NCBI GenBank assembly: GCA_002355455.1
Contig: AP017375.1
Location: forward strand, 4,331,640 to 4,395,639
Direction of reading: 5' to 3'
Length of the DNA: 64,000 nucleotides
Origin: Stanieria sp. NIES-3757
GTDB taxonomy: Bacteria > Cyanobacteriota > Cyanobacteriia > Cyanobacteriales > Xenococcaceae
Shown here piece by piece: positions 1 through 64,000 of the stretch (within the stretch, counting starts at the first letter, position 1; each line of letters begins with the position of its first letter). Both the position numbers and the translations under genes were made by a program. The notes beneath the pieces were generated by a model. That model saw only the letters and a program-made list of their open reading frames with translations, was not told the DNA's origin and did no database searches.

Positions 1-1377
1 TGCGACTTTGACTCTAGTAGTTAAACTTTCTTTAGAAGTAAAAACAATAGTTGGGATCGGTGGCTGTTTGGTAGTTAATTCTTCTAATAATTCAAATCCT
101 CCCTCGATAGCTTCGGGAAACGATAAATCTAATAAAACAATATCTGGAATATTTTGATTAATAATTTTTCTGGCTTGTTTTAAATTATTAGCGACAGTAG
201 TTTCTAAACCCCAGGTATTAGCTTCACTCATTAAAACTTGAGTGAGTGCAGAATCATCATCAATAATCAGAAGTTTATATTGGTAGGTAGTAGTCCGAGG
301 ACGAGGAGTTAAAAATAAAAGATTATTAGGGGTATTATAAGATTGATTTAATTCTTGATTTAACTTGGCAATTAACTCTTCTAAAAGATTAAAATCTTCA
401 GGCTTTAATTGGGAATAATTTTTTAGTTTTTGGTCAATTTTACCAGCATATTTTGAAGCTTGTTTAAATCCAAAAGTTCCTAAAGAACCAGCTAAAGTAT
501 GAGCAACTTGTTTAGCTTCAGCTAAAGAATTTTCTGGATCAGGTTTATTTTTTAAAATTTGAATTGTTTTTGTTAAAGTTTCCAGGTCACTAAGATATTT
601 AGCGCGATGTTGGAGCCAAATATTATTTAAATCAGGAAGTTTGGTAGCCGATTGTTTGGGCTTAACAATTTTTGATTCCCTTGGCTGAGAAAATGTAGTG
701 GTTAATTGTTTTAAGCGGTATCCCATTCCATAAATAGTTTCAATAAAGTCTGCCGAAGCTCCTACTTGTTTTAACTTTTGTCGTAAACCTTTAATTTGAG
801 TTCTTACAGCATTTTCTGAGGGAAATTCATCAAAAGACCAAATTTGGTCTAACAAAGAGCTTTGACTAAAAATTCGTTGAGGATGACGCAAAAATAATTC
901 TAATAAAGCATATTCTTTAGCTGTCAGTTTAAGCGGTTGATCGCAGTAGTCGACTTGACAACTATTAGGGTCAAGATTAAGCCCTTGCCAGTGTAAAACT
1001 GGTAATAAAGTATCATTTCCCCTTCTCAATAAAGCTCGAATTCGCGCTAATAACTCTTCAAGTTCAAAAGGTTTGACTAAATAATCATCCGCACCAGCGT
1101 CTAAACCTTTGACTTTCTTGGTCAGAGTATCTTGAGCAGTTAGTAGTAAAATTGGTGTGCGATCGCCTTGTGCTCGGAGTTTTTGACATAGTTGTATCCC
1201 ATCTAGCTTTGGTAGAACCAAATCTAATAAAATTAAGTCATATCCAAAATTTTCAGCTAATTCTAACCCTTCTAATCCATCTGTAGCGCAATCTACTAAA
1301 TAATGCTGTTGTTTAGTCAAAGTTTCTTGTACTAAATTGGCGAGACTTTCATCATCTTCAATCAGCAAAATTTTCAT
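1..1377 (-). CDS. OmpR-family response regulator with HPt and second receiver domain (3' end outside window)
   Basis: The frame is open from an ATG at 1375-1377 to the window edge (459 codons, incomplete). In order it shows an N-terminal receiver domain (acidic pair near residue 8, phosphoacceptor D52 in LDLVLPKLDG, KPF near residue 102), a winged-helix Trans_reg_C domain (about 125-225, ending in YGMGYRL), an HPt domain with the AHTLAGSLG histidine motif (about 290), and the start of a second receiver (LLIIDDD, phosphoacceptor in VLLDLSFPEA). It should act as a cytosolic phosphorelay transcription factor. It closely resembles the 606-residue regulator encoded at 3580-5400, with dnaB between them, so the two look like duplicates. 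No partner histidine kinase is adjacent. Domain calls are certain; targets are unknown. Confidence 0.93.
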   Translation of the reverse strand, partial: MKILLIEDDESLANLVQETLTKQQHYLVDCATDGLEGLELAENFGYDLILLDLVLPKLDGIQLCQKLRAQGDRTPILLLTAQDTLTKKVKGLDAGADDYLVKPFELEELLARIRALLRRGNDTLLPVLHWQGLNLDPNSCQVDYCDQPLKLTAKEYALLELFLRHPQRIFSQSSLLDQIWSFDEFPSENAVRTQIKGLRQKLKQVGASADFIETIYGMGYRLKQLTTTFSQPRESKIVKPKQSATKLPDLNNIWLQHRAKYLSDLETLTKTIQILKNKPDPENSLAEAKQVAHTLAGSLGTFGFKQASKYAGKIDQKLKNYSQLKPEDFNLLEELIAKLNQELNQSYNTPNNLLFLTPRPRTTTYQYKLLIIDDDSALTQVLMSEANTWGLETTVANNLKQARKIINQNIPDIVLLDLSFPEAIEGGFELLEELTTKQPPIPTIVFTSKESLTTRVKVA

Positions 1378-1768
1378 GGTTTTCTTGTTGCCACGAATAT
1401 GATTTTCTTAAGGATACCTAACTAGTTGCATTTAAGCAGCAATTATGACTCCCACTTTTTGTATCGTAACGCGAATGAGGCGAAAATTGAGATTAACTTA
1501 GTTACTCTACAAGATAAAGTGGATAGTAATCACTAAATATTTATTTCAGGTTACAGGAATTTTTTTGGCTAACTATTCTAAAAAAGCAGTTGAATTAGTT
1601 TTAATTAGCAGTAATACCATTACTTTTAAAAATTATTCAGGAAAAGTAAAAAGAAAATTTTTCGATTATTTTCCCGAAAAAATGACTAATAAGCCTCAAA
1701 AAACTACTAAAACTATTGGTATTGGCAGTTTCTATTTTATTTTGAAGAATTAATTAAGATGATTGAAT
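1378..1768. other. intergenic region between regulator and dnaB
   Basis: This 391-bp AT-rich spacer lies upstream of the minus-strand regulator and downstream of dnaB. It should hold the regulator's promoter, but I cannot place -35/-10 boxes with confidence. A weak hairpin (TTTTTCG at 1658-1664 with CGAAAAA at 1675-1681) is present. A plus-strand 62-codon frame here starts at a TTG, has no ribosome binding site and is low-complexity; I do not regard it as a gene. Confidence 0.5.
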
Positions 1769-3094
1769 TTAATAATGATTTGGTCTGGCTAAACTTTCAA
1801 ACTTGGTCAGTTCGGATTTGAATAACAATTTTACTGTTCCAACAGGGCCATTTCTGTGTTTAGTAATAATTGCTTCAGCAATACCTTGCTCAGGTGTATC
1901 GGGATTATAATATTCATCTCGATAAAGCATAATTACTAAATCTGCATCTTGTTCGATTGAACCACTTTCTCTCAAATCTGATAGCATGGGACGTTTATTG
2001 GTTCTTTGTTCAACACCACGACTAAGCTGAGATAAAGCGATCACTGGTACATTGATTTCACGCGCCAAACCCTTAAGAGAACGGGTAATTTTAGATAATT
2101 CTTGGACACGGTTATCACTTCCGCCTTCCATCAACTGTAAATAATCTAATAAAACTAGACCCAAATCTTGTTTCAGTTGTCCCTGTAAACGACGAACTTG
2201 CGATCGCATCTGGAGAACAGATAAATTAGCTGTATCATCGATGTAGATTGGTAATTCTGATAAATGACCAACCGCATTAACTAAAGCTTCAATATCTTGT
2301 TGGGTAATTCTGCCAGATCTAAGGCGATTACTTGCAATTTTTGCTTCACTAGCTAGCAGTCTTTGTGCTAATTGTTCCCGTGACATTTCTAAACTAAAAA
2401 CAGCCACAGGCATGTTATATTCTTTAGCAATATTGGCTGCAATATTGAGAGAAAAACTAGTTTTTCCCATTGAAGGTCTACCAGCAATAATAATTAAATC
2501 TGAACGACCAAAACCACTGGTAAAAGCATCTAAATCATAAAAACCAGAAGGAATTCCAGGTAAAGCAATTTGCTGATGTAAATTTTCAATCGTATTAAAA
2601 GTTTGGATCAAACTATCAGAAATAGGCACTAAACCTTGTTGGGGTCGTTCTTGAGTTAAACGGAAAATTTTTTGTTCTGATTGATCGAGTACAGTTTCTA
2701 ATTCCGTAGCTGTTTCATAACCCAAACCGACAATTTCATGACCAGCTTTAATTAATTCGCGACGAATATATTTATCCATCACCAAATTGGTAAAGCGATC
2801 AATATTAACCGCAGAAATGGTACGATTGAGTAACTGAGCGAGTTTAGTAATTCCTCCTATTTGTTCTAGAAGCTCGCGATCGGCTAAATAAGTACTAATG
2901 CCCATTAAGTCAGTTGGTTTTCCTTGACTATGCAGTACTTGTGCAGCGTAATAAATAGTTTGATGAGCTTGGACAAAAAAAGCATCTTTCGGCAAAATAT
3001 CTGCTATTCTCGCCATTGCTTCGGGATCGAGTAAAATGCCACCGAGGATTTCTTCTTCTGCTTCAATATTGGCAGGAAAGTCTTTAATTTCCAC
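1769..3094 (-). CDS. dnaB: replicative DNA helicase DnaB
   Basis: DnaB is the ring hexamer that unwinds DNA at the replication fork using ATP. The 441-residue product has the N-terminal DnaB domain (about 5-105, starting PANIEAEEEILGG) that binds primase, and the RecA-like C-terminal domain with Walker A GRPSMGKTSF near residue 205, Walker B (LVLLDYLQLM), and the conserved DLRESGSIEQDAD segment. Length is normal for an intein-free DnaB; some cyanobacterial dnaB genes carry an intein at the active site and this one does not. ATG start at 3094. It is transcribed in the same direction as the regulators on both sides but is separated from them by 391 and 485 bp, so it is probably its own unit. 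Confidence 0.97.
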   Translation of the reverse strand: MEIKDFPANIEAEEEILGGILLDPEAMARIADILPKDAFFVQAHQTIYYAAQVLHSQGKPTDLMGISTYLADRELLEQIGGITKLAQLLNRTISAVNIDRFTNLVMDKYIRRELIKAGHEIVGLGYETATELETVLDQSEQKIFRLTQERPQQGLVPISDSLIQTFNTIENLHQQIALPGIPSGFYDLDAFTSGFGRSDLIIIAGRPSMGKTSFSLNIAANIAKEYNMPVAVFSLEMSREQLAQRLLASEAKIASNRLRSGRITQQDIEALVNAVGHLSELPIYIDDTANLSVLQMRSQVRRLQGQLKQDLGLVLLDYLQLMEGGSDNRVQELSKITRSLKGLAREINVPVIALSQLSRGVEQRTNKRPMLSDLRESGSIEQDADLVIMLYRDEYYNPDTPEQGIAEAIITKHRNGPVGTVKLLFKSELTKFESLARPNHY

Positions 3095-3361
3095 TCTTAA
3101 ATTAATTTGTTACTAAATGCCTATCTAGGATAACTAAATTTGGAGTGAGATTTGTTTAGAAAATCTTTGATTATTTATAAATAATTAATCAACTCAAGCG
3201 AATTAACGAGCAACTTAACTGTCTAAACTAGCAGCAAAAAAACTATAATATTAGATATCAGCTTTTTGTGATTTAAAAATCAAAAGACGATGGTTACCGA
3301 TTTGACTTGACAAAATCACACTTAATTTATTTATGACAGTTGAGAAAGTGTCACTGGTGAA

Positions 3362-3470
3362 CAACTATCTGAAGAGAAATAATTTTACTATATGAATTGT
3401 GTGAGGAGTAAGTGTAAAAGAGAAAGACTTTGGGGTCGAAACACGGCAAGACTCCCAAGGTCTTTTTCAT
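3362..3470 (-). ncRNA. candidate small RNA carrying the Yfr1 core motif
   Basis: Read on the minus strand, positions 3409-3399 are ACTCCTCACAC, the invariant unpaired motif of the cyanobacterial sRNA Yfr1. Upstream of it on that strand is a strong stem-loop (3465-3423), as expected of Yfr1's 5' hairpin, and further upstream a possible promoter (TTGACT, then TATAGA about 15 bases later, just above 3475). Against this, no U-tailed hairpin directly follows the motif; the next stem (3369-3335) is 30 bases away and has no U-run. The motif match is exact; the RNA identity is inference, and the strand is not settled because the large stem pairs slightly better when read on the plus strand. Confidence 0.3.
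3423..3465 (+). terminator. strong hairpin with trailing T-run (possible plus-strand terminator)
   Basis: AAAGACTTTGGG (3423-3434) pairs with CCCAAGGTCTTT (3454-3465) with one G-U wobble, extended inward by GTC (3435-3437) with GAC (3450-3452). On the plus strand it is followed by TTC and mixed T-rich sequence. It would end a plus-strand transcript between dnaB and the regulator gene, or be the 5' stem of a minus-strand RNA; the sequence alone does not decide. Confidence 0.4.
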
Positions 3471-3579
3471 TCTTATCTATAAGAATTGAAAGCTAAAGTC
3501 AAACTACTAATCAAAAAGTTTAATTAACCACTTTTCATTTCAAATTAAAGCTCGGTTGTTTTTCTTATGATTAATTAAA

Positions 3580-5400
3580 TTAAAGGGTTTTAAAACTTTT
3601 AACTCTTGCTAAACGATTCAGAATTCGATTGGCTAATTCGGCGGGAACTATCGGTTTATTTAAATAATCATCAGCACCGATCGCAAAAGCTTGATGTTGA
3701 GTTTTATCATCATGATGAACAGTCAGAAACAGAATTGGTAATCTTTGCCAATGAGGATCGCTACGTAATAACTGACATAATTCAATGCCATTAATTTCAG
3801 GCATTTCAATATCGAGAATCAACAAATCTGGATTAAATTTGACCAAAGAAGACCAAAATTGCTGAGGAGCGTTAATAGTTAACAGATTAAATCCCCAAGC
3901 CTCTAAATCATTTTTTAAAGCTGCTAAAAGTTGAGCATCATCATCAACAATCATAACTTTAGCACCAGAGCCAGTTTGAGCCAAAAGCTGATTAACTGAT
4001 GCGATCGCACGAGTAGGAGTAACGGGAGACTGCAACAACAAACTTCCTCCTTGACGGATCACTGCTAATCTTTCTGCTAAGTTATCTGCTGTTAAAATTG
4101 TCACAATTGGAATCAGAGGATATTGCTGATGTAATTGAGCCATAAACGTTAAGTATTCGGCTTCGGGATTAGTAATTTTAAGTAAAACAACGTGAGGCTG
4201 ATTATTAAGCATTAATTTCTTGCCTTCAGCTATATTACTAGCAACTACAAGAGATATTCCCCAAGTTGCAGCTTCGTCAGCTAGTTGTTTGACAAAATTG
4301 CGGTCGTTATCAATAACTAATAGGGAAATACCTTTACTTCGAGTGCCTTTTTTCTGAGTATGAAAAGGTTGATACTCGATCTCTTGACTTAAATCAGTCA
4401 ATAATGTAGTAAATTGCTCGATTTTAGCTTGATTGGAAGATAATTCCTCCATGAATAATTCTTCTAATGCTTTAGCAATTTTAGAACCTTCAGGAAAACC
4501 AAAACTACCCAAGGAACCTGCTAATTTATGAGCAGAAGCTCTAGCTTGTTGTTGTAATTCCGTAGTTAAACTGTTACTTACCAGAGCATCTTTAGCTGCT
4601 GCGATCGCAGCCAATCTTTCGAGCATATTTGGTTTAAATTGTTCCCATATTTTAATCAGAGCCTCTACATGTCGAGTTTTTTGTGCTTGATACTCTTGTT
4701 CTTCTTTTTTAGCAGTCGATGGAGTCGGTTCACCTCTGAGACGGTAGCCCATGCCATATACTGTCTCAATCATATCTTTGGGAACATTAGCAGCTTTTAG
4801 TTTGTGTCGTAACCCTTTAATGTGAGTTCTAACTGCTTCTTCGCCTGGAGGATCTTCAAAAGACCATAATCTTTCCAGTATTGCACCCGCACTAAAAACT
4901 TGCTGAGGATTGCGTAAAAACAATTCTAAAAGACCATACTCTTTAGGAGTTAAGGTAATTAATCGGTCTTGATATTTAACCTCACAAGTCCTAGAGTCTA
5001 GGGTCAAATTCTCCCACTTTAAAATCGGAGCAAAATAATGACCTTCTCTTCTCAACAAAGCGCGAATTCTGGCTGTTAACTCATCAAAATCAAACGGCTT
5101 GACTACATAATCATCTGCACCAGCATCAAGACCTTTAACTTTATCTAAACTACCATCTTTAGCCGTTAATAATAGAATTGGCATTTGATAGCCTTCCGCA
5201 CGCACTCGCCGACACAAACTAATGCCATCTAACTTAGGCAGCATGACATCTAGGACTACCAAGTCGTAAGTAAACAGTAAAATGAATTCCCAAGCAGATT
5301 CTCCATCAGTAGCAATATCGACAGCATAATGCTGTTCAATCAGACTGTTGGCTAAAGCGTTCATTAAAGGTTCATCATCATCTACTAACAAAATTCTCAT
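3580..5400 (-). CDS. multi-domain OmpR-family response regulator (REC-wHTH-HPt-REC-REC)
   Basis: The 606-residue protein has five modules: receiver 1 (1-118, phosphoacceptor D51, K101), winged-helix DNA-binding domain (about 125-223), HPt domain (about 245-340, H291 in SAHKLAGSLG), receiver 2 (358-470) and receiver 3 (481-600, phosphoacceptor D530 in LILDIEMPEING). In receiver 2 the expected aspartate is a lysine (K408 in VVLLKIT), so that module should not accept phosphate and probably works as a structural or docking unit. The architecture suggests an internal phosphorelay feeding a transcription factor. It is the paralogue of the gene at 1-1377. ATG start at 5400, preceded by a long spacer, so probably monocistronic. 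Confidence 0.93.
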   Translation of the reverse strand: MRILLVDDDEPLMNALANSLIEQHYAVDIATDGESAWEFILLFTYDLVVLDVMLPKLDGISLCRRVRAEGYQMPILLLTAKDGSLDKVKGLDAGADDYVVKPFDFDELTARIRALLRREGHYFAPILKWENLTLDSRTCEVKYQDRLITLTPKEYGLLELFLRNPQQVFSAGAILERLWSFEDPPGEEAVRTHIKGLRHKLKAANVPKDMIETVYGMGYRLRGEPTPSTAKKEEQEYQAQKTRHVEALIKIWEQFKPNMLERLAAIAAAKDALVSNSLTTELQQQARASAHKLAGSLGSFGFPEGSKIAKALEELFMEELSSNQAKIEQFTTLLTDLSQEIEYQPFHTQKKGTRSKGISLLVIDNDRNFVKQLADEAATWGISLVVASNIAEGKKLMLNNQPHVVLLKITNPEAEYLTFMAQLHQQYPLIPIVTILTADNLAERLAVIRQGGSLLLQSPVTPTRAIASVNQLLAQTGSGAKVMIVDDDAQLLAALKNDLEAWGFNLLTINAPQQFWSSLVKFNPDLLILDIEMPEINGIELCQLLRSDPHWQRLPILFLTVHHDDKTQHQAFAIGADDYLNKPIVPAELANRILNRLARVKSFKTL

Positions 5401-5617
5401 GACAGTTAGCTGGTGGGGTCGTCATTTTTGATGAATATTGCACAATGTGGCTTTATTTATTCTCTTTTAGTTACTTACCTAACTTATTGAAATTAGCAAC
5501 ATTTTGTTAAAGTGTAACAATCTCAAGACGAATTAAGCTTTTTTTCCCCATCTGCTTCAAGTATTCTTAATTTTTCGATCCTGATTAAGATTGTCTAATC
5601 GCAGTTGCAAAACTTAA

Positions 5618-5683
5618 GGACACCTCTACTAATTGCCCTCAATAGCTCTTGAGTTAAGCTTTTGGAGCTTGTTGGAGATGTCC
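5618..5683 (-). other. two-tier RNA-like hairpin downstream of ndh
   Basis: GGACACCTC (5618-5626) pairs with GAGATGTCC (5675-5683), and inside it GCTC (5645-5648) pairs with GAGC (5665-5668) with flanking CAA/TTG. Read as minus-strand RNA the outer stem is nine continuous pairs (one G-U); on the plus strand the same position is a C-A mismatch, which favours the minus strand. It lies in the 352-bp spacer between ndh and the regulator, so it could be in the ndh 3' UTR, the regulator 5' leader, or a separate small RNA. Confidence 0.35.
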
Positions 5684-5730
5684 GATCGCAAGTATTAATA
5701 ACTTAGAATTAGATTACGTATGATTGATCT

Positions 5731-5748
5731 AGGGGGTTGTTGCCCCCT
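5731..5748. terminator. G/C-rich hairpin just after the ndh stop
   Basis: AGGGGG (5731-5736) and CCCCCT (5743-5748) form a perfect stem with a six-base loop, five bases beyond the ndh stop codon. A T-rich run follows on the plus strand only (TTTCTTT), so it is a better terminator for plus-strand transcription; on the minus strand it may simply stabilise the ndh 3' end. Confidence 0.45.
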
Positions 5749-5752
5749 TTCT

Positions 5753-7099
5753 TTATGAGACTTGTACTAAAGCTTGAGGCTCTCTTTCGGATTCTAACTC
5801 GATCTTAGAAGAAATCCCAGAAGACACAATCAAGCGATCGCCTTGGTTGCTGGTGAAATAACTCCAGATCCACTGAATTGCCACAATAATTTTGTTATCA
5901 AATTCCAGCAGATAGAAGACGTGAATAAACATCCAAATTAGCCACGCCAAAATCCCAGAAAGTTTGACAAAACCAAAATCGATTACAGCAGCGTGTTTAC
6001 CTATGACAGCTAAATTACCCCAGTCCCAATAACGAAACGGAGCTATTGTCTTACCTTGTAGTTGACTTTGAATTAGCTTGGCAACATAATTACCTGCTTG
6101 CATGGCTGCTGGTGCGACTCCTGGTAAAAGATGATTTTGGTTGATGCAATAATGAGCCAGATCGCCAATGACAAAAATATTACTATATTTACCAACTGTA
6201 AACTCTGGCGAGACAATTACTCTACCCATGCGGTCTAAACTCGCTCCAGTTGATTGGGCTAAATTATTCGCGATCGCAGAACCTTTCATGCCAGCCGTCC
6301 ATAAAACAGTACGAGATCTAATTTGCTCGATTTGTTCACCTTGACGTACAGTAACAACTTGTTCGTCGAGATTGATTACCTTGGTTTTGGTTTTTACTAT
6401 CACACCTAAATCCTTAAGCTTGGTAAGAGCTTGCTCTGATAATTGAGCGGGATAAGTGGGTAAAACTCTCTCTGGACTTTGGAGCAAAATAATTTTTGCT
6501 GTGGCTGGATCGATATTACGAAAATCTTCTTTTAAAGTACTACGAGTTAATTCTGCTAAAGCTCCAGCCAACTCAACCCCAGCAGCACCACCGCCAACTA
6601 AAACAAAAGTTAACCAATCTTGGCGTTTTTCAGGAATAGTTTCTTTCTCGGCAGACTCAAAAGCCAGAAAAATGCGTCGGCGAATTTCTAAAGCATCTTC
6701 AACTGTTTTTAATCCTGGTGCTTTTTTTGCCCATTCAGGATTCCCAAAATATTGAGGACTAGCACCAGTAGCAATAATCAGTGAATCATAGCGAATCTCA
6801 CGGTATTTCAATTTGACTATTTGACGCTCAGGTTCGATCTGAGTGACTTCTCCCATCAATACTTCAGTATTTTTGTTATGCTTTAGTACGGCTCTGAGGG
6901 GGGAAGAAATATTGCTCGGAGATAAACCACCAGTGGCAACTTGATAGAGTAATGGTTGAAAAACATGAAAGTTTTGTTTATCGATTAAAGTAACTTTGAC
7001 TGGTGCTTTGGCAAGACTCTTTGCTGCGTAAAGTCCACCAAATCCTCCGCCGATAATTACTACGTGATGAAGAGATTGTTTTTTGTTTTCTTGAAACAT
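5753..7099 (-). CDS. ndh: type II NAD(P)H dehydrogenase (NDH-2)
   Basis: A single-subunit, non-proton-pumping flavoenzyme that passes electrons from NAD(P)H to quinones at the membrane surface. The 448-residue protein has the FAD-binding Rossmann motif VVIIGGGFGGLYAAK near residues 13-27, the NAD(P)H-binding motif VLVGGGAAGVELAGAL near 165-180, the conserved LYQVATGGLSP, the ATG motif IIATGASPQYFG, and the late FAD-contact segment VIGDLAHY. The C-terminal region (about 355-410) contains a hydrophobic stretch (GILAWLIWMFIHVFYLL) typical of the membrane anchor. ATG start at 7099 follows a GGAGATAA ribosome binding site. Cyanobacteria carry several NDH-2 paralogues; which this is cannot be told from sequence alone. 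Confidence 0.93.
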   Translation of the reverse strand: MFQENKKQSLHHVVIIGGGFGGLYAAKSLAKAPVKVTLIDKQNFHVFQPLLYQVATGGLSPSNISSPLRAVLKHNKNTEVLMGEVTQIEPERQIVKLKYREIRYDSLIIATGASPQYFGNPEWAKKAPGLKTVEDALEIRRRIFLAFESAEKETIPEKRQDWLTFVLVGGGAAGVELAGALAELTRSTLKEDFRNIDPATAKIILLQSPERVLPTYPAQLSEQALTKLKDLGVIVKTKTKVINLDEQVVTVRQGEQIEQIRSRTVLWTAGMKGSAIANNLAQSTGASLDRMGRVIVSPEFTVGKYSNIFVIGDLAHYCINQNHLLPGVAPAAMQAGNYVAKLIQSQLQGKTIAPFRYWDWGNLAVIGKHAAVIDFGFVKLSGILAWLIWMFIHVFYLLEFDNKIIVAIQWIWSYFTSNQGDRLIVSSGISSKIELESEREPQALVQVS

Positions 7100-7973
7100 G
7101 ATAATTCTTATCTCCTTTGATCCAGATTTATAGTAGCTCTAGCTAAGTTTTGCCCTTTAAGGGTATTGTGCAAAATCAAAAGTGTAAGTATAGAAAAATA
7201 CCAGTTTTACTATTGTCATGATATTTTGACTAAATTTATTTTTAAAATCAAATATTGAATTTAAAAATGTCTTTATAAATACATTTTCAGCAAGCTTATT
7301 TATTATCTATTTTTTTACAATCAAATAAAATATTTATTTGATTTAAAGAGACATTGAACAATCAAAATATTTATATATTTTAAGCTCGGTTAATATTTTC
7401 AGTATTATTACTGAGGTTTTTTGAAGCTGTTACTTTTAAGTTAATGAGTTGACAATATTTTGTAATTTAAGGTTTAGTCTAACTAATATATAAATACCAA
7501 ATAATTTATAAATATTCTGTAGAGAGAATAGAGCTATTGATATTTGTTAAGGTCTGTATTTCTAATTAATTCTGAAATAAAGTTTACAACTTTAATTGAG
7601 TCAAGACAAAAAATATTTTGATGTTACTTTGAAATTTACTTTACCAAATAATTAATTATTTTTTTAATCAAATTTAATTACTACAGAGATTTTTTTAGAC
7701 TCAATGAGAGCCAGTTTGATATTTTATTGATAGCTAATTAAAAAGCGATCGCGGCACAAAATAATCTGTAGCAATAATAAATAAACTTCTTAATTCAGAA
7801 TTAAAGTAATTTTAATTATTTAAATATTTGGGCAGAAAAATAAAATAAGCTAAAAATATCTTGAAGATCTAGTTATTTTTTTATTGATCAATCAAGAATA
7901 TTGATTTAATGATTTAAAATAAAAATATATTAGTTCATTACTTGAGAAGAGATTGTAATTTTAAATTAAATTA
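7100..7973. other. 874-bp AT-rich intergenic region
   Basis: This spacer separates the divergent ndh and RMD1-family genes. It is extremely AT-rich, with no open frame of credible composition, no tRNA-like fold, and one HIP1 octamer (7745-7752). It must hold the promoters of both genes, but I cannot assign boxes reliably because TATAAT-like strings are too common here. Confidence 0.5.
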
Positions 7974-8774
7974 ATGGAAAAAACATTATTTTTAAATAAA
8001 GAAAATATTAAAGTTAGAGCGTTGTTCTTGGGTCAAAGGATCGATATCAAAGCTTTAGAAAATGTCGAATGCTTGACAACTAATCCTCTCATTGTTTCGG
8101 CTGGTGAATTTGGTTGTGCAGTTTTATTTCGTTATGGAGTAGTAGTTTTATTTGGTCTAGAACCAATTGAAGAAGCAACTTTCCTGAATAACCTTAAACC
8201 TTTAATTTTAGAACCTTTCGCTGAACCAGAAGTAGAAGACACAGAAATTTATTTAGACAATAATACTACTGGTAAAGTGTTAGATGGAAATATTTTTCTG
8301 CCACAGTTTACTCTCAAAAGTTTGCAAATTGTCGCCGATATTTTGGCAAAAAGTGTAGTTTTAGCTCACTATGAACTGCAAACCAGTAGCACATTTGATC
8401 GGATTGAACCCTTTGCTGTCAGTCTACAAAATACTAGTTGGAGTCGCAAACAAGTCAAAGAATTGCTTAAACTACTTGGTAGTACTTTATCTATTCAACA
8501 CAAAGTCATGGGTCGAGTTGAAGTAATTGATAAACCAGAATTATTATGGGACTATCCAGAATTAGAAAGACTTTATCTGCGTTTAGAAGATGAATATGAG
8601 ATTCGAGAAAGAGATCAAGTTTTGGAACGTAAATTAGAATCAGTTTCTCGTACTGCCGAAACCGCACTAGGTTTATTGCAACACAATACCAGCTTGAGAG
8701 TAGAGTGGTATATTGTGATTTTAATTGTTATGGAATTAGTTTTATCTTTATATGGAATGTTCGCCGGCGTTTAA
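7974..8774 (+). CDS. RMD1/YagE family (DUF155) protein
   Basis: The 266-residue product matches the RMD1/YagE family, whose eukaryotic members are mitochondrial (for example RMND1, Rmd1). Visible family features are the opening segment RALFLGQRIDIKAL, the central VLFRYGVVVLFG, the basic/acidic helix region around 140-230, and one C-terminal membrane helix (about 244-262, WYIVILIVMELVLSLY). It is probably anchored in the plasma or thylakoid membrane with most of the protein cytosolic. The biochemical role in bacteria is not established. ATG start at 7974, with an AT-rich leader lacking a clear Shine-Dalgarno. It is followed after 30 bp by an alpha/beta-hydrolase gene, so the two may be cotranscribed. 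Confidence 0.85.
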   Translation: MEKTLFLNKENIKVRALFLGQRIDIKALENVECLTTNPLIVSAGEFGCAVLFRYGVVVLFGLEPIEEATFLNNLKPLILEPFAEPEVEDTEIYLDNNTTGKVLDGNIFLPQFTLKSLQIVADILAKSVVLAHYELQTSSTFDRIEPFAVSLQNTSWSRKQVKELLKLLGSTLSIQHKVMGRVEVIDKPELLWDYPELERLYLRLEDEYEIRERDQVLERKLESVSRTAETALGLLQHNTSLRVEWYIVILIVMELVLSLYGMFAGV

Positions 8775-8804
8775 GGGAATTGTGAGCAAAAAAAACTTTA
8801 AAAA

Positions 8805-9650
8805 ATGCCCAACCAAATTAAGCCAATGATTTCAATTTTGGGAGGATTAATACTCACTATTTATTTAATGATTTGTGGAGTCTTGCGTTGGAAGCAAACT
8901 AAATTAATTTTTTTTCCGTCTCCAGTGGTAGTAGCTACCCCAAAAGATTATCAACTTGCTTATGAAGAAGTTTGGCTTCCTGTTTCCACAGGTAAAATTC
9001 ATGGTTGGTGGATACCTGCCAACACTCCTGAAGCTCCAGTAATTTTATACTTGCATGGTAATGGTAGTAATAATGGTGATACCATCGGTCAAGCTACTCG
9101 TTTTCATCAATTAAATTTTTCTACTTTGCTAATTGATTATCGAGGTTATGGATATAGCAGTGGCCCATTTCCTAATGAAACTTTGGTTTATGAAGATGCT
9201 GAAGCTGCTTGGCAATATTTAACTGCTGAAAGACAAATTAACCCCAACAAAATTATTGTATACGGTCATTCTCTGGGAGGCGCGATCGCACTAGAGTTGG
9301 CTACTCGACATCCCGAACTAGCTGGCATTATCGTGAATGGGACTTTTACGTCAATGCGTGCGATAGCAGGTTACATGAGACAATACCGAATTTTTCCTCT
9401 CGATTGGATTTTGACTCAAAAGTTTGATTCTTTAACTAAAATTAGAACGCTCAAAACTCCCATTTTGTTGATACATGGAATGGAGGATTTAGTCGTTCCT
9501 TTTTTTATGAGTCAAGAATTATTTGCTGCCACTGCTGCACCCAAGCAATTATGGTTAGTTCCTGAAGCAGGACATAACGATCTTGCTAAAGTAGCAGGAG
9601 AAGAATATCTTCAGAAGATTAAACAATTTGTCGAACAAGTATCGAACTGA
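8805..9650 (+). CDS. alpha/beta-hydrolase (BEM46/ABHD13-like), membrane-anchored
   Basis: The 281-residue protein begins with a membrane helix (about 8-26) and then an alpha/beta-hydrolase fold. The oxyanion region YLHGNGSNN (82-90), the nucleophile elbow GHSLGG with S156, the acid D228 (GMEDLVVP) and the base H257 (AGHNDL) form an intact catalytic triad. The DYRGYGYSSG segment (111-120) is characteristic of the BEM46/ABHD13 subgroup of serine hydrolases. The substrate is unknown. The anchor suggests a membrane-facing or periplasmic enzyme. It lies 30 bp after the RMD1-family gene and 84 bp before the TrmJ-like gene, with a repeat element in the latter gap. Confidence 0.88.
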   Translation: MPNQIKPMISILGGLILTIYLMICGVLRWKQTKLIFFPSPVVVATPKDYQLAYEEVWLPVSTGKIHGWWIPANTPEAPVILYLHGNGSNNGDTIGQATRFHQLNFSTLLIDYRGYGYSSGPFPNETLVYEDAEAAWQYLTAERQINPNKIIVYGHSLGGAIALELATRHPELAGIIVNGTFTSMRAIAGYMRQYRIFPLDWILTQKFDSLTKIRTLKTPILLIHGMEDLVVPFFMSQELFAATAAPKQLWLVPEAGHNDLAKVAGEEYLQKIKQFVEQVSN

Positions 9651-9658
9651 TAACTGGT

Positions 9659-9731
9659 GTAGGGAAATTCATGCCACCTTTCGGTGTAGCGTAGCGATTG
9701 TCCCTACTGATAACTGATAACTGATAACTGA
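9659..9731. repeat. small inverted-repeat element followed by an ACTGATA heptamer array
   Basis: GTAGGGA (9659-9665) and TCCCTAC (9701-9707) bound a 49-bp element. It is directly followed by tandem copies of the heptamer ACTGATA (3.7 copies, 9706-9731). The stop region of the previous gene (9646-9655) carries another copy of the heptamer, so the element sits between heptamer copies. Such short tandem heptamers and GTAGGG-bounded palindromes are common in cyanobacterial spacers. Confidence 0.7.
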
Positions 9732-9734
9732 ATA

Positions 9735-10532
9735 ATGTCTACACCAAAAATTATTTTAGTCGAACCAGCAGGAGCATTAAATGTAGGTTCGGTAGCGCGA
9801 GTAATGAAAAATATGGGATTAGATCGATTAGTGTTAGTCAATCCTCAATGCGATCCTCATGCTTCCGAAGCTCGACAAATGGCAGTTCATGGGATCGAAG
9901 TATTAGAACAAGCTACCATCGTACCCGACTTGCCAAGTGCACTCATAGGATGTCAAAGAGCGATCGCAACTACTGCTCGTTCTCGTACATTACCGATGAA
10001 TTTAGAATCACCTCGTTTGGCTCTTCCTTGGCTATTAGAAGATCAAATTAGTTCTGCTCTCATTTTTGGGCCAGAAGATCGAGGTTTGAGCAATAGTGAA
10101 CTTAATCATGCTCAAAGATTTGTGGGAATTCCTGCTAACCCCGAATATCCTTCTCTCAACTTGGCTCAAGCCGTGGCTGTTTGTGTTTACGAGTTATACC
10201 AAATCTCTTTAGAAAAAGATATTGACACTAGCAATAGCTGTGCTAACTTACAGGGGGAGGAAGTGACTAATTTTTCCCCCGTTTCGGTTGATTATGCTTC
10301 TTTAGATACTATAGAAGGATATTATCAACATCTTGAAACCGTACTTTTAGAGATTGGCTATCTCTATCCTCATACCGCAGCAGCCAGAATGGAAAAGTTT
10401 CGACGTTTATATTATCGAGCTAATCTAAGTAATGAAGAAGTGGCAATGTTGCGAGGTATACTCAGCCAAATTCAATGGGCAATTAAATCAAATTGTGGTC
10501 TGACTGATCGTGAGACTTCTGGTGATCGCTAA
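9735..10532 (+). CDS. trmJ: TrmH/SpoU-family RNA 2'-O-methyltransferase, TrmJ-like
   Basis: The 265-residue protein has the SPOUT methyltransferase fold: motif 1 (EPAGALNVGSVARVMKNMG, residues 10-28, with the catalytic asparagine/arginine), motif 2 (LIFGPEDRGLSNSEL, about 107-121) and motif 3 (PSLNLAQAVAVCVYELY, about 137-153), the knotted SAM-binding site. The C-terminal extension (about 190-260, MEKFRRLYYRANLSNEEVAMLRGILSQ) is the TrmJ-type tail. TrmJ methylates the ribose of position 32 in several tRNAs; that activity is assumed from the family. ATG start at 9735. Confidence 0.88.
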   Translation: MSTPKIILVEPAGALNVGSVARVMKNMGLDRLVLVNPQCDPHASEARQMAVHGIEVLEQATIVPDLPSALIGCQRAIATTARSRTLPMNLESPRLALPWLLEDQISSALIFGPEDRGLSNSELNHAQRFVGIPANPEYPSLNLAQAVAVCVYELYQISLEKDIDTSNSCANLQGEEVTNFSPVSVDYASLDTIEGYYQHLETVLLEIGYLYPHTAAARMEKFRRLYYRANLSNEEVAMLRGILSQIQWAIKSNCGLTDRETSGDR

Positions 10533-10568
10533 CTTTTTATTTTTTAATCGTTATTAGAGGAAGCAAGC

Positions 10569-11852
10569 GTGGACAAAAAACGCAGCCTGGTTTCTAGTAA
10601 ATCAAAGCCAAATCAAAGCAAAAAAACTAATCTTAAGCCAAAACAAGGCAATCAGCCTCCTGTTCGTCGCACTTCTGCTACCAGTGGTCAATACTCTTCT
10701 TCTCAGACTAAACCTCAAGCGCATCAGGCTCAACATAGTTCTCAAAAAGCTTCCTCTACGCCACAAAAACGTTTAGAAAAAAAAATTAATCGTTCTCAAA
10801 GCTTTCTTCTTCCCAAAAAGTTAACTTCTTCCTCTAAGCTACTTGTCTCTGCTGTTCGGATCGCAGTAATGGTGATCGGTATCAGTACTATTTTAGGTAC
10901 AGTTATTGCAGTTGCTAGTAATATCAATTCTTCCGTAGTTCAAGCAAATCAATCTGGTAACGAAAAACTTCAAGCTGCTACCGCAGAAAATCAAAAACAA
11001 ATAGAAAAGTTACTTCCTAACGTAGTTTTAGGAAAAGAAATAACTAGCCTCAAAAGCAAATTACAAACTTTAGCTAGTCAATATCCCAAACTTCAACCAG
11101 CTATATTTTTAGTAGATCTTGATGATAATTCTTATGTAAGTATTCAAGGGGCTGTTACTATTGCTGCTGCTAGTACAATCAAATTACCAGTTTTAGTAGC
11201 TTTTTTTCAAGATGTAGATCAAGGCAAAATTCATCTAGATGAAAAGTTAACTATGAATAAAGAGGACATTGGTAGTGGTTCTGGTGGGATGCAATATGAA
11301 AAACCTGGAACCCAATTTACTGCATTAGAAGTAGCTAGTCAAATGATCACTATTAGTGACAACACTGCAACTAATATGTTGATCAAAAGAATGGGAGGTG
11401 CTGAACAATTAAATCAGCGTTTTTTAGAATGGGGTTTGACACAAACTGTAATTCGCAATCCTTTACCTGATTTAGAAGGAACTAATACCACTAGCCCAGA
11501 AGATTTGGGTAATTTATTAATTAATCTGGAACGAGGTAAATTTGTTTCCTTAAAATCTCGCGATCGCATGTTAAAGATCATGAGCAATTTGGCGAGAAAT
11601 ACTCTACTTCCTATAGGTTTAGAAACAAATGCTACAATTGCCCATAAAACAGGAGATATTCGTTCGGTTTTAGGAGATGTAGGTATTATTGATATGCCTA
11701 ATGGTAAACGTTATGTGGCTTCGGTTTTAGTCAAACGTCCCGATAACGATCCCAAAGCTAAAGAATTTATTCAAAAAATGTCTCAAGTTGCTTATCAACA
11801 TTTGAAATGGCAACAGTCTAATCTGTTTAGTGAAGAAAAATTTACCGAATAA
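10569..11852 (+). CDS. class A beta-lactamase-fold serine hydrolase / penicillin-binding-like protein
   Basis: A 427-residue protein starting with GTG at 10569 behind an AGAGGAAG ribosome binding site. A long basic, Ser/Gln/Pro-rich cytosolic tail (1-88) precedes one membrane helix (about 91-117), then a short linker and a periplasmic serine-hydrolase domain (about 160-420). The three penicillin-binding motifs are present: S202-T-I-K205, S263-D-N, and K360-T-G. The omega-loop region (NPLPDLEGTNTTSPEDL, 297-313) keeps the TTSP part but lacks a clear ExxLN motif with the deacylating glutamate of true class A beta-lactamases. A cell-wall or non-lactamase role is therefore as likely as beta-lactam hydrolysis. 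Antibiotic resistance should not be assumed. Confidence 0.85.
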   Translation: MDKKRSLVSSKSKPNQSKKTNLKPKQGNQPPVRRTSATSGQYSSSQTKPQAHQAQHSSQKASSTPQKRLEKKINRSQSFLLPKKLTSSSKLLVSAVRIAVMVIGISTILGTVIAVASNINSSVVQANQSGNEKLQAATAENQKQIEKLLPNVVLGKEITSLKSKLQTLASQYPKLQPAIFLVDLDDNSYVSIQGAVTIAAASTIKLPVLVAFFQDVDQGKIHLDEKLTMNKEDIGSGSGGMQYEKPGTQFTALEVASQMITISDNTATNMLIKRMGGAEQLNQRFLEWGLTQTVIRNPLPDLEGTNTTSPEDLGNLLINLERGKFVSLKSRDRMLKIMSNLARNTLLPIGLETNATIAHKTGDIRSVLGDVGIIDMPNGKRYVASVLVKRPDNDPKAKEFIQKMSQVAYQHLKWQQSNLFSEEKFTE

Positions 11853-11874
11853 TGTTCATAGTATCCTGCTGAGA

Positions 11875-11917
11875 AGCCTTTCAAAATGATTGTTAATCAA
11901 ACAAATGAGAAAAGGCT
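11875..11917. terminator. candidate bidirectional terminator between convergent genes
   Basis: AGCCTTT (11875-11881) pairs with AAAGGCT (11911-11917) across a 29-base loop, between the stop codons of the convergent hydrolase and kinase genes. The stem is short and the loop long, so this is tentative. Confidence 0.3.
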
Positions 11918-14900
11918 CAAGGCATTCGACAACCCAATCTAGTTAAAGCTTGAACAGCAGGAGCAAACTCAGGATTAAGCTCTTTTGCCTTTCTATAGGC
12001 ATCACAAGCCTCACTATATCTTTGCCATCCTTCTAAAGCCGAAGCTTTATTCATCCAAACAAAGGGGTCATTGGGTTCAATTTCTTCAGCCCGTTCAAAC
12101 GCAGCTAAAGCTTCATCCGTTTTGTTTTGAAAAGCTAAAGCAATACCACGCCCTACCCAAGATTTATAATCTTCAGGATTGATTTTTAGAGCTTTATCAA
12201 ACGATTCAATTGCCTCTGTTTGATTTCCAGCCTGACTAAGAGCCAATCCACGATCGCGCCAGGCATGATAAAAACTAGGATTAATCGCCACTGCTTTATC
12301 AAAGGATGTGATCGCTTCAGGAAAATTGCCCATCCCATCTCGCAAGAGGGAACCACGATTTTGCCAAGTAATATAAGACTCTGGTTGAATTTCTAAGGCA
12401 CGATCAAAAGCAGCTAATGCTTCTGGATATTTGCCCATAGCAAATAAAGCATTACCTTTTCCTAACCAAGCTAAATGAGATTCTGGCTGAATAGCAATTG
12501 CTTTTTCATAAGAATCAAGAGCTTTTTGCTGTTGTCGCAATTTACTAAAAACATTACCGCGATCGATCCAAGCAGTCACATTTTTGGAATTTTCTTGTAA
12601 AACTTGGTCATAAGCAACCACAGCTTCTTGATAAACTCGATTGGCTGATTGATTTTGACCTAAATACTGGAGTGCCAAGGCTTTATTTTGCCAAAATCTG
12701 GGGTCTAAAGGTTTGATTACCTGAGCTTTGTTAAAATCACTCAATGCTTCTTGATATTTACCTAAACCAATTAAGGCAAGTCCGCGATCGCTTAAAGCCT
12801 GAGCATTATTTGGCTCTATTTCTAGTGCTTTGTCTTGAGCAGCAATTGCTTCGAGATAATTTTCTAATTTATAAAGTGTTCTACCTTTACGGTTCCAGGT
12901 TTCAGCTTTGTTTGGCTCTAAATCTAAAGCTTTTTCATAGGAGACTAAAGCAGCAGGAAATCTTTCTAAACGATAAAGAGCATCGCCACGACTTTTCCAA
13001 GTACTAGCATTTTGACTATCTAGTTGAATTGCTTCGTCATAAGCTGCTAATGCTTCTTGAAACCGTTCTAAATGATAAAGCGCGTCTCCTCTTCCCTGCC
13101 AAGCTTTGACATTATTGGGTTGCAGATCGATCGCTTGTTGGAATTTGGTTAGGGCTGTTTCTGGTTCTTTGGTCAACAATCCCTGACCTTGATACCAATA
13201 ATACATCGGTCTGAAAGTGGGTGAGAAAAATTCGATACTAGCAAGTAAAGAACCAATTCCTGCTAAAGCTATTAACAGATAAACCAAATTTGATTTATTC
13301 CTGATGATTTCGGGAAAAGTTCTCGGTGAATTCGTACTATTGAAAAAGTCTGATTTTCCTGTATTGGTTGCGCTAATAGTTTCACTCGGACTAAAATTAC
13401 CCGATACATGGGAAATTCTGTTCAAATCGGTCAAAACTTTTTCTGCTGACTGATAACGTTTACCTAGATCTAGGCTAGTCATTTTAGCAAGAATTTTTTG
13501 TAATTTACGATTAATTGGTAATCCTTCTTGCCAAATAACTTCTCCCGTTTGTTCTTCAATGGGAATCTGTTCTGCTTTCACTCCCGTCAAAGCACAGATC
13601 ATCGTAATTCCTAAAGCATAAAGATCGCTACTTACCGTTGGTCTTCCAGCCATTTGCTCTGGAGGCATATAAGCTTTGGTTCCGACGGGATCGATAGTAC
13701 CAGTTTTTAGTTTGGTTAAATTACCAATGTCTTTTAAGACTCCAAAATCGAGCAGCATGACACGTCCATCTGAATTACGAATTAATAAGTTGGATGGTTT
13801 AATGTCGCGATGGATAACTCGATGCTGATGGATAAAAGCTAATACCATTAAGGCATCGGCTAATAAATCTACCACTTGTTCTTCTGTTAAAGTCTTAGTC
13901 TGTTCTAGCTTTTTTTGTAAGCTTTCTCCCAGAACATATTCTTGAACTAAATAAAAGTCGCCATTATCTTCAAAATGATCCCAGATTTGAGGAATTTGCT
14001 CATGATAACTTAGTCTTTCTAAAACTGCTATTTCATTAGAAAATTGACGTTCTGCTGCTTGAATATTAGTAGGATCTCGGTCGGAAAATTTAATTTCCTT
14101 AATCACGCAAGGAGATTGATAGTGCCGCCAAAGATTATCAGCTAAATAAGTATAAATTCCTGCTTTACCGCCCAGAAAACTAGTAATGCGATAGCGTCCG
14201 CCAACAACTTGTTTAACTTTGAGTAATGGTTGTAAATCGTACAGAACTTCAATTGCTGAGTTATATCTTTCTATACATCTAGGAAAAATCATTCGATTAA
14301 TAATTTCTCCTAAACGAGAACTAATCGAACAGTAATTTTGCCAGCTTTCTTGATTTGTCTCTTCTAAATTTTCTAATTCTAAAGGCGATCGCCCTGTGAG
14401 AGCATAGATAGCTGTTTTACCTAAAGCATAAAGATCGCTGGCAAAAGTAGGTTGACCCGCAATTTGTTCTGGTGGCATAAATCCTTGGGTGCCTACCATT
14501 TGGGTAAAAACAGCCTGTCCTTGAGAATTAAGAGCGATCGTACTAATTTCTTTAACTGCACCAAAATCAATCAGCACAAATCTGCCATCTTGTTTACGTC
14601 TGATTAAATTAGCAGGTTTAATATCACGGTGAATAACATTGGTTTTATGAACAAAATCCAAAACTCTTAAAACATCTTGTAGTAAAGCAATGACTTGAGT
14701 TTCATTAAAAAGATTTTGTTCAATTTCTGCTTGTAGCTCTTCTCCTTCAATATATTCTTGGACTAGATAAAATTCGTGTTCTTCTTCAAAATAACTAATC
14801 AACTGCGGAATTTGATCGTGACTTCCTAATCTTTGCAAAACCGATGCTTCATTGACAAAACGCTGTTTCGCGTTTTCCCAAACCCGAGGATTATTGGTTC

Positions 14901-15105
14901 GCGGTTGTAGTTGTTTAATCACACATTGCGGATGATTAGGTTGACTTAAATCATTAGCCAAATAAGTCCGACCAAATCCACCTCTACCGACTTGCCGCAC
15001 AATTTGGTAACGTCGATCGATAATTGTGCCAGGATGATGCATTTTAGCTCCAGAGACGGGAAACATATCTCCAGAATTAGATCTGTTAGGTTCTATATTA
15101 GACAT
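11917..15105 (-). CDS. double Ser/Thr protein kinase with C-terminal TPR repeats
   Basis: The 1062-residue protein carries two Hanks-type kinase domains in series. Kinase 1 (about 33-290): glycine loop VGRGGFGRTY (39-48), K64, HRDIKPAN with D161, DFG at 180-182, SDLYALG. Kinase 2 (about 305-565): altered glycine loop LGGKAGIYTY (311-320), K336, HRDIKPSN with D434, DFG at 453-455. Both keep catalytic Lys, Asp and DFG. A membrane helix (about 604-622) follows, then about 12 TPR units (about 640-1055) with the W/G/Y/A/P spacing, likely on the outer or lumenal face as a sensing or docking array. The layout suggests a transmembrane kinase with the kinases in the cytosol. Single kinase plus TPR is common in cyanobacteria; two intact kinase domains in one chain is less so. 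ATG at 15105. Substrates unknown. Confidence 0.92.
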   Translation of the reverse strand: MSNIEPNRSNSGDMFPVSGAKMHHPGTIIDRRYQIVRQVGRGGFGRTYLANDLSQPNHPQCVIKQLQPRTNNPRVWENAKQRFVNEASVLQRLGSHDQIPQLISYFEEEHEFYLVQEYIEGEELQAEIEQNLFNETQVIALLQDVLRVLDFVHKTNVIHRDIKPANLIRRKQDGRFVLIDFGAVKEISTIALNSQGQAVFTQMVGTQGFMPPEQIAGQPTFASDLYALGKTAIYALTGRSPLELENLEETNQESWQNYCSISSRLGEIINRMIFPRCIERYNSAIEVLYDLQPLLKVKQVVGGRYRITSFLGGKAGIYTYLADNLWRHYQSPCVIKEIKFSDRDPTNIQAAERQFSNEIAVLERLSYHEQIPQIWDHFEDNGDFYLVQEYVLGESLQKKLEQTKTLTEEQVVDLLADALMVLAFIHQHRVIHRDIKPSNLLIRNSDGRVMLLDFGVLKDIGNLTKLKTGTIDPVGTKAYMPPEQMAGRPTVSSDLYALGITMICALTGVKAEQIPIEEQTGEVIWQEGLPINRKLQKILAKMTSLDLGKRYQSAEKVLTDLNRISHVSGNFSPSETISATNTGKSDFFNSTNSPRTFPEIIRNKSNLVYLLIALAGIGSLLASIEFFSPTFRPMYYWYQGQGLLTKEPETALTKFQQAIDLQPNNVKAWQGRGDALYHLERFQEALAAYDEAIQLDSQNASTWKSRGDALYRLERFPAALVSYEKALDLEPNKAETWNRKGRTLYKLENYLEAIAAQDKALEIEPNNAQALSDRGLALIGLGKYQEALSDFNKAQVIKPLDPRFWQNKALALQYLGQNQSANRVYQEAVVAYDQVLQENSKNVTAWIDRGNVFSKLRQQQKALDSYEKAIAIQPESHLAWLGKGNALFAMGKYPEALAAFDRALEIQPESYITWQNRGSLLRDGMGNFPEAITSFDKAVAINPSFYHAWRDRGLALSQAGNQTEAIESFDKALKINPEDYKSWVGRGIALAFQNKTDEALAAFERAEEIEPNDPFVWMNKASALEGWQRYSEACDAYRKAKELNPEFAPAVQALTRLGCRMP

Positions 15106-15370
15106 GATCTATCCTAGCCAAAAAATTTTAGATAAAATAACTTGTTGAAGTTTGCCTTCAATGATGTTGTTTATTTTAGCGAGGAGAATTTATTAGTAGC
15201 TGGATAATTATTTTTTAACTTTTCTTTATTTTTACTAAAGAATCTTAATAATAATCTTAATTTTAAGAGTGCATATCCAGGTCAACCGTATCATAATTAT
15301 AAAATAAATATATCAGTTATTATGCTGATTTTAACTTACTGATCGAGTTTAATTGATTTGGTTAATAACT

Positions 15371-15937
15371 ATGAAAGCTAAATATTTACTTAAAAACTTA
15401 ACAGGAGCAATTGCTTTAACGGGCGGTATTGCTCTGATTGGCATTCCTACCTTAGCACAATCTTTTTATTTTTTTCCTTCTAGCTATTTCTATCGTTCAG
15501 CTTTCCCTTATGAATCAGAAGATAATCCTAATGTAGCTGAACTATTAACTGCAAATAAGGATTTTAAAACTGTTTCTTCTTTATTAAAAAATGCCAAATT
15601 GGCAGAAAATCTTAGTGAAAAAGAAGTAACCTTTTTTGCACCAACAAATGAAGCTTTTAAAGCTTTACCTGTTGCCACTCAACAAAAATTATCTAATCCC
15701 GATAAATTAGCCCAATTGCTCAAATATCACATTGTTGAAGGAAAAATTACTGACGAAAATATTAAAACTCAAAAAATAGCTACTTTGTTAGGTAGTCCCG
15801 TCAATATTGTTGGTGTTCCACTCCAAAATAAACAAGTTCAAATTAAACTCAACCAAGCCACAGCAAGCGAGCCTCTTCCTGCTACCAATGGTGTTGTTAT
15901 TCCAATTGATAGCGTTTTACTTCCTCCTAATTTCTAG
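15371..15937 (+). CDS. secreted fasciclin (FAS1) domain protein
   Basis: Starting at the ATG at 15371 the product is 188 residues; a TTG six codons upstream would only lengthen a signal sequence. It has an N-terminal signal peptide (MKAKYLLKNL, hydrophobic to about 24, cleavage after PTLAQ) and one FAS1 domain (about 55-185) with the H1 (FKTVSSLLKNAKLAENL... FFAPTNEAF) and H2 (ATNGVVIPIDSVLLP) boxes. FAS1 proteins usually mediate adhesion or surface interactions outside the cell. Its last 21 bases overlap the 3' end of ftsW on the other strand. Confidence 0.9.
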   Translation: MKAKYLLKNLTGAIALTGGIALIGIPTLAQSFYFFPSSYFYRSAFPYESEDNPNVAELLTANKDFKTVSSLLKNAKLAENLSEKEVTFFAPTNEAFKALPVATQQKLSNPDKLAQLLKYHIVEGKITDENIKTQKIATLLGSPVNIVGVPLQNKQVQIKLNQATASEPLPATNGVVIPIDSVLLPPNF

Positions 15938-17095
15938 AGATTTTTTTAACCCAATTGGTTCAGTTTGACAATTCTCTTTAGCTACCCTAATCAATAATGC
16001 TGCTAATAACAAACTAGCAATCATCGAATTAGTACCATAGCTAAAAAAGGGTAGAGGTAAACCTGTAGTTGGCAAAGCACCAGTTGCTACGCCGATATTA
16101 ATTAGAGATTGTCCTACCATAAACACCATTACTCCAATTGCTACTAGCCTAGAAATTGAGTTACTACATTTAAAAGCTACTCTTAAGGCTAAAGTCCCGT
16201 AACCAAGAATAAAAATTAAGAGTAGAACACTGCCAATAAACCCAAATTCTTCAGCATAAACAGCAAAGATAAAATCTGTAGAACGAATTGGTAAATAGGA
16301 TAATTTTTGTTGAGATAAGCCAAAACCAGAACCACCTAAACCACCCGATGCGATCGCAAGTAAACTTTGAATTAATTGATAACCTTTACCTTGATAATCT
16401 TGCCAAGGATCGAGGAAAAAGACAATTCGATCTCTTTGATAAGGATTGATATAAATACTTAGAGTGGCTAGACTTAAACCTCCAATTGAAGTAATTAACA
16501 ACTGACTCCACGGTAATTGAGCAGCAACAGCTATCAACCACAAACTCATTCCACACAAAGCTGTTGTACTCAAATTGGGTTGTTTTAAAATCCCCAGCAA
16601 AATTAAACTAAAAATAATTAACCAACCAATTCTTACGCCAGAATCTAGTTTTTTCCATTGAGCAAAGATATAAGCTGCTTGTAAGACTAAAAATGGTTTA
16701 ATTAATTCTGAGGGCTGTAAAGTAAAAGGGCCGATAGCAATCCAACGACTGGCACCATAAGTAGTTTTTCCTAAGCCTGGAATCAAAGTTAAAAAAATTG
16801 CTAACAGAAACAGCACAACTATCCAAGGGGAAAGCTTTAAGACGGCTTTCAAGGGATTATTTACTACTGAAATAAAACAAACAAACCCAATTAACACTCC
16901 TAATAATTGGCGTTTTAATAAATAAAAACCATCATTATATTCAATTACGCCTTCAGGGAAAGAAGCTGATACCAAAGTAACTAAACCGACAAATAGCCAA
17001 ACCAAAGTCAACCAGTACAACAATCTTGCTTCTAACGCCCAATATTTCGTTTGCAGATTAAAGCGAAAACTTAACAACTTGAGATATTGCTGCAC
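15917..17095 (-). CDS. ftsW: FtsW/RodA/SpoVE-family peptidoglycan polymerase, FtsW-like
   Basis: The 392-residue SEDS protein has about ten membrane helices. Family signatures are GASRWIAIGPFTLQPSELIK (near 115-134), a large periplasmic loop with YQRDRIVFFLDPWQD and GKGYQLIQSLLAIASGGL, the SEDS catalytic region STDFIFAVYAEEFGF, and the terminal TGLPLPFFSYGTNSM. SEDS proteins polymerise glycan strands from lipid II together with a class B penicillin-binding protein; FtsW works at the division septum. FtsW over RodA is preferred from the STDFIFAV..EEFG and PLPFFSYG motifs and because there is no mreC/pbp2 context. ATG at 17095, 41 bp after the apc terminator. Convergent with the fasciclin gene. 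Confidence 0.9.
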   Translation of the reverse strand: MQQYLKLLSFRFNLQTKYWALEARLLYWLTLVWLFVGLVTLVSASFPEGVIEYNDGFYLLKRQLLGVLIGFVCFISVVNNPLKAVLKLSPWIVVLFLLAIFLTLIPGLGKTTYGASRWIAIGPFTLQPSELIKPFLVLQAAYIFAQWKKLDSGVRIGWLIIFSLILLGILKQPNLSTTALCGMSLWLIAVAAQLPWSQLLITSIGGLSLATLSIYINPYQRDRIVFFLDPWQDYQGKGYQLIQSLLAIASGGLGGSGFGLSQQKLSYLPIRSTDFIFAVYAEEFGFIGSVLLLIFILGYGTLALRVAFKCSNSISRLVAIGVMVFMVGQSLINIGVATGALPTTGLPLPFFSYGTNSMIASLLLAALLIRVAKENCQTEPIGLKKSLEIRRK

Positions 17096-17135
17096 TATTC
17101 TAACGAGTTATTATTGATTAACCCATTAAAAATAA

Positions 17136-17159
17136 CAAAAAGAGGTCGTTACCGACCCC
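17136..17159 (-). terminator. intrinsic terminator of the apc operon
   Basis: On the minus strand GGTCG-GTAA-CGACC (17157-17144) is followed by TC and then TTTTTG, a classic stem-loop with U-run, 26 bp after the apcC stop codon. Confidence 0.8.
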
Positions 17160-17184
17160 AATTAAAAACTTTTGTATCTATTTA

Positions 17185-17388
17185 TCACAATAAGCCTGTA
17201 TTAGTACCTTGCTTCCCAGTTGCCAATTCTACTTTAAGAATTTTGCCACCCATTTTCATGATTCTTTGTTGTTCGCGGAACCAGTTGTCATAAGGAACTA
17301 ATTTAGTAAAGTAAGTATTTTGAAGTTCGCGCTGAGTCCGAATTCTAGTTTGACTAGGAACACAAGCAGTAACCTTAAACATCCGCAT
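17185..17388 (-). CDS. apcC: phycobilisome 7.8 kDa allophycocyanin core linker
   Basis: The 67-residue protein is the small core linker that caps allophycocyanin trimers in the phycobilisome core cylinders. The sequence MRMFKVTACVPS, the RELQNTYFTKLVPYDNWF segment and the closing GKILKVELATGKQGTNTGLL are diagnostic of ApcC, and the length is normal for the family. It follows apcB by 283 bp in the usual apcA-apcB-apcC order, an unusually wide gap that holds a long RNA stem. Confidence 0.97.
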   Translation of the reverse strand: MRMFKVTACVPSQTRIRTQRELQNTYFTKLVPYDNWFREQQRIMKMGGKILKVELATGKQGTNTGLL

Positions 17389-17671
17389 GAGTTGACTTCT
17401 CCTAATGCTGTTAAATATTCTTTTGTGATTAATATTCGATTTCTTTTGTATTACAGTAAGGCATTAATTTCAGTTATGATGCTCCTTACCGAAAAATCTT
17501 AAAAGACTAAAAACATACTAAGGTCGGGAGTCAAGAGTCAATACTAGATCGCTAAAACTCATCTTTTTTTTCGCGCTCGAAAGACTAAGCCTTGTAGGAA
17601 CTAGCACTCACTCTGGACTTCCCGAACCTTTAAGTTTAAAACTATTTACCAACTTAAGGCTGTATCGGCAA
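17389..17671 (-). promoter_or_regulatory. structured apcB-apcC intergenic region
   Basis: AAGGTCGGGAGTC (17520-17532) is complementary to GACTTCCCGAACCTT (17616-17630) with two single-base bulges, enclosing about 83 bases that include a T8 run (17564-17571; A8 on the transcribed strand). In the apcABC transcript this would form a long hairpin starting 41 bases after the apcB stop. It could act as an attenuator, a processing site or a stabiliser that sets apcC levels relative to apcAB. TTGACT strings near 17540-17530 on the minus strand could also serve an apcC promoter. The pairing is seen; the role is inferred. Confidence 0.5.
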
Positions 17672-18157
17672 TTAGCTCAAGCCAGAGCAAATGTAGTCTA
17701 AGTAAACACCCATTTCTTTTCCAGCGTCAGCACCTACCAAGCTAGCAGTAACTTCTTTGATGGCTTGGATTGCTTGAACAGTTGAAGAAACAGGAACACC
17801 TAAAGAATTATAGGTTTCTTTTAAGCCGTTGAGTACGCGCTCATCTAAGATGGAAGGATCGCCAGCCAACATAGCATAAGTAGCATAGCGGAGATAGTAG
17901 TCAAGGTCGCGAATACAAGCAGCATAACGACGAGTGGTATACATGTTGCCACCAGGACGGGTTACGTCAGAATATAGCAAAGATTTTGCTACTGCTTCTT
18001 TAACGATGGTAGCTGCATTAGCACTGATTACGCTAGCTGCACGTACTCTTAATTGACCAGTTTTAAAATAGTTTTTGAGCTTGTCCATAGAAGCACCGTC
18101 GAGGTACTTACCTTGAACGTCAGCAGAATTAATAACAGAAGTAATTGCGTCTTGCAT
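17672..18157 (-). CDS. apcB: allophycocyanin beta subunit
   Basis: The 161-residue phycobiliprotein binds one phycocyanobilin and pairs with ApcA to form the allophycocyanin trimers of the phycobilisome core. Chromophore cysteine C81 lies in [16 protein letters not shown], and N71 in RPGGNMY is the asparagine methylated in beta-type subunits. Length and sequence are standard. It is 108 bp downstream of apcA, and cotranscription is expected from family knowledge. Confidence 0.98.
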
Positions 18158-18265
18158 AGCTTTGTTTCCTTATCTCACCTAAGTCTTAAATGCCTGAACA
18201 ATGACAAATTAGTCTATACCGTAGGGAAGCTTAATGCATTTAGAGCAGTAGCTAAAAATACTACT

Positions 18266-18751
18266 CTACTGCATTGCTCCAATAACGTAGTCAAAGTAAG
18301 AAGCAGCTTCAGAAGCATCTTCTACAGACATCATCGAAGTAGCAACATCTTTCATTTCGCGAACGCTTTGAGCAACTGCACCAACGTCAGTTCCTAAAGA
18401 CTTGTACATTTCGCGAACACCAACTAAACCAATTTCTTCGATGGGAGTTACATCGCCCGCTACTACACCATAGGTGATTAAACGGAGGTAGTAATCCATA
18501 TCGCGTAAGCAAGTTGCAGTCATTTCTTCTCCGTAAGCATTACCACCAGGAGAAACAATATCAGGACGTTTTTGGAATAAAGCGTCACCTGCTTGCTTAA
18601 CAATCCGCTCGCGAGATTCAGTTAAAGTTTGTGCAATCCGCAGACGGCTTTCACCAGAAGTAACAAAAGCTTTGATTCTTTCTAACTCGCCAGGGCTCAA
18701 GTAACGAGCTTCGGCATCAGCATTCACGATTGACTTCGTGACAATACTCAT
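18266..18751 (-). CDS. apcA: allophycocyanin alpha subunit
   Basis: The 161-residue alpha subunit carries one phycocyanobilin on C81 ([17 protein letters not shown]) and forms the alpha-beta monomer with ApcB. The start [23 protein letters not shown] is typical, and a GGGAGGAATCC ribosome binding site precedes the ATG at 18751. The 690-bp upstream region separates it from apcE, so apcABC probably has its own strong promoter there. Confidence 0.98.
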
Positions 18752-19441
18752 GAACGGATTCCTCCCAAAAAAACAAAATTAGATTTTGAGTGACCTATCT
18801 TGAAGATTTATCTTTTTCCAATCGATGTTTCAGCTATTTTTCCTAAGCTGATTAGGAATTTGCTAATTAAATATCTTTTCACTTTTTTGGCTCAAAGATA
18901 CTATTGGCACCTGATTAACCGATTAGAGTTGAGATTCTTCATTTTTGGTGTTTGTCGCTTAGTTTTTAATTTTCAGCTACAAAATAGTATTGCAGCTAGT
19001 TAGACCAATAAATCAAAGATGGTTACTGCCTTAACAAACTTTTACATAAGGTAAATATTTTGATATAAATGGCGAGCCTTTGGTCTTTAATTTTAATGAA
19101 AATACCCCTAGTGGGGAAACCCATAGCTATCAAACACTCAAAAGAATTTTTACAGCAACCTGACCCAATTATTTTGCGACATTTAGTTCACTTAAGCTGT
19201 TTTTTCTTAATACATTGTAATATTGAGTTTAGAAAACTTAGAGCGATCGCGTAATTGTCAGGATAATTTTTAGCGCAAACATTCAACTAAGCTTGATTTA
19301 GTTTAAACAAAACTCTAGTTGATGGTTTCTTGGTTTAAATTACTATGAGGTCTGAGTAATTGACTAAGAACCACCAACTAAGAATGGTTGAATTGGTTTG
19401 CTAACTAAAGCTTAACTAAACAATTGCTAACTACCATTAGT
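18752..19441 (-). promoter_or_regulatory. apcE-apcA intergenic region (apcA leader)
   Basis: This 690-bp spacer lies between apcE and apcA, both on the minus strand. It holds the apcE terminator hairpin (19318-19378) at its apcE side and, toward apcA, presumably the apcABC promoter and a long leader. Two short plus-strand frames here (around 18800 and 19069) have no gene-like features. I could not place promoter boxes with confidence. Confidence 0.5.
19318..19378 (-). terminator. large hairpin downstream of apcE
   Basis: Positions 19318-19334 and 19363-19378 pair over about 14 bases, and inside them AATTACT (19338-19344) pairs perfectly with AGTAATT (19355-19361). G-U pairs form only when read on the minus strand, matching the apcE transcript; TTTTG follows seven bases later. 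Probably the apcE 3' end, 64 bp after its stop codon. Confidence 0.55.
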
Positions 19442-22138
<2,697 letters not shown>

Positions 22139-22404
22139 TTAAGTATCTTTTTACTTATAGTTCAGCTTTTAGATTAAAACTTTTCGGGTTACCTTAGCGT
22201 AATTGTTACTTTTTGTGTCAATTACGAAAACTTGTCAGGGAATTTGGAAATTGCTTGAAATTAAATTAGCTTGACAAGCTGAATTCCTCAAAAACACTCA
22301 GAATACTATGGTAGAGTCCAATATGGCTTGATTGAGTTATTGCTATTTTTGTCAAGCTAAGGCGATCGCTTTAGGTGCAAATCGTCAAGTTTTGTTAAGT
22401 TGAT

Positions 22405-23667
22405 TTATGTCATCATACCGCCGAAGAAATCGATTGTATCTTTCAAAGCAACAATAAAGGCATCGATTTCAGCACGAGTGTTGTAAAAATATAAACTTGC
22501 TCTAGCACTACCAGAAGCATTGAAAAGACGATGCAATGGTTGCGTACAATGATGTCCCGAACGAATTGCTACACCTTCATGATCGAGTAAAGTTGATAAA
22601 TCACTGGCGTGAATTCCTTCAACATTAAATGCAGCTAAAGCAGCCCGATTTTTACCGTCAAGTTTTGAGGTTGCACCATAAATTTTTAGTTGAGGAATTT
22701 CTCCTAATTTTTTGAATAAATAAGTGGTTAATTCTTCTTCATAGGCATGAATTTTATCCATACCAATTGTAGTTAAATAATCTACGGCTGCTCCCAAAGC
22801 GATCGCTTCGGCAATAGCTGGTGTTCCTGCTTCAAATTTGTGGGGTAATTCTCCATAGGTTGAATAGTCAAAATAGACTTCAGAAATCATTTCGCCACCT
22901 CCTAAAAAAGGAGGCATTGCTGTTAGTATTTCTTTTTTGCCATAAAGGAAACCGATACCAGTTGGACCACACATTTTATGTCCTGAAGCTACTAACCAAT
23001 CACAATTAATTTGTTGAACATCAATAGCCATGTGAGGAACACTTTGACAAGCATCAACTAATACTTTTGCGTCGAATTGATGGGCTATTTTAATGATTTC
23101 TTCAATGGGATTGATACAACCTAAAGTATTAGAAACGTGAACAACTGCTACAAGTTTAGTTTGGTTTGACAATAAAGATTTATACTGTTCTAAGTCAAAT
23201 TCTTCTGTTTCAGTTAATTGTACATATTTAATTACTGCGCCTGTTTTCTGAGCAATAATTTGCCAAGGAACAATATTGCTATGATGCTCCATTACCGAGA
23301 GAATAATTTCATCACCGCGATTTAAATTACTTAAACCCCAACTATAGGCAACTAAATTAATTGCCTCTGAAGCATTACGAGTATAAATAATTTCTTCTCG
23401 ATGGTCAGCATTAATAAATTTGGCTACTTTATTTCTTGCTCCTTCATAACTTTCAGTTGCTCTAATACTTAAACTATGTGCGCCACGATGAACATTAGCG
23501 TTATCTTTTTTATAGTAATTGATTAACGCATTTAAAACTGCTTGGGGTTTTTGAGAAGTAGCAGCATTATCAAAATAAATTAAAGGTTTTTCGTGGATTT
23601 CTTGAGCTAAGATTGGAAAATCTTGACGGACTAAATCGGCAATAGTTTTGGTTTGAGTAAATGTCAT
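22405..23667 (-). CDS. sufS: SufS-type cysteine desulfurase (group II)
   Basis: The 420-residue PLP enzyme takes sulfur from cysteine for Fe-S cluster assembly and, with SufE, feeds the SufBCD scaffold. PLP lysine K231 sits in [11 protein letters not shown], the persulfide cysteine C374 in [11 protein letters not shown], and the PLP-contacting H129 in VMEHHSN. The RSGHHC form marks the SufS class rather than IscS. It is the last gene of a sufC-sufD-sufS set, 104 bp after sufD. ATG at 23667. Confidence 0.96.
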
Positions 23668-23771
23668 AATTAATTATTGATATTTTTTTTTATAAAACAG
23701 AATTTTAAGCAGATAAATGCAGATTACAACTTAAATTATTTCTAGCTGATTCTGCATCGATCTCAAATCCA

Positions 23772-25103
23772 TTAACTACTCGTTTTATTGGCTACTAGGG
23801 TTGCTATTTTGGTAGACAAAGAGTTAAGCAAAATACGTTCAATAATTTCTGCGGTAAAACCATTAATTAATAACTGACGAGCATTATCTTCAGTTAAACC
23901 ACGACTACGAAGATAAAAGATTTCTTCTGCTTCTAATTGACTGACAGTTGCACCATGAGAACATTTAACATTATCAGCCGTAATTCTCAACTCTGGTTTA
24001 GTATCAACACGAGCTTTGGGAGATAATAACAAGTTACGATTCAACTGAGCAGCATTAGTTAATTGTGCTGCTTTGGGAACAAATACTTTACCATTAAAGA
24101 TTGTATGAGCGCGATCGCTTACTAAACATTTGTGTAACTGATCGGTAGTACCGTGAGGTTTACTTAAGGCAATAATACTATGAGTATCGGCAGTTTGTTC
24201 GCCGTTAGCTACAGTTAAACCATTGAGATAGGTTTCGGTTTGCTCTCCTTGTTGAGCAATTTCAAGATTATGACGGGATATTCTACCACCGAAGTTGAAT
24301 TCCGTTAAAGTGTAACGACTAGCACGCGCTTGGGAAACGGCTGTTTTTCCAATATGATAGGCGGTTTCTGACTCTCTTTGTAAGCGAGTATGATTAATTT
24401 GAGCATTTTCTCCTAACCAAATTTCAGTCACCGCATTAGTAAGATAAGAAGATTGCCCACTATACTCTTCAATTATATCGAGACTACAATTTTTTTCAGC
24501 AACAATCCAGCTTCTTGGTTGGGAAAAACTAACAGAGTCTTCTGCGACAGAAATAAACAACAAATGAATTGGTTGTTCAACTAAGGTGTTTGGTGCAGCC
24601 CAAATAATTGCCACATCAGCAATACTAGCGGTGTTTAAAGAGGTAAAAACTTCTTCTGCACCTGATTGAGTTCCCAAATAGGGACGGAAATATTTACAAT
24701 AAGCTTCTGGTATATTAGTTAGATTCCCAACATAAATACCTTTCGGCAAACCTGAAGTATTTGATAACTCAGGGGCATAAAACCCGTTGACAAAAACAAG
24801 TCGACTTTCAGCAGCTTCAGGAATCGAATCAATTGTGTTGAACTCAACAGTACTAAATTTAGCAGCAGTAAAATCTAAATCAAGTAGAAGTGATAAATCT
24901 GTAAATCGCCATTCTTCATCTTTTTTACTAGGAAATTTCAACCTAGATACCCAAGATGCAGATTGTTCTCTTAAATTTTCTAACCAAACGGAAGTTTCTG
25001 AATCTAGTTGTTCGTGGGGAACAGGAGGACGTTGTTGTAATATTTTAAGTAAAAAAGGAGCGCTCTTAATTTCTCTAGAAGTCACTGCTGGTGATTGACT
25101 CAT
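23772..25103 (-). CDS. sufD: Fe-S cluster assembly protein SufD
   Basis: The 443-residue SufD partners SufB and SufC in the SufBC2D scaffold complex. The right-handed beta-helix core is seen in the C-terminal half (about 210-400), with the conserved SHGATVSQLEAEEIFYLRSRGLTEDNARQLLINGF region near the end. SufD normally lacks the SufB catalytic cysteine. Its ATG overlaps the sufC stop by one base (TAATG), a sign of translational coupling. No sufB gene is present upstream. Confidence 0.95.
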   Translation of the reverse strand: MSQSPAVTSREIKSAPFLLKILQQRPPVPHEQLDSETSVWLENLREQSASWVSRLKFPSKKDEEWRFTDLSLLLDLDFTAAKFSTVEFNTIDSIPEAAESRLVFVNGFYAPELSNTSGLPKGIYVGNLTNIPEAYCKYFRPYLGTQSGAEEVFTSLNTASIADVAIIWAAPNTLVEQPIHLLFISVAEDSVSFSQPRSWIVAEKNCSLDIIEEYSGQSSYLTNAVTEIWLGENAQINHTRLQRESETAYHIGKTAVSQARASRYTLTEFNFGGRISRHNLEIAQQGEQTETYLNGLTVANGEQTADTHSIIALSKPHGTTDQLHKCLVSDRAHTIFNGKVFVPKAAQLTNAAQLNRNLLLSPKARVDTKPELRITADNVKCSHGATVSQLEAEEIFYLRSRGLTEDNARQLLINGFTAEIIERILLNSLSTKIATLVANKTSS

Positions 25104-25879
25104 TATGCACCTACCTCCGCCACAGCTTTGTCATCGAGGAAGTCATAACCACGAGATTCTAATTCTAAAGCTAATTCCTTACCACCACTAGTAACAATTT
25201 GTCCATTTTGCATCACATGAACAAAATCTGGTTCGATGTAATTAAGCAACCGTTGATAGTGAGTAATGACAAGGTAACCTTTGTCAGGAGTTTTCAGTTG
25301 ATTGACACCTTCAGCTACAATTTTTAAGGCATCAATATCTAAACCAGAATCAATTTCATCCAAAATAGTTAAAGTAGGATCGAGTAAAGCCATTTGAAGA
25401 ATTTCGTTACGCTTTTTCTCTCCACCAGAAAAACCTTCGTTGAGACTTCTTTCTAAAAAGCTGGATTTCATTTTGACAATTGCCAACTTTTCCTCTATCA
25501 AGTCTTCAAAATCAAAAGTATCGATTTCTTCCAAACCTTCATGCTTCCGCTTGGCATTGTAAGCAACTCGCAGAAAATCTAAATTACTAACCCCAGGAAT
25601 TTCTAAAGGATACTGAAAAGCCAAAAAAATACCATTTAAAGCTCTTTCATTAGGCTCTTGCTCTAAAATATTTTCACCTTTGTAAATAATTTCACCACCA
25701 GTTACCTCATAATCGGGATGACCAGCAATAATTTTAGATAGGGTGCTTTTACCTGAACCATTGCGCCCCATAATGGCATGAACTTCTCCTGCCTTAATTT
25801 CTAAATTGACACCTTTAAGAATCGGCGTGCCGTCTACACTAGCAGTGAGATTATGTATTGATAAAATAGTTTCGCTCAT
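25103..25879 (-). CDS. sufC: Fe-S cluster assembly ATPase SufC
   Basis: The 258-residue ABC-type ATPase drives the SufBC2D complex. Walker [10 protein letters not shown] is at about 38-46, the Q-loop in [10 protein letters not shown], the SufC signature [10 protein letters not shown] near 148-157, Walker [13 protein letters not shown] near 170-181, and the H-loop ITHYQRLL near 206. It is the first gene of the cluster, although in most cyanobacteria sufB comes first (sufBCDS). ATG at 25879; the 885-bp upstream region contains two SufR-like operators. Confidence 0.96.
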
Positions 25880-25988
25880 TGTCAGGTTTGTTCTCTCTCA
25901 AGTAAATCTATAGTGTTCGATTCTGCTACAAAATAGCTGTGACAAAGAAGCGCAAGTTCTAGATGATGATTAGATGGCGCGCTTTGAG

Positions 25989-25994
25989 ATTATA
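25989..25994 (-). promoter_or_regulatory. candidate -10 box of the sufCDS promoter
   Basis: Perfect TATAAT on the minus strand, about 110 bp upstream of sufC. The adjacent SufR-like operator ends two bases before it, so bound repressor would cover the promoter. The -35 region is poorly matched. Confidence 0.45.
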
Positions 25995-25995
25995 G

Positions 25996-26019
25996 TTAAA
26001 CAACATTTTTGTTGTTTAA
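25996..26019 (-). promoter_or_regulatory. SufR-like operator, proximal site
   Basis: CAAC-N6-GTTG (26001-26014) in a longer perfect inverted repeat with nine-base arms (TTAAACAAC / GTTGTTTAA). CAAC-N6-GTTG is the published recognition pattern of SufR, the Fe-S cluster-sensing repressor of the cyanobacterial suf genes. It abuts the candidate TATAAT box. Confidence 0.75.
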
Positions 26020-26039
26020 ATCCATTGTAGGATACATTA

Positions 26040-26055
26040 ACAACAAAGATGTTGT
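26040..26055 (-). promoter_or_regulatory. SufR-like operator, distal site
   Basis: A second CAAC-N6-GTTG (26041-26054) with five-base arms, centred exactly 40 bp from the proximal site, about four helical turns. Two such sites also occur in the Synechocystis sufR-sufB intergenic region. Confidence 0.72.
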
Positions 26056-26415
26056 CAAAGTCGGTTTTAATTTGTTTTGATTGGCTTCATCGTTTGAGGG
26101 CAGCAAAACACGCTCGCTGTCGGTAAAGCGACACCAACTCTAATGACAGGAGTATAAATAAACTTTTGTTAAGTTAAGCAACTACTCAAGAATTTTTCAA
26201 GTTATTTCTATTGTTATTGTTTTGAGATTAGTAATTTGGCAGTTAAAACTCAAAAATTTTTTATAGTCCCCTAAGAGCTAATTAAGTTAAACAAATAAAT
26301 TAATAATTTGATAGAGCATTTTTGTCGAGCAAATTTTCAGCTTTTTTATTATTTGTCTCTAATTAAGATTAGATTTTTTAGCAAAATCTTTTAGATAAAA
26401 CTATTAAATTTTTGG

Positions 26416-26761
26416 TTGATATTGTTGCTGGTTGGGCTATTTTCAGAAAGTGAAAGCACAATACTAAATAAAATTAAAAAAAATTATCCTGAAACAACTC
26501 ACGCGATCGCCTGTTTCAGTTACAAGTTAGGAGATGAATTTGATCGCATCATAATCTTATTCAGCTTTCAAATTAAAGCAAATGATTTGAAATCTGAATC
26601 TAATTGCGGGAAAACTATCTCAATACTTAGCTACCGCAATGAACAATTGTCAGCTTCAAAGTACAAAATTCTTATTAACAGCAAATTCTCATCAATTTTG
26701 GCAAGATTTAGCTAAACTTAAACTTTCAGAAATTAATCCTTCAGCAAGTTTGTTTGATTAG
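26416..26761 (+). pseudogene. possible remnant of a coding sequence
   Basis: Two consecutive plus-strand frames look protein-like without forming a gene: 26416-26715 (TTG start, no ribosome binding site; includes ILNKIKKNYPETTHAIACF) and, in another frame, 26591-26761 ending in LSEINPSASLFD and TAG. The shift from one frame to the other suggests a decayed gene. I do not recognise the family. The rest of the 885-bp gap (25880-26764) holds only the suf control region and AT-rich sequence. Confidence 0.2.
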
Positions 26762-26764
26762 CAA

Positions 26765-27625
26765 TTAACGCACAATAATAACTGATTTGATTGGTCGTTG
26801 AATTGAATTACCTTCTGAATCTAATCTACCGTAAAAAGTTTTGCCATCATAATAAAGAGATGCCGAACTTCCCCCATCCAAATTAATAGCTTTTTCCACA
26901 CCAAGGGTAGCTAAAAAATCAGCTAATTGTTCTAAAGACATTCCAGAGTTACTAGGAGATTGTGGTTTTTGTGCCACCATTGCTAAAATAATATCTCCCT
27001 TAGCAGTAATACCGATCGCACTTCTAGCATTAGGTTGAGTAGTACCGATCGCATCACGAATTTTTTCTCCAGCTTGATAATCGGTAAATCCTTCTTCAAG
27101 TGCCGTATTTTGAGGTAGAATTTGGGGTCCTCCACCAATAGCATCAACTAAAATACAACCGCTAGGAGTGGCATTGTTATGAAAAGTTATATCATAACGA
27201 AATTGATGAGAACAAATGTAGCGACGAAATTCAGTTCGATTTAAAATTTTGTCAAGATAAGGTTGCAAGTCGGGATTTTCAATTAATCTTTCATTAGTGC
27301 GAGGATCGGCGACTAGTTTGCCTTTGCGAGTGATATAAGAAGTCGTTTTTTGATTTTTCGGATCGAAATAACCACCATTAATTACGGCGATCGCTTTATG
27401 TTGAGTGGCGAAGGTTTCAATTGATTGAAGTTCGGGCGCAACTTCTGGATAAACTTTAAAAGTACTACCATAAGGAATGGTGATAGTATGAACGATACTA
27501 TTACCTTGTTCGCTAATATCGAAGCGTAGTTTTGAAAACGAATTATTAATAGCTTGAGAATAAGAACTAGAAGCTAATAGGAATCCTAAACTAATTCCAA
27601 TCAAATAAACAAATTTTTTGTTCAC
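26765..27625 (-). CDS. phosphodiester glycosidase family (NAGPA/DUF2233) secreted protein
   Basis: The 286-residue protein has a signal peptide (MNKKFVYLIGISLGFLLASS, cleavage near 25) and a NAGPA-like domain (about 75-285). Family landmarks are INGGYFDPKNQ, the ARSAIGI segment, and LDGGSSASLYYDG near the C-terminus; these residues shape the active site of the mammalian uncovering enzyme. The physiological substrate in cyanobacteria is unknown; a periplasmic or surface glycan-modifying role is plausible. ATG at 27625. Divergently transcribed from the hydrolase-like gene 65 bp away. Confidence 0.88.
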   Translation of the reverse strand: MNKKFVYLIGISLGFLLASSSYSQAINNSFSKLRFDISEQGNSIVHTITIPYGSTFKVYPEVAPELQSIETFATQHKAIAVINGGYFDPKNQKTTSYITRKGKLVADPRTNERLIENPDLQPYLDKILNRTEFRRYICSHQFRYDITFHNNATPSGCILVDAIGGGPQILPQNTALEEGFTDYQAGEKIRDAIGTTQPNARSAIGITAKGDIILAMVAQKPQSPSNSGMSLEQLADFLATLGVEKAINLDGGSSASLYYDGKTFYGRLDSEGNSIQRPIKSVIIVR

Positions 27626-27690
27626 TACCTAGCTTCTCCTCTTCTCCAATAATTAGCTCTATTAAAACAATTATTAGTTATTAGTCAATA

Positions 27691-28596
27691 ATGTCATTTT
27701 TTTTAGATCACTACTCTTGGAAAAATTTGCGTTGCGCTTACCAATTTTATCCATCTCAACGGCAAAATCCAGAAAATTTAGCTTTATTACTAATTCATCC
27801 CATTGGAGTTGGTTTATCTGGAGTTTTTTGGCAACGTTTTATTGCTGCTTGGCAACCACAAGAACAATCCTATTCAATTTACAATCCCGATTTGTTAGGC
27901 TGTGGTAAAAGTGAAATGCCTCATTTAGCCTATTTTCCTGAAGATTGGGCAGCCCAACTTAAATATTTTATAGAAACAGTTGTCAAACAACCTGTAGTTT
28001 TAGTAGTGCAAGGAGCGTTATTTCCCGTCGCGCTGGCATTAGTCAACGATCCTCCGCAACCTAATTATATAAAAGGTTTAGTTTTATCGGGACCTCCAGC
28101 ATGGAAGATTATGACGGAAGCTGGTAAACCTCTGCAACAAAAATTGCTTTGGAATCTTTTGTTTGATTCTCCTGTTGGTAATCTTTTTTATCGTTATGCC
28201 CGTCGTCGTCAATTTTTGCAGTCTTTTTCGATTCGTCAATTGTTTGCCGAAGTGGAAGATGTGGATGCTAATTGGTTAGATTTTTTGGAAGCAGGGGCTA
28301 GTAATTTAGATAGTCGCTATGCTGTCTTTTCTTTTTTGGCTGGTTTTTGGCGCAAAGATTATACTAAACAGATTCAAAGCATTACTCAACCTACTTTAGT
28401 TGTTTTCGGAGACAAAGCATCGAGTATCAGTCGTGAAGGTTTGGCGGAAACTCCAGAACAAAGATTAAATTTGTACTTAAATAATTTACCATCGGGTCAA
28501 GGCAAAATTATTCCAGGAAGAAATGTTTTACCTTATGAATCAACAGAAGAATTTGTTGCTGTAGTAAAGGATTTTATCCGTCAGTTATCTATTTAA
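27691..28596 (+). CDS. alpha/beta-hydrolase-fold protein lacking the usual nucleophile
   Basis: The 301-residue product shows an alpha/beta-hydrolase fold: LLIHPIGVGLSGVFWQRF (oxyanion region, 34-51), DLLGCGKSEMP (67-77), a cap region, and the late strand TLVVFGDKAS. At the nucleophile elbow, where GxSxGG is expected, it reads VVQGALFP (105-112), without serine, cysteine or aspartate. It may therefore be a non-catalytic member, or use another residue. ATG at 27691. It lies 58 bp ahead of purS but shows no purine link in its own sequence. Confidence 0.8.
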   Translation: MSFFLDHYSWKNLRCAYQFYPSQRQNPENLALLLIHPIGVGLSGVFWQRFIAAWQPQEQSYSIYNPDLLGCGKSEMPHLAYFPEDWAAQLKYFIETVVKQPVVLVVQGALFPVALALVNDPPQPNYIKGLVLSGPPAWKIMTEAGKPLQQKLLWNLLFDSPVGNLFYRYARRRQFLQSFSIRQLFAEVEDVDANWLDFLEAGASNLDSRYAVFSFLAGFWRKDYTKQIQSITQPTLVVFGDKASSISREGLAETPEQRLNLYLNNLPSGQGKIIPGRNVLPYESTEEFVAVVKDFIRQLSI

Positions 28597-28654
28597 GGTA
28601 GTTAGCGTTTTACAATCAAAAGGGTACTTGCTCATAATCATCACTAAGAATTAG

Positions 28655-28921
28655 ATGGCTAATCAATATCACGCTCGTATTTATGTTACTCTTCGCCCCT
28701 CCGTACTCGATCCAGCAGGTACAGCCGTCGCATCAGGATTGAAACAATTAGGATATGAAGGAGTTGAAGATGTCAGAATTGGTAAATATATCGAACTAAA
28801 TTTGACTGCTACCAATGAAGCACAAGCAAAAGTTCAATTAGATCAAATGTGCGATCGCTTGCTTGCCAATCCCGTGATTGAAAATTATTGTTTCGAGTTA
28901 ACTCAATTAGCTACTGTTTAG
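28655..28921 (+). CDS. purS: phosphoribosylformylglycinamidine synthase subunit PurS
   Basis: The 88-residue PurS bridges the PurL and PurQ subunits of FGAM synthase in step four of purine synthesis. The family pattern ARIYVTLRPSVLDPAGTAV and the KYIELNL strand are clear, and length is normal. ATG at 28655; the gene is seven bp ahead of purQ. Confidence 0.96.
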   Translation: MANQYHARIYVTLRPSVLDPAGTAVASGLKQLGYEGVEDVRIGKYIELNLTATNEAQAKVQLDQMCDRLLANPVIENYCFELTQLATV

Positions 28922-28928
28922 GTAAAAA

Positions 28929-29630
28929 ATGAAAGTCGGTGTTATTGTCTTTCCAGGTTCAAATTGCGATCGCGATGTCGCTACGGTTACCGATGGGTTA
29001 TTTAATGTTCCCACTCGCATGGTTTGGCACCAGGAAACGGATTTATCCAATTTAGATCTGATTGTAATACCTGGTGGTTTTAGTTATGGTGATTATCTTC
29101 GCTGTGGTGCGATCGCTCGTTTTTCTCCTGCTATCAAAAGTGTTATCGAACACGCCCAAGCAGGTAAATTGGTTTTGGGCATTTGTAATGGCTTTCAAAT
29201 TTTAACTGAAGTCGGTTTATTACCAGGGGCATTAATTCGCAATCGTGACTTACATTTTATTTGCGATCGCGTCCCGATGAAAGTCGAACGTAATGATTTA
29301 CCTTGGACTAGTAATTATACTTCAGGACAAGTAATTACTTTACCGATCGCTCATGGTGAAGGACGTTATTATGCTGATAGTGATACTTTAAAAACTTTAG
29401 AAGATAACGGTCAAGTTTTATTTAGGTATTGTAGTGCGACAGGAGAAGTTAACCAAGCAAGCAATCCTAATGGTTCTTTAGACAACATTGCTGGCATTAT
29501 CAATCAAAAAGGCAATGTCTTAGGCATGATGCCTCATCCAGAAAGGGCAGCCGATGCAGCTATTGGCGCGATCGATGGGAAGGCTTTGTTTGAAGGGATT
29601 TTGTCGAGTTTTGCTGTTGGAGTTAGATAA
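28929..29630 (+). CDS. purQ: phosphoribosylformylglycinamidine synthase, glutaminase subunit PurQ
   Basis: A 233-residue class I glutamine amidotransferase that supplies ammonia to PurL. Catalytic C86 is in [10 protein letters not shown], with the His-Glu pair in [10 protein letters not shown] near the C-terminus; PGSNCDRDV near residues 9-17 is typical of PurQ. ATG at 28929, seven bp after purS. A perfect palindrome lies 17 bp after the stop codon. purL is not in this window. Confidence 0.97.
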
Positions 29631-29646
29631 CAGTGATCGGTTATTG

Positions 29647-29674
29647 GTAGAGACGTAGCATGCTACGTCTCTAC
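29647..29674. repeat. 28-bp perfect palindrome (GTAGAGACG type)
   Basis: GTAGAGACGTAGCA is followed immediately by its exact reverse complement. This type of palindrome recurs in many cyanobacterial genomes. It lies just after purQ and could double as its terminator, though no T-run follows. Confidence 0.8.
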
Positions 29675-29707
29675 ACCTCGTGTATTGTATGCAAATCAAC
29701 AATATTA

Positions 29708-30550
29708 ATGCTCGTTAAACCGTTAATTAAATTATGTGCCTTATCGTTAGGCTTGGTATTGTGCTGGGGTTTTCCAATCAATTTAATTCAACCAGTTATT
29801 GCTGCTGAAAAACAAGCTATTGTAACCAAAAAAGATATCTTAGCTCAATTAGCTCAAGCAGATGTTGTTTATCTTGGCGAAAATCACGATAGCGTTGCCG
29901 AACATCAAGCACAATTAGAAATTATTACCGCACTCTATCAAAAAAATCCCCAAATTACGATCGCTTTAGAAATATTTCAGCGTCCCTTTCAGCCTATTTT
30001 AGAGCGTTATCTAGCAGGGGAAATTAATGAAACTCAATTAAGAAAACAAACCGAATACGATCAGCGTTGGGGTTTTGACTGGCAATACTACGCCCCAATT
30101 TTGCGTTTTGCCAAAGCCCATAATTTACCGATTATTGCTTTAAATACCCCTACAGAAATTACTCGTAAAGTCGCTAGTCAAGGGTTAGAAAGCCTATCGG
30201 GAGAAGATTTTCGCTATATTCCACCTGTGGCAGAAATTGACCTGGATAATCAAGCTTATCGTCAAATGCTACAAAATATTTATAGCGGTCATAATCACAA
30301 CAGTCATGGTAATAGTGATGGCTTTGATAATTTTTTCGCTGCCCAGGTACTTTGGGATGAAACCATGGCAGATGCGATCGCACAATTTTATCAAGCTAAC
30401 CCTAATTATCAAATTATTGTTTTAGCTGGTCAAGGTCATATTGTTCACGGTTATGGAATACCAGATCGAGTAAAAAGAAGAATCAACGAGCAATCTTTTA
30501 TACAGCGATCGCAGTTATTAGAAGAGCTTGTTAACATTACCCCGCCTTGA
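29708..30550 (+). CDS. ChaN-like haem-binding-type secreted protein
   Basis: From the ATG at 29708 the product is 280 residues: signal peptide (LIKLCALSLGLVLCWGF), then a ChaN/DUF399 domain with VVYLGENHDSVAEHQAQ, the LALEIFQRP-like segment (IALEIFQRPFQPILERYLAG), and VLAGQGHIVHGYGIP. Earlier in-frame codons overlap the palindromic repeat, so the longer start at 29660 is rejected. ChaN proteins bind haem in Campylobacter; a haem or metal role here is inference. A histidine-rich patch (YSGHNHNSHGNSDG) stands out. The 3' end is three bases from the opposing kinase gene. Confidence 0.85.
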   Translation: MLVKPLIKLCALSLGLVLCWGFPINLIQPVIAAEKQAIVTKKDILAQLAQADVVYLGENHDSVAEHQAQLEIITALYQKNPQITIALEIFQRPFQPILERYLAGEINETQLRKQTEYDQRWGFDWQYYAPILRFAKAHNLPIIALNTPTEITRKVASQGLESLSGEDFRYIPPVAEIDLDNQAYRQMLQNIYSGHNHNSHGNSDGFDNFFAAQVLWDETMADAIAQFYQANPNYQIIVLAGQGHIVHGYGIPDRVKRRINEQSFIQRSQLLEELVNITPP

Positions 30551-30552
30551 AT

Positions 30553-33222
30553 TCAACTATTTAAATTTGGAAGAGTTAATCGAAAAACAGTTCCTTTGCC
30601 TACTTCACTCTCCACATCGATTTTGCCCTGCAATTTTTGAGTGATGAGGTTATGGACTATATGTAATCCTAAACCTGTTCCGCCTTGATGTCTCGCTGTA
30701 GTGAAGAAAGGTTCAAAGATGCGGTTTAAGTCTTTCTGGGGAATACCACAACCATCATCACAAAACTCAATCATAATTGAGTCATTTTGTGGTAGCAAAT
30801 TAAGGTGAAGATGACCAACTTCATCAGTTTTATAGGCGTGTTTTAAAGAATTCATGAGCAGATTAGTAACAACTTGTGCCAAGGCGGTAGGATCGGTTTT
30901 GATCGAGATAGTCTCATCTCCGCTGATTGTCACTTGATGCCCAAGAGAACGAAAATTAGGACTTAAACTAAATATAATTTCTTCGAGATAAGCTTTGACA
31001 GAAATCAAAGAACTTTCGATTGGCTTTTGATCTACAGCAATTTGTTTAAAAGTTTGGATTAACTCGCCAGCTCGATTGAGATTAGTCAAAATAATGTGGC
31101 TACATTCTTGGGCAAGATTTAAATAGTTGTTTAAATCCGATCTTTTTAACTTTCCTTGCTCGGCTTGGGTTATTAAAGTGGTAGTTTGATCGACTAAAGT
31201 AGAGGCTAAAGTGATACTGGTGCCAACAGGGGTATTAACTTCATGGGCTACTCCAGCCACTAAACTGCCTAAAGCTGCTATTTTTCTGGTTTCTAGCAGT
31301 TGATCTTGAGTTCGTTGGAGTTCTGCCAAAGTTTGGGAGAGTTGTTCGGTACGCTCGGCTACTTCTTTTTCCAGAGTTTGGTTATATTCTGCCAGTAATT
31401 TTTCTGCTTGTTTGCGATCGCCAATATCCTGAGCAGTTCCAATGCTTTGCTTGACTTGACCACTAGAATCTCGGCTAAATACGGAATCTCGGCTATAAAG
31501 CCAACGCCATTCACCATTGGCATGTCTCATGCGATATTCTGTTTCAATAATTTCACCATCTTGCGCTGCCTGTAATCGAGCCATTTGGGCGGGCAACACT
31601 TTCAAGTCTTCAGGATGCATGAGATTTTGGAATAAGTTTCTTCCCATTGCCTGAATCTGTTCTGGTGTATAGCCCAGAATCATTCCTATTTCCCGATTAA
31701 CGTAGACATTCCGTTGTTGTTGCAAGTCATAAATATAGAGGATATTGGGAGAAGAATCCACAATTTGTTGAACAAAATGCTGACTTTCTTGCAGAGCAAG
31801 TTCAGCTTCTTTGCGATCGCTAATATCTACAACAATACCATCCCAAACTGTAGAACCATCTGCTTGGCGTTCTGGTCGAGATGAACCTTGAACCCATTTA
31901 ATCATGCCTGATGGTGTAACAATCCGCCATTCATGAAAAAATTGTGTCAAGTTTTGAGCAGATTCCTGAGTTAATTTTTGAATTTCTGAGCGATCTTCAG
32001 GATATTCCATTGCCAGGAAATTTTGCCTACCAATCATAATTTCTTCTGGTGCTACTTCGTACAAGTCAGAGCAACCGGAACTGACGTAAGGCACTGAAAT
32101 AGAACCTTCAGCAGTGATACGAAGTTGATAAATTACCCCAGGAATATGATCTGCCAGCTTGGCAAAACGAGCTTGACTAGTTTGCAGTTGCTCAAGAGAT
32201 TGTTCTAACTGTTGTGCATAAACCTGAGATTGTTGATAAAGTCGAGCATTTTCTAAAGAAATAGCAGCTTGAGTGCAAAGTAGATTGACGACTTCAATGC
32301 GATCGCTTGTAAAGGCTCCAATCGTAAGATTGTTTTCTAGATATAAAATTCCTAGCAGTTGACCCTGTTGCAAGATCGGCGTACATAATACACTTAAGGG
32401 CTGTTTTTGAATAATATAAGCTTCACTTGATAACCATCTTTCTTGCCTAGCATCAGCAATCACAATTGTTTCTTGAGTTTGTTTAACTGTATCAACTAAA
32501 GCGAGAGGAATTTCAGAACTCTTTTCAACAGGAAGTTTTAATAAAACTTGTGGTTCTTCTCCGAGTTTCGCGATCGCTTCAATCGTCAAGTTATTCTCGT
32601 TGACTAGGAGTAATACACCTTGATCGGCTCCAGCATTAGCAAAAATTGCTTGAAGCAAAGTAAGGATTAATTTTTCTAGACGAATTTCGCTTGATAGAGC
32701 TTGGGATGCTTGAAAAATAGTTAGAAAATCTAAGGCTGGTGAAGTAGTTTGGTGAATATTAGATGACGAGCTTAACGTTTTTTGATTAGATAAATTATTA
32801 TAATCAAGTGTTTCTGGCTGCTGAATCGATCCTAATAGTTGAGGATAACACTGGATTAAAGCTTTTAGTTTGGCTTTAGCTCCCCAACGAAGATAGCAGT
32901 AATAGGCATCAATCATATAAGCTTGAGCTATCTTTTCTTTATTCCAATCTAGATAAAATTTAGCTGCTAGTTCATTAGCCAAAGCCTCTTCGTTAAGAAT
33001 TTGATTCTCTCTAGCACTAGCGATCGCGCGATCATAGTATTCAATTGCTTCTGCTTTATTTCCGAGTATTCTATGGCATTCCGCTTCAACTAAGTCATAT
33101 TTGTTTTGAAAATTCATGGGTGCAGACTGAACATAAATTTTTAGTTTTGCTTGATTTTCTTGAATCTTTAAAAATAGCTCAGTTTGTAGAGAAATGACTG
33201 GTATTAACAAGCTTAAGCACAA
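30553..33222 (-). CDS. GAF-PAS-PAS sensor histidine kinase, homologous to the C-terminal half of a giant hybrid kinase
   Basis: The 889-residue ORF runs: an alpha-helical N-terminal segment (about 15-140), GAF domain (about 175-325), PAS (about 350-470) with PAC, PAS (about 480-605) with PAC, coiled coil, HisKA (H-box LVAGVAHEVNTPVG), and HATPase (NSLKHAY, DDGCGIP, GGTGLGLHIV). The N-terminal segment (ECHRILGNKAEAIEYYDRAI) matches the region after the AAA domain in the giant kinase at 59849 (ERHRIFGNNSQAIEHYDWAI), so this looks like such a protein without its kinase and ATPase halves. The TTG start overlaps the upstream GGDEF/EAL gene by ten bases; an internal ATG at 33117 is the alternative (854 residues). 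Confidence 0.85.
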   Translation of the reverse strand: MCLSLLIPVISLQTELFLKIQENQAKLKIYVQSAPMNFQNKYDLVEAECHRILGNKAEAIEYYDRAIASARENQILNEEALANELAAKFYLDWNKEKIAQAYMIDAYYCYLRWGAKAKLKALIQCYPQLLGSIQQPETLDYNNLSNQKTLSSSSNIHQTTSPALDFLTIFQASQALSSEIRLEKLILTLLQAIFANAGADQGVLLLVNENNLTIEAIAKLGEEPQVLLKLPVEKSSEIPLALVDTVKQTQETIVIADARQERWLSSEAYIIQKQPLSVLCTPILQQGQLLGILYLENNLTIGAFTSDRIEVVNLLCTQAAISLENARLYQQSQVYAQQLEQSLEQLQTSQARFAKLADHIPGVIYQLRITAEGSISVPYVSSGCSDLYEVAPEEIMIGRQNFLAMEYPEDRSEIQKLTQESAQNLTQFFHEWRIVTPSGMIKWVQGSSRPERQADGSTVWDGIVVDISDRKEAELALQESQHFVQQIVDSSPNILYIYDLQQQRNVYVNREIGMILGYTPEQIQAMGRNLFQNLMHPEDLKVLPAQMARLQAAQDGEIIETEYRMRHANGEWRWLYSRDSVFSRDSSGQVKQSIGTAQDIGDRKQAEKLLAEYNQTLEKEVAERTEQLSQTLAELQRTQDQLLETRKIAALGSLVAGVAHEVNTPVGTSITLASTLVDQTTTLITQAEQGKLKRSDLNNYLNLAQECSHIILTNLNRAGELIQTFKQIAVDQKPIESSLISVKAYLEEIIFSLSPNFRSLGHQVTISGDETISIKTDPTALAQVVTNLLMNSLKHAYKTDEVGHLHLNLLPQNDSIMIEFCDDGCGIPQKDLNRIFEPFFTTARHQGGTGLGLHIVHNLITQKLQGKIDVESEVGKGTVFRLTLPNLNS

Positions 33223-35669
33223 GCAAAAGACAGAGGAATAGGTTTTGCAATTCCATAACCTTGAGCGTAATCTATTTCTAACTCTTTTAAAGAAGCTAAA
33301 ATATCTTCATTTTCGACAAATTCGGCAATGGTTTTAATCTTCATAACCTGACTAATTCGATTAAAAGCTTCTACCGTAGCGCGGTCAATCGGATCGTTGA
33401 TAATATTTTTAATAAAAGAGCCGTCAATTTTTAGATAATCGACGGGGAAATTTTTTAAATACCCTAAAGAACTTATTCCACTACCAAAATTATCCAAAGC
33501 AAAATAACAACCTAATTGTTTTAACTCTTTAATCAATTGAGTAGCTTGAGTCAGATTAGCGATCGCAGTTGCTTCGCTGATTTCAAAGCAAATATTTTGA
33601 GGGGAAATCTGATACAAAGCAAATTGTTCTTTAAGAAACTGGCAAAAATCTTTTTGATTAATACTGGTTGCTGAAAGATTGATTGTATAAATATTTTTAT
33701 TATTTGGCTCGTCTTGACAACATTGTTCATAAAGTTGAAAAAAGGTACTAATTACCCAACGATCAATTGCAGGCATAAGATTGTATCTTTCCGCAGCAGG
33801 AATAAAAGCACCAGGAAGAACAATTGTTCCTGTTTCATCAATCAGACGCAACAAAATTTCATAATGTTTTTGCTGAGAACGATCCTTAAGAGGAGCGATG
33901 TTTTGACAATAGAGACAAAAACGATTTTCCGCTAAGGCTTGATTGAGACGAGTAATCCAAGATTTTTCCCCTTGTTGTCTAGATAACTCGCGCTCGTCAG
34001 GATAAGCAATTTCAATACAATTACGTCCTTGTGCCTTGGCTGCGTAACAAGCAGTATCAGCAGTACTCAAAACCTGGTTTAAATTGATACTGCTTCGATC
34101 AATCGCAACTAAACCAATACTAACTCCAACAGTAAAATTTTTTTCTTGCCAGGTAAAACGAAAATTCTTAATTAATTCCTTCAGCGTATTGGCAATTTTC
34201 TCTCCTTCTGTCAGAGAACACTTATAAAGTAGTAAGCCAAATTCATCTCCACCTAAACGAGCTAAAACATCTGTATTTCTAACTCTTCGTTGCATGAGAT
34301 TGGTCACTTGCTTTAATAATTCATCTCCGGCAGCATGACCACAAGTATCATTGACAATTTTAAATTGGTCGAGGTCGAGAAAACAAAGAATATGATGGGA
34401 ATCTTCTTGTTGTGCAGCAATAATTGTTTGTTGAGCTTGTCGTTCAAATTCGAGCCGATTGTATAATCCTGTAAGTGGATCGTGGCGAGCTTGCCAAGAT
34501 AATTGACGAGTTAATTGACGAGAGCCAGTCACGTCATGGAAAACTATTACCATCCCAATTAAATCACCTTGATAATTATAAATAGGTGCTGCGGAATCTT
34601 CGATCTCGTATTCGGCACCATCACGAGAAATTAAGATCGTATGAGGTGATAAACACACAGTTTGCTCTTGTTGTAAGACTAGCTCTAAGGAGTTAGTAAG
34701 TGGCTGTTTAGTTTCTTCATCTACTAACTGAAATACTTCTGTAATATTTAATCCATGAGCTTCTTCTTCAATCCAACCAGTTAATTGTTCCGCCATGGGA
34801 TTGAGATTGTTGATTTTACCTTCTGCATCAGTCGTAATTACTGCATCAGCAATTGATTGTAAAGTGACTCGCGCCAATTCTTGTTCTATCGACAAAGTTT
34901 GTTCGATGTCTTTAAGAGAGGAAATATCCCGCGCTACCCAAATTGCCAGCTCTTCAGAAAGAGGAGAAATATTAGCAATAAACCATTTTTTGGTTTGCTC
35001 TTCTGACACACTATACTCAATGCTGACGGTTTCTGTGGTGGTTAAAGCTCGTTCGATTAGCTGCCAAAACTTTTCAGAGGTAGTTTGACAATAAAATTTG
35101 CTGATAGTTTGATTAATCCAATTAACTCTAGATTGGGACAAAGAAGCTTGATTAGTAGGAATAAATTTAATTTCTTTGTTATTTTTATCTATGAGCAAAA
35201 CAATATCAGTGATGGTTCGACAAATCGCCCTTAGTTTAGTTTCGCTGGCTTTTAACTGAGCTTGAAGAAACTTTTGCTCGGTAACTATTTCAGTAAAAAC
35301 GATCGCACCAGCAATTCCCTGTTGAGAATTACACCAAGGCTGAAAAATACATCTAATCCAATCTTCTGAACCATCATTGTGAATTAATCGTTCTGCTTCT
35401 GATTGAAAATCTATGCCAGCCAAACAACTTTGATAGCCTTGATGCCATAGTTTAGAAAGACTTGGTAAAATTTCTGGGTGCAAACAACCAATCAGGTTTT
35501 TCCCTTCGAGATGATAGTCTTTTAACCAGCGGGGACTAGCTGCTAAATAGCGCATTTGACGATCAAGTAAAGCGATCGCCATAGGTGCTTGTGCAATAAA
35601 AGTAAAAAACTCTGGTTCAATAATGCTCGCGGGGATAAGCTGCTTTAACTGATCAAATGAATACTTCAT
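33213..35669 (-). CDS. PAS-containing diguanylate cyclase/phosphodiesterase (GGDEF-EAL)
   Basis: With the ATG at 35669 the product is 818 residues (a TTG at 35723 would add 18). It carries three PAS-like regions (about 25-145, 150-265, 275-400), a GGDEF domain (about 405-570, intact LARLGGDEFGLLLY) and an EAL domain (about 580-815, EAL signature replaced by EILLRL; LDNFGSGISSLGYLKNFPVDYLKIDG and QGYGIAKPI present). It should make or break cyclic di-GMP; the intact GGDEF suggests synthesis, with EAL activity uncertain. It is soluble, with no membrane helices. The 3' end overlaps the histidine kinase gene by ten bases, so both are probably one operon. Confidence 0.9.
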   Translation of the reverse strand: MKYSFDQLKQLIPASIIEPEFFTFIAQAPMAIALLDRQMRYLAASPRWLKDYHLEGKNLIGCLHPEILPSLSKLWHQGYQSCLAGIDFQSEAERLIHNDGSEDWIRCIFQPWCNSQQGIAGAIVFTEIVTEQKFLQAQLKASETKLRAICRTITDIVLLIDKNNKEIKFIPTNQASLSQSRVNWINQTISKFYCQTTSEKFWQLIERALTTTETVSIEYSVSEEQTKKWFIANISPLSEELAIWVARDISSLKDIEQTLSIEQELARVTLQSIADAVITTDAEGKINNLNPMAEQLTGWIEEEAHGLNITEVFQLVDEETKQPLTNSLELVLQQEQTVCLSPHTILISRDGAEYEIEDSAAPIYNYQGDLIGMVIVFHDVTGSRQLTRQLSWQARHDPLTGLYNRLEFERQAQQTIIAAQQEDSHHILCFLDLDQFKIVNDTCGHAAGDELLKQVTNLMQRRVRNTDVLARLGGDEFGLLLYKCSLTEGEKIANTLKELIKNFRFTWQEKNFTVGVSIGLVAIDRSSINLNQVLSTADTACYAAKAQGRNCIEIAYPDERELSRQQGEKSWITRLNQALAENRFCLYCQNIAPLKDRSQQKHYEILLRLIDETGTIVLPGAFIPAAERYNLMPAIDRWVISTFFQLYEQCCQDEPNNKNIYTINLSATSINQKDFCQFLKEQFALYQISPQNICFEISEATAIANLTQATQLIKELKQLGCYFALDNFGSGISSLGYLKNFPVDYLKIDGSFIKNIINDPIDRATVEAFNRISQVMKIKTIAEFVENEDILASLKELEIDYAQGYGIAKPIPLSFACA

Positions 35670-35875
35670 GAAAAGCAAGTTACCAAAGAATTGAAATGTT
35701 TTTCTTCTATCAGAGTGAGTCAATGATTAATTTCTCATGAAGTGAAACTAAATCAAATTGTTTAAGGCTCTGAAGGCGATTGAGAGAGATATTATTCAAA
35801 AATTGCAGTAAATTTCTTTTAGAATAACTTTATTCTTTAGTAACAGGCTTCAGGAAAATTATTTAAGTAATTTCT

Positions 35876-36049
35876 TTATCTATCGATTTTGGAGTCTTCT
35901 TCTTCTAGTTGGGGATTATTTATTTCTTCCTTAAAACCTCTAAGGGTTTTCCCCAAAGCACTGCCAATTTCAGGAATTTTTTTCGGCCCAAACACGAGTA
36001 AAGCTACAATCCCAATTATCGCCACTTCTGGCCAACCTAAACCAAACAT
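35876..36049 (-). CDS. tatA: Sec-independent protein translocase TatA
   Basis: A 57-residue protein begins MFGLGWPEVAIIGIVALLVF, a single N-terminal membrane helix, followed by the FGPKKIPEIGSALGKTLRGF amphipathic helix and an acidic tail (LEEEDSKID). This is the TatA/TatE signature: the pore-forming partner of TatC for exporting folded proteins. A GAGGAG ribosome binding site lies seven bases before the ATG at 36049. tatC is not nearby. Confidence 0.95.
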   Translation of the reverse strand: MFGLGWPEVAIIGIVALLVFGPKKIPEIGSALGKTLRGFKEEINNPQLEEEDSKIDR

Positions 36050-36174
36050 TTTTGATCTCCTCTCTTTAATTGATGACGATTAATAGTTATATATATTTAA
36101 GAGAACAGTTTCAGTATATCTTTAAGCTTATGAAGATTTGCTGCTGATGTTGTTAAGTTGCCTACAGCGTTTTT

Positions 36175-36951
36175 ATGACTGAAATGTTAGAAACTACACC
36201 AACCTCACTCCGTCAAGAACAACACCCCTTAATTTGTCAGCTAGCCGATCTGATTTTAGATTACTGGCAACAATATTTAGATTTACGCCCCTATACTCTT
36301 CCAGAAGGATTGGGTTATGTTGAAGGGAAACTTGAAGGGGAAAGATTAAGAATAGAAAATCGCTGTTATCAAACTCCCCAATTTCGTAAGCTGCATTTGG
36401 AATTAGCCAAAGTCGGTAATAACTTGGATATTCTTCACTGCGTCATGTTTCCTCGTCCTGAATACCCCTTACCAATGTTTGGGTGCGATATTGTTGCAGG
36501 AAAAGCTGGAGTTAGTGCTGCGATCGCAGATATTTCCCCTACCAGTCCCGAAAAAACTCTCTCAGAAAACTATAGATTAGAACTTGCTGCTTTACCCAGT
36601 AGCAAATTTTCTCAACTTCGTGAACTTCCCTCTTGGGCAGATATTTTCTCTGAGTTTTGTTTATTCGTTCGTCCTCAAAATGATGCAGAAGAACAAGATT
36701 TTCTGCAACGAACTTCGAGCTTTTTAAAGATTCACTGTCAACAAGCTGTTCAAGCTAAACCAGTTTCTCTTCAACAACAGAAATTATATTTGGCTGGACA
36801 AAACTATTACTGCACTAAACAACAACAAAATGACAAAACTCGTCGTGTTTTAGAAAAAGCTTTTGGCTCGGACTGGGCGGAATACTATATGAAATCCGTC
36901 TTATTTGATGTCCCCAATACTTTACCCACTGAGGAAGTTGTCCCGAACTAA
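36175..36951 (+). CDS. pcyA: phycocyanobilin:ferredoxin oxidoreductase
   Basis: The 258-residue PcyA reduces biliverdin IXalpha to phycocyanobilin with electrons from ferredoxin, the pigment used by the apc gene products in this window. Catalytic residues E76, H88 and D105 are conserved, within [16 protein letters not shown] and GCDIVAG, at the same numbering as the Synechocystis enzyme. The C-terminal [19 protein letters not shown] is family-typical. ATG at 36175, 125 bp from the divergent tatA start. Confidence 0.98.
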
Positions 36952-37361
36952 AAAATTTTGCTGTTGCTAAAAATAAAAGTGTAATTTTTTGGCTGGAGAT
37001 AAAATACACTTTTTTCTCAATCGATTGATAGCGTCCACTCAATCAAAATCCGCTGTAGTCGCACGAGTGTACTTTAACTTAAAAAAAAATTAAAAAGAAG
37101 TAGCTAAGCTTGAGCAAAGCTAGTGACTAATCTTAGTTGAACAAAATATAGTTATTGTGTTTAAAATACTTTTGCCCAACTAGGCTACCCTTGTTGGATT
37201 TATTTTGAAGGTCAAAATTGTTAAAACTAAATAAAATTTACTTCTTCAAATAATTTATTGCTAAATAGTTCAATCAAGTTAATCGCAAAATAGTTTTAAC
37301 AAGCATAAATCACCTTTGAAAGCAAAGGCGATTCATTGCCAACAAATTTGGTTAGAGCAAA
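36952..37361. other. intergenic region between pcyA and cyAbrB
   Basis: A 410-bp spacer between convergent genes. It holds the cyAbrB terminator (37309-37332) and otherwise AT-rich sequence without credible coding potential; no separate pcyA terminator is obvious. Confidence 0.5.
37309..37332 (-). terminator. terminator hairpin of cyAbrB gene
   Basis: ATCGCCTTTG-CTTT-CAAAGGTGAT on the minus strand (37332-37309), ten base pairs with one G-U, followed by TTTATG. The G-U appears only on this strand, in line with the cyAbrB direction. Confidence 0.7.
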
Positions 37362-37760
37362 TCAATTTTCTGAAAAAGTCTCATCATCATCATCATCATC
37401 AACTTGTTTCAGATGAATATGCTTGTACCCTAACTTAATTTCAAATTTATCACCTTCTTTTAAACCCATTGCTTGAGTATAGGTTGAACCAATGACAATT
37501 TGACCATTTTTATGAACGCTAACTTTATAAGTAGGTTCACGACCACGACCATCTTTTGCTCCTTCTGGATCGAGAGGAACGCCTTTAGCAGCTAGTACTG
37601 CATCATAAAAATCTGTTAAATTTACTCTTGTTTGATTGTCTTTGGTGGTAGTGTAATATCCGCAGCGTTTTGCTGTTTCTCTTCTTGGTAAGTGGGAAAG
37701 CTCTTTTACTTTTTGAAGTAATGCTTTTCCTGTTAAAGGAGCGGTTGCAATTTCACTCAT
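37362..37760 (-). CDS. cyAbrB-family transcriptional regulator
   Basis: The 132-residue protein belongs to the cyanobacterial AbrB group (CalA/cyAbrB type), whose members regulate carbon/nitrogen-responsive genes. Signatures are the N-terminal LTGKALLQKVKELSHLPRRE, the conserved GYYTTTKDNQTRVNLTDFYDAVLAAKG, and the C-terminal AbrB-like fold (VSVHKNGQIVIGSTYTQAMGLKEGD). The protein ends in an acidic tail with six aspartates (VDDDDDDETFSEN) encoded by a trinucleotide repeat. Whether it is the cyAbrB1 or cyAbrB2 type is not decided. Confidence 0.93.
   Translation of the reverse strand: MSEIATAPLTGKALLQKVKELSHLPRRETAKRCGYYTTTKDNQTRVNLTDFYDAVLAAKGVPLDPEGAKDGRGREPTYKVSVHKNGQIVIGSTYTQAMGLKEGDKFEIKLGYKHIHLKQVDDDDDDETFSEN
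37381..37401 (-). repeat. TCA trinucleotide microsatellite coding poly-Asp
   Basis: Seven uninterrupted TCA units (plus strand) encode most of the six-aspartate run near the cyAbrB C-terminus. Slippage-prone in frame, so tail length may vary between strains. Confidence 0.85.
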
Positions 37761-38958
37761 TTTTTTCCAAATGTTCCTTTGATCTTTTTGAGATTGCTAA
37801 TTAAATATATCAGATATAATTGACATTATAAAAAAAATATACCGTTAAATATCTATATTGTCACTTTTTTTTTTATAGTTATGATTTTTCAATAAAAATG
37901 CTCAGAAAAAAATATTAATAATAGATTTAAATACCTCAACTCAAGACTATTTCCTTAGTCAGTTTTTTGGAGAGACTATTTTCTTTAAACATTTGTTCTA
38001 GGGCAATAAGCGAGGGACAGATAAAATTTTAATAATCTATGCTCAATTAGAATCACAATCTCTAATTACTTTGAGATTAAATTTGCCTCAAACCAGCTTA
38101 ACCATAAAATGAGGTGAAATTTTAGCCCAAGTTCGATCAGCAGAATATTCGCTAATAAAATCAGATTAATCTAAATGCTGATTTGGCTTAAATTTAGTCT
38201 TAGTCTGAAAAAAAATGGCTAACTCAAGACAAACACCCCACTGTCGGTCTAAAAATTGTTAAGTCAAATTAGGTTAAATAATAGTGAAATCAAATCAATC
38301 CTTCACAGATCGGTAATATTTCTATAAAGTTAGATTAATTGAGATATAAGGCTCAAAAATTATGACTGTTGCGTTAAAGAGAGACTTAAACTTTAGCTAT
38401 CCCTAACGTGATAAAAAAAACTTAAATTATTAACCGAGAAGTCTTGCAACTTTAGCAAGTTAGGTGGATAAGGAAAAAAAGCCTTTCTTGATTTTAAGCA
38501 AGATAATCTATTACTCTGAACAGGCGTGAGAGTTTACTCTTTCTTCGCGAGGGATTCGCTCCTAAAGTTCGCGATCACGTGTTTAGAAAAAAATCTATGA
38601 TCATCTCCAATTATTATAGGACTGTTGGTTTTTTTTTACGTAATAATTGAAACAGTTATTTCGATTTCTAGAACTTACATCTAACTAGATAAAACCATCA
38701 CCTCATTCAAGGGTTAAAACTACCCATCACAAAGCTTTAAAAATAATTCATTAATGGTAAGATTGCGATCTAGACATAACTTGTTGCGCTCAATTTCAGT
38801 TTTTTTTGTTACTAGAAGTGTAACGGGATTTTAGTTTAATCCCGCTAACAGAGATACTGAAGCAATTAGTCATAAAGATCGATGAGTTTCTTGGTTATTT
38901 GCTCAAGAACAAAAGCTACATTGGCTAAATAGTACTGATTTATTTATGGTCAATTGTC
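37761..38958. other. 1.2-kb gene-free region
   Basis: No complete gene is visible on either strand. The stretch is AT-rich with short protein-like fragments (for example the plus-strand frame around 38014-38111, with ILIIYAQLESQSLITL, then a stop, and another around 38120-38170 in a different phase) suggesting a decayed gene. A perfect hairpin (CGGGATT 38824-38830, AATCCCG 38838-38844, seven-base loop) precedes the RnfD-like gene and may sit in its leader. The region must also contain the cyAbrB promoter. Confidence 0.45.
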
Positions 38959-39828
38959 ATGTTTTTAGAAGACGCACGAGATTATCAACTGATTTTTCTG
39001 ATTTCATTTTTGTTTTTAGGTCTAAATACTAGAGATTGGACTTTAAATTTTAGTATTATTTGTATTGCGATCGCTACTTGTTTAATCACTCAATGGTGTT
39101 TATCATCATGGCAAGAATATCGTACAAGAGTTCAAGCTAGTTATCCACTGACAATCAACTGTTACTATGCAATTATCTTTAGTCCTACAGTTGTTTCTTC
39201 CTTACGTAGTGGCTTAATCACAGCTTTAGGACTTTGCTTATTATTACGGACAAACAATTATTCTACGATGATGTTAGCTGGATTAACTGCGATCGCAAGT
39301 AAATTTTTATTTCGTCGTGGCAACAAGCATTTTTATAATCCTGCTAACTTTGGCATTATTACTGCTTTAACTTTTACTAATGATGCTTGGGTTTCCCCTG
39401 GACAATGGGGAACAGATTGGTGGTATTTGTTATTATTTGCTGGTGCAGGAGGATTAGTTCTAAAACGGGTTGGACGTTGGGATACTTCTGTAACTTTTTT
39501 GCTAACCTATACCAGTTTAGAAGCAATGCGTAATTGGTGGCTTGGTTGGAGTTGGGATGTTTGGTGGCATCAATTAAGTAGTGGTAGCTTATTACTCTTT
39601 GCCTTATTTATGTTAACCGACCCGCGTTCCATCCCCAATGCCCAAGCCAGTCGGATACTTTGGTCTGTCATGATTGCCATTGTTAGTGTGATCTTAAAAG
39701 ATTGGTTTTATCTCTCAACAGCCATTTTTTGGGCATTATTTTGGCTAGCACCCTTGACCATTTTATTGGATGAAATTTGGTCAGCACCAAGATTTGTCTG
39801 GAAGTCCAAACCAGAATTATCGATGTGA
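38959..39828 (+). CDS. orphan RnfD/NqrB-like membrane protein
   Basis: The 289-residue protein has about eight or nine membrane helices and matches the NqrB/RnfD family (Rnf electron-transport complex subunit D). Landmarks are HFYNPANFGIITAL and DAWVSPGQWG mid-protein and ALFMLTDPRSIPNAQ near 215-230. The SGAT-type motif that carries covalent FMN in classical RnfD/NqrB is not present, so it may bind flavin differently or not at all. None of the other rnf/nqr subunits are nearby. It is 61 bp ahead of a secreted DUF2330 gene, likely in one operon. ATG at 38959; GTCAATTGTC precedes without a clear Shine-Dalgarno. Confidence 0.87.
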   Translation: MFLEDARDYQLIFLISFLFLGLNTRDWTLNFSIICIAIATCLITQWCLSSWQEYRTRVQASYPLTINCYYAIIFSPTVVSSLRSGLITALGLCLLLRTNNYSTMMLAGLTAIASKFLFRRGNKHFYNPANFGIITALTFTNDAWVSPGQWGTDWWYLLLFAGAGGLVLKRVGRWDTSVTFLLTYTSLEAMRNWWLGWSWDVWWHQLSSGSLLLFALFMLTDPRSIPNAQASRILWSVMIAIVSVILKDWFYLSTAIFWALFWLAPLTILLDEIWSAPRFVWKSKPELSM

Positions 39829-39889
39829 CTATTTGTTTATCTTCTCCAAAATTTATTTACAAAAAATTTATAGTAAAGGAGGTCTGGTA

Positions 39890-41200
39890 ATGAAACCGAT
39901 CAGAATTATTTTAAGCTTACTTTTAGTTAGCGTAATATTTTTAGCTGGCATTAGACCAGCCTGGGCTTTTTGCGGTTTTTATGTGGCAAAAGCAGACACT
40001 AGTTTATATAATCGTGCTTCTCAGGTGATTATTGCTAGAGATGGCAACAAAACCGTTCTGACAATGGCAAATGATTATCAAGGAGAAGCCCAAGATTTTG
40101 CTTTGGTTGTACCAGTACCTGTAGTTTTAAAACAAGAACAAGTTCATATTGGCGAAACAAAAATTCTCAGCAGATTAGATGCTTTTAGCGCACCTCGATT
40201 AGTAGAGTATTTTGACCCCGATCCTTGCCAAGTTCTTATGTATGAAAGCGATGCACTTAGATCAATGCCACAAGCAGCCCCTTCTGCAAGCGAATTTAAA
40301 CGCAACAATGCTTTAGGAGTCACAGTAGAAGAACAGTTTACAGTAGGAGAATACGATTTTGTGATCCTAAGTGCCAAACAATCAGATGGACTAGAAACAT
40401 GGTTAATCGAGAATGGCTACAAAATCCCCCAGGGGGCAAAAAAATTGTTGCAACCATACATTCGTCAGCAGATGAAATTTTTGGTAGCTAAAGTAAATCT
40501 TACAGAATATGACCGCCACGGATTTGAAAAACTACGCCCAATTGCGATCGCGTATGAATCTCCTAAGTTTATGTTACCAATTCGATTGGGTATGATTAAT
40601 GCTCAATCTGAACAGGATTTAATTGTTTACTTGCTTTCTCCTCAAGGACAAATTGAATTAACTAATTACCGTACAGTAAAAATTCCTTCTGATGTTAATG
40701 TTCCTGAATTTGTTCAAGCAGAATTTCAGGATTTTTATCAAGCTATGTTCCAAAAGTCTTACGAACGGGAAAACAAGCAAGTTGCTTTTGTCGAATATGC
40801 GTGGAATATGAATAGTTGCGATCCTTGTTCGGCTGAACCACTTAATTCTGAAGAGTTAAAACAAGCTGGTGTTTTTTGGCTCGATTCTAATTTAGCTAAT
40901 AATGTATTTATTACTCGTCTTCATCTACGTTATACTCGCGATCGCTTTCCTGAAGATCTTCAGTTTCACACTACTGCTAATCAAGAGTTATTTCAAGGTC
41001 GTTATGTAATCAATCATCCTTTTGCTGGCACGATTAGTTGTGAGGCAGGCAGAGAATATCAAAGAAATGTTAGAAATAGACAGCACCAAGAAGCAGAAAA
41101 TTTAGCCAGATTAACTGGTTGGAATCTCCAAGAAATTTTAGAGCAAGTTACATTTGTAGAAACCAATCCTGTTCCTTGGTGGCGTAAGTTGTGGAATTGA
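39890..41200 (+). CDS. secreted DUF2330 domain protein
   Basis: From ATG 39890, preceded by AAAGGAGG (39875-39882), a near-perfect ribosome binding site, the product is 436 residues. It has a signal peptide (IRIILSLLLVSVIFLAGIRPAWA) and then the DUF2330 domain, beginning FCGFYVAKAD and including ALVVPVPVVL. Cysteines include the CGF at the mature N-terminus, DPCQ, a CDPC motif (SCDPCSAEP) and ISCEAG, which could bind metal or form disulfides. The protein should be periplasmic or lumenal. Pairing with the upstream RnfD-like protein suggests a joint membrane/periplasm function, unknown. Confidence 0.88.
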   Translation: MKPIRIILSLLLVSVIFLAGIRPAWAFCGFYVAKADTSLYNRASQVIIARDGNKTVLTMANDYQGEAQDFALVVPVPVVLKQEQVHIGETKILSRLDAFSAPRLVEYFDPDPCQVLMYESDALRSMPQAAPSASEFKRNNALGVTVEEQFTVGEYDFVILSAKQSDGLETWLIENGYKIPQGAKKLLQPYIRQQMKFLVAKVNLTEYDRHGFEKLRPIAIAYESPKFMLPIRLGMINAQSEQDLIVYLLSPQGQIELTNYRTVKIPSDVNVPEFVQAEFQDFYQAMFQKSYERENKQVAFVEYAWNMNSCDPCSAEPLNSEELKQAGVFWLDSNLANNVFITRLHLRYTRDRFPEDLQFHTTANQELFQGRYVINHPFAGTISCEAGREYQRNVRNRQHQEAENLARLTGWNLQEILEQVTFVETNPVPWWRKLWN

Positions 41201-41214
41201 AAAATGTTGAATTC

Positions 41215-41664
41215 TTATTTTTGATTTCGCAAATAATGAACTAATGCTTGCAATCCCAAACGATAACTTTCTGCGCCAAAACCACTAATTTGACCGATCG
41301 CGATCGGTGCAATATAAGAATGATGGCGAAAAGCTTCTCTTTGATAAATGTTACTTAAATGAACTTCTACAGTAGGCAGTTTAACTCCTGCCAAAGCATC
41401 TCGAATCGCGACGCTGGTATGGGTATAAGCTCCTGCATTAATCAAAATACCTTGAGACTCTTCTCTAGCTTGATGAATGGCATCTACTAAGACACCTTCG
41501 TGATTGGACTGCAAGCAACTTACTTGTACTTGCAGCCTTTGTCCTTGTTCTACTAGATCACTATCTATTTGCTCAAGAGTAACAGAACCATAAATTTGAG
41601 GTTCTCGCAGTCCTAATAAATTTAAATTAGGGCCATGTAAGATTAAGATCTTTTCCTGAGACAA
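41215..41664 (-). CDS. aroQ: type II 3-dehydroquinate dehydratase
   Basis: The 149-residue enzyme dehydrates 3-dehydroquinate to 3-dehydroshikimate in the shikimate pathway. It has the type II pattern [17 protein letters not shown] (catalytic Arg and Tyr), [16 protein letters not shown] and [17 protein letters not shown] (catalytic His). ATG at 41664, 24 bp after a 47-residue small-protein gene. Convergent with the DUF2330 gene, 14 bp apart. aroH is also in this window (54580). Confidence 0.96.
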
Positions 41665-41688
41665 TCTATTTGCTAACCAACTTAATAA

Positions 41689-41832
41689 TTAACGATAACG
41701 ACCGCGATGAGGCTCGTTTACTGGTACTGGAATAGGTTCCGCTTCTGGTTCAGCCTCTGGTCCTAACAGGATTTCGATTAGCTTTTGCGCCCATTCTTTC
41801 AATTTCTCAAGCAAGTTTTCTAAATAGTCCAT
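41689..41832 (-). CDS. 47-residue small protein, helix plus proline-rich tail
   Basis: The ATG at 41832 opens a 47-residue frame starting MDYLENLLEKLKEWAQKLIE (amphipathic helix with Leu/Lys spacing), then ILLGPEAEPEAEPIPVPVNE, and a basic end HRGRYR. A TAGGAGT ribosome binding site lies 11 bases upstream. It is 24 bp before aroQ on the same strand. The regular helix, proline-rich tail and spacing argue for a real gene; I cannot name the family. Confidence 0.7.
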   Translation of the reverse strand: MDYLENLLEKLKEWAQKLIEILLGPEAEPEAEPIPVPVNEPHRGRYR

Positions 41833-42404
41833 CAAACTGACGACTCCTACAAAATACTTTTTTTATATCTACATCTTTAAGCTATTTTGCTTTTTCTACC
41901 TCTACCCGAGGTTTTATCCATGGTTTTGGTTTATTTTGACTATAATTGCTCAAAAAAATTCGGACAATTATTTTCATTATTTTGCTTACTATTTAGACTA
42001 ACATAGGTTCGCAATCTCGGATAATTTCTCTTCTATTAATCACGATAGATACTGGACGAAAAAATTTCTAGTACTATGATTATTAGTTTTTAAGTTTACT
42101 TACTAATTTTTTGCCAAAATCAAAAATTTTGTTAAATTGGGGTCTTGATAACCACAACTGCAAAGTATGAGCGAACTTTCAGCTTTGTAACATTGACATT
42201 TCCTAGCTTATTTTCTAGGTTAATAACCTTATTTGAGCTATACAGTATAACTTACCAAATCGCGATCGGGATATTAAATAAAACTAAAAATCCTAAAATC
42301 GCCAAGATGTCAACTAAAAATTATGATACTTTAAAGCAAGGTAAAGATAAATTAAGAAAATTAAAACCTGTCTGCCAAATTATACTTACTATACTTATTT
42401 GCCT
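41833..42404. other. intergenic region upstream of DUF3120 gene
   Basis: A 572-bp AT-rich region between the small-protein gene and the DUF3120 gene, which are divergent. An 87-codon plus-strand frame (from a TTG at 42145) fills its end, but it has no ribosome binding site, is low-complexity and overlaps the next gene; I do not call it. Promoters of both flanking genes should be here. Confidence 0.5.
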
Positions 42405-43109
42405 GTGACCTCTTCTACTTCTAATTACTCCCTCGATCAAGCCGAGTTGAGCTTATCGTTATCACAAAACCCAGAACGTCAAGCCTGGTTAGTTTTTTTT
42501 GCTGCTTCTTTTTTAGTTTCCGTTCCAGTATTTTTTCAAGCACCTTTAGTTAGACTGTTTCCCTGGCTTAGTCTTTGGTTAACTGTAGTTTGGGTAATTT
42601 TGGGTGCAATTCTTTATCAAAGTCAAAAAACTCGGTCTTGGGGAGACTTGTTGTTAGGGTTTAGTTGGAGTTGGTTAGCAGGTTCAATTTATTGGGGTTG
42701 GTTAAGATATGAACCCTTAATTCATCTTCCAATCGAATCGATTGGTGTACCTTTTGCTATTTGGTGTTTGTGGCGCAGATGGGGCTTAGTTGGCAATTTA
42801 TTTTATCTTGGCTCATTATTAGGCACTGGCATTACAGATTCATATTTTTATTTAACAGATTTGATTCCCTATTGGCGGAAATTAATGACAGTAGAACCCA
42901 GTTTAGCCTCGCCAATTTTACATCAAGCCTTAGCTCAGATGCAAACTCCGTGGGGTATTAGTTGGGCGGTAGTACTCGTCAATATTTTGTTAGGTTTTAG
43001 CTTTTGGTCTTTACAAAAGAGTCAGCATCATTGGTGGGCATTTGCAGGAGCAGTATTGAGTACAATCTTAGTTGACAGTCTCTTTTGGATTGCTGCTTGT
43101 TTCGCCTAA
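42405..43109 (+). CDS. DUF3120 family membrane protein
   Basis: About 234 residues from the GTG at 42405 (a TTG two codons earlier is possible). It is a cyanobacterial multi-pass membrane protein of the DUF3120 family with about six helices; conserved-looking segments are LGFSWSWLAGSIYWGWLRYEP, GVPFAIWCLWRRWG, and YFYLTDLIPYWRKLM. Function is unknown. It is 12 bp ahead of the ABC permease gene and presumably cotranscribed with it. Confidence 0.85.
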   Translation: MTSSTSNYSLDQAELSLSLSQNPERQAWLVFFAASFLVSVPVFFQAPLVRLFPWLSLWLTVVWVILGAILYQSQKTRSWGDLLLGFSWSWLAGSIYWGWLRYEPLIHLPIESIGVPFAIWCLWRRWGLVGNLFYLGSLLGTGITDSYFYLTDLIPYWRKLMTVEPSLASPILHQALAQMQTPWGISWAVVLVNILLGFSFWSLQKSQHHWWAFAGAVLSTILVDSLFWIAACFA

Positions 43110-43121
43110 TTAGGTTTTGGT

Positions 43122-44174
43122 ATGACTTTTAGTAGAGATTCTGCTGTTGATAATTTCAGAGCGATTAGTTTCAGGAATTTTTTAACCAATGAAACTACAC
43201 TTTATATTTTTAAAAGATTATTACAAGCAATACTGACGCTTTTTTTAGCTTCTGCGCTCAGTTTTGCAATTATTCAACTAGCTCCTGGGGATTATCTTGA
43301 CACACTTAAAGGAAATCCTCAGATCTCACCCGAAAGATTAGCACAATTGAAGCAACAATTTGGTTTAGATCAACCTCCAATAATTCAGTATTGGCGTTGG
43401 TTAGTTAGAGTTGTTACTCGTTTTGATTTTGGAACAAGTTTTGTTTACTTTCGACCAGTCTCTTCGTTATTAATCGAAAGGATACCTGCAACTCTATTGC
43501 TTGCGATCGCATCTATTATTATTACTTGGGCGATCGCTATTCCCTTGGGAATTGTGAGTGCGGTTAAACAAAATACTTTGATTGATAAGGTATTACGAGT
43601 TTTAAGTTATTTAGGTCAAGGTTTTCCCAGTTTCATCACTGCTTTGGCTTTGTTAACCATAGCGCAAAATACCTCTCCATTGTTTCCTGTGGGAGGAATG
43701 ACCAGCATTAACCACGCTGATTTATCTCCTGTTGGTAAAATACTTGATATTGGTTGGCACATGATTTTACCGACCTTGGCACTGAGTATTACCAGTTTTG
43801 CAGGATTACAACGTCTAACTAGAGGGCAATTACTCGATGTGCTTAGACAAGATTATATTCAAACTGCTCGCGCCAAAGGATTACCAGAAAATAAAGTTCT
43901 TTATGTTCATGCCTTACGTAATGCAATTAACCCTTTGATTACTTTGTTAGGGTTTGAATTTGCCAGTTTACTCAGTGGTGCATTTATTGCCGAATTTTTC
44001 TTTAATTGGCCTGGTTTAGGTCGTTTGATTTTGCAAGCCGTCCAAGCTCAAGATCTTTATTTAGTCATGGCAAGCTTAATGATGGGTGCAGCAATGTTAA
44101 TTATTGGTAATTTACTCGCTGATTTATTATTAAAGGCAGTCGATCCAAGAATTAAGTTGGAAGATTTGAAATAA
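43122..44174 (+). CDS. ABC transporter permease, DppB/OppB type
   Basis: The 350-residue permease has the N-terminal helix (LLQAILTLFLASALSFAIIQLAPGD), the PxxxxLxxL-type quinone-like segment ISPERLAQLKQQFGLDQPP, and the permease signature DYIQTARAKGLPENKVLYVHALRNAINPL (EAA loop), plus a C-terminal helix pair. It belongs to the peptide/nickel transporter permease family (first permease). No DppC-like permease, ATPase or binding protein is nearby, so partners must be elsewhere. ATG at 43122. Confidence 0.92.
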   Translation: MTFSRDSAVDNFRAISFRNFLTNETTLYIFKRLLQAILTLFLASALSFAIIQLAPGDYLDTLKGNPQISPERLAQLKQQFGLDQPPIIQYWRWLVRVVTRFDFGTSFVYFRPVSSLLIERIPATLLLAIASIIITWAIAIPLGIVSAVKQNTLIDKVLRVLSYLGQGFPSFITALALLTIAQNTSPLFPVGGMTSINHADLSPVGKILDIGWHMILPTLALSITSFAGLQRLTRGQLLDVLRQDYIQTARAKGLPENKVLYVHALRNAINPLITLLGFEFASLLSGAFIAEFFFNWPGLGRLILQAVQAQDLYLVMASLMMGAAMLIIGNLLADLLLKAVDPRIKLEDLK

Positions 44175-44234
44175 AAATTTGTCTTTTGTCCTTTGTCATT
44201 AGTCGTTCGTTTTTTGTAATAACTAATGATTAAG

Positions 44235-44262
44235 GTAAGGGCAATTCGTGAATTGCCCCTAC
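44235..44262. repeat. 28-bp palindrome (GGGCAATTC type)
   Basis: GGGCAATTC (44239-44247) and GAATTGCCC (44250-44258) flanked by GTA and CTAC. It sits between short AATAACTAATGATT-like repeats upstream of the next gene. Same family as the elements at 9659, 29647 and 53570. Confidence 0.75.
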
Positions 44263-44289
44263 TTACTAATAACTCATGATTAATAACCA

Positions 44290-44586
44290 ATGACCGATCA
44301 CATCAATTATGTAATTCGTTCAAAAGTCGATGGTAAATATCTAGTAGCTCGCTTGCAGGAAGATGAAGATCGACCCGAAGCTACTTATTTATTGTTATTT
44401 AAAGAAGATTATGATGCTTTGAGTTATGTTAATACTCATGGTCAGGATTTACGCGATCGCTTGATGGTAGAATCTACCTCTGCTAATCAATTAAAAGGAT
44501 TACTTAAAAGATGGGGTTATCAAGGAATAGCTTTGGTAGAAGATCCTTTACTACCCACTATTCAATTTATGCTTGCGGAAGATTAA
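44290..44586 (+). CDS. conserved hypothetical protein (98 aa)
   Basis: A soluble, acidic 98-residue protein (MTDHINYVIRSKVDGKYLVA) with regular alternation of beta and helical segments. The ATG at 44290 lacks a strong ribosome binding site, but composition is protein-like throughout and a bidirectional terminator follows. I recognise no domain. Confidence 0.75.
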   Translation: MTDHINYVIRSKVDGKYLVARLQEDEDRPEATYLLLFKEDYDALSYVNTHGQDLRDRLMVESTSANQLKGLLKRWGYQGIALVEDPLLPTIQFMLAED

Positions 44587-44627
44587 TCTTGACGAGGGCA
44601 GAATATCTTCGGCTTAGAGAGAAAAAT

Positions 44628-44654
44628 AAACCAGTCCTTAATAGGACAGGTTTT
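44628..44654. terminator. bidirectional terminator hairpin
   Basis: AAACC-A-GTCCT (44628-44638) pairs with AGGAC-A-GGTTT (44643-44653) across a TAAT loop, ending in T's on the plus strand and preceded by A-rich sequence. It lies between convergent genes. Confidence 0.75.
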
Positions 44655-44683
44655 AACATCAAATATTTTGATAATTAATAGAT

Positions 44684-45478
44684 TTAAGCTATTTTGTGAG
44701 CGTAAATATTTAACTGTAAATCCATACCAAGCTGTAAACTTTTTTCTACTAAGGGGTTTTGAGAGCAAAATTGCGTATGGATGTAATATCGAAAACCATA
44801 AGCAGTTAATTTGTCTAAAATCTGTCCCAGTGTTTGTTCTGTATCTTTAAAAGAATGATATTCAATAAAAAGTTGTGAAACATTATCCAGTTTATTGGCA
44901 TCGCAAATAACTTCTGTTTCAGCGCCTTCTATATCAATTTTAAGAAAATCTACAGGCTCTTCAAGCAACTGATCGAGTTTGATACATTCTACTTCAAACT
45001 TAGCTTGAGAATCTTCTAGAGGATGTATTCTTCCTCCATCAGCACCTTCACTAAAAAAATCAATCGTACCAGCTTCTTTTGAGACAGCTTTATTTAATAA
45101 GGTAACATCTTCATAGTTAGCTGATCTAATATTCGACTCTAAAATACTAAAAATATTAGGGTCAGCTTCTACTCCAATAATATTAGCTTTAGGATAGATG
45201 TCTTTGAAATATAAAATACTTGTTCCGCAATTTGCGCCACAATCAACTATTACGGGTGCTTCTGATGAAGAATTAAATTTATATATTTGATCGATGAATA
45301 TTTCTCGATAACTATGAAAGAAGGAAAATGAATCGGCAATCTTAAAATCACGTCCCAATAATTGAACTTTTTTTTTCTGATATCTAGGCTGTTTTTCTAA
45401 ATTTTCATAGGGTGAGGGAGTATATTTAATTACCTTCAATCCTAATCGATTGAATAGTCCCTGTACAAATGATTTCAT
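44684..45478 (-). CDS. FkbM-family methyltransferase
   Basis: Using the ATG at 45478 (a TTG at 45514 is the longer alternative) the product is 264 residues. SAM-binding motif 1 is VIVDCGANCGTSILYF (about 74-89), acidic motif 2 GVEADP, and the FkbM DFLKIDIEGAE motif near residues 171-181. FkbM enzymes methylate hydroxyl groups on glycans or natural products. There are no glycan genes adjacent, so the substrate is unknown. Confidence 0.9.
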   Translation of the reverse strand: MKSFVQGLFNRLGLKVIKYTPSPYENLEKQPRYQKKKVQLLGRDFKIADSFSFFHSYREIFIDQIYKFNSSSEAPVIVDCGANCGTSILYFKDIYPKANIIGVEADPNIFSILESNIRSANYEDVTLLNKAVSKEAGTIDFFSEGADGGRIHPLEDSQAKFEVECIKLDQLLEEPVDFLKIDIEGAETEVICDANKLDNVSQLFIEYHSFKDTEQTLGQILDKLTAYGFRYYIHTQFCSQNPLVEKSLQLGMDLQLNIYAHKIA

Positions 45479-45537
45479 GATTGATTGGTTTATTTTGATG
45501 ATTTCAATGTACAAACAAACTCAATGCAGCCTAATTA

Positions 45538-45654
45538 TTAAGCTGTTAATGCTTTAATCCTTGTGCTAAAAGCTTTACGGCAAGCATTTGAGCTGCTAAA
45601 ACGCGCAACAGCCTTATTATAACGCGCTGTAAAATTTAACTCTGAAATACTCAT
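45538..45654 (-). CDS. candidate 38-residue basic small protein
   Basis: An ATG at 45654 opens 38 codons (MSISELNFTARYNKAVARF, then SSSNACRKAFSTRIKALTA). It is Arg/Lys-rich with a helical look. No clear ribosome binding site is present, so it is tentative, but composition resembles a real small protein rather than random AT-rich DNA. It lies just upstream of the FkbM gene on the same strand. Confidence 0.4.
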   Translation of the reverse strand: MSISELNFTARYNKAVARFSSSNACRKAFSTRIKALTA

Positions 45655-45700
45655 TGTCAAAAATCAAAAATAATTATTGCTGTTCAATGTTTTTGAGCGG

Positions 45701-46519
45701 TCAAATTTTTCTTTCTGTAACTAAAGTACAATTAAGCCAATTTCCCTTGTCGTTATAGCTACGAATAATTCTTTGGCGTAAATTTGGTTGTAATAACCAT
45801 CCCATTTCTAAAACAAAATTATGACCCGATTTAATTTCTAAAGGACAGTTACACGATGCACCATCAGGTAACATTAAAATTTGAATAGGTAAACTACCAG
45901 ATTCAAATAAAAGTCGAGAACCTTCTATTTTTGCTTGAGAAGTAATAGTTTGATGGTTAAAAGATAATTTTTGACAAATGTGATTACTATCTGATCGTTC
46001 TATTTGTAGATGAGTAGTAAAACTATCAGGATTTCTGAGATCTCGATACATTGTCACTGCTTCTCCTTGCCATTCTCCCAACAATTGTTCTATTGTTAAG
46101 GGTGGTCGTTCAGGAGTATTACTGTTAGGTAATTTTTCTCTGATTAAAACCACGCGGTCTAATTGACTAGAAGTATTATAAAGTTGCACCATCCGTAAAC
46201 GGCGATCGCGATCAATTAGACCAAATTCACCACCAAAATTACTATAGGGAGCCCACTGCATCGATCCTTGGGAAAAAGCCCCATTTTCAAAAAACAAAAT
46301 AGTACTATTGAGACTACTATATTCTAGAACCAGATCGCGGGGCGATTCATTGGGAGGAAGGTAACGGACAACTTGATGAACAGTTTTATTATTATTTTTC
46401 CCTTCCAGAGTAACTACTGTAGGCGTGTCTTCTGTTTCTTCTCCCTGCGGTGATAAACGAGTAAATGAACCTTGCCATTCCCCTAGATTTTTTAACAAAC
46501 AATCCCATTGAGAAAGCAT
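45701..46519 (-). CDS. DUF3598 family protein
   Basis: The 272-residue protein is of the cyanobacterial DUF3598 family: two lipocalin-like beta-barrel halves (about 5-130 and 145-270), each starting with a LGEWQG motif (NLGEWQGSF, LLGEWQGEA). These proteins are thought to bind hydrophobic ligands; the ligand here is unknown. ATG at 46519. Confidence 0.87.
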   Translation of the reverse strand: MLSQWDCLLKNLGEWQGSFTRLSPQGEETEDTPTVVTLEGKNNNKTVHQVVRYLPPNESPRDLVLEYSSLNSTILFFENGAFSQGSMQWAPYSNFGGEFGLIDRDRRLRMVQLYNTSSQLDRVVLIREKLPNSNTPERPPLTIEQLLGEWQGEAVTMYRDLRNPDSFTTHLQIERSDSNHICQKLSFNHQTITSQAKIEGSRLLFESGSLPIQILMLPDGASCNCPLEIKSGHNFVLEMGWLLQPNLRQRIIRSYNDKGNWLNCTLVTERKI

Positions 46520-46652
46520 ATCTTGAAATTAGCCTAAAATTACCATTAGTTTATTATCGATGTTTTGCGGACGATTGTGGCTGATAATTTCGCTAATCAC
46601 AATAATTAAGTGAGAACAATTGCCTACTCATCAAAATTAATTTCAGACAAAA

Positions 46653-46856
46653 CTAATTATTTTGTTCTTCTAGGAGATATTTTAAAAACGAATAGGTATA
46701 TTCTAAGGAATAGTGTCTAGGTTTTCCATGAATAACAAGTTGGTATTCATTAATATTCTCTCCATCTCCATAGCCTGAAATCAGGTGTTGATGAAATGCT
46801 TTGTCTGCAAGTTTTTCTATTTTTTGCCTTAAAGAAACTATTGGTTGAGTTAGCAT
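46653..46856 (-). CDS. hypothetical protein (67 aa)
   Basis: A 67-residue soluble protein (MLTQPIVSLRQKIEKLADKA) with a C-terminal YSLEYTYSFLKYLLEEQNN. Codon and amino-acid composition look genuine, but no motif is recognised and no strong ribosome binding site is visible before the ATG at 46856. Confidence 0.6.
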   Translation of the reverse strand: MLTQPIVSLRQKIEKLADKAFHQHLISGYGDGENINEYQLVIHGKPRHYSLEYTYSFLKYLLEEQNN

Positions 46857-47081
46857 GGACTGATACTCTAATTCTTACTTCTATCTATTATTAATTCTTT
46901 CATGTCATCACAACATCTCACGAAAGTAAGACATCAAAAGTAATAAAAAACAAAAAAAATATAAATAAAAATTGAGTTAGCAGGTAATAAACATAACATT
47001 TATAGTCAGATACTCAAGCCCAAAATTAGAGTTATTGACAACTTATTATTATTTCTTATTACCTACATCCTCAATCTTTGC

Positions 47082-47900
47082 TTAAACAAATACTCGATGT
47101 TGTAAAGAAGGCATTTGCTGGCGTACTTGTTGTAATCTTTCAGGATTAATTTCTGCGATCGCTACTCCTGGTTGATTTCCCGCATCAGCTAAAATGACAC
47201 CCCAAGGGTCAATAATCATAGCATGACCGTGAGTATAACGTCGCTCATAATGGTTCCCAGTTTGAGCAGGTGCAATCACATAACAAGTATTTTCGATCGC
47301 TCTAGCTTGTAACAAGACTTGCCAGTGATCTTTACCAGTAAAGGCAGTAAAAGCAGCGGGAATAAACAGAATATCCGCCCCTTTGTTTGATAAATGGCGA
47401 TAGAGTTCAGGAAAACGGACATCATAACAAATAGATATACCAATGTTTCCTAAATCTTCAGAATGATAAATAGAAGGTAAATTAATACCTGCCATCACCG
47501 TACTAGACTCGCGATAGGTATTACCATCAGGTACGTCAACATCAAACAGATGGATTTTTTGGTAGCGAACTTGTTCTTGTCCACTAGGGTTAACTAACAG
47601 AGCAGTATTATAAGCTTTAGAAGCATCTCCTACTACTGGAACAGGAAACCCACCGCCTAAAATGGTAATTTGAAACCTTTGTGCCATAGTTTTGAGAAAT
47701 TTCTCAGTTCTTTGAGCTATGACAGTTGCCTGAGCTAGTTTATCGGCTTCTTGACCCAAAAAAGCAAAATTTTCTGGTAATCCTACTAATTCTGCGCCTT
47801 TACGCACAGCTAGTTCAATTAGTTCTTCAGCCTCGATTAGATTTTTTTCTAGATCGGGTTTACTAGTCATTTGAATAGCAGCAGCGAGATATGGTTTCAT
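47082..47900 (-). CDS. carbon-nitrogen hydrolase, Nit1-type (deaminated glutathione amidase family)
   Basis: The 272-residue nitrilase-superfamily protein has the full catalytic set: E43 in LPENFAF, Lys in RYQKIHLFD, and Cys in ISICYDVRFPELYR. RFPELYR and HLFDVDVPDG mark the Nit1 branch, whose mammalian members repair deaminated glutathione; the cyanobacterial substrate is assumed from the family. ATG at 47900; 87 bp downstream of cdd on the same strand. Confidence 0.92.
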   Translation of the reverse strand: MKPYLAAAIQMTSKPDLEKNLIEAEELIELAVRKGAELVGLPENFAFLGQEADKLAQATVIAQRTEKFLKTMAQRFQITILGGGFPVPVVGDASKAYNTALLVNPSGQEQVRYQKIHLFDVDVPDGNTYRESSTVMAGINLPSIYHSEDLGNIGISICYDVRFPELYRHLSNKGADILFIPAAFTAFTGKDHWQVLLQARAIENTCYVIAPAQTGNHYERRYTHGHAMIIDPWGVILADAGNQPGVAIAEINPERLQQVRQQMPSLQHRVFV

Positions 47901-47987
47901 TGGAGACTAAAATTTACTTGCTGTTAATTTAACTCAATCTATATAGGATATAGCTTTCAGATAGATTTAGAAACCGTAATGATCGTT

Positions 47988-48407
47988 TCAAAAAGAAAAT
48001 CCTGCGGGTAAAAGTTGAGTAGCTGTTGTACTTTCGTAAGAATTTTCTCCCTGAAAAATCACTACCGCATCTTTACCAAACTCTAAAATAACTTGACGAC
48101 AAGCACCACACGGAGAACATCGAATATCTCGATCATTAACAATTGCGATCGCTTTGAGTTTAAATACATTACCTCCTTCACTAGCAACCGCAGCAGCAAT
48201 AGCATTTCTTTCAGCACAAATACTCAATCCGTAGGAAACGTTTTCAACATTGCAACCAGTAAAAATCTTATCTTGCTCGGTTAATATGGCTGCTCCAACT
48301 CGAAATTGAGAGTAAGGGGCATAAGCTTTAAGCATTGTATCTTTAGCTAAAGCAATTAATTGGCTTTGTTGGGTAGCAGTAAGTTGAAAGCTTGAGGAAT
48401 TATTCAT
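47988..48407 (-). CDS. cdd: cytidine deaminase
   Basis: The 139-residue zinc enzyme deaminates cytidine and deoxycytidine for pyrimidine salvage. Zinc ligands C64, C100 and C103 and catalytic E66 are in SICAERNA and SPCGACRQV; FRVGAA and GCNVENVSYG are substrate-binding segments. Length fits the homotetrameric class. ATG at 48407. Confidence 0.96.
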   Translation of the reverse strand: MNNSSSFQLTATQQSQLIALAKDTMLKAYAPYSQFRVGAAILTEQDKIFTGCNVENVSYGLSICAERNAIAAAVASEGGNVFKLKAIAIVNDRDIRCSPCGACRQVILEFGKDAVVIFQGENSYESTTATQLLPAGFSF

Positions 48408-48581
48408 CAGAGAATTATTAACTAAAAATAATTTGGCATTTAGTGAAAAAAGACATCTGGATGATTGTTGAATTCAACTGTTATCTTAGAGTCGACCAAA
48501 ATAAAAAATTGATGATTAGTCATTACCACAGACAACCCACGACTAATGATCAAAAATTACTCAAGTCTTTGAGGAGTTAAA

Positions 48582-49346
48582 ATGAATAAAATTTCCCTAT
48601 TTGTGTTATTAGGAATTTTAGCTATTTCTCTAGAAAGCTGCTCTTTGTTTGGCTCAAAAAGTGGAGAAGATACAGCGTCAAATAATCCATCTAATTCAAC
48701 TACTAACCCCCAAGCTAATCCTACTCAAGCAACTTCAACTGAATCAGCTAATTCAGCCGAATCTACGGAGAAAGTTGGTATTAGTGGATTAATTCCTGCT
48801 ACTAATCCTGATGTACGTGTAAGTGGCAGTATTAGAGGTAGACAAGATCCTTTTGCTCTAATGACCCTTAAACCAGACATAAAAGCTAAAGAAACAGAAA
48901 CAAGCCCCACTAGTTCATTACCACAACCAAAAACTATTCCATCTAATTCTAACAAGATTAACTCAACTCCTACGATTGATTCGTTAGAAAATCAACCCGT
49001 AGGAACTATCGCCCAAAATGTGATTGTTAGCGGTTTAGTTGAATTAGGAGGTACTACTAAACTGATTATTCAAGAACCAGGAGAAGCTTTTAGTCGTTAT
49101 GTAAATGTTGGTCAATATATAGCCAATAACAAAATTTTGGTCAAGCGGATTTTATTAGATAATCGTTCGACTCCGGAGGTGGTTTTAGTAGAAAATGGCA
49201 TTGAAATAACTAAGGCAATTGGAGAAAAATCTCCTGCTGAATCTTCTGCCCAACAGGAAACACAAGCAATGAATCCTGGCTCGGAAAATGCCTTTGGAGG
49301 TGCTGTTAGTTGGGTATCTGATTATTTATCTAAAAAAACTGAGTAA
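48582..49346 (+). CDS. predicted lipoprotein with PilP-like C-terminal region
   Basis: The 254-residue protein has a lipoprotein signal ending in a lipobox (SLESC, C20). A Ser/Asn/Thr-rich linker (20-65) precedes SGSIRGRQDPFALM (about 85-98) and a C-terminal beta-rich segment (about 140-215: VIVSGLVELGGTTKLIIQEP, VNVGQYIANNKILVKRI). RQDPF plus this segment resembles PilP, the type IV pilus lipoprotein; no pil genes are adjacent, so this is only suggestive. GAGGAG precedes the ATG at 48582. Confidence 0.75.
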   Translation: MNKISLFVLLGILAISLESCSLFGSKSGEDTASNNPSNSTTNPQANPTQATSTESANSAESTEKVGISGLIPATNPDVRVSGSIRGRQDPFALMTLKPDIKAKETETSPTSSLPQPKTIPSNSNKINSTPTIDSLENQPVGTIAQNVIVSGLVELGGTTKLIIQEPGEAFSRYVNVGQYIANNKILVKRILLDNRSTPEVVLVENGIEITKAIGEKSPAESSAQQETQAMNPGSENAFGGAVSWVSDYLSKKTE

Positions 49347-49506
49347 TATACTTGAAATAAATTTTGACTAATCTATCTAATTTTTACCTCTAAATTGAAA
49401 ATTAATTAAATTTTTTCCCAGGTTTTGGCGAAGAGACTCTGAACAATTTATACAATATTTAAAGTAATCAAGGAATGAGAGATTGCTAAGGCTAAAATTA
49501 GGAGTC

Positions 49507-50097
49507 ATGAGCAAAAAAGCACAATTACTAGAAGCGATCGCAGGGAAAAATCGCGGTTTGTTAGCAACTGAGATTGATAATGTCAGAGTTCTCTCAGCCA
49601 TTCAGCAATTAGAAGACTGCAACCCAACGCCTAAACCTGTGGAAGCTAGAGATTTATTGGAAGGGAATTGGCGTTTACTATATACAACCAGTAAAGGAAT
49701 ACTTGGTTTAGACCGCTTCCCTTTATTTAAATTGGGACAAATTTATCAGTGTATCCGCACTGCTGAAGCCAAAGTTTACAATATTGCTGAAATTATTGGC
49801 TTACCTTTTTTAGAAGGTATTGTTAGTGTCGCAGCGAGGTTTGAACCTGTTTCCGAACGCCGTGTGAATGTTATTTTTGAACGTTCAGTTATCGGTTTAC
49901 AGCGTTTCTTTGCCTACAATTCTCCTTCAAAATTTATTCAGCAACTCGAATCGGGGAAAAAGTTTCCTCCCCTAGATTTTGGCATTGAAAATCGCGATCA
50001 AAATGGTTGGCTTGATATTACTTATTTGGATGAAGATATGCGAATTGGGAGAGGAAATGAAGGAAATGTGTTTGTCCTAACTAAAGAAAAATATTAA
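49507..50097 (+). CDS. PAP/fibrillin family protein
   Basis: From the ATG at 49507 the product is 196 residues. The fibrillin (plastid lipid-associated protein) pattern is clear: LLEGNWRLLYTTSKGILGLDRFP, IYQCIR, and the closing TYLDEDMRIGRGNEGNVFVL. These lipocalin-like proteins associate with thylakoid lipid and plastoglobule-like bodies and help in photoprotection. An upstream TTG frame adds eight codons and is rejected. Confidence 0.92.
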   Translation: MSKKAQLLEAIAGKNRGLLATEIDNVRVLSAIQQLEDCNPTPKPVEARDLLEGNWRLLYTTSKGILGLDRFPLFKLGQIYQCIRTAEAKVYNIAEIIGLPFLEGIVSVAARFEPVSERRVNVIFERSVIGLQRFFAYNSPSKFIQQLESGKKFPPLDFGIENRDQNGWLDITYLDEDMRIGRGNEGNVFVLTKEKY

Positions 50098-50254
50098 TTA
50101 GAGGTTTTGGATTGCTCCAATTCACAGTTCAATATTTTTTGTTGATTGTTGATAGTTAATGCTTGACAATAATAATAAATTTTAAGCAATCATTTTAGAG
50201 TCAAGCTCTGAACTATTTAATCATTAACAATTAACAGATTTTTTGGGATTTTGA

Positions 50255-50794
50255 TTATTTTTCTACTGAATTTCTGTCTTCTTCTTCGACTGTACCGCCT
50301 TGTTGACGAATAATTTCTTGAGCTTTATTAATTTCTGCTGCTGTTCCTTTTACCGCTACCAAATATACAACTGATTGATGAGCGATAGTAAGATCTACAT
50401 CTGGTTTAGGTACATTACCACCACTTAAAGCAGCAATTAAACCAATTGTTAATGCCCCAACTCCACTACCAAGTAAAGGCGCAAACAAGTAGACCGAATT
50501 AAAATCATTAAAAACAGCAAAACCTAGTCTAGGAAAATCAGTCACAACTAGACTAATATATATACCAATAATAGCCCCTAAGACAGTTCCTGCGATCGCG
50601 CCACCTCTAACGCTTTTAGCTATTTCAGTGTTTTGTAATTGGAATGGAAGCTGGAAATTTTCAGTCTCTAAAGTAACTTGTTCTGGGGCAATTCCTGCTT
50701 GTTCAATATGAGTTTTTGTGGTTCTTGCTGCGGTTGGATTATCAAATTTTCCCCATGTATATATAACTGATTGTGAAGATTCTGCTTTAGTCAT
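50255..50794 (-). CDS. hypothetical membrane protein with glycine-zipper-like helices
   Basis: A 179-residue protein: soluble N-terminal part (1-65), two glycine-rich hydrophobic segments (GGAIAGTVLGAIIGIYISL, about 65-83, and LLGSGVGALTIGLIAALSGG, about 107-126), and a C-terminal alpha-beta segment (137-170). It resembles stress or general-stress membrane proteins, but no family is assigned. ATG at 50794. Confidence 0.7.
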   Translation of the reverse strand: MTKAESSQSVIYTWGKFDNPTAARTTKTHIEQAGIAPEQVTLETENFQLPFQLQNTEIAKSVRGGAIAGTVLGAIIGIYISLVVTDFPRLGFAVFNDFNSVYLFAPLLGSGVGALTIGLIAALSGGNVPKPDVDLTIAHQSVVYLVAVKGTAAEINKAQEIIRQQGGTVEEEDRNSVEK

Positions 50795-51338
50795 TGATTT
50801 TTACTCCTGATTTTGATCGTTAAATCGTTTTAATTATTGGTTAATTGAGAGCGCAGTTGTTGATTGTAATGATTAAGTTGAGTTAGCGAAATTGAGTGTT
50901 GAATTTTCAATTTCTTCGGTTTAATTAACTATTTGCTAGCTTTGTTATCTTTAATTTATTGGAGCGCAAATTGTGATTTTGTTCATCTCTCAAAAGATAG
51001 GCAAAAGCAAATTTAACCTTTGACAACTGGAGGTTTTTTACCAATGGAGCAGTAATGAATCAAAAAATAAAGATGAGTATCAACAATAACTAAAATAAAT
51101 TACAGAAATAGGGATATAATTAGCGATAGTTGCTCAATTATGTGTTATTAAACTAACTGATTACGTTATAAAGCCGAGCAAACCAAATCAATTTTTTGAG
51201 TGAACGCAATAATTAAACAAAGTTGATAGACTAAACAAAATTGTAGTTCTGATTTAAGATATTTTTTGCAGAGATGAAATGAAGTGGAAAAGTTTTAAAG
51301 CTTGGTATCATCTGAACATAACCAGAAGATAGCTATCT
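50795..51338. other. 544-bp intergenic region
   Basis: AT-rich spacer between the divergent hypothetical membrane protein and ABC ATPase genes; it must hold both promoters. I see no RNA gene, repeat or further coding sequence. Confidence 0.5.
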
Positions 51339-52451
51339 ATGGCAAGAGTTAAACTTCAAAATATCGCTCGTAAATTCGGAAATATTACAGCGATAGAAAA
51401 TATTACTTTAGACATTCCAAACGGAGAATTTTGGGTTTTAGTTGGACCTTCAGGATGTGGAAAATCAACAATTTTAAGAGCGATTGCTGGGTTAGAATCA
51501 ATCACAGAAGGTGAAATTTATATTGGGAATACGTTAGTTAATCATATTCCTGCTCGTCAACGAGATGTAGCAATGGTTTTTCAAAACTATGCTTTATATC
51601 CTCATCTGACGGTAGCAGAAAATTTAGCTTTTGGTTTGCGGATGCGCCGTAAAGCAGAAGCAGAAATTAATCGAACAGTTCAAGCTGTAGCGCGATCACT
51701 CAATATCGAACACCTTTTAAAACGTAAACCCAAACAACTTTCAGGTGGACAACAACAACGAGTAGCTTTGGGTAGAGCGATCGCAAGAGTTCCCCAAGTA
51801 TTTTTACTTGACGAACCTTTATCTAATTTAGATGCTCAATTGCGAGATGATACAAGAACAGAATTAAAACAACTTCATAATCAAGTAGGAATCACAACGA
51901 TTTATGTTACCCACGACCAAACTGAAGCAATGACCTTGGCAGATCGTATTGTAGTGTTAAAAGACGGCAAGATTCAGCAAATTGGTCATCCTCAAACCAT
52001 TTATGCTCAACCAGCTAATCGTATGGTAGCGACATTTTTAGGTAATCCACCAATGAATATTTTACCTGTAACTTATCTCAATGGCAATTTTGTCATCAAT
52101 AATCTGTTTTTCCCGATCAATTCAGAGATTGAACAGCGATTACATCCAACTCAAGGACAAAATTTCGATCTAGGTATTCGTCCAGAAGATATTCAATTAG
52201 CAACATCAGAATTAAGCAGAGAGGGTTGCTACACTATCACGGTAGAAATCAACTTAGTTGAACCATTGGGCAGAGAAATTTTAGTGAAAAGTAAATTACT
52301 CGACACCAATATCAACCTTGATTTTTTAGTTGGTGCTGATTGGCAAGGCAAACAAGGCGATCGCGTTACTGTACAATTAGATTTGAGGCGTTTATTTATC
52401 TTTGATGTCAGTAGCGGAAAAACTTTATTTGCTACTAGCTTTGTTCGCTAA
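51339..52451 (+). CDS. ABC transporter ATPase, UgpC/MalK-type (CUT1 sugar import)
   Basis: The 370-residue ATPase has Walker A GPSGCGKST (36-44), Q-loop MVFQNYALYPHL, signature LSGGQQQR (134-141), Walker B VFLLDEPLSNLD, H-loop VTHDQTEAMTL, and a C-terminal MalK-type TOBE/OB domain (about 245-365). Such ATPases serve CUT1 sugar or glycerol-phosphate importers and can be shared among several transporters, which fits the absence of permease or binding-protein genes here. ATG at 51339. Confidence 0.93.
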   Translation: MARVKLQNIARKFGNITAIENITLDIPNGEFWVLVGPSGCGKSTILRAIAGLESITEGEIYIGNTLVNHIPARQRDVAMVFQNYALYPHLTVAENLAFGLRMRRKAEAEINRTVQAVARSLNIEHLLKRKPKQLSGGQQQRVALGRAIARVPQVFLLDEPLSNLDAQLRDDTRTELKQLHNQVGITTIYVTHDQTEAMTLADRIVVLKDGKIQQIGHPQTIYAQPANRMVATFLGNPPMNILPVTYLNGNFVINNLFFPINSEIEQRLHPTQGQNFDLGIRPEDIQLATSELSREGCYTITVEINLVEPLGREILVKSKLLDTNINLDFLVGADWQGKQGDRVTVQLDLRRLFIFDVSSGKTLFATSFVR

Positions 52452-52541
52452 CCAATCAGTAAACTAAAATTTTAACAAGCCCTTTCTGGAGAGATAATGA
52501 TTGCTTTAAAAATAAGAAACATTAATTAACTTTTTTTGATT

Positions 52542-53081
52542 GTGACTGGAAATACAGGACTGTTCAACCATCGTTTTGCTGCTAATTTTATTCCCCTACC
52601 TCCTTTTCAAGTGCCAGTAGTTGGTTCAACTGCACCAGACTTTAGTTTGCCAAAGATCAGAAGTAAAAATAATGTCAAGCTTTCAGATTACTAAGGTAAA
52701 CAACCTGTAGTATTAGCATTTACCCGAATTTTCACAGAAAAACTATTTTGCCCTTTTTGCTATCCCCACATCCAAGATTTGAAAACAGACTATCAAAAGA
52801 TTAGGGACAAAGGAGCAGAATTACTCATGATTTCTAGTACAGACTCAGTTCAGAGTCAGCAAGTTGTTGAACAACTCAGCTTACCTTATCCTTTCTTATT
52901 CGATCCAGATTGCAATATATTTCGTCGTTATGGAGTAGGACAAGCTCTTGGCGCACCTTTACCTGCCCAATTTGTGATTAATTGCGAGAGTCGGATTACT
53001 TTTCGACATCTATTTTCCTTTGTCGATAGCAATGCCGAGCTAGATACAATCTTAGCAGAACTAGATCAGCTAGCAGAATAA
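52542..53081 (+). pseudogene. peroxiredoxin-like (AhpC/TSA) gene broken by one nonsense codon
   Basis: From the GTG at 52542 one frame reads a peroxiredoxin-like protein of 179 residues except for a TAA at codon 51 (52692-52694), in LSDY-stop-GKQPVVLAF. Sequence on both sides of the stop is family-like: TAPDFSLPKIR before it and TEKLFCPFCYPHIQDL with the redox cysteines after it. The downstream part alone (from an internal ATG) lacks the first strands of the thioredoxin fold. Apart from the TAA the frame is intact, which suggests recent inactivation or a sequencing error. Confidence 0.8.
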
Positions 53082-53116
53082 GACAGCAAAAAAAAGATTG
53101 AATAGAGGAGAAAAAA

Positions 53117-53560
53117 TTGAGCGAGCTAGCCTATACTAAGAAAATAGAAAAGGTAATCGAGACTCTTCAAACCGAACTACCAACTCTATTTGAAACTGAT
53201 CTATCCTACGATATTTATACCCAAGATATCTATTTTAAAGATCCAGTTAATACCTTTAAAGGCAAGCTCAACTATCGAATTATCTTTTGGACATTAAGAT
53301 TTCACGGCAAGCTCTTTTTTACTTCACTCTACTTTGATTTACACGATCTTAATCAGACTGCCAAAGATACAATTTTAGCTAATTGGACTGTGCACGGTAC
53401 TTTACGTTTACCTTGGCAAGCTTGTATTTTCTTCAATGGCTATTCTACCTATAAGCTCACGAAAGAAGGATTAATTTACGAACATATTGACACTTGGGAT
53501 CGTCAACCAGGAGAAATTCTGAAGCAGTTTTTCCGTAGAGGTGAAAGGGAAGAAAGTTAA
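53117..53560 (+). CDS. DUF2358 family protein
   Basis: A 147-residue soluble protein of the DUF2358 family (cyanobacteria/plants), alpha+beta like the NTF2 fold: LPTLFETDLSYDIYTQDIYFKDPVNTF, LRLPWQACIFFNGYSTYKL, and IYEHIDTWDRQP. Start is TTG at 53117 behind a strong GAGGAG. It lies 35 bp after the broken peroxiredoxin gene and may have been in one operon with it. Function unknown. Confidence 0.85.
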   Translation: MSELAYTKKIEKVIETLQTELPTLFETDLSYDIYTQDIYFKDPVNTFKGKLNYRIIFWTLRFHGKLFFTSLYFDLHDLNQTAKDTILANWTVHGTLRLPWQACIFFNGYSTYKLTKEGLIYEHIDTWDRQPGEILKQFFRRGEREES

Positions 53561-53569
53561 AAAGTCAGC

Positions 53570-53597
53570 TAGGGGCAAGGCATTATCTTGCCCGTAC
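53570..53597. repeat. 28-bp palindrome, GGGCAAG type
   Basis: GGGCAAG (53573-53579) and CTTGCCC (53587-53593), bounded by TAG and GTAC. It follows the DUF2358 stop by nine bases and precedes the decayed gluconolactonase gene; it could also act as a terminator. Confidence 0.65.
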
Positions 53598-53628
53598 AAA
53601 AGTCAAAAATTACTTTTATTGAATATAT

Positions 53629-54565
53629 TTAATAACTAACTAATCCTGGGATTTGTAAACGAATTCGGTAAACGCTGGTATTGGCAGTGACATAAAGAGT
53701 TTGATTGTTCTGGTCGCCCCAAGCCAAATTAGTGGCTACTTCTGGTACTGCAATCTTATCTATTAATTTTCCTTCAGGAGAAAAAATCCAAACTCCGCCT
53801 GGCCCTGTACTATAAACATTACCTTGGGTATCAACCTTCATCCCATCAGGTACACCTTCTTAATTTGGGTCTTTTAATTGGGCAAAAACTCTTCCGTTAG
53901 TTAAACCTCCGTCTGGTTGGATGTCAAAAACACGAATATGTCCTACTTCTGAATCGTTAACATACAATTTAGTTTGATCGGGAGATAAAGCAATTCCATT
54001 AGGACGAGTAAAATCATCTACGAGTAAAGTTAATTCACCCTCTGGAGAGAGACGATAAACTCCATAAAATCCTAATTTTTCCTGTGCTGCTTGAATTCCA
54101 TAGGGTGGGTCGGTAAAGTAAATACTGCCGTCTGATTTAACAACTAGATCGTTAGGACTATTTAACTTTTTGCCTTGATAATGATCTACTAAAGTAACGA
54201 TGCTTCCGTCTGTTTCTGTTCTAGAGACACGGCGGTTTTCATGTTCAGCAGAAATTAATCTCCCCTCCAAATCAAAAGTATTGCCATTAGCCTTGCCAGA
54301 AGGACGACGAAAGATGTTAGTTTCATTATCTGGTTGCCATTGATAGATTGTGTTGGCAGGGAGGACCTTATGTGAATTTAAATCCTGTAGCTATCTGTTC
54401 TACTTGACTGTTTTTAGGAATAATTTGAACTAAAGTTTGGCTAAGATTTTCTGTTCCCGTCGAAATTTTGACAGGAAATACAATAGCTAAACCTAGAGAT
54501 GCCCCCCAAAAAATACCAAGCTTAATTTTCTGAGCGATTTTAAATAGTTTCCTCACTTCCCTCAC
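53629..54565 (-). pseudogene. SMP-30/gluconolactonase-like gene with several inactivating lesions
   Basis: Reading down the minus strand, the start (54565) gives a hydrophobic signal/anchor and VEQIATGFKFT, then a TAA (54368-54370) where GAA of the family motif FTEGP is expected. After GGTCC a short deletion moves reading into another frame (LPANTIYQWQPD, then the SMP-30 core with FYGVYRLSPEGEL, RPNGIALSPDQTKLYVND). A second in-frame TAA follows at 53862-53860 (KDPN-stop-EGVPDGMKVD), after which coding resumes to 53629. Three separate lesions make this a pseudogene. Such proteins are periplasmic or secreted lactonases. Confidence 0.82.
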
Positions 54566-54579
54566 TTTGATTACCTGAG

Positions 54580-54996
54580 TTAGCGATAAGATTCTACAGA
54601 AGAAGAAACTGTATTATTAATTTGAGCAATACTTAAGTCGGGGCGGAGGTTTTGAGCATTTCTCAAATAGCAGTGAACCATTGCTGATTGAGGACGAGGA
54701 GTATTGACTTGAATTAAAACCCGAATACACGAAGGTAAGCTACCTGCGACGTGCATTTGTTGCAAATCCAACAGGGGAATATTATCCCATCCAGGTCGAT
54801 TTCTCGCTACTGCTGCGGGGAAAATCGCATCTAAATCGCGAGTGGCAGTAAAAAAGACGCAAACGACATCTTGAGGGTTAAATTGATTGTGAGCTTCAAT
54901 TTCATCTAAAAGTTCTGTTACAGCTTCTGCGATCGCATCAATCTTATTTTCTGTAACAGTAGTTGCCCCACGAATGCCTTGCACTTTCCATTCCAC
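54580..54996 (-). CDS. aroH: chorismate mutase, AroH type
   Basis: From the GTG at 54996, behind GAGGAAAAAATT, the product is 138 residues, slightly longer than the typical AroH. VQGIRGATTVTENK, FFTATRDLDAIFPAAVAR, and SLPSCIRVLIQVNT match the trimeric AroH fold that turns chorismate into prephenate for Phe/Tyr synthesis; the Arg residues in these segments include the catalytic ones. A longer in-frame start at 55080 would overlap sppA and is rejected. Confidence 0.93.
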   Translation of the reverse strand: MEWKVQGIRGATTVTENKIDAIAEAVTELLDEIEAHNQFNPQDVVCVFFTATRDLDAIFPAAVARNRPGWDNIPLLDLQQMHVAGSLPSCIRVLIQVNTPRPQSAMVHCYLRNAQNLRPDLSIAQINNTVSSSVESYR

Positions 54997-55033
54997 AATT
55001 TTTTCCTCCGCTAATCTGATTGAGTTCTTGGTT

Positions 55034-55861
55034 TTATGGTCTATATAACCATAATGGTTGACCAGAAGTAACCAGTTCAAATTCTACCCAATCTATGGCA
55101 GTTCCTATACTAGATTTAGTTTGACTTCGACCTGGTAAAAAACGATTGATCAGAGGTTTTGGTTCTTCAATGGTATAGCATTCGGTTTTATCTGGATCGA
55201 GTCCAGCTAGTTCAGCAGCCCAACGAAGGGCATCTTCTTCTGTTCCCAAGCGGTCAACCATACCCAATGCTAACGCCTGTTCTCCCGTGAATACTCTTCC
55301 ATCAGCAAAAGCTTTTACTTTTTCTACTTCCAGATTTCGTCCTTCTGCTACCGTTTTAACAAATTGTTGATAACTGATATCAATTAATTCCTGTAAGATT
55401 TGTTCTTCGGCAGGAGTTAATTGACGATCAAAGGCGAGGATATCTTTATAAGGACCCGATTTAACTACTTTGAAAGAAACACCAATTTTATCGAGGAGTC
55501 GTTCTAAGTTATTACCTCGTAAAATTACGCCGATACTACCAGTAATTGTGCCTGGGTTAGCAACAATATGTTTTGCCCCAACCCCAATATAAACACCACC
55601 AGAGGCAGAGATATTACCAAAACTAGCAACTACTTTGACATTTTTGTCCTCTTGTAAGCGTTGTAGTGCTGAATAAATTTCTTGAGAATCGCCTACCGTA
55701 CCGCCAGGGGAATCAATCCGTAACAGTAATGCAGGAAATTTTTTTTCTTCAACAGTTTTGAAAGCTTTGAGGACTCGTTTGCGAGTATCTCCTGCGATCG
55801 CTCCTGTAATCTCGATTTTAGCTACTTGTTTTTTCGTTTTCTTCTTAAATGGCCAGACCAT
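55034..55861 (-). CDS. sppA: signal peptide peptidase SppA (protease IV), short form
   Basis: The 275-residue serine protease clears signal peptides at the membrane. It shows RIDSPGGTVGDSQEIY (about 48-63), the catalytic serine in ISASGGVYIG, GSIGVILRG, and the catalytic lysine in KSGPYKDILAF. No obvious N-terminal membrane helix is present, so this is likely a soluble or peripheral form. ATG at 55861. Its stop is 37 bp ahead of aroH. Confidence 0.93.
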   Translation of the reverse strand: MVWPFKKKTKKQVAKIEITGAIAGDTRKRVLKAFKTVEEKKFPALLLRIDSPGGTVGDSQEIYSALQRLQEDKNVKVVASFGNISASGGVYIGVGAKHIVANPGTITGSIGVILRGNNLERLLDKIGVSFKVVKSGPYKDILAFDRQLTPAEEQILQELIDISYQQFVKTVAEGRNLEVEKVKAFADGRVFTGEQALALGMVDRLGTEEDALRWAAELAGLDPDKTECYTIEEPKPLINRFLPGRSQTKSSIGTAIDWVEFELVTSGQPLWLYRP

Positions 55862-56125
55862 GAACTGTTAAATTTTAGTGGGATTGTTACCTAGGGTACA
55901 GTTTTTAATTTTAGTTTGCCTAATGACATTGCTAAAAAGTCTACCAACTGTATTATGGAGTTTACGAAGGCGGAGTACCTTCAACCAACAATCTGCTTTT
56001 CTAAAAGCTTGACTGTCGAGCGAGCAACAAAATTTTAACTTTTGCTGTTTGATTTAGCTTAACAAAAGTATAAATTTAATTAAAATTAAGTAAATTAATC
56101 AGCCCTAAATCTTCTAATAAATTCA

Positions 56126-57289
56126 ATGGAACTCAGCTTCAAAAAAATTATGGGATTCACAAGCCGAGGGACTGTGACTCGAACCGAGTTCGAATCCTTG
56201 AAAGCCTCGTCCCGAATCAAATTTGGGGGAAGACCCCTTACTTTTCCTTGGACTACTGTAGTGCTAATTGCTCCTTTTTTCCTATGGGGGACAGCAATGG
56301 TAGCGATGAAAGGGGTAATTCCGCAGACAACTCCTTTATTTATGGCAGGAGTGAGATTGTTTCCTGCTGGGTTATTAGTTCTGGCAACGGCAGCTATTAC
56401 CCATCGTCGTTTTACAGTATCTGCCCAAGGATGGTGGTGGATTGCCTTGTTTGCTTTAGTAGATGGAGTAATGTTTCAGGGATTTTTAGCTGAAGGATTA
56501 GTGAGAACATCGGCTGGTTTGGGTTCGGTAATGATTGATTCTCAACCCTTAGCAGTAGCTTTGTTATCCAAATTTCTGTTTGGGGAAGTTATTAATGTTT
56601 GGGGGTGGTTGGGATTAAGCATTGGAATTTTGGGTATTAGTGCGATTGGTATCCCCGATCAATGGATTTATAGTTTATTTCACGGCAAAATAGTTGCCAT
56701 TGATTGGAGTTGGCAAACATTATTTGATAACGGAGAATGGCTGATGCTTTTAGCTTCTTTATCAATGGCAGTCGGAACAGTGCTAATTCCCTTTGTCAGC
56801 CGTCATGTCGATCCAGTCGTAGCTACAGGCTGGCACATGATTTTAGGAGGAATTCCTTTATTTGGTTTGTCTTGGTGGTACGAATCAGAACAATGGGTCA
56901 ATCTTGATTGGCAAAACTGGCTTTGTTTAAGTTATGCGACAATTTTTGGTAGTGCGATCGCTTATGGGTTGTTTTTCTATTTAGCTTCTTTGGGGAATTT
57001 AACTAGCCTTAGTGCTTTGACTTTTTTAACTCCAGTATTTGCTTTATTGTTTGGTAATATTTTGCTTGCAGAAGTTCTTAGTCCCCTACAAACTGGAGGA
57101 GTTGGTCTGACTTTAATTAGTATTTATTTAATTAATCAACGAGAAAAATTAGCGCAATGGTTGTTTAAATCTAATCACCGTATTAATACTGAAGATGATT
57201 CAGTTAAGGAAATAGATTCTCAATCGGTTCAACCTCCATTAGCTCTCAATCTTAGTCAATCTAAACCAGAAATCATTTTAGAAGAATGA
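56126..57289 (+). CDS. EamA-family drug/metabolite transporter
   Basis: The 387-residue protein has two EamA domains, about ten membrane helices (about 45-190 and 210-345), a soluble N-terminal extension (1-42) and a C-terminal acidic tail. LFMAGVRLFPAGLLVLA and GLGSVMIDSQPLAVALLSKFLFGE in the first repeat, and ATIFGSAIAYGLFFYL in the second, are typical. EamA proteins move small metabolites or amino acids; the substrate is unknown. The N-terminal extension (FTSRGTVTRTEFESLKASS) has no obvious counterpart in the family and the start may be further down. Confidence 0.85.
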   Translation: MELSFKKIMGFTSRGTVTRTEFESLKASSRIKFGGRPLTFPWTTVVLIAPFFLWGTAMVAMKGVIPQTTPLFMAGVRLFPAGLLVLATAAITHRRFTVSAQGWWWIALFALVDGVMFQGFLAEGLVRTSAGLGSVMIDSQPLAVALLSKFLFGEVINVWGWLGLSIGILGISAIGIPDQWIYSLFHGKIVAIDWSWQTLFDNGEWLMLLASLSMAVGTVLIPFVSRHVDPVVATGWHMILGGIPLFGLSWWYESEQWVNLDWQNWLCLSYATIFGSAIAYGLFFYLASLGNLTSLSALTFLTPVFALLFGNILLAEVLSPLQTGGVGLTLISIYLINQREKLAQWLFKSNHRINTEDDSVKEIDSQSVQPPLALNLSQSKPEIILEE

Positions 57290-57440
57290 TTAAAAGTGTA
57301 CTTTAAACTGAAGTTTTTAATCCTGAGCAAACCGTATTATTAAAGATCTGTTTAACTCAGAAAAATAAACTAGCCTATTGCGAGCAAATTGGCTAAAACA
57401 GACAGGTAAGCAAGAAATGAGGATGAGATAAAAACCTGAT

Positions 57441-58694
57441 ATGCTATACAATCGTTTTTCTCTTTGGTGTGCGCTTAGTATTACTTGCTTTGGTTTAGTT
57501 TCTGGTAATGGTTACTGTCGAGCTGCTGTTTTTGAGGAAAATTCTTATTCTTTGAAGTTAGCTCAAGCCGAATCGGATCTTCACAATGAAAAAGCTTCTG
57601 TAACAGCAGAAAATTTCCAATATGAAGAATACATGGCAGCAGGTTACGAAGCCGATAAAAATCGAGATTATTCGGCTGCTTTGAATCATTTTCAAAAAGC
57701 TTTAGTTCTCCGTCCTCAAGATTCTTTTGCTGAGAGGGCTATTGTTAATATTACTAGCTATGCTTTCGATCGTTATATGCAGGCTGGTTATTCAGCAGAT
57801 CGTAACAAAGATTATCAAGTTGCTTTAGTCAATTTTGAGAAAGCACAACAAATTAGACCAGATTCGGTTTATGCGCTGACAGCAGTTAGTAATATGAGGC
57901 AGTATTTAGCTGTTAATGCTCAATCAACTCAAACATCAGCAACCAATGGTCGTAATTTACTATTAATGATTGCGGGATTAATTATTACGGCACTTGTTGG
58001 TGCAGGAGTATTATTTTTGTTATTAAAAAGAAGCGATGTGCCTCCAGAAGAATCAACCGAAGCAAATATAAGTTCTAACGAGCCTCTTCGTGAATCTACA
58101 GTTGTTGAAGCCCCTATTGCTCAATCTCAAGTCACTACTAACGTTGAACCAAATCCTGTCGTAGCTTCTCGTAATGGAAATGTAAATCCTGTCGAACCAG
58201 CACCAGCGATGTTGGTTTCTCCTAGCAGCAGTATTTCTAAGTTAGATATTGTTCCTGAATTAATTGAAGATTTAAAAACTAGCGATCGCTCTATGCGCCG
58301 TAAAACAATTTGGGAATTAGCCCAAAGAGCCGATTCTAGAGCAATGAAACCTTTAGTAGAGTTGATGATTGAGGTTGATTCTCAAGAGAGAAGTCTGATT
58401 TTAGAGGCGATGACTCAAATTGCTAGTCGGACTCTCAAACCAATGAATAAAGCTTTGATGTTATCTTTGGAAGATGAAAATTCTCAAGTTAGACAAAATG
58501 CGATCCGAGATTTAACCAGAGTCTATGATTTGATGTCCCAAGTGACTAAACGCTTATCTCAAGCTGTAGAAGATTCTGATGCCCAAGTCCAAGAAACCGC
58601 TAAGTGGGCGTTGCAACAGTTAAATCAAATGCCTCAAGTTCCTTGGGAAATGTCCGCAATGGAGGATAATAAAGATTCGATCAATCGAATGTAG
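57441..58694 (+). CDS. TPR and HEAT repeat protein with one membrane helix
   Basis: The 417-residue protein has a signal-like N-terminus (1-28), two TPR-like units (YMAAGYEADKNRDYSAALNHF at about 65-98 and YMQAGYSADRNKDYQVALVNF at about 112-145), a membrane helix (about 172-193, LLLMIAGLIITALVGAGVLFLL), a Pro/Ser-rich linker, and C-terminal HEAT-like repeats (about 275-400, starting ELIEDLKTSDRSMRRKTIWEL). It looks like a scaffold with repeats on both sides of the membrane. It lies seven bp from the next gene, so the two are coupled. ATG at 57441. Confidence 0.82.
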   Translation: MLYNRFSLWCALSITCFGLVSGNGYCRAAVFEENSYSLKLAQAESDLHNEKASVTAENFQYEEYMAAGYEADKNRDYSAALNHFQKALVLRPQDSFAERAIVNITSYAFDRYMQAGYSADRNKDYQVALVNFEKAQQIRPDSVYALTAVSNMRQYLAVNAQSTQTSATNGRNLLLMIAGLIITALVGAGVLFLLLKRSDVPPEESTEANISSNEPLRESTVVEAPIAQSQVTTNVEPNPVVASRNGNVNPVEPAPAMLVSPSSSISKLDIVPELIEDLKTSDRSMRRKTIWELAQRADSRAMKPLVELMIEVDSQERSLILEAMTQIASRTLKPMNKALMLSLEDENSQVRQNAIRDLTRVYDLMSQVTKRLSQAVEDSDAQVQETAKWALQQLNQMPQVPWEMSAMEDNKDSINRM

Positions 58695-58700
58695 TGATTT

Positions 58701-59762
58701 ATGTTGAGGTTATTGTTTCTATCAACCCCTGTCGGGGCATTGGGTACTGGACAAGGGGGAGGTGTAGAATTAACTGTCCAAAATGTTGCCCAAGAGTTAC
58801 AACAAAGAGGAAATCAGATTGAAGTAGTTGCTCCTGTTGGTTCAAGGTTGCAAGAAATTCCTGTCACTGAAATAGAAGGTAATCTACAAGTTGCAGTTCA
58901 AACTCAGAGTCGAAATGTCCCGATTATTTTACCAGATGATTCTGTCTTGGCAAATATGTGGGATTATGCTCGTCAGGTGCAAAGCAATTACGATCTGATT
59001 GTCAATTTTGCTTTTGATTGGTTACCTTTTTATCTTACGCCTTGGTTTGATTGTCCAATCGCTCATTTTATCAGTATGGGTTCTTTGACTAATGCTTTAG
59101 ATCGCATTATGGCACAGGTAGCCCAGCAATATCCTGGTACTATTGGTGTTTATACTAAGTCGCAAGCAAATACTTTTACTTTTGCCGAGCAATGTGAAAT
59201 TTTAGGTAGCGGTATCGATTTATCTTTGTATCAATTTTGTCCTCAAGCAGAAAATAATTTGGTGTGGTTGGGTAGAATTGCACCAGAAAAAGCTTTAGAA
59301 GATGCTGTCGCAGCAGCTAAAATTACAGGAATTCCTCTGAAGATTTTCGGCAAAATACAAGAGCGAGCTTATTGGGAGCAAATTTGCCAAGATTTTCAAG
59401 ATGCACCGATTGAGTATGGCGGTTTTTTATCTACTCAAGAGTTGCAGCAAGCAATGGGAAAAAGTCGTGCTTTACTGATGACTCCCCGTTGGGTAGAGGC
59501 TTTTGGGAATGTGGCAATTGAAGCTTTAGCCTGTGGTGTGCCTGTAATTGCTTATGCTAGAGGAGGCCCTACAGAGATTATAAAAAATGGTATTACAGGT
59601 TTTTTAGTTGAACCAGATAGCGTTTCAGGTTTGGTTGAGGCAATTAATTCTCTAGAACAAATTGAGCGCTTTAATTGTCGTCAACAAGCGGAGTCGGAAT
59701 ACTCTTTGACCGCTTTAGGCGATCGCTTTATACATTGGTTTACAAAGATTGTAAATTCTTAA
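58701..59762 (+). CDS. glycosyltransferase family 4 protein
   Basis: The 353-residue GT-B enzyme starts LRLLFLSTPVGALGTGQGGGVELTV, the GT4 N-terminal glycine-rich loop, and has the C-terminal donor-binding region: NNLVWLGRIAPEKALEDAV, and EAFGNVAIEALACGVPVIAY with the EX7E motif and GGPTEIIKNGITGFLV. Donor and acceptor are unknown. It follows the TPR/HEAT gene by six bp. ATG at 58701. Confidence 0.92.
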   Translation: MLRLLFLSTPVGALGTGQGGGVELTVQNVAQELQQRGNQIEVVAPVGSRLQEIPVTEIEGNLQVAVQTQSRNVPIILPDDSVLANMWDYARQVQSNYDLIVNFAFDWLPFYLTPWFDCPIAHFISMGSLTNALDRIMAQVAQQYPGTIGVYTKSQANTFTFAEQCEILGSGIDLSLYQFCPQAENNLVWLGRIAPEKALEDAVAAAKITGIPLKIFGKIQERAYWEQICQDFQDAPIEYGGFLSTQELQQAMGKSRALLMTPRWVEAFGNVAIEALACGVPVIAYARGGPTEIIKNGITGFLVEPDSVSGLVEAINSLEQIERFNCRQQAESEYSLTALGDRFIHWFTKIVNS

Positions 59763-59848
59763 TGTAATTTAAATCAGCTTGGTATTAATTTTGATTGAGT
59801 TGGGATGAGTTTTCGATAAGCTTAGAGTTGTAGTCTTGACAGACAATT

Positions 59849-62800
59849 ATGAGCATTTTTCAACCCTTACTCCAAGGATATCAAATTTTTGACAAAATTT
59901 ATGAAGGCTTAACAACAATTGTCTATCGAGGACAACATCTAATCAATCAAAAACCAGTAGTCATCAAGTTTTTAAAAAATCAATACCCTCAAATTAATGA
60001 TTTAATTCGGTTACGTAATCAATATATTATTACGAAAAGTTTAGACTCAGATGGTTTGATCAAAACTTATAGCCTCGAAAATTATGGGCGTAGTTTTGCT
60101 TTAGTGATGGAGGATTTTGGTGGAATCCCTTTATTTGATTATCTTCAAAGTAAAAATTGTTCTAATTCAGCAGCTCGACACTTAGATGATTTTTTTGTAG
60201 TAGCGATTGGAATTGCCAAAATCCTCGAACAACTCGATCGCGCTCGAATTATCCATCAAAATATTATCCCAAAACATATCTTAATTAATCCTTATAATCA
60301 ACAAATTAAACTGATTGATTTTGGAGTTGCTTCTTTATTACCAAAAGAAAATCAATTTAGACAATATTTGGCAACTGAAACTGATAATTTAGTTTATATT
60401 TCCCCTGAGCAAACAGGAAAAATGAATCGGGGTATTGATTATCGCACAGATTTTTATTCAGTGGGAATTATTTTTTATCAGTTGTTAACTGGACAATTAC
60501 CTTTTCAAAGTAAAGATTTAAATGAATTAATTCACTTTCATTTAGCAAGAATTCCCCCTCCCCTGCAACAAATTAATTCTAATATTCCATTGTTGCTTAA
60601 CGATCTAGTTTTAAAATTGTTAGCTAAAAATCCCGAAGCACGTTATCAAACTGGATTTGGTTTACGTTATGACTTGGAATTATGCCAACAACAATGGCGC
60701 ACAAACAAAAATATTGCTACTTTTATTTTGGGACAAAGAGATATATGCGATCGCTTTATAATTCCTGACAAGGTTTATGGCAGAGAAACAGAAATAGAAA
60801 TTTTATTATCTGCTTTTGCAAGAGTAACTCAAGGTAAGGCGGAAATAATTTTAGTTTCGGGTTATTCAGGAGTAGGTAAAACTGCTTTAATTCACGAAAT
60901 TCGGAAACCAATTGTAAGTCGACACGGTTATTTTATTCAAGGTAAATTCGATCAATTTCAACGCAGTATTCCTTTTCTGGGTATAGTCCAAGCCTTCCGT
61001 AATTTAGTTAATCAATTATTAACAGAAAATACAACTAATTTACAGCAATGGCAAATCAAGCTTACTGAAGCTTTGGGAGAAAATGGACAGCTTATTGTCA
61101 ATATTATTCCTGAGTTAGAACAAATAATTGGCAAACAGCAACCTGTTTTAGAATTAGAACCGAATGCAGCAGAAAAACGTTTCAATCTTATTTTTAATAA
61201 ATTTATTCAAGTTTTTACTACATCAAATTATCCTTTAGTTCTTTTTATTGATGATTTACAATGGGCTGATTTAGCTTCTTTAAAATTAATTGAATTATTA
61301 GCAGCAACCAGAGAAGGTTCAGGGTTATTAATTATTGGCGCTTATCGGGATAATGAAGTTGATTTAGCTCATCCTTTGATGTTAACCATAGCGACAATCA
61401 AAGAGCAACATCTAACTCAAATTAATGAAATCAACTTATCTCCCTTAAGTTTAGTTGCTTTAAATTCTTTAGTAGCTGATACTTTGTTTTGTCCAACTCA
61501 TTTAGCGTTACCTTTAACTGAACTGATTTATCAAAAAACTCAAGGCAATCCCTTTTTTTCAATTCAATTACTCCGCTCTTATTATCAAGCTGATTTAATT
61601 ACTTTTAATTTGGATCAGAATTATTGGCAGTGTGATTTGGCAAAAATAACCATTCTCTCCGTCAGTAATGATGTTGTTGAATTTATGGTTAATCGATTAA
61701 AAAGACTACCACTTGCTACTCAAGAAATTTTAAAACTAGCAGCTTGTTTAGGTAGTACATTTAATTTAGCTATTCTGGCTACTATTTGCGAACATTCCTG
61801 TTTAGAACTTACTAAAGATTTATGGTCAGCTTTACAAGCAGAATTGATTATACCTGTTAGCGAAATCTATCAATTTTATCTTGAACCTAATCAAGAAAAT
61901 GAGGCATTTAATCTTAATAAAGAGCGACAGTTTGATTTAGCAGTTCCTTATCAATTTTTACACGATCGCGTTCAACAAGCAGCTTATTTATTAATTCCTG
62001 AAACTGACCGAGCTATTACTCATTTAAAAATTGGTAATTTATTACTAAAAAGTACTCAACCAGAAGCCCAAGAAGGACAACTTTTTACTATTGTTAATCA
62101 TCTAAATTTAGGTAAAGAGTTAATTAATCAACCACAAGAAAAAGAGCGATTAGCCCAATTAAATTATCAAGCTGGAAAAATAGCTAAACAAGCTCCTGCT
62201 TATCCAGCAGCTTTTAATTATTTTGCCACAGCAATAGAACTTTTAAACCAAACTTGTTGGCAAACATCTTATGATTTTACTTTAGATTTATTTATTGCTA
62301 CTGCTGAATCTGCTTATCTTTGTGGCAAATTTGAGCGTATGGAAGAGTTATTTAATACGATCCTTCAACAAGCAGATAGTTTATTTGATCGAGTTAAAGC
62401 TTATGAAGTAAAAATTCAAGCTTTAATTGCTCAAGGTAAACCAGCCGAAGCAGTCAAAACTGCGTTAAAGGTTTTAAATTGGTTGGGTTTAAATTTTCCG
62501 TTAAAACCTAATAAATTAAGAATTTTATTAGCTTTAATTAAAACTAAATTTAATTTAGCTGGTAGAAAAATTGAGGATTTAATTAATTTACCTACTATTA
62601 GTAATTATAAAATTGTAGCAGCAGGCAGAATTATGATGATTGTAGGTTCTTCTGCTTATAGTGCAGCAGTTGAACTAATTCCATTAATAACTTTGAGTGG
62701 TGTTAATTTATCAGTTAAATATGGTAATGCGCCTATTTCTACCTTTGGTTATGCAGGTTTAGGCATAATTTTATGTGGAGTTTTAGATGATATAGATTCT

Positions 62801-64000
62801 GGTTATCGCTTTGGCAAACTAGCCTTAGATTTAATCGAAAAATTAAATGCTAAAGAACAAAAAGCGAGAACAATGATGATTTTTAATAACTTTATTCGCC
62901 ACTGGAAAGAACATCTTCAATTGGGATTAGAACCGCTACTTGCAGGATATCAAGTAGGTTTAGAAACTGGAGATTTAGAATTTGCTGCCTATTCTGTTTA
63001 TATGCACTGTTATCATTCTTATTTCTTGGGAAAAGAATTAACAGAACTTGAACAAAAAATGACAATTTATGGAAATACTATTCAAAATTTAGGACAAGAA
63101 ACTGTCTTGCGTATGCATAGAGTTTATCATCAAGTAGTTTTGAATTTGCTAGGACAAACTCCTCATCCTTGTTTTTTAACTGGCAAAATCTATAACGAAA
63201 AAAATAGTTTGCCTTTATTAATAGAACAACAGCATCGTTCAGCATTATTTGATTTGTATTTTCATAAATTAATGATGTTTTATTTGTTTGGCAATTATGT
63301 TGAAGCTTTTAATTATGCCAAGATGACAGAAGAATATTTAGATAGTGCGATCGCGACTCCTTCTGTACCTATTTTTTATTTTTATGATACTTTATCCCGA
63401 TTAGCAAGATATGATCAGGTTGATAAATTAGAGAAAAGAAAAATTACTAAGCGAGTTAACCATAACATCAAGAAATTGCGAAAATGGGCAAATTATGCTC
63501 CAGAAAATATTTTACATAAATTACATTTAGTTCTAGCAGAACGACATCGCATTTTTGGGAATAATTCTCAAGCAATTGAACATTATGATTGGGCAATTCA
63601 ACTAGCTCAAAAACAGCAATATTTAAACGAACAAGCCTTAGCTCAAGAATTAGCTGCTAAATTTTTTATAGCTTGGAAAAAAGAAAACATTGCTCAACTT
63701 TATCTTACGGATGCTTATTACAGTTATGCCCGTTGGGGAGCTAAAGCTAAACTAGAAGATTTAACTAAAAATTATTCTCAATTACTTACCCCTATTATTC
63801 ATTACACACCTAATTTGCTCGTGCCAGAACAATATCATGAAACTCTAAAACAACTCGATCTAAATACAATTCTCAAAGCTTATCAAGCTATTTCTAAAGA
63901 AATTAGATTAGATCGATTATTATCAACTTTGATTAAAGTAATTCTTGAAAATACAGGAGCGCAAACAGGTTATCTTATTTTACAATTTCAATCACCCACT
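59849..64000 (+). CDS. giant Ser/Thr-kinase-like, AAA-ATPase, GAF/HK-type sensor protein (3' end outside window)
   Basis: Open from the ATG at 59849 to the window edge (1384 codons). It has an N-terminal Hanks-type kinase domain (about 10-270), an AAA/NB-ARC-like ATPase domain (Walker A SGYSGVGKTAL near 338-348), a long helical region (about 600-1320), and near the end the opening of a GAF domain. The family normally ends in GAF, PAS and histidine-kinase modules. In the kinase domain K40 (VVIKFLK) and the DFG at 157-159 are kept, but the catalytic loop reads HQNIIPKHIL (136-145) instead of HRD-type; the catalytic Asp is N138 and the following Lys/Asn are also lost, so phosphotransfer is unlikely. 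It lies 86 bp after the glycosyltransferase gene. Related to the ORF at 30553-33222. Confidence 0.9.
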   Translation, partial: MSIFQPLLQGYQIFDKIYEGLTTIVYRGQHLINQKPVVIKFLKNQYPQINDLIRLRNQYIITKSLDSDGLIKTYSLENYGRSFALVMEDFGGIPLFDYLQSKNCSNSAARHLDDFFVVAIGIAKILEQLDRARIIHQNIIPKHILINPYNQQIKLIDFGVASLLPKENQFRQYLATETDNLVYISPEQTGKMNRGIDYRTDFYSVGIIFYQLLTGQLPFQSKDLNELIHFHLARIPPPLQQINSNIPLLLNDLVLKLLAKNPEARYQTGFGLRYDLELCQQQWRTNKNIATFILGQRDICDRFIIPDKVYGRETEIEILLSAFARVTQGKAEIILVSGYSGVGKTALIHEIRKPIVSRHGYFIQGKFDQFQRSIPFLGIVQAFRNLVNQLLTENTTNLQQWQIKLTEALGENGQLIVNIIPELEQIIGKQQPVLELEPNAAEKRFNLIFNKFIQVFTTSNYPLVLFIDDLQWADLASLKLIELLAATREGSGLLIIGAYRDNEVDLAHPLMLTIATIKEQHLTQINEINLSPLSLVALNSLVADTLFCPTHLALPLTELIYQKTQGNPFFSIQLLRSYYQADLITFNLDQNYWQCDLAKITILSVSNDVVEFMVNRLKRLPLATQEILKLAACLGSTFNLAILATICEHSCLELTKDLWSALQAELIIPVSEIYQFYLEPNQENEAFNLNKERQFDLAVPYQFLHDRVQQAAYLLIPETDRAITHLKIGNLLLKSTQPEAQEGQLFTIVNHLNLGKELINQPQEKERLAQLNYQAGKIAKQAPAYPAAFNYFATAIELLNQTCWQTSYDFTLDLFIATAESAYLCGKFERMEELFNTILQQADSLFDRVKAYEVKIQALIAQGKPAEAVKTALKVLNWLGLNFPLKPNKLRILLALIKTKFNLAGRKIEDLINLPTISNYKIVAAGRIMMIVGSSAYSAAVELIPLITLSGVNLSVKYGNAPISTFGYAGLGIILCGVLDDIDSGYRFGKLALDLIEKLNAKEQKARTMMIFNNFIRHWKEHLQLGLEPLLAGYQVGLETGDLEFAAYSVYMHCYHSYFLGKELTELEQKMTIYGNTIQNLGQETVLRMHRVYHQVVLNLLGQTPHPCFLTGKIYNEKNSLPLLIEQQHRSALFDLYFHKLMMFYLFGNYVEAFNYAKMTEEYLDSAIATPSVPIFYFYDTLSRLARYDQVDKLEKRKITKRVNHNIKKLRKWANYAPENILHKLHLVLAERHRIFGNNSQAIEHYDWAIQLAQKQQYLNEQALAQELAAKFFIAWKKENIAQLYLTDAYYSYARWGAKAKLEDLTKNYSQLLTPIIHYTPNLLVPEQYHETLKQLDLNTILKAYQAISKEIRLDRLLSTLIKVILENTGAQTGYLILQFQSPT

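Follow-up and report, generated by a model that had tools for sequence, protein, structure and literature searches.

The sufCDS locus and its upstream region

The window, by which we mean the whole stretch of 64,000 nucleotides that was analysed (C1:4331640-4395639 of a 5.46-Mb, two-contig genome), carries sufC, sufD and sufS, identified by scores above the respective NCBIfam cut-offs (Table 1). The organism is probably a Stanieria or close to that genus, as 20 kb of the second contig match a plasmid of Stanieria cyanosphaera PCC 7437 at 97.7% over 87%, in a search that may have excluded the genome's own records. Two features usually expected beside these genes, sufB and sufR, are not adjacent, as the initial annotation had observed. 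A sufB or sufR relic upstream of sufC (25880-26764) was considered and rejected, as the tblastn matches in this region were too weak (best E-values of 0.82 for sufR and 2.5 for sufB), and the next open reading frame beyond it (26765-27625) gave no NCBIfam match at 1e-10.

Table 1. Features of the sufCDS locus in window coordinates. O1 and O2, predicted operators; f1, the family of the window's genome.
Feature	Position	Strand	Basis and remarks
sufS	22405..23667	-	TIGR01979, 614.9 bits (cut-off 475.1)
sufD	23772..25103	-	TIGR01981, 290.1 bits (cut-off 222); start shares one base with the sufC stop
sufC	25103..25879	-	TIGR01978, 362.2 bits (cut-off 212.8)
TATAAT, touching O2	25989..25994	-	scan; TACAAA in the congener G001
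Operator-promoter cassette of sufCDS	25991..26063	-	ungapped local alignment to the second copy, L017 6772-6844, between sufB and sufR
O2, proximal SufR-type operator (predicted)	26001..26014		CAACATTTTTGTTG; exact CAAC-N6-GTTG
Putative -10, TATCCT	26029..26034	-	consensus scan
O1, distal SufR-type operator (predicted)	26041..26054		CAACAAAGATGTTG; exact CAAC-N6-GTTG; shares two bases with the end of the -35 and takes up most of the spacer to the -10
Putative -35, TTGACA	26053..26058	-	consensus scan; conserved in the remaining f1 sufC rows wherever this position can be seen

Upstream of sufC lie two exact palindromes with centres 40 bp apart, O1 and O2, the latter extended to nine-base arms (TTAAACAAC/GTTGTTTAA, 25996-26019). 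The pair, its spacing and the long arms are as first annotated; the sites had been placed 120-165 bp upstream of sufC, and they are indeed upstream, but on the gene strand O2 and O1 begin at -135 and -175 relative to the sufC ATG. A lone CAACN6GTTG is weak evidence: the genome holds 108 single matches compared with 88 for the reversed control pattern, and a longer-arm pattern, with which we sought further SufR targets, occurs at 13 places in the genome compared with 12 for its control. The window itself contains three matches, whereas shuffled sequence averages 0.66 and reaches three in 2 of 100 shuffles; the third exact match (11368-11381, CAACTAATATGTTG) is remote from every suf gene. These near-background counts of single sites are what would be expected of chance palindromes in AT-rich DNA, an explanation to which we nevertheless assign a negligible probability given the spacing of the pair, its second copy beside sufR and its conservation in the family, both described below. 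While site pairs at 40-bp centre spacing with up to two mismatches occur three times in the genome (control, two), at up to one mismatch only two places in the genome remain, one before sufC and the other between sufB and sufR.

A consensus promoter scan places TTGACA-N18-TATCCT at 26058-26029. By itself the scan proves nothing, since four promoter-like sites were found against 2.8 (sd 1.7) in shuffled sequences. We nevertheless favour this promoter, as TTGACA before sufC is conserved even where O1 has decayed, in seven rows of genus g8 (G008, G013, G017, G019, G020, G022 and G023); counting against the promoter reading, TTAAACA stands in place of TTGACA in the sufB cassettes of g8. The TATAAT reported earlier as touching the proximal site is present, but is probably not the functional element, since the congener G001 has TACAAA in its place.

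sufB and sufR at a second locus

The genome encodes a single sufB (C1:962261-963637, minus strand), the only other match of the sufB model being sufD, and a single sufR above cut-off (C1:963928-964533, plus strand; TIGR02702, 329.7 bits, cut-off 178.8). The two genes are divergent and form a joint locus at C1:962261-964533, while sufCDS lies at about 4354000-4357500 of the same contig, a distance of 3.4 Mb in contig coordinates; were the 5.32-Mb contig circular, the shorter way round would be 1.9 Mb. The matches to sufB and sufC contain no internal stops; sufB, sufC and sufD are all present and open. The encoded SufR has the cysteine spacing C-X12-C-X13-C-X14-C, given as the SufR cysteine motif in the accessible part of PMC8593673.

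Between sufB and sufR lies a second copy of the sufCDS operator-promoter cassette, identical at 66 of 73 bases (90%) without gaps. The 14 bases of O1 recur there at C1:963821-963834, and of the two sites in this copy one is exact and one has a single mismatch, compared with two exact sites at sufC. sufB has therefore not been lost: the suf genes of this genome do not form a contiguous sufBCDS operon with a divergent sufR, the operon is split, and its operator-promoter cassette is now twofold. The initial annotation proposed that sufB had been moved or deleted while the control region was kept, and correctly expected sufB, here found facing sufR, to be encoded elsewhere. The split stands, but the deletion does not, and since the divergent sufR-sufB arrangement is kept and the control region exists in two copies, it is sufCDS that appears to have moved. 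Separate regulation of sufB, which had also been suggested, is improbable judging from the sequence, as CAAC-N6-GTTG is present upstream of sufB within the same cassette. Nor does the genome hold a second sufC cotranscribed with the distant sufB, as only one sufC exceeds the cut-off in the whole genome, or lack a SufR.

The link between this motif and SufR is drawn from reviews of other species, and a regulator other than SufR might read these palindromes. We give this only a very slight chance, as the second copy occupies the interval from sufR to sufB, where SufR operators are located in the accessible parts of PMC4755962 and PMC13421787, and of 46 genomes tested all but one have sufR above the cut-off, G005, the one without, lacking sufB too.

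The split is shared by almost the whole family

We scanned 27 genomes of f1 with the sufB model, which also detects sufD. In 24 of these sufB and sufD are on different contigs or far apart, so that, as a comparison with related genomes makes clear, the split is not peculiar to one genome. Many of the genomes are drafts, in which different contigs alone are not proof of a split; the proof comes from five genomes (G000, G001, G013, G015 and G020) in which a single contig carries both genes, at distances of 58 kb to 3.4 Mb. In the other split genomes no sufB was seen beside sufC in the stretches covered, some of which begin within 0.3 kb of sufC. Two genomes were counted as neither split nor linked, G010, without sufD, and G005, in which neither sufB nor sufR exceeds its cut-off. 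The largest groups of shared neighbours around sufCDS join four genomes of the family; with no more than a few kb of flank covered, these neighbours are uninformative for dating the move.

The one linked genome is G002, in which sufB and sufC are separated by a gap of roughly 620 bp with no site before sufC. The gap (L128 4969-5588) contains frameshifted reading frames, which we take to resemble DUF29 proteins. Placement of G002 as the first branch of the family (p-AU 0.379) and as sister to one half of it (p-AU 0.207) were both compatible with the 21-row set, while the best tree groups it with the other half of f1 with weak support (62/35). If G002 does lie inside f1, the split happened twice or was reversed once.

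Operators are retained on both sides of the split. In sufB regions (n = 25, excluding G005 and G012, whose contig ends inside sufB) a site with at most one mismatch is found in all 25, an exact site in 19 and two sites in 24. It could be argued that the sufC copy is a relic, that is, a working promoter no longer under SufR, with sufCDS expressed independently of sufB: decay of the distal sufC site is frequent in g8, and sufC in two other split families, f28 and f29, manages without an exact site (0/6, see below). However, all 25 sufC units of f1 (without G002 and G010) keep at least one site at no more than one mismatch, 22 of them exactly and 16 with two sites, and wherever the distal site has decayed in g8 rows, the proximal one is retained. 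We consider loss of SufR control at sufC in f1 unlikely, if the least improbable of the alternatives weighed here. In G023, a member of g8 whose sufC keeps an exact proximal site, the match to sufR falls into two pieces that overlap, one of them containing a stop (L172 2703-3337), representing either a draft error or a broken repressor.

Age and type of the duplicated cassette

The sufB and sufC cassettes of f1 have in common not only their operators but also the 26-bp spacer between them, with a mean identity of 0.84 between loci compared with 0.93 within the sufB and 0.87 within the sufC cassettes. The shuffles set beside cassette and site counts across loci preserve base composition only, not dinucleotides. 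Base 9 of the spacer separates the two types: all 21 sufB cassettes counted have A there, and all 21 sufC cassettes have T (12) or G (9). Two of 23 cassettes per side, with more than four mismatches in the paired half-sites, are omitted from this count. This pattern indicates one old duplication, and by the same base the window's cassette is of the sufC type and not a fresh copy of the genome's own sufB cassette. In G006 and G011 (L155 and L160) the sufB cassette starts only 71 bp before the sufB start, compared with 127-210 bp in the other f1 rows.

A fresh origin of the sufC sites following the split, instead of copying of the sufB cassette, is highly improbable, its chance being hardly greater than that given above to another regulator. 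In two further cases of splitting described below (f14 and G127) the resemblance to the sufB region is indeed confined to single sites and short flanks, as expected of independent origin. For f1 such an origin is unlikely, as the spacer is shared as well and the match spans 73 bp in the window's genome; in any case it would bear on how the sites arose, not on what they do.

Linked loci and other splits in the phylum

We compared 56 control loci in which sufC is still beside sufB, 26 from genomes with G handles and 30 named cyanobacterial loci (L018-L047, the first 30 of 80 loci). No exact site lies within 300 bp of sufC in any of them (0/26 and 0/30), and a site with at most one mismatch is found in six (5/26 and 1/30). 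In 32 of the 56, read from the site listings, an exact site lies within 400 bp of sufB; the remaining 24, which include the types of Synechococcus and Prochlorococcus, have little value as controls. Among linked genomes of the window's order, an exact site accompanies sufB in 11 of 17, and 14 of 17 have one with up to one mismatch. For linked sufD the counts are 0/24 exact and 2/24 with up to one mismatch. One of the named control loci, from a Snowella MAG, encodes SufB as a single 841-residue open reading frame (L019 2723-5248) with an in-frame insert of more than 300 residues, beginning CHPAGEQVLTRHGW and ending VHN just ahead of CTAPMYDSNQ, which is presumably an intein.

A phylum-wide sample of 291 genomes gave matches in 155. 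Among the matches listed, which provide examples and not a frequency, splits are also found in families f14, f28 and f29 and in one genome of f8 (G127); three genomes with sufB or sufC near a contig end (G025 and G223 of f2, and G301 of f33) were counted as neither split nor linked. On a tree of SufB, SufC, SufD and SufR, the split or linked label requires five changes over 83 counted rows of 88, this being a quick tree with a long-branch warning at f28.

In f14, which belongs to the window's order (G037, G131, G141, G166, G172 and G207), sufR, sufB, sufC(D) and sufS are all apart, and an exact site is found at sufC, at the lone sufB and at the lone sufR in six of six genomes each, with two sites at up to one mismatch in only one of these 18 units. 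In G127 it is sufD that has been separated from sufC, and this released sufD has an exact site at -132. Released units in the window's order thus carry an exact site in f14 (6/6) and G127 (1/1), but the rule that a released gene takes an operator with it fails outside that order. The split sufC of f28 (two genomes) and f29 (four), from other orders, has no exact site (0/6; G299 has one with a single mismatch), while in all six sufB, still next to sufR, keeps one or more exact sites and two sites at up to one mismatch (L192-L197 and L204-L209). The lone sufS of f14 and f29 likewise has no exact site (0/10), G037 having one with a single mismatch.

A model for control of the split operon

In the accessible parts of PMC13421787 and PMC7058544, holo-SufR is described as binding CAAC-N6-GTTG and repressing sufBCDS and sufR, with release upon reduction or loss of its cluster. 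Our preferred explanation, which we hold to be likely, is that splitting and cassette duplication have left the suf operon as two units under this one regulator. The ancestral order would have been a sufR divergent from sufBCDS, with a single two-operator control region between them; in f1 sufCDS would then have moved off and the cassette been duplicated, one copy remaining between sufR and sufB and the other standing before sufC. Holo-SufR, carrying [4Fe-4S], would block RNA polymerase by binding to O1, which lies within the sufC promoter, and to O2, shortly after the -10; O2 would lie just past the transcription start if the TTGACA-N18-TATCCT promoter is right. Judged from the two cassettes, SufR most likely represses the sufB and sufCDS units in trans, and the halves are probably still switchable together, as loss or reduction of the SufR cluster would release both despite the megabase distance between them.

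The persistence of two sites beside sufR, and the frequent loss of one elsewhere, led us to infer from the counts that each operator can serve one divergent promoter. Extending this, we suggest tentatively, and with doubt slightly outweighing belief, that selection protects co-control and not contiguity. The suf genes would have come apart at least three times in the window's order (f1, f14 and G127), each time with the released unit carrying a SufR-type operator; the paired operators at 40-bp spacing would serve two divergent promoters, so that units no longer facing sufR need only one and the other decays, and f28 and f29 would represent cases in which sufC escaped SufR. If that escape is real, unequal induction of SufB and SufC is predicted in those families.

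Almost throughout the family, the subunits of one complex, SufBC2D, are encoded at loci that lie far from each other and carry copied control elements. Lineages that are intact, split with an operator and split without one provide a natural comparison with which to ask whether operons are kept for co-regulation or for contiguity, and the same comparison of intact and split lineages bears on the role of each of the two SufR operators.

Comparison with known suf systems

Cyanobacterial suf genes are described as a contiguous sufBCDS with a divergent sufR in the accessible parts of PMC7058544, PMC4755962 and PMC13421787. In our literature search, most subscription papers lying outside it, neither titles nor abstracts dealt with a suf operon that is split and has its SufR control duplicated. 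The parts are known from the SufR regulon; what is informative is the split, together with the copying of the cassette and the recurrence of such cases. The nearest known system is that of Synechocystis sp. PCC 6803 (sll0088, slr0074-slr0077), which, as far as the accessible text of the same three sources describes it, has the same genes, operator type and divergent sufR. There, sufBCDS is one contiguous unit, whereas in the window's genome sufB with sufR and sufCDS are apart, with a cassette copy each. f14 resembles the window's genome in having an exact site at both sufB and sufC(D), with a further one at sufR, but differs from f1 in that its split is separate on the tree, the pieces are more numerous and mostly carry one site each, and the lone sufS has no exact site. 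In f28 and f29, as in f1, sufB stays with sufR and sufC is elsewhere, but unlike in f1 this sufC lacks an exact site.
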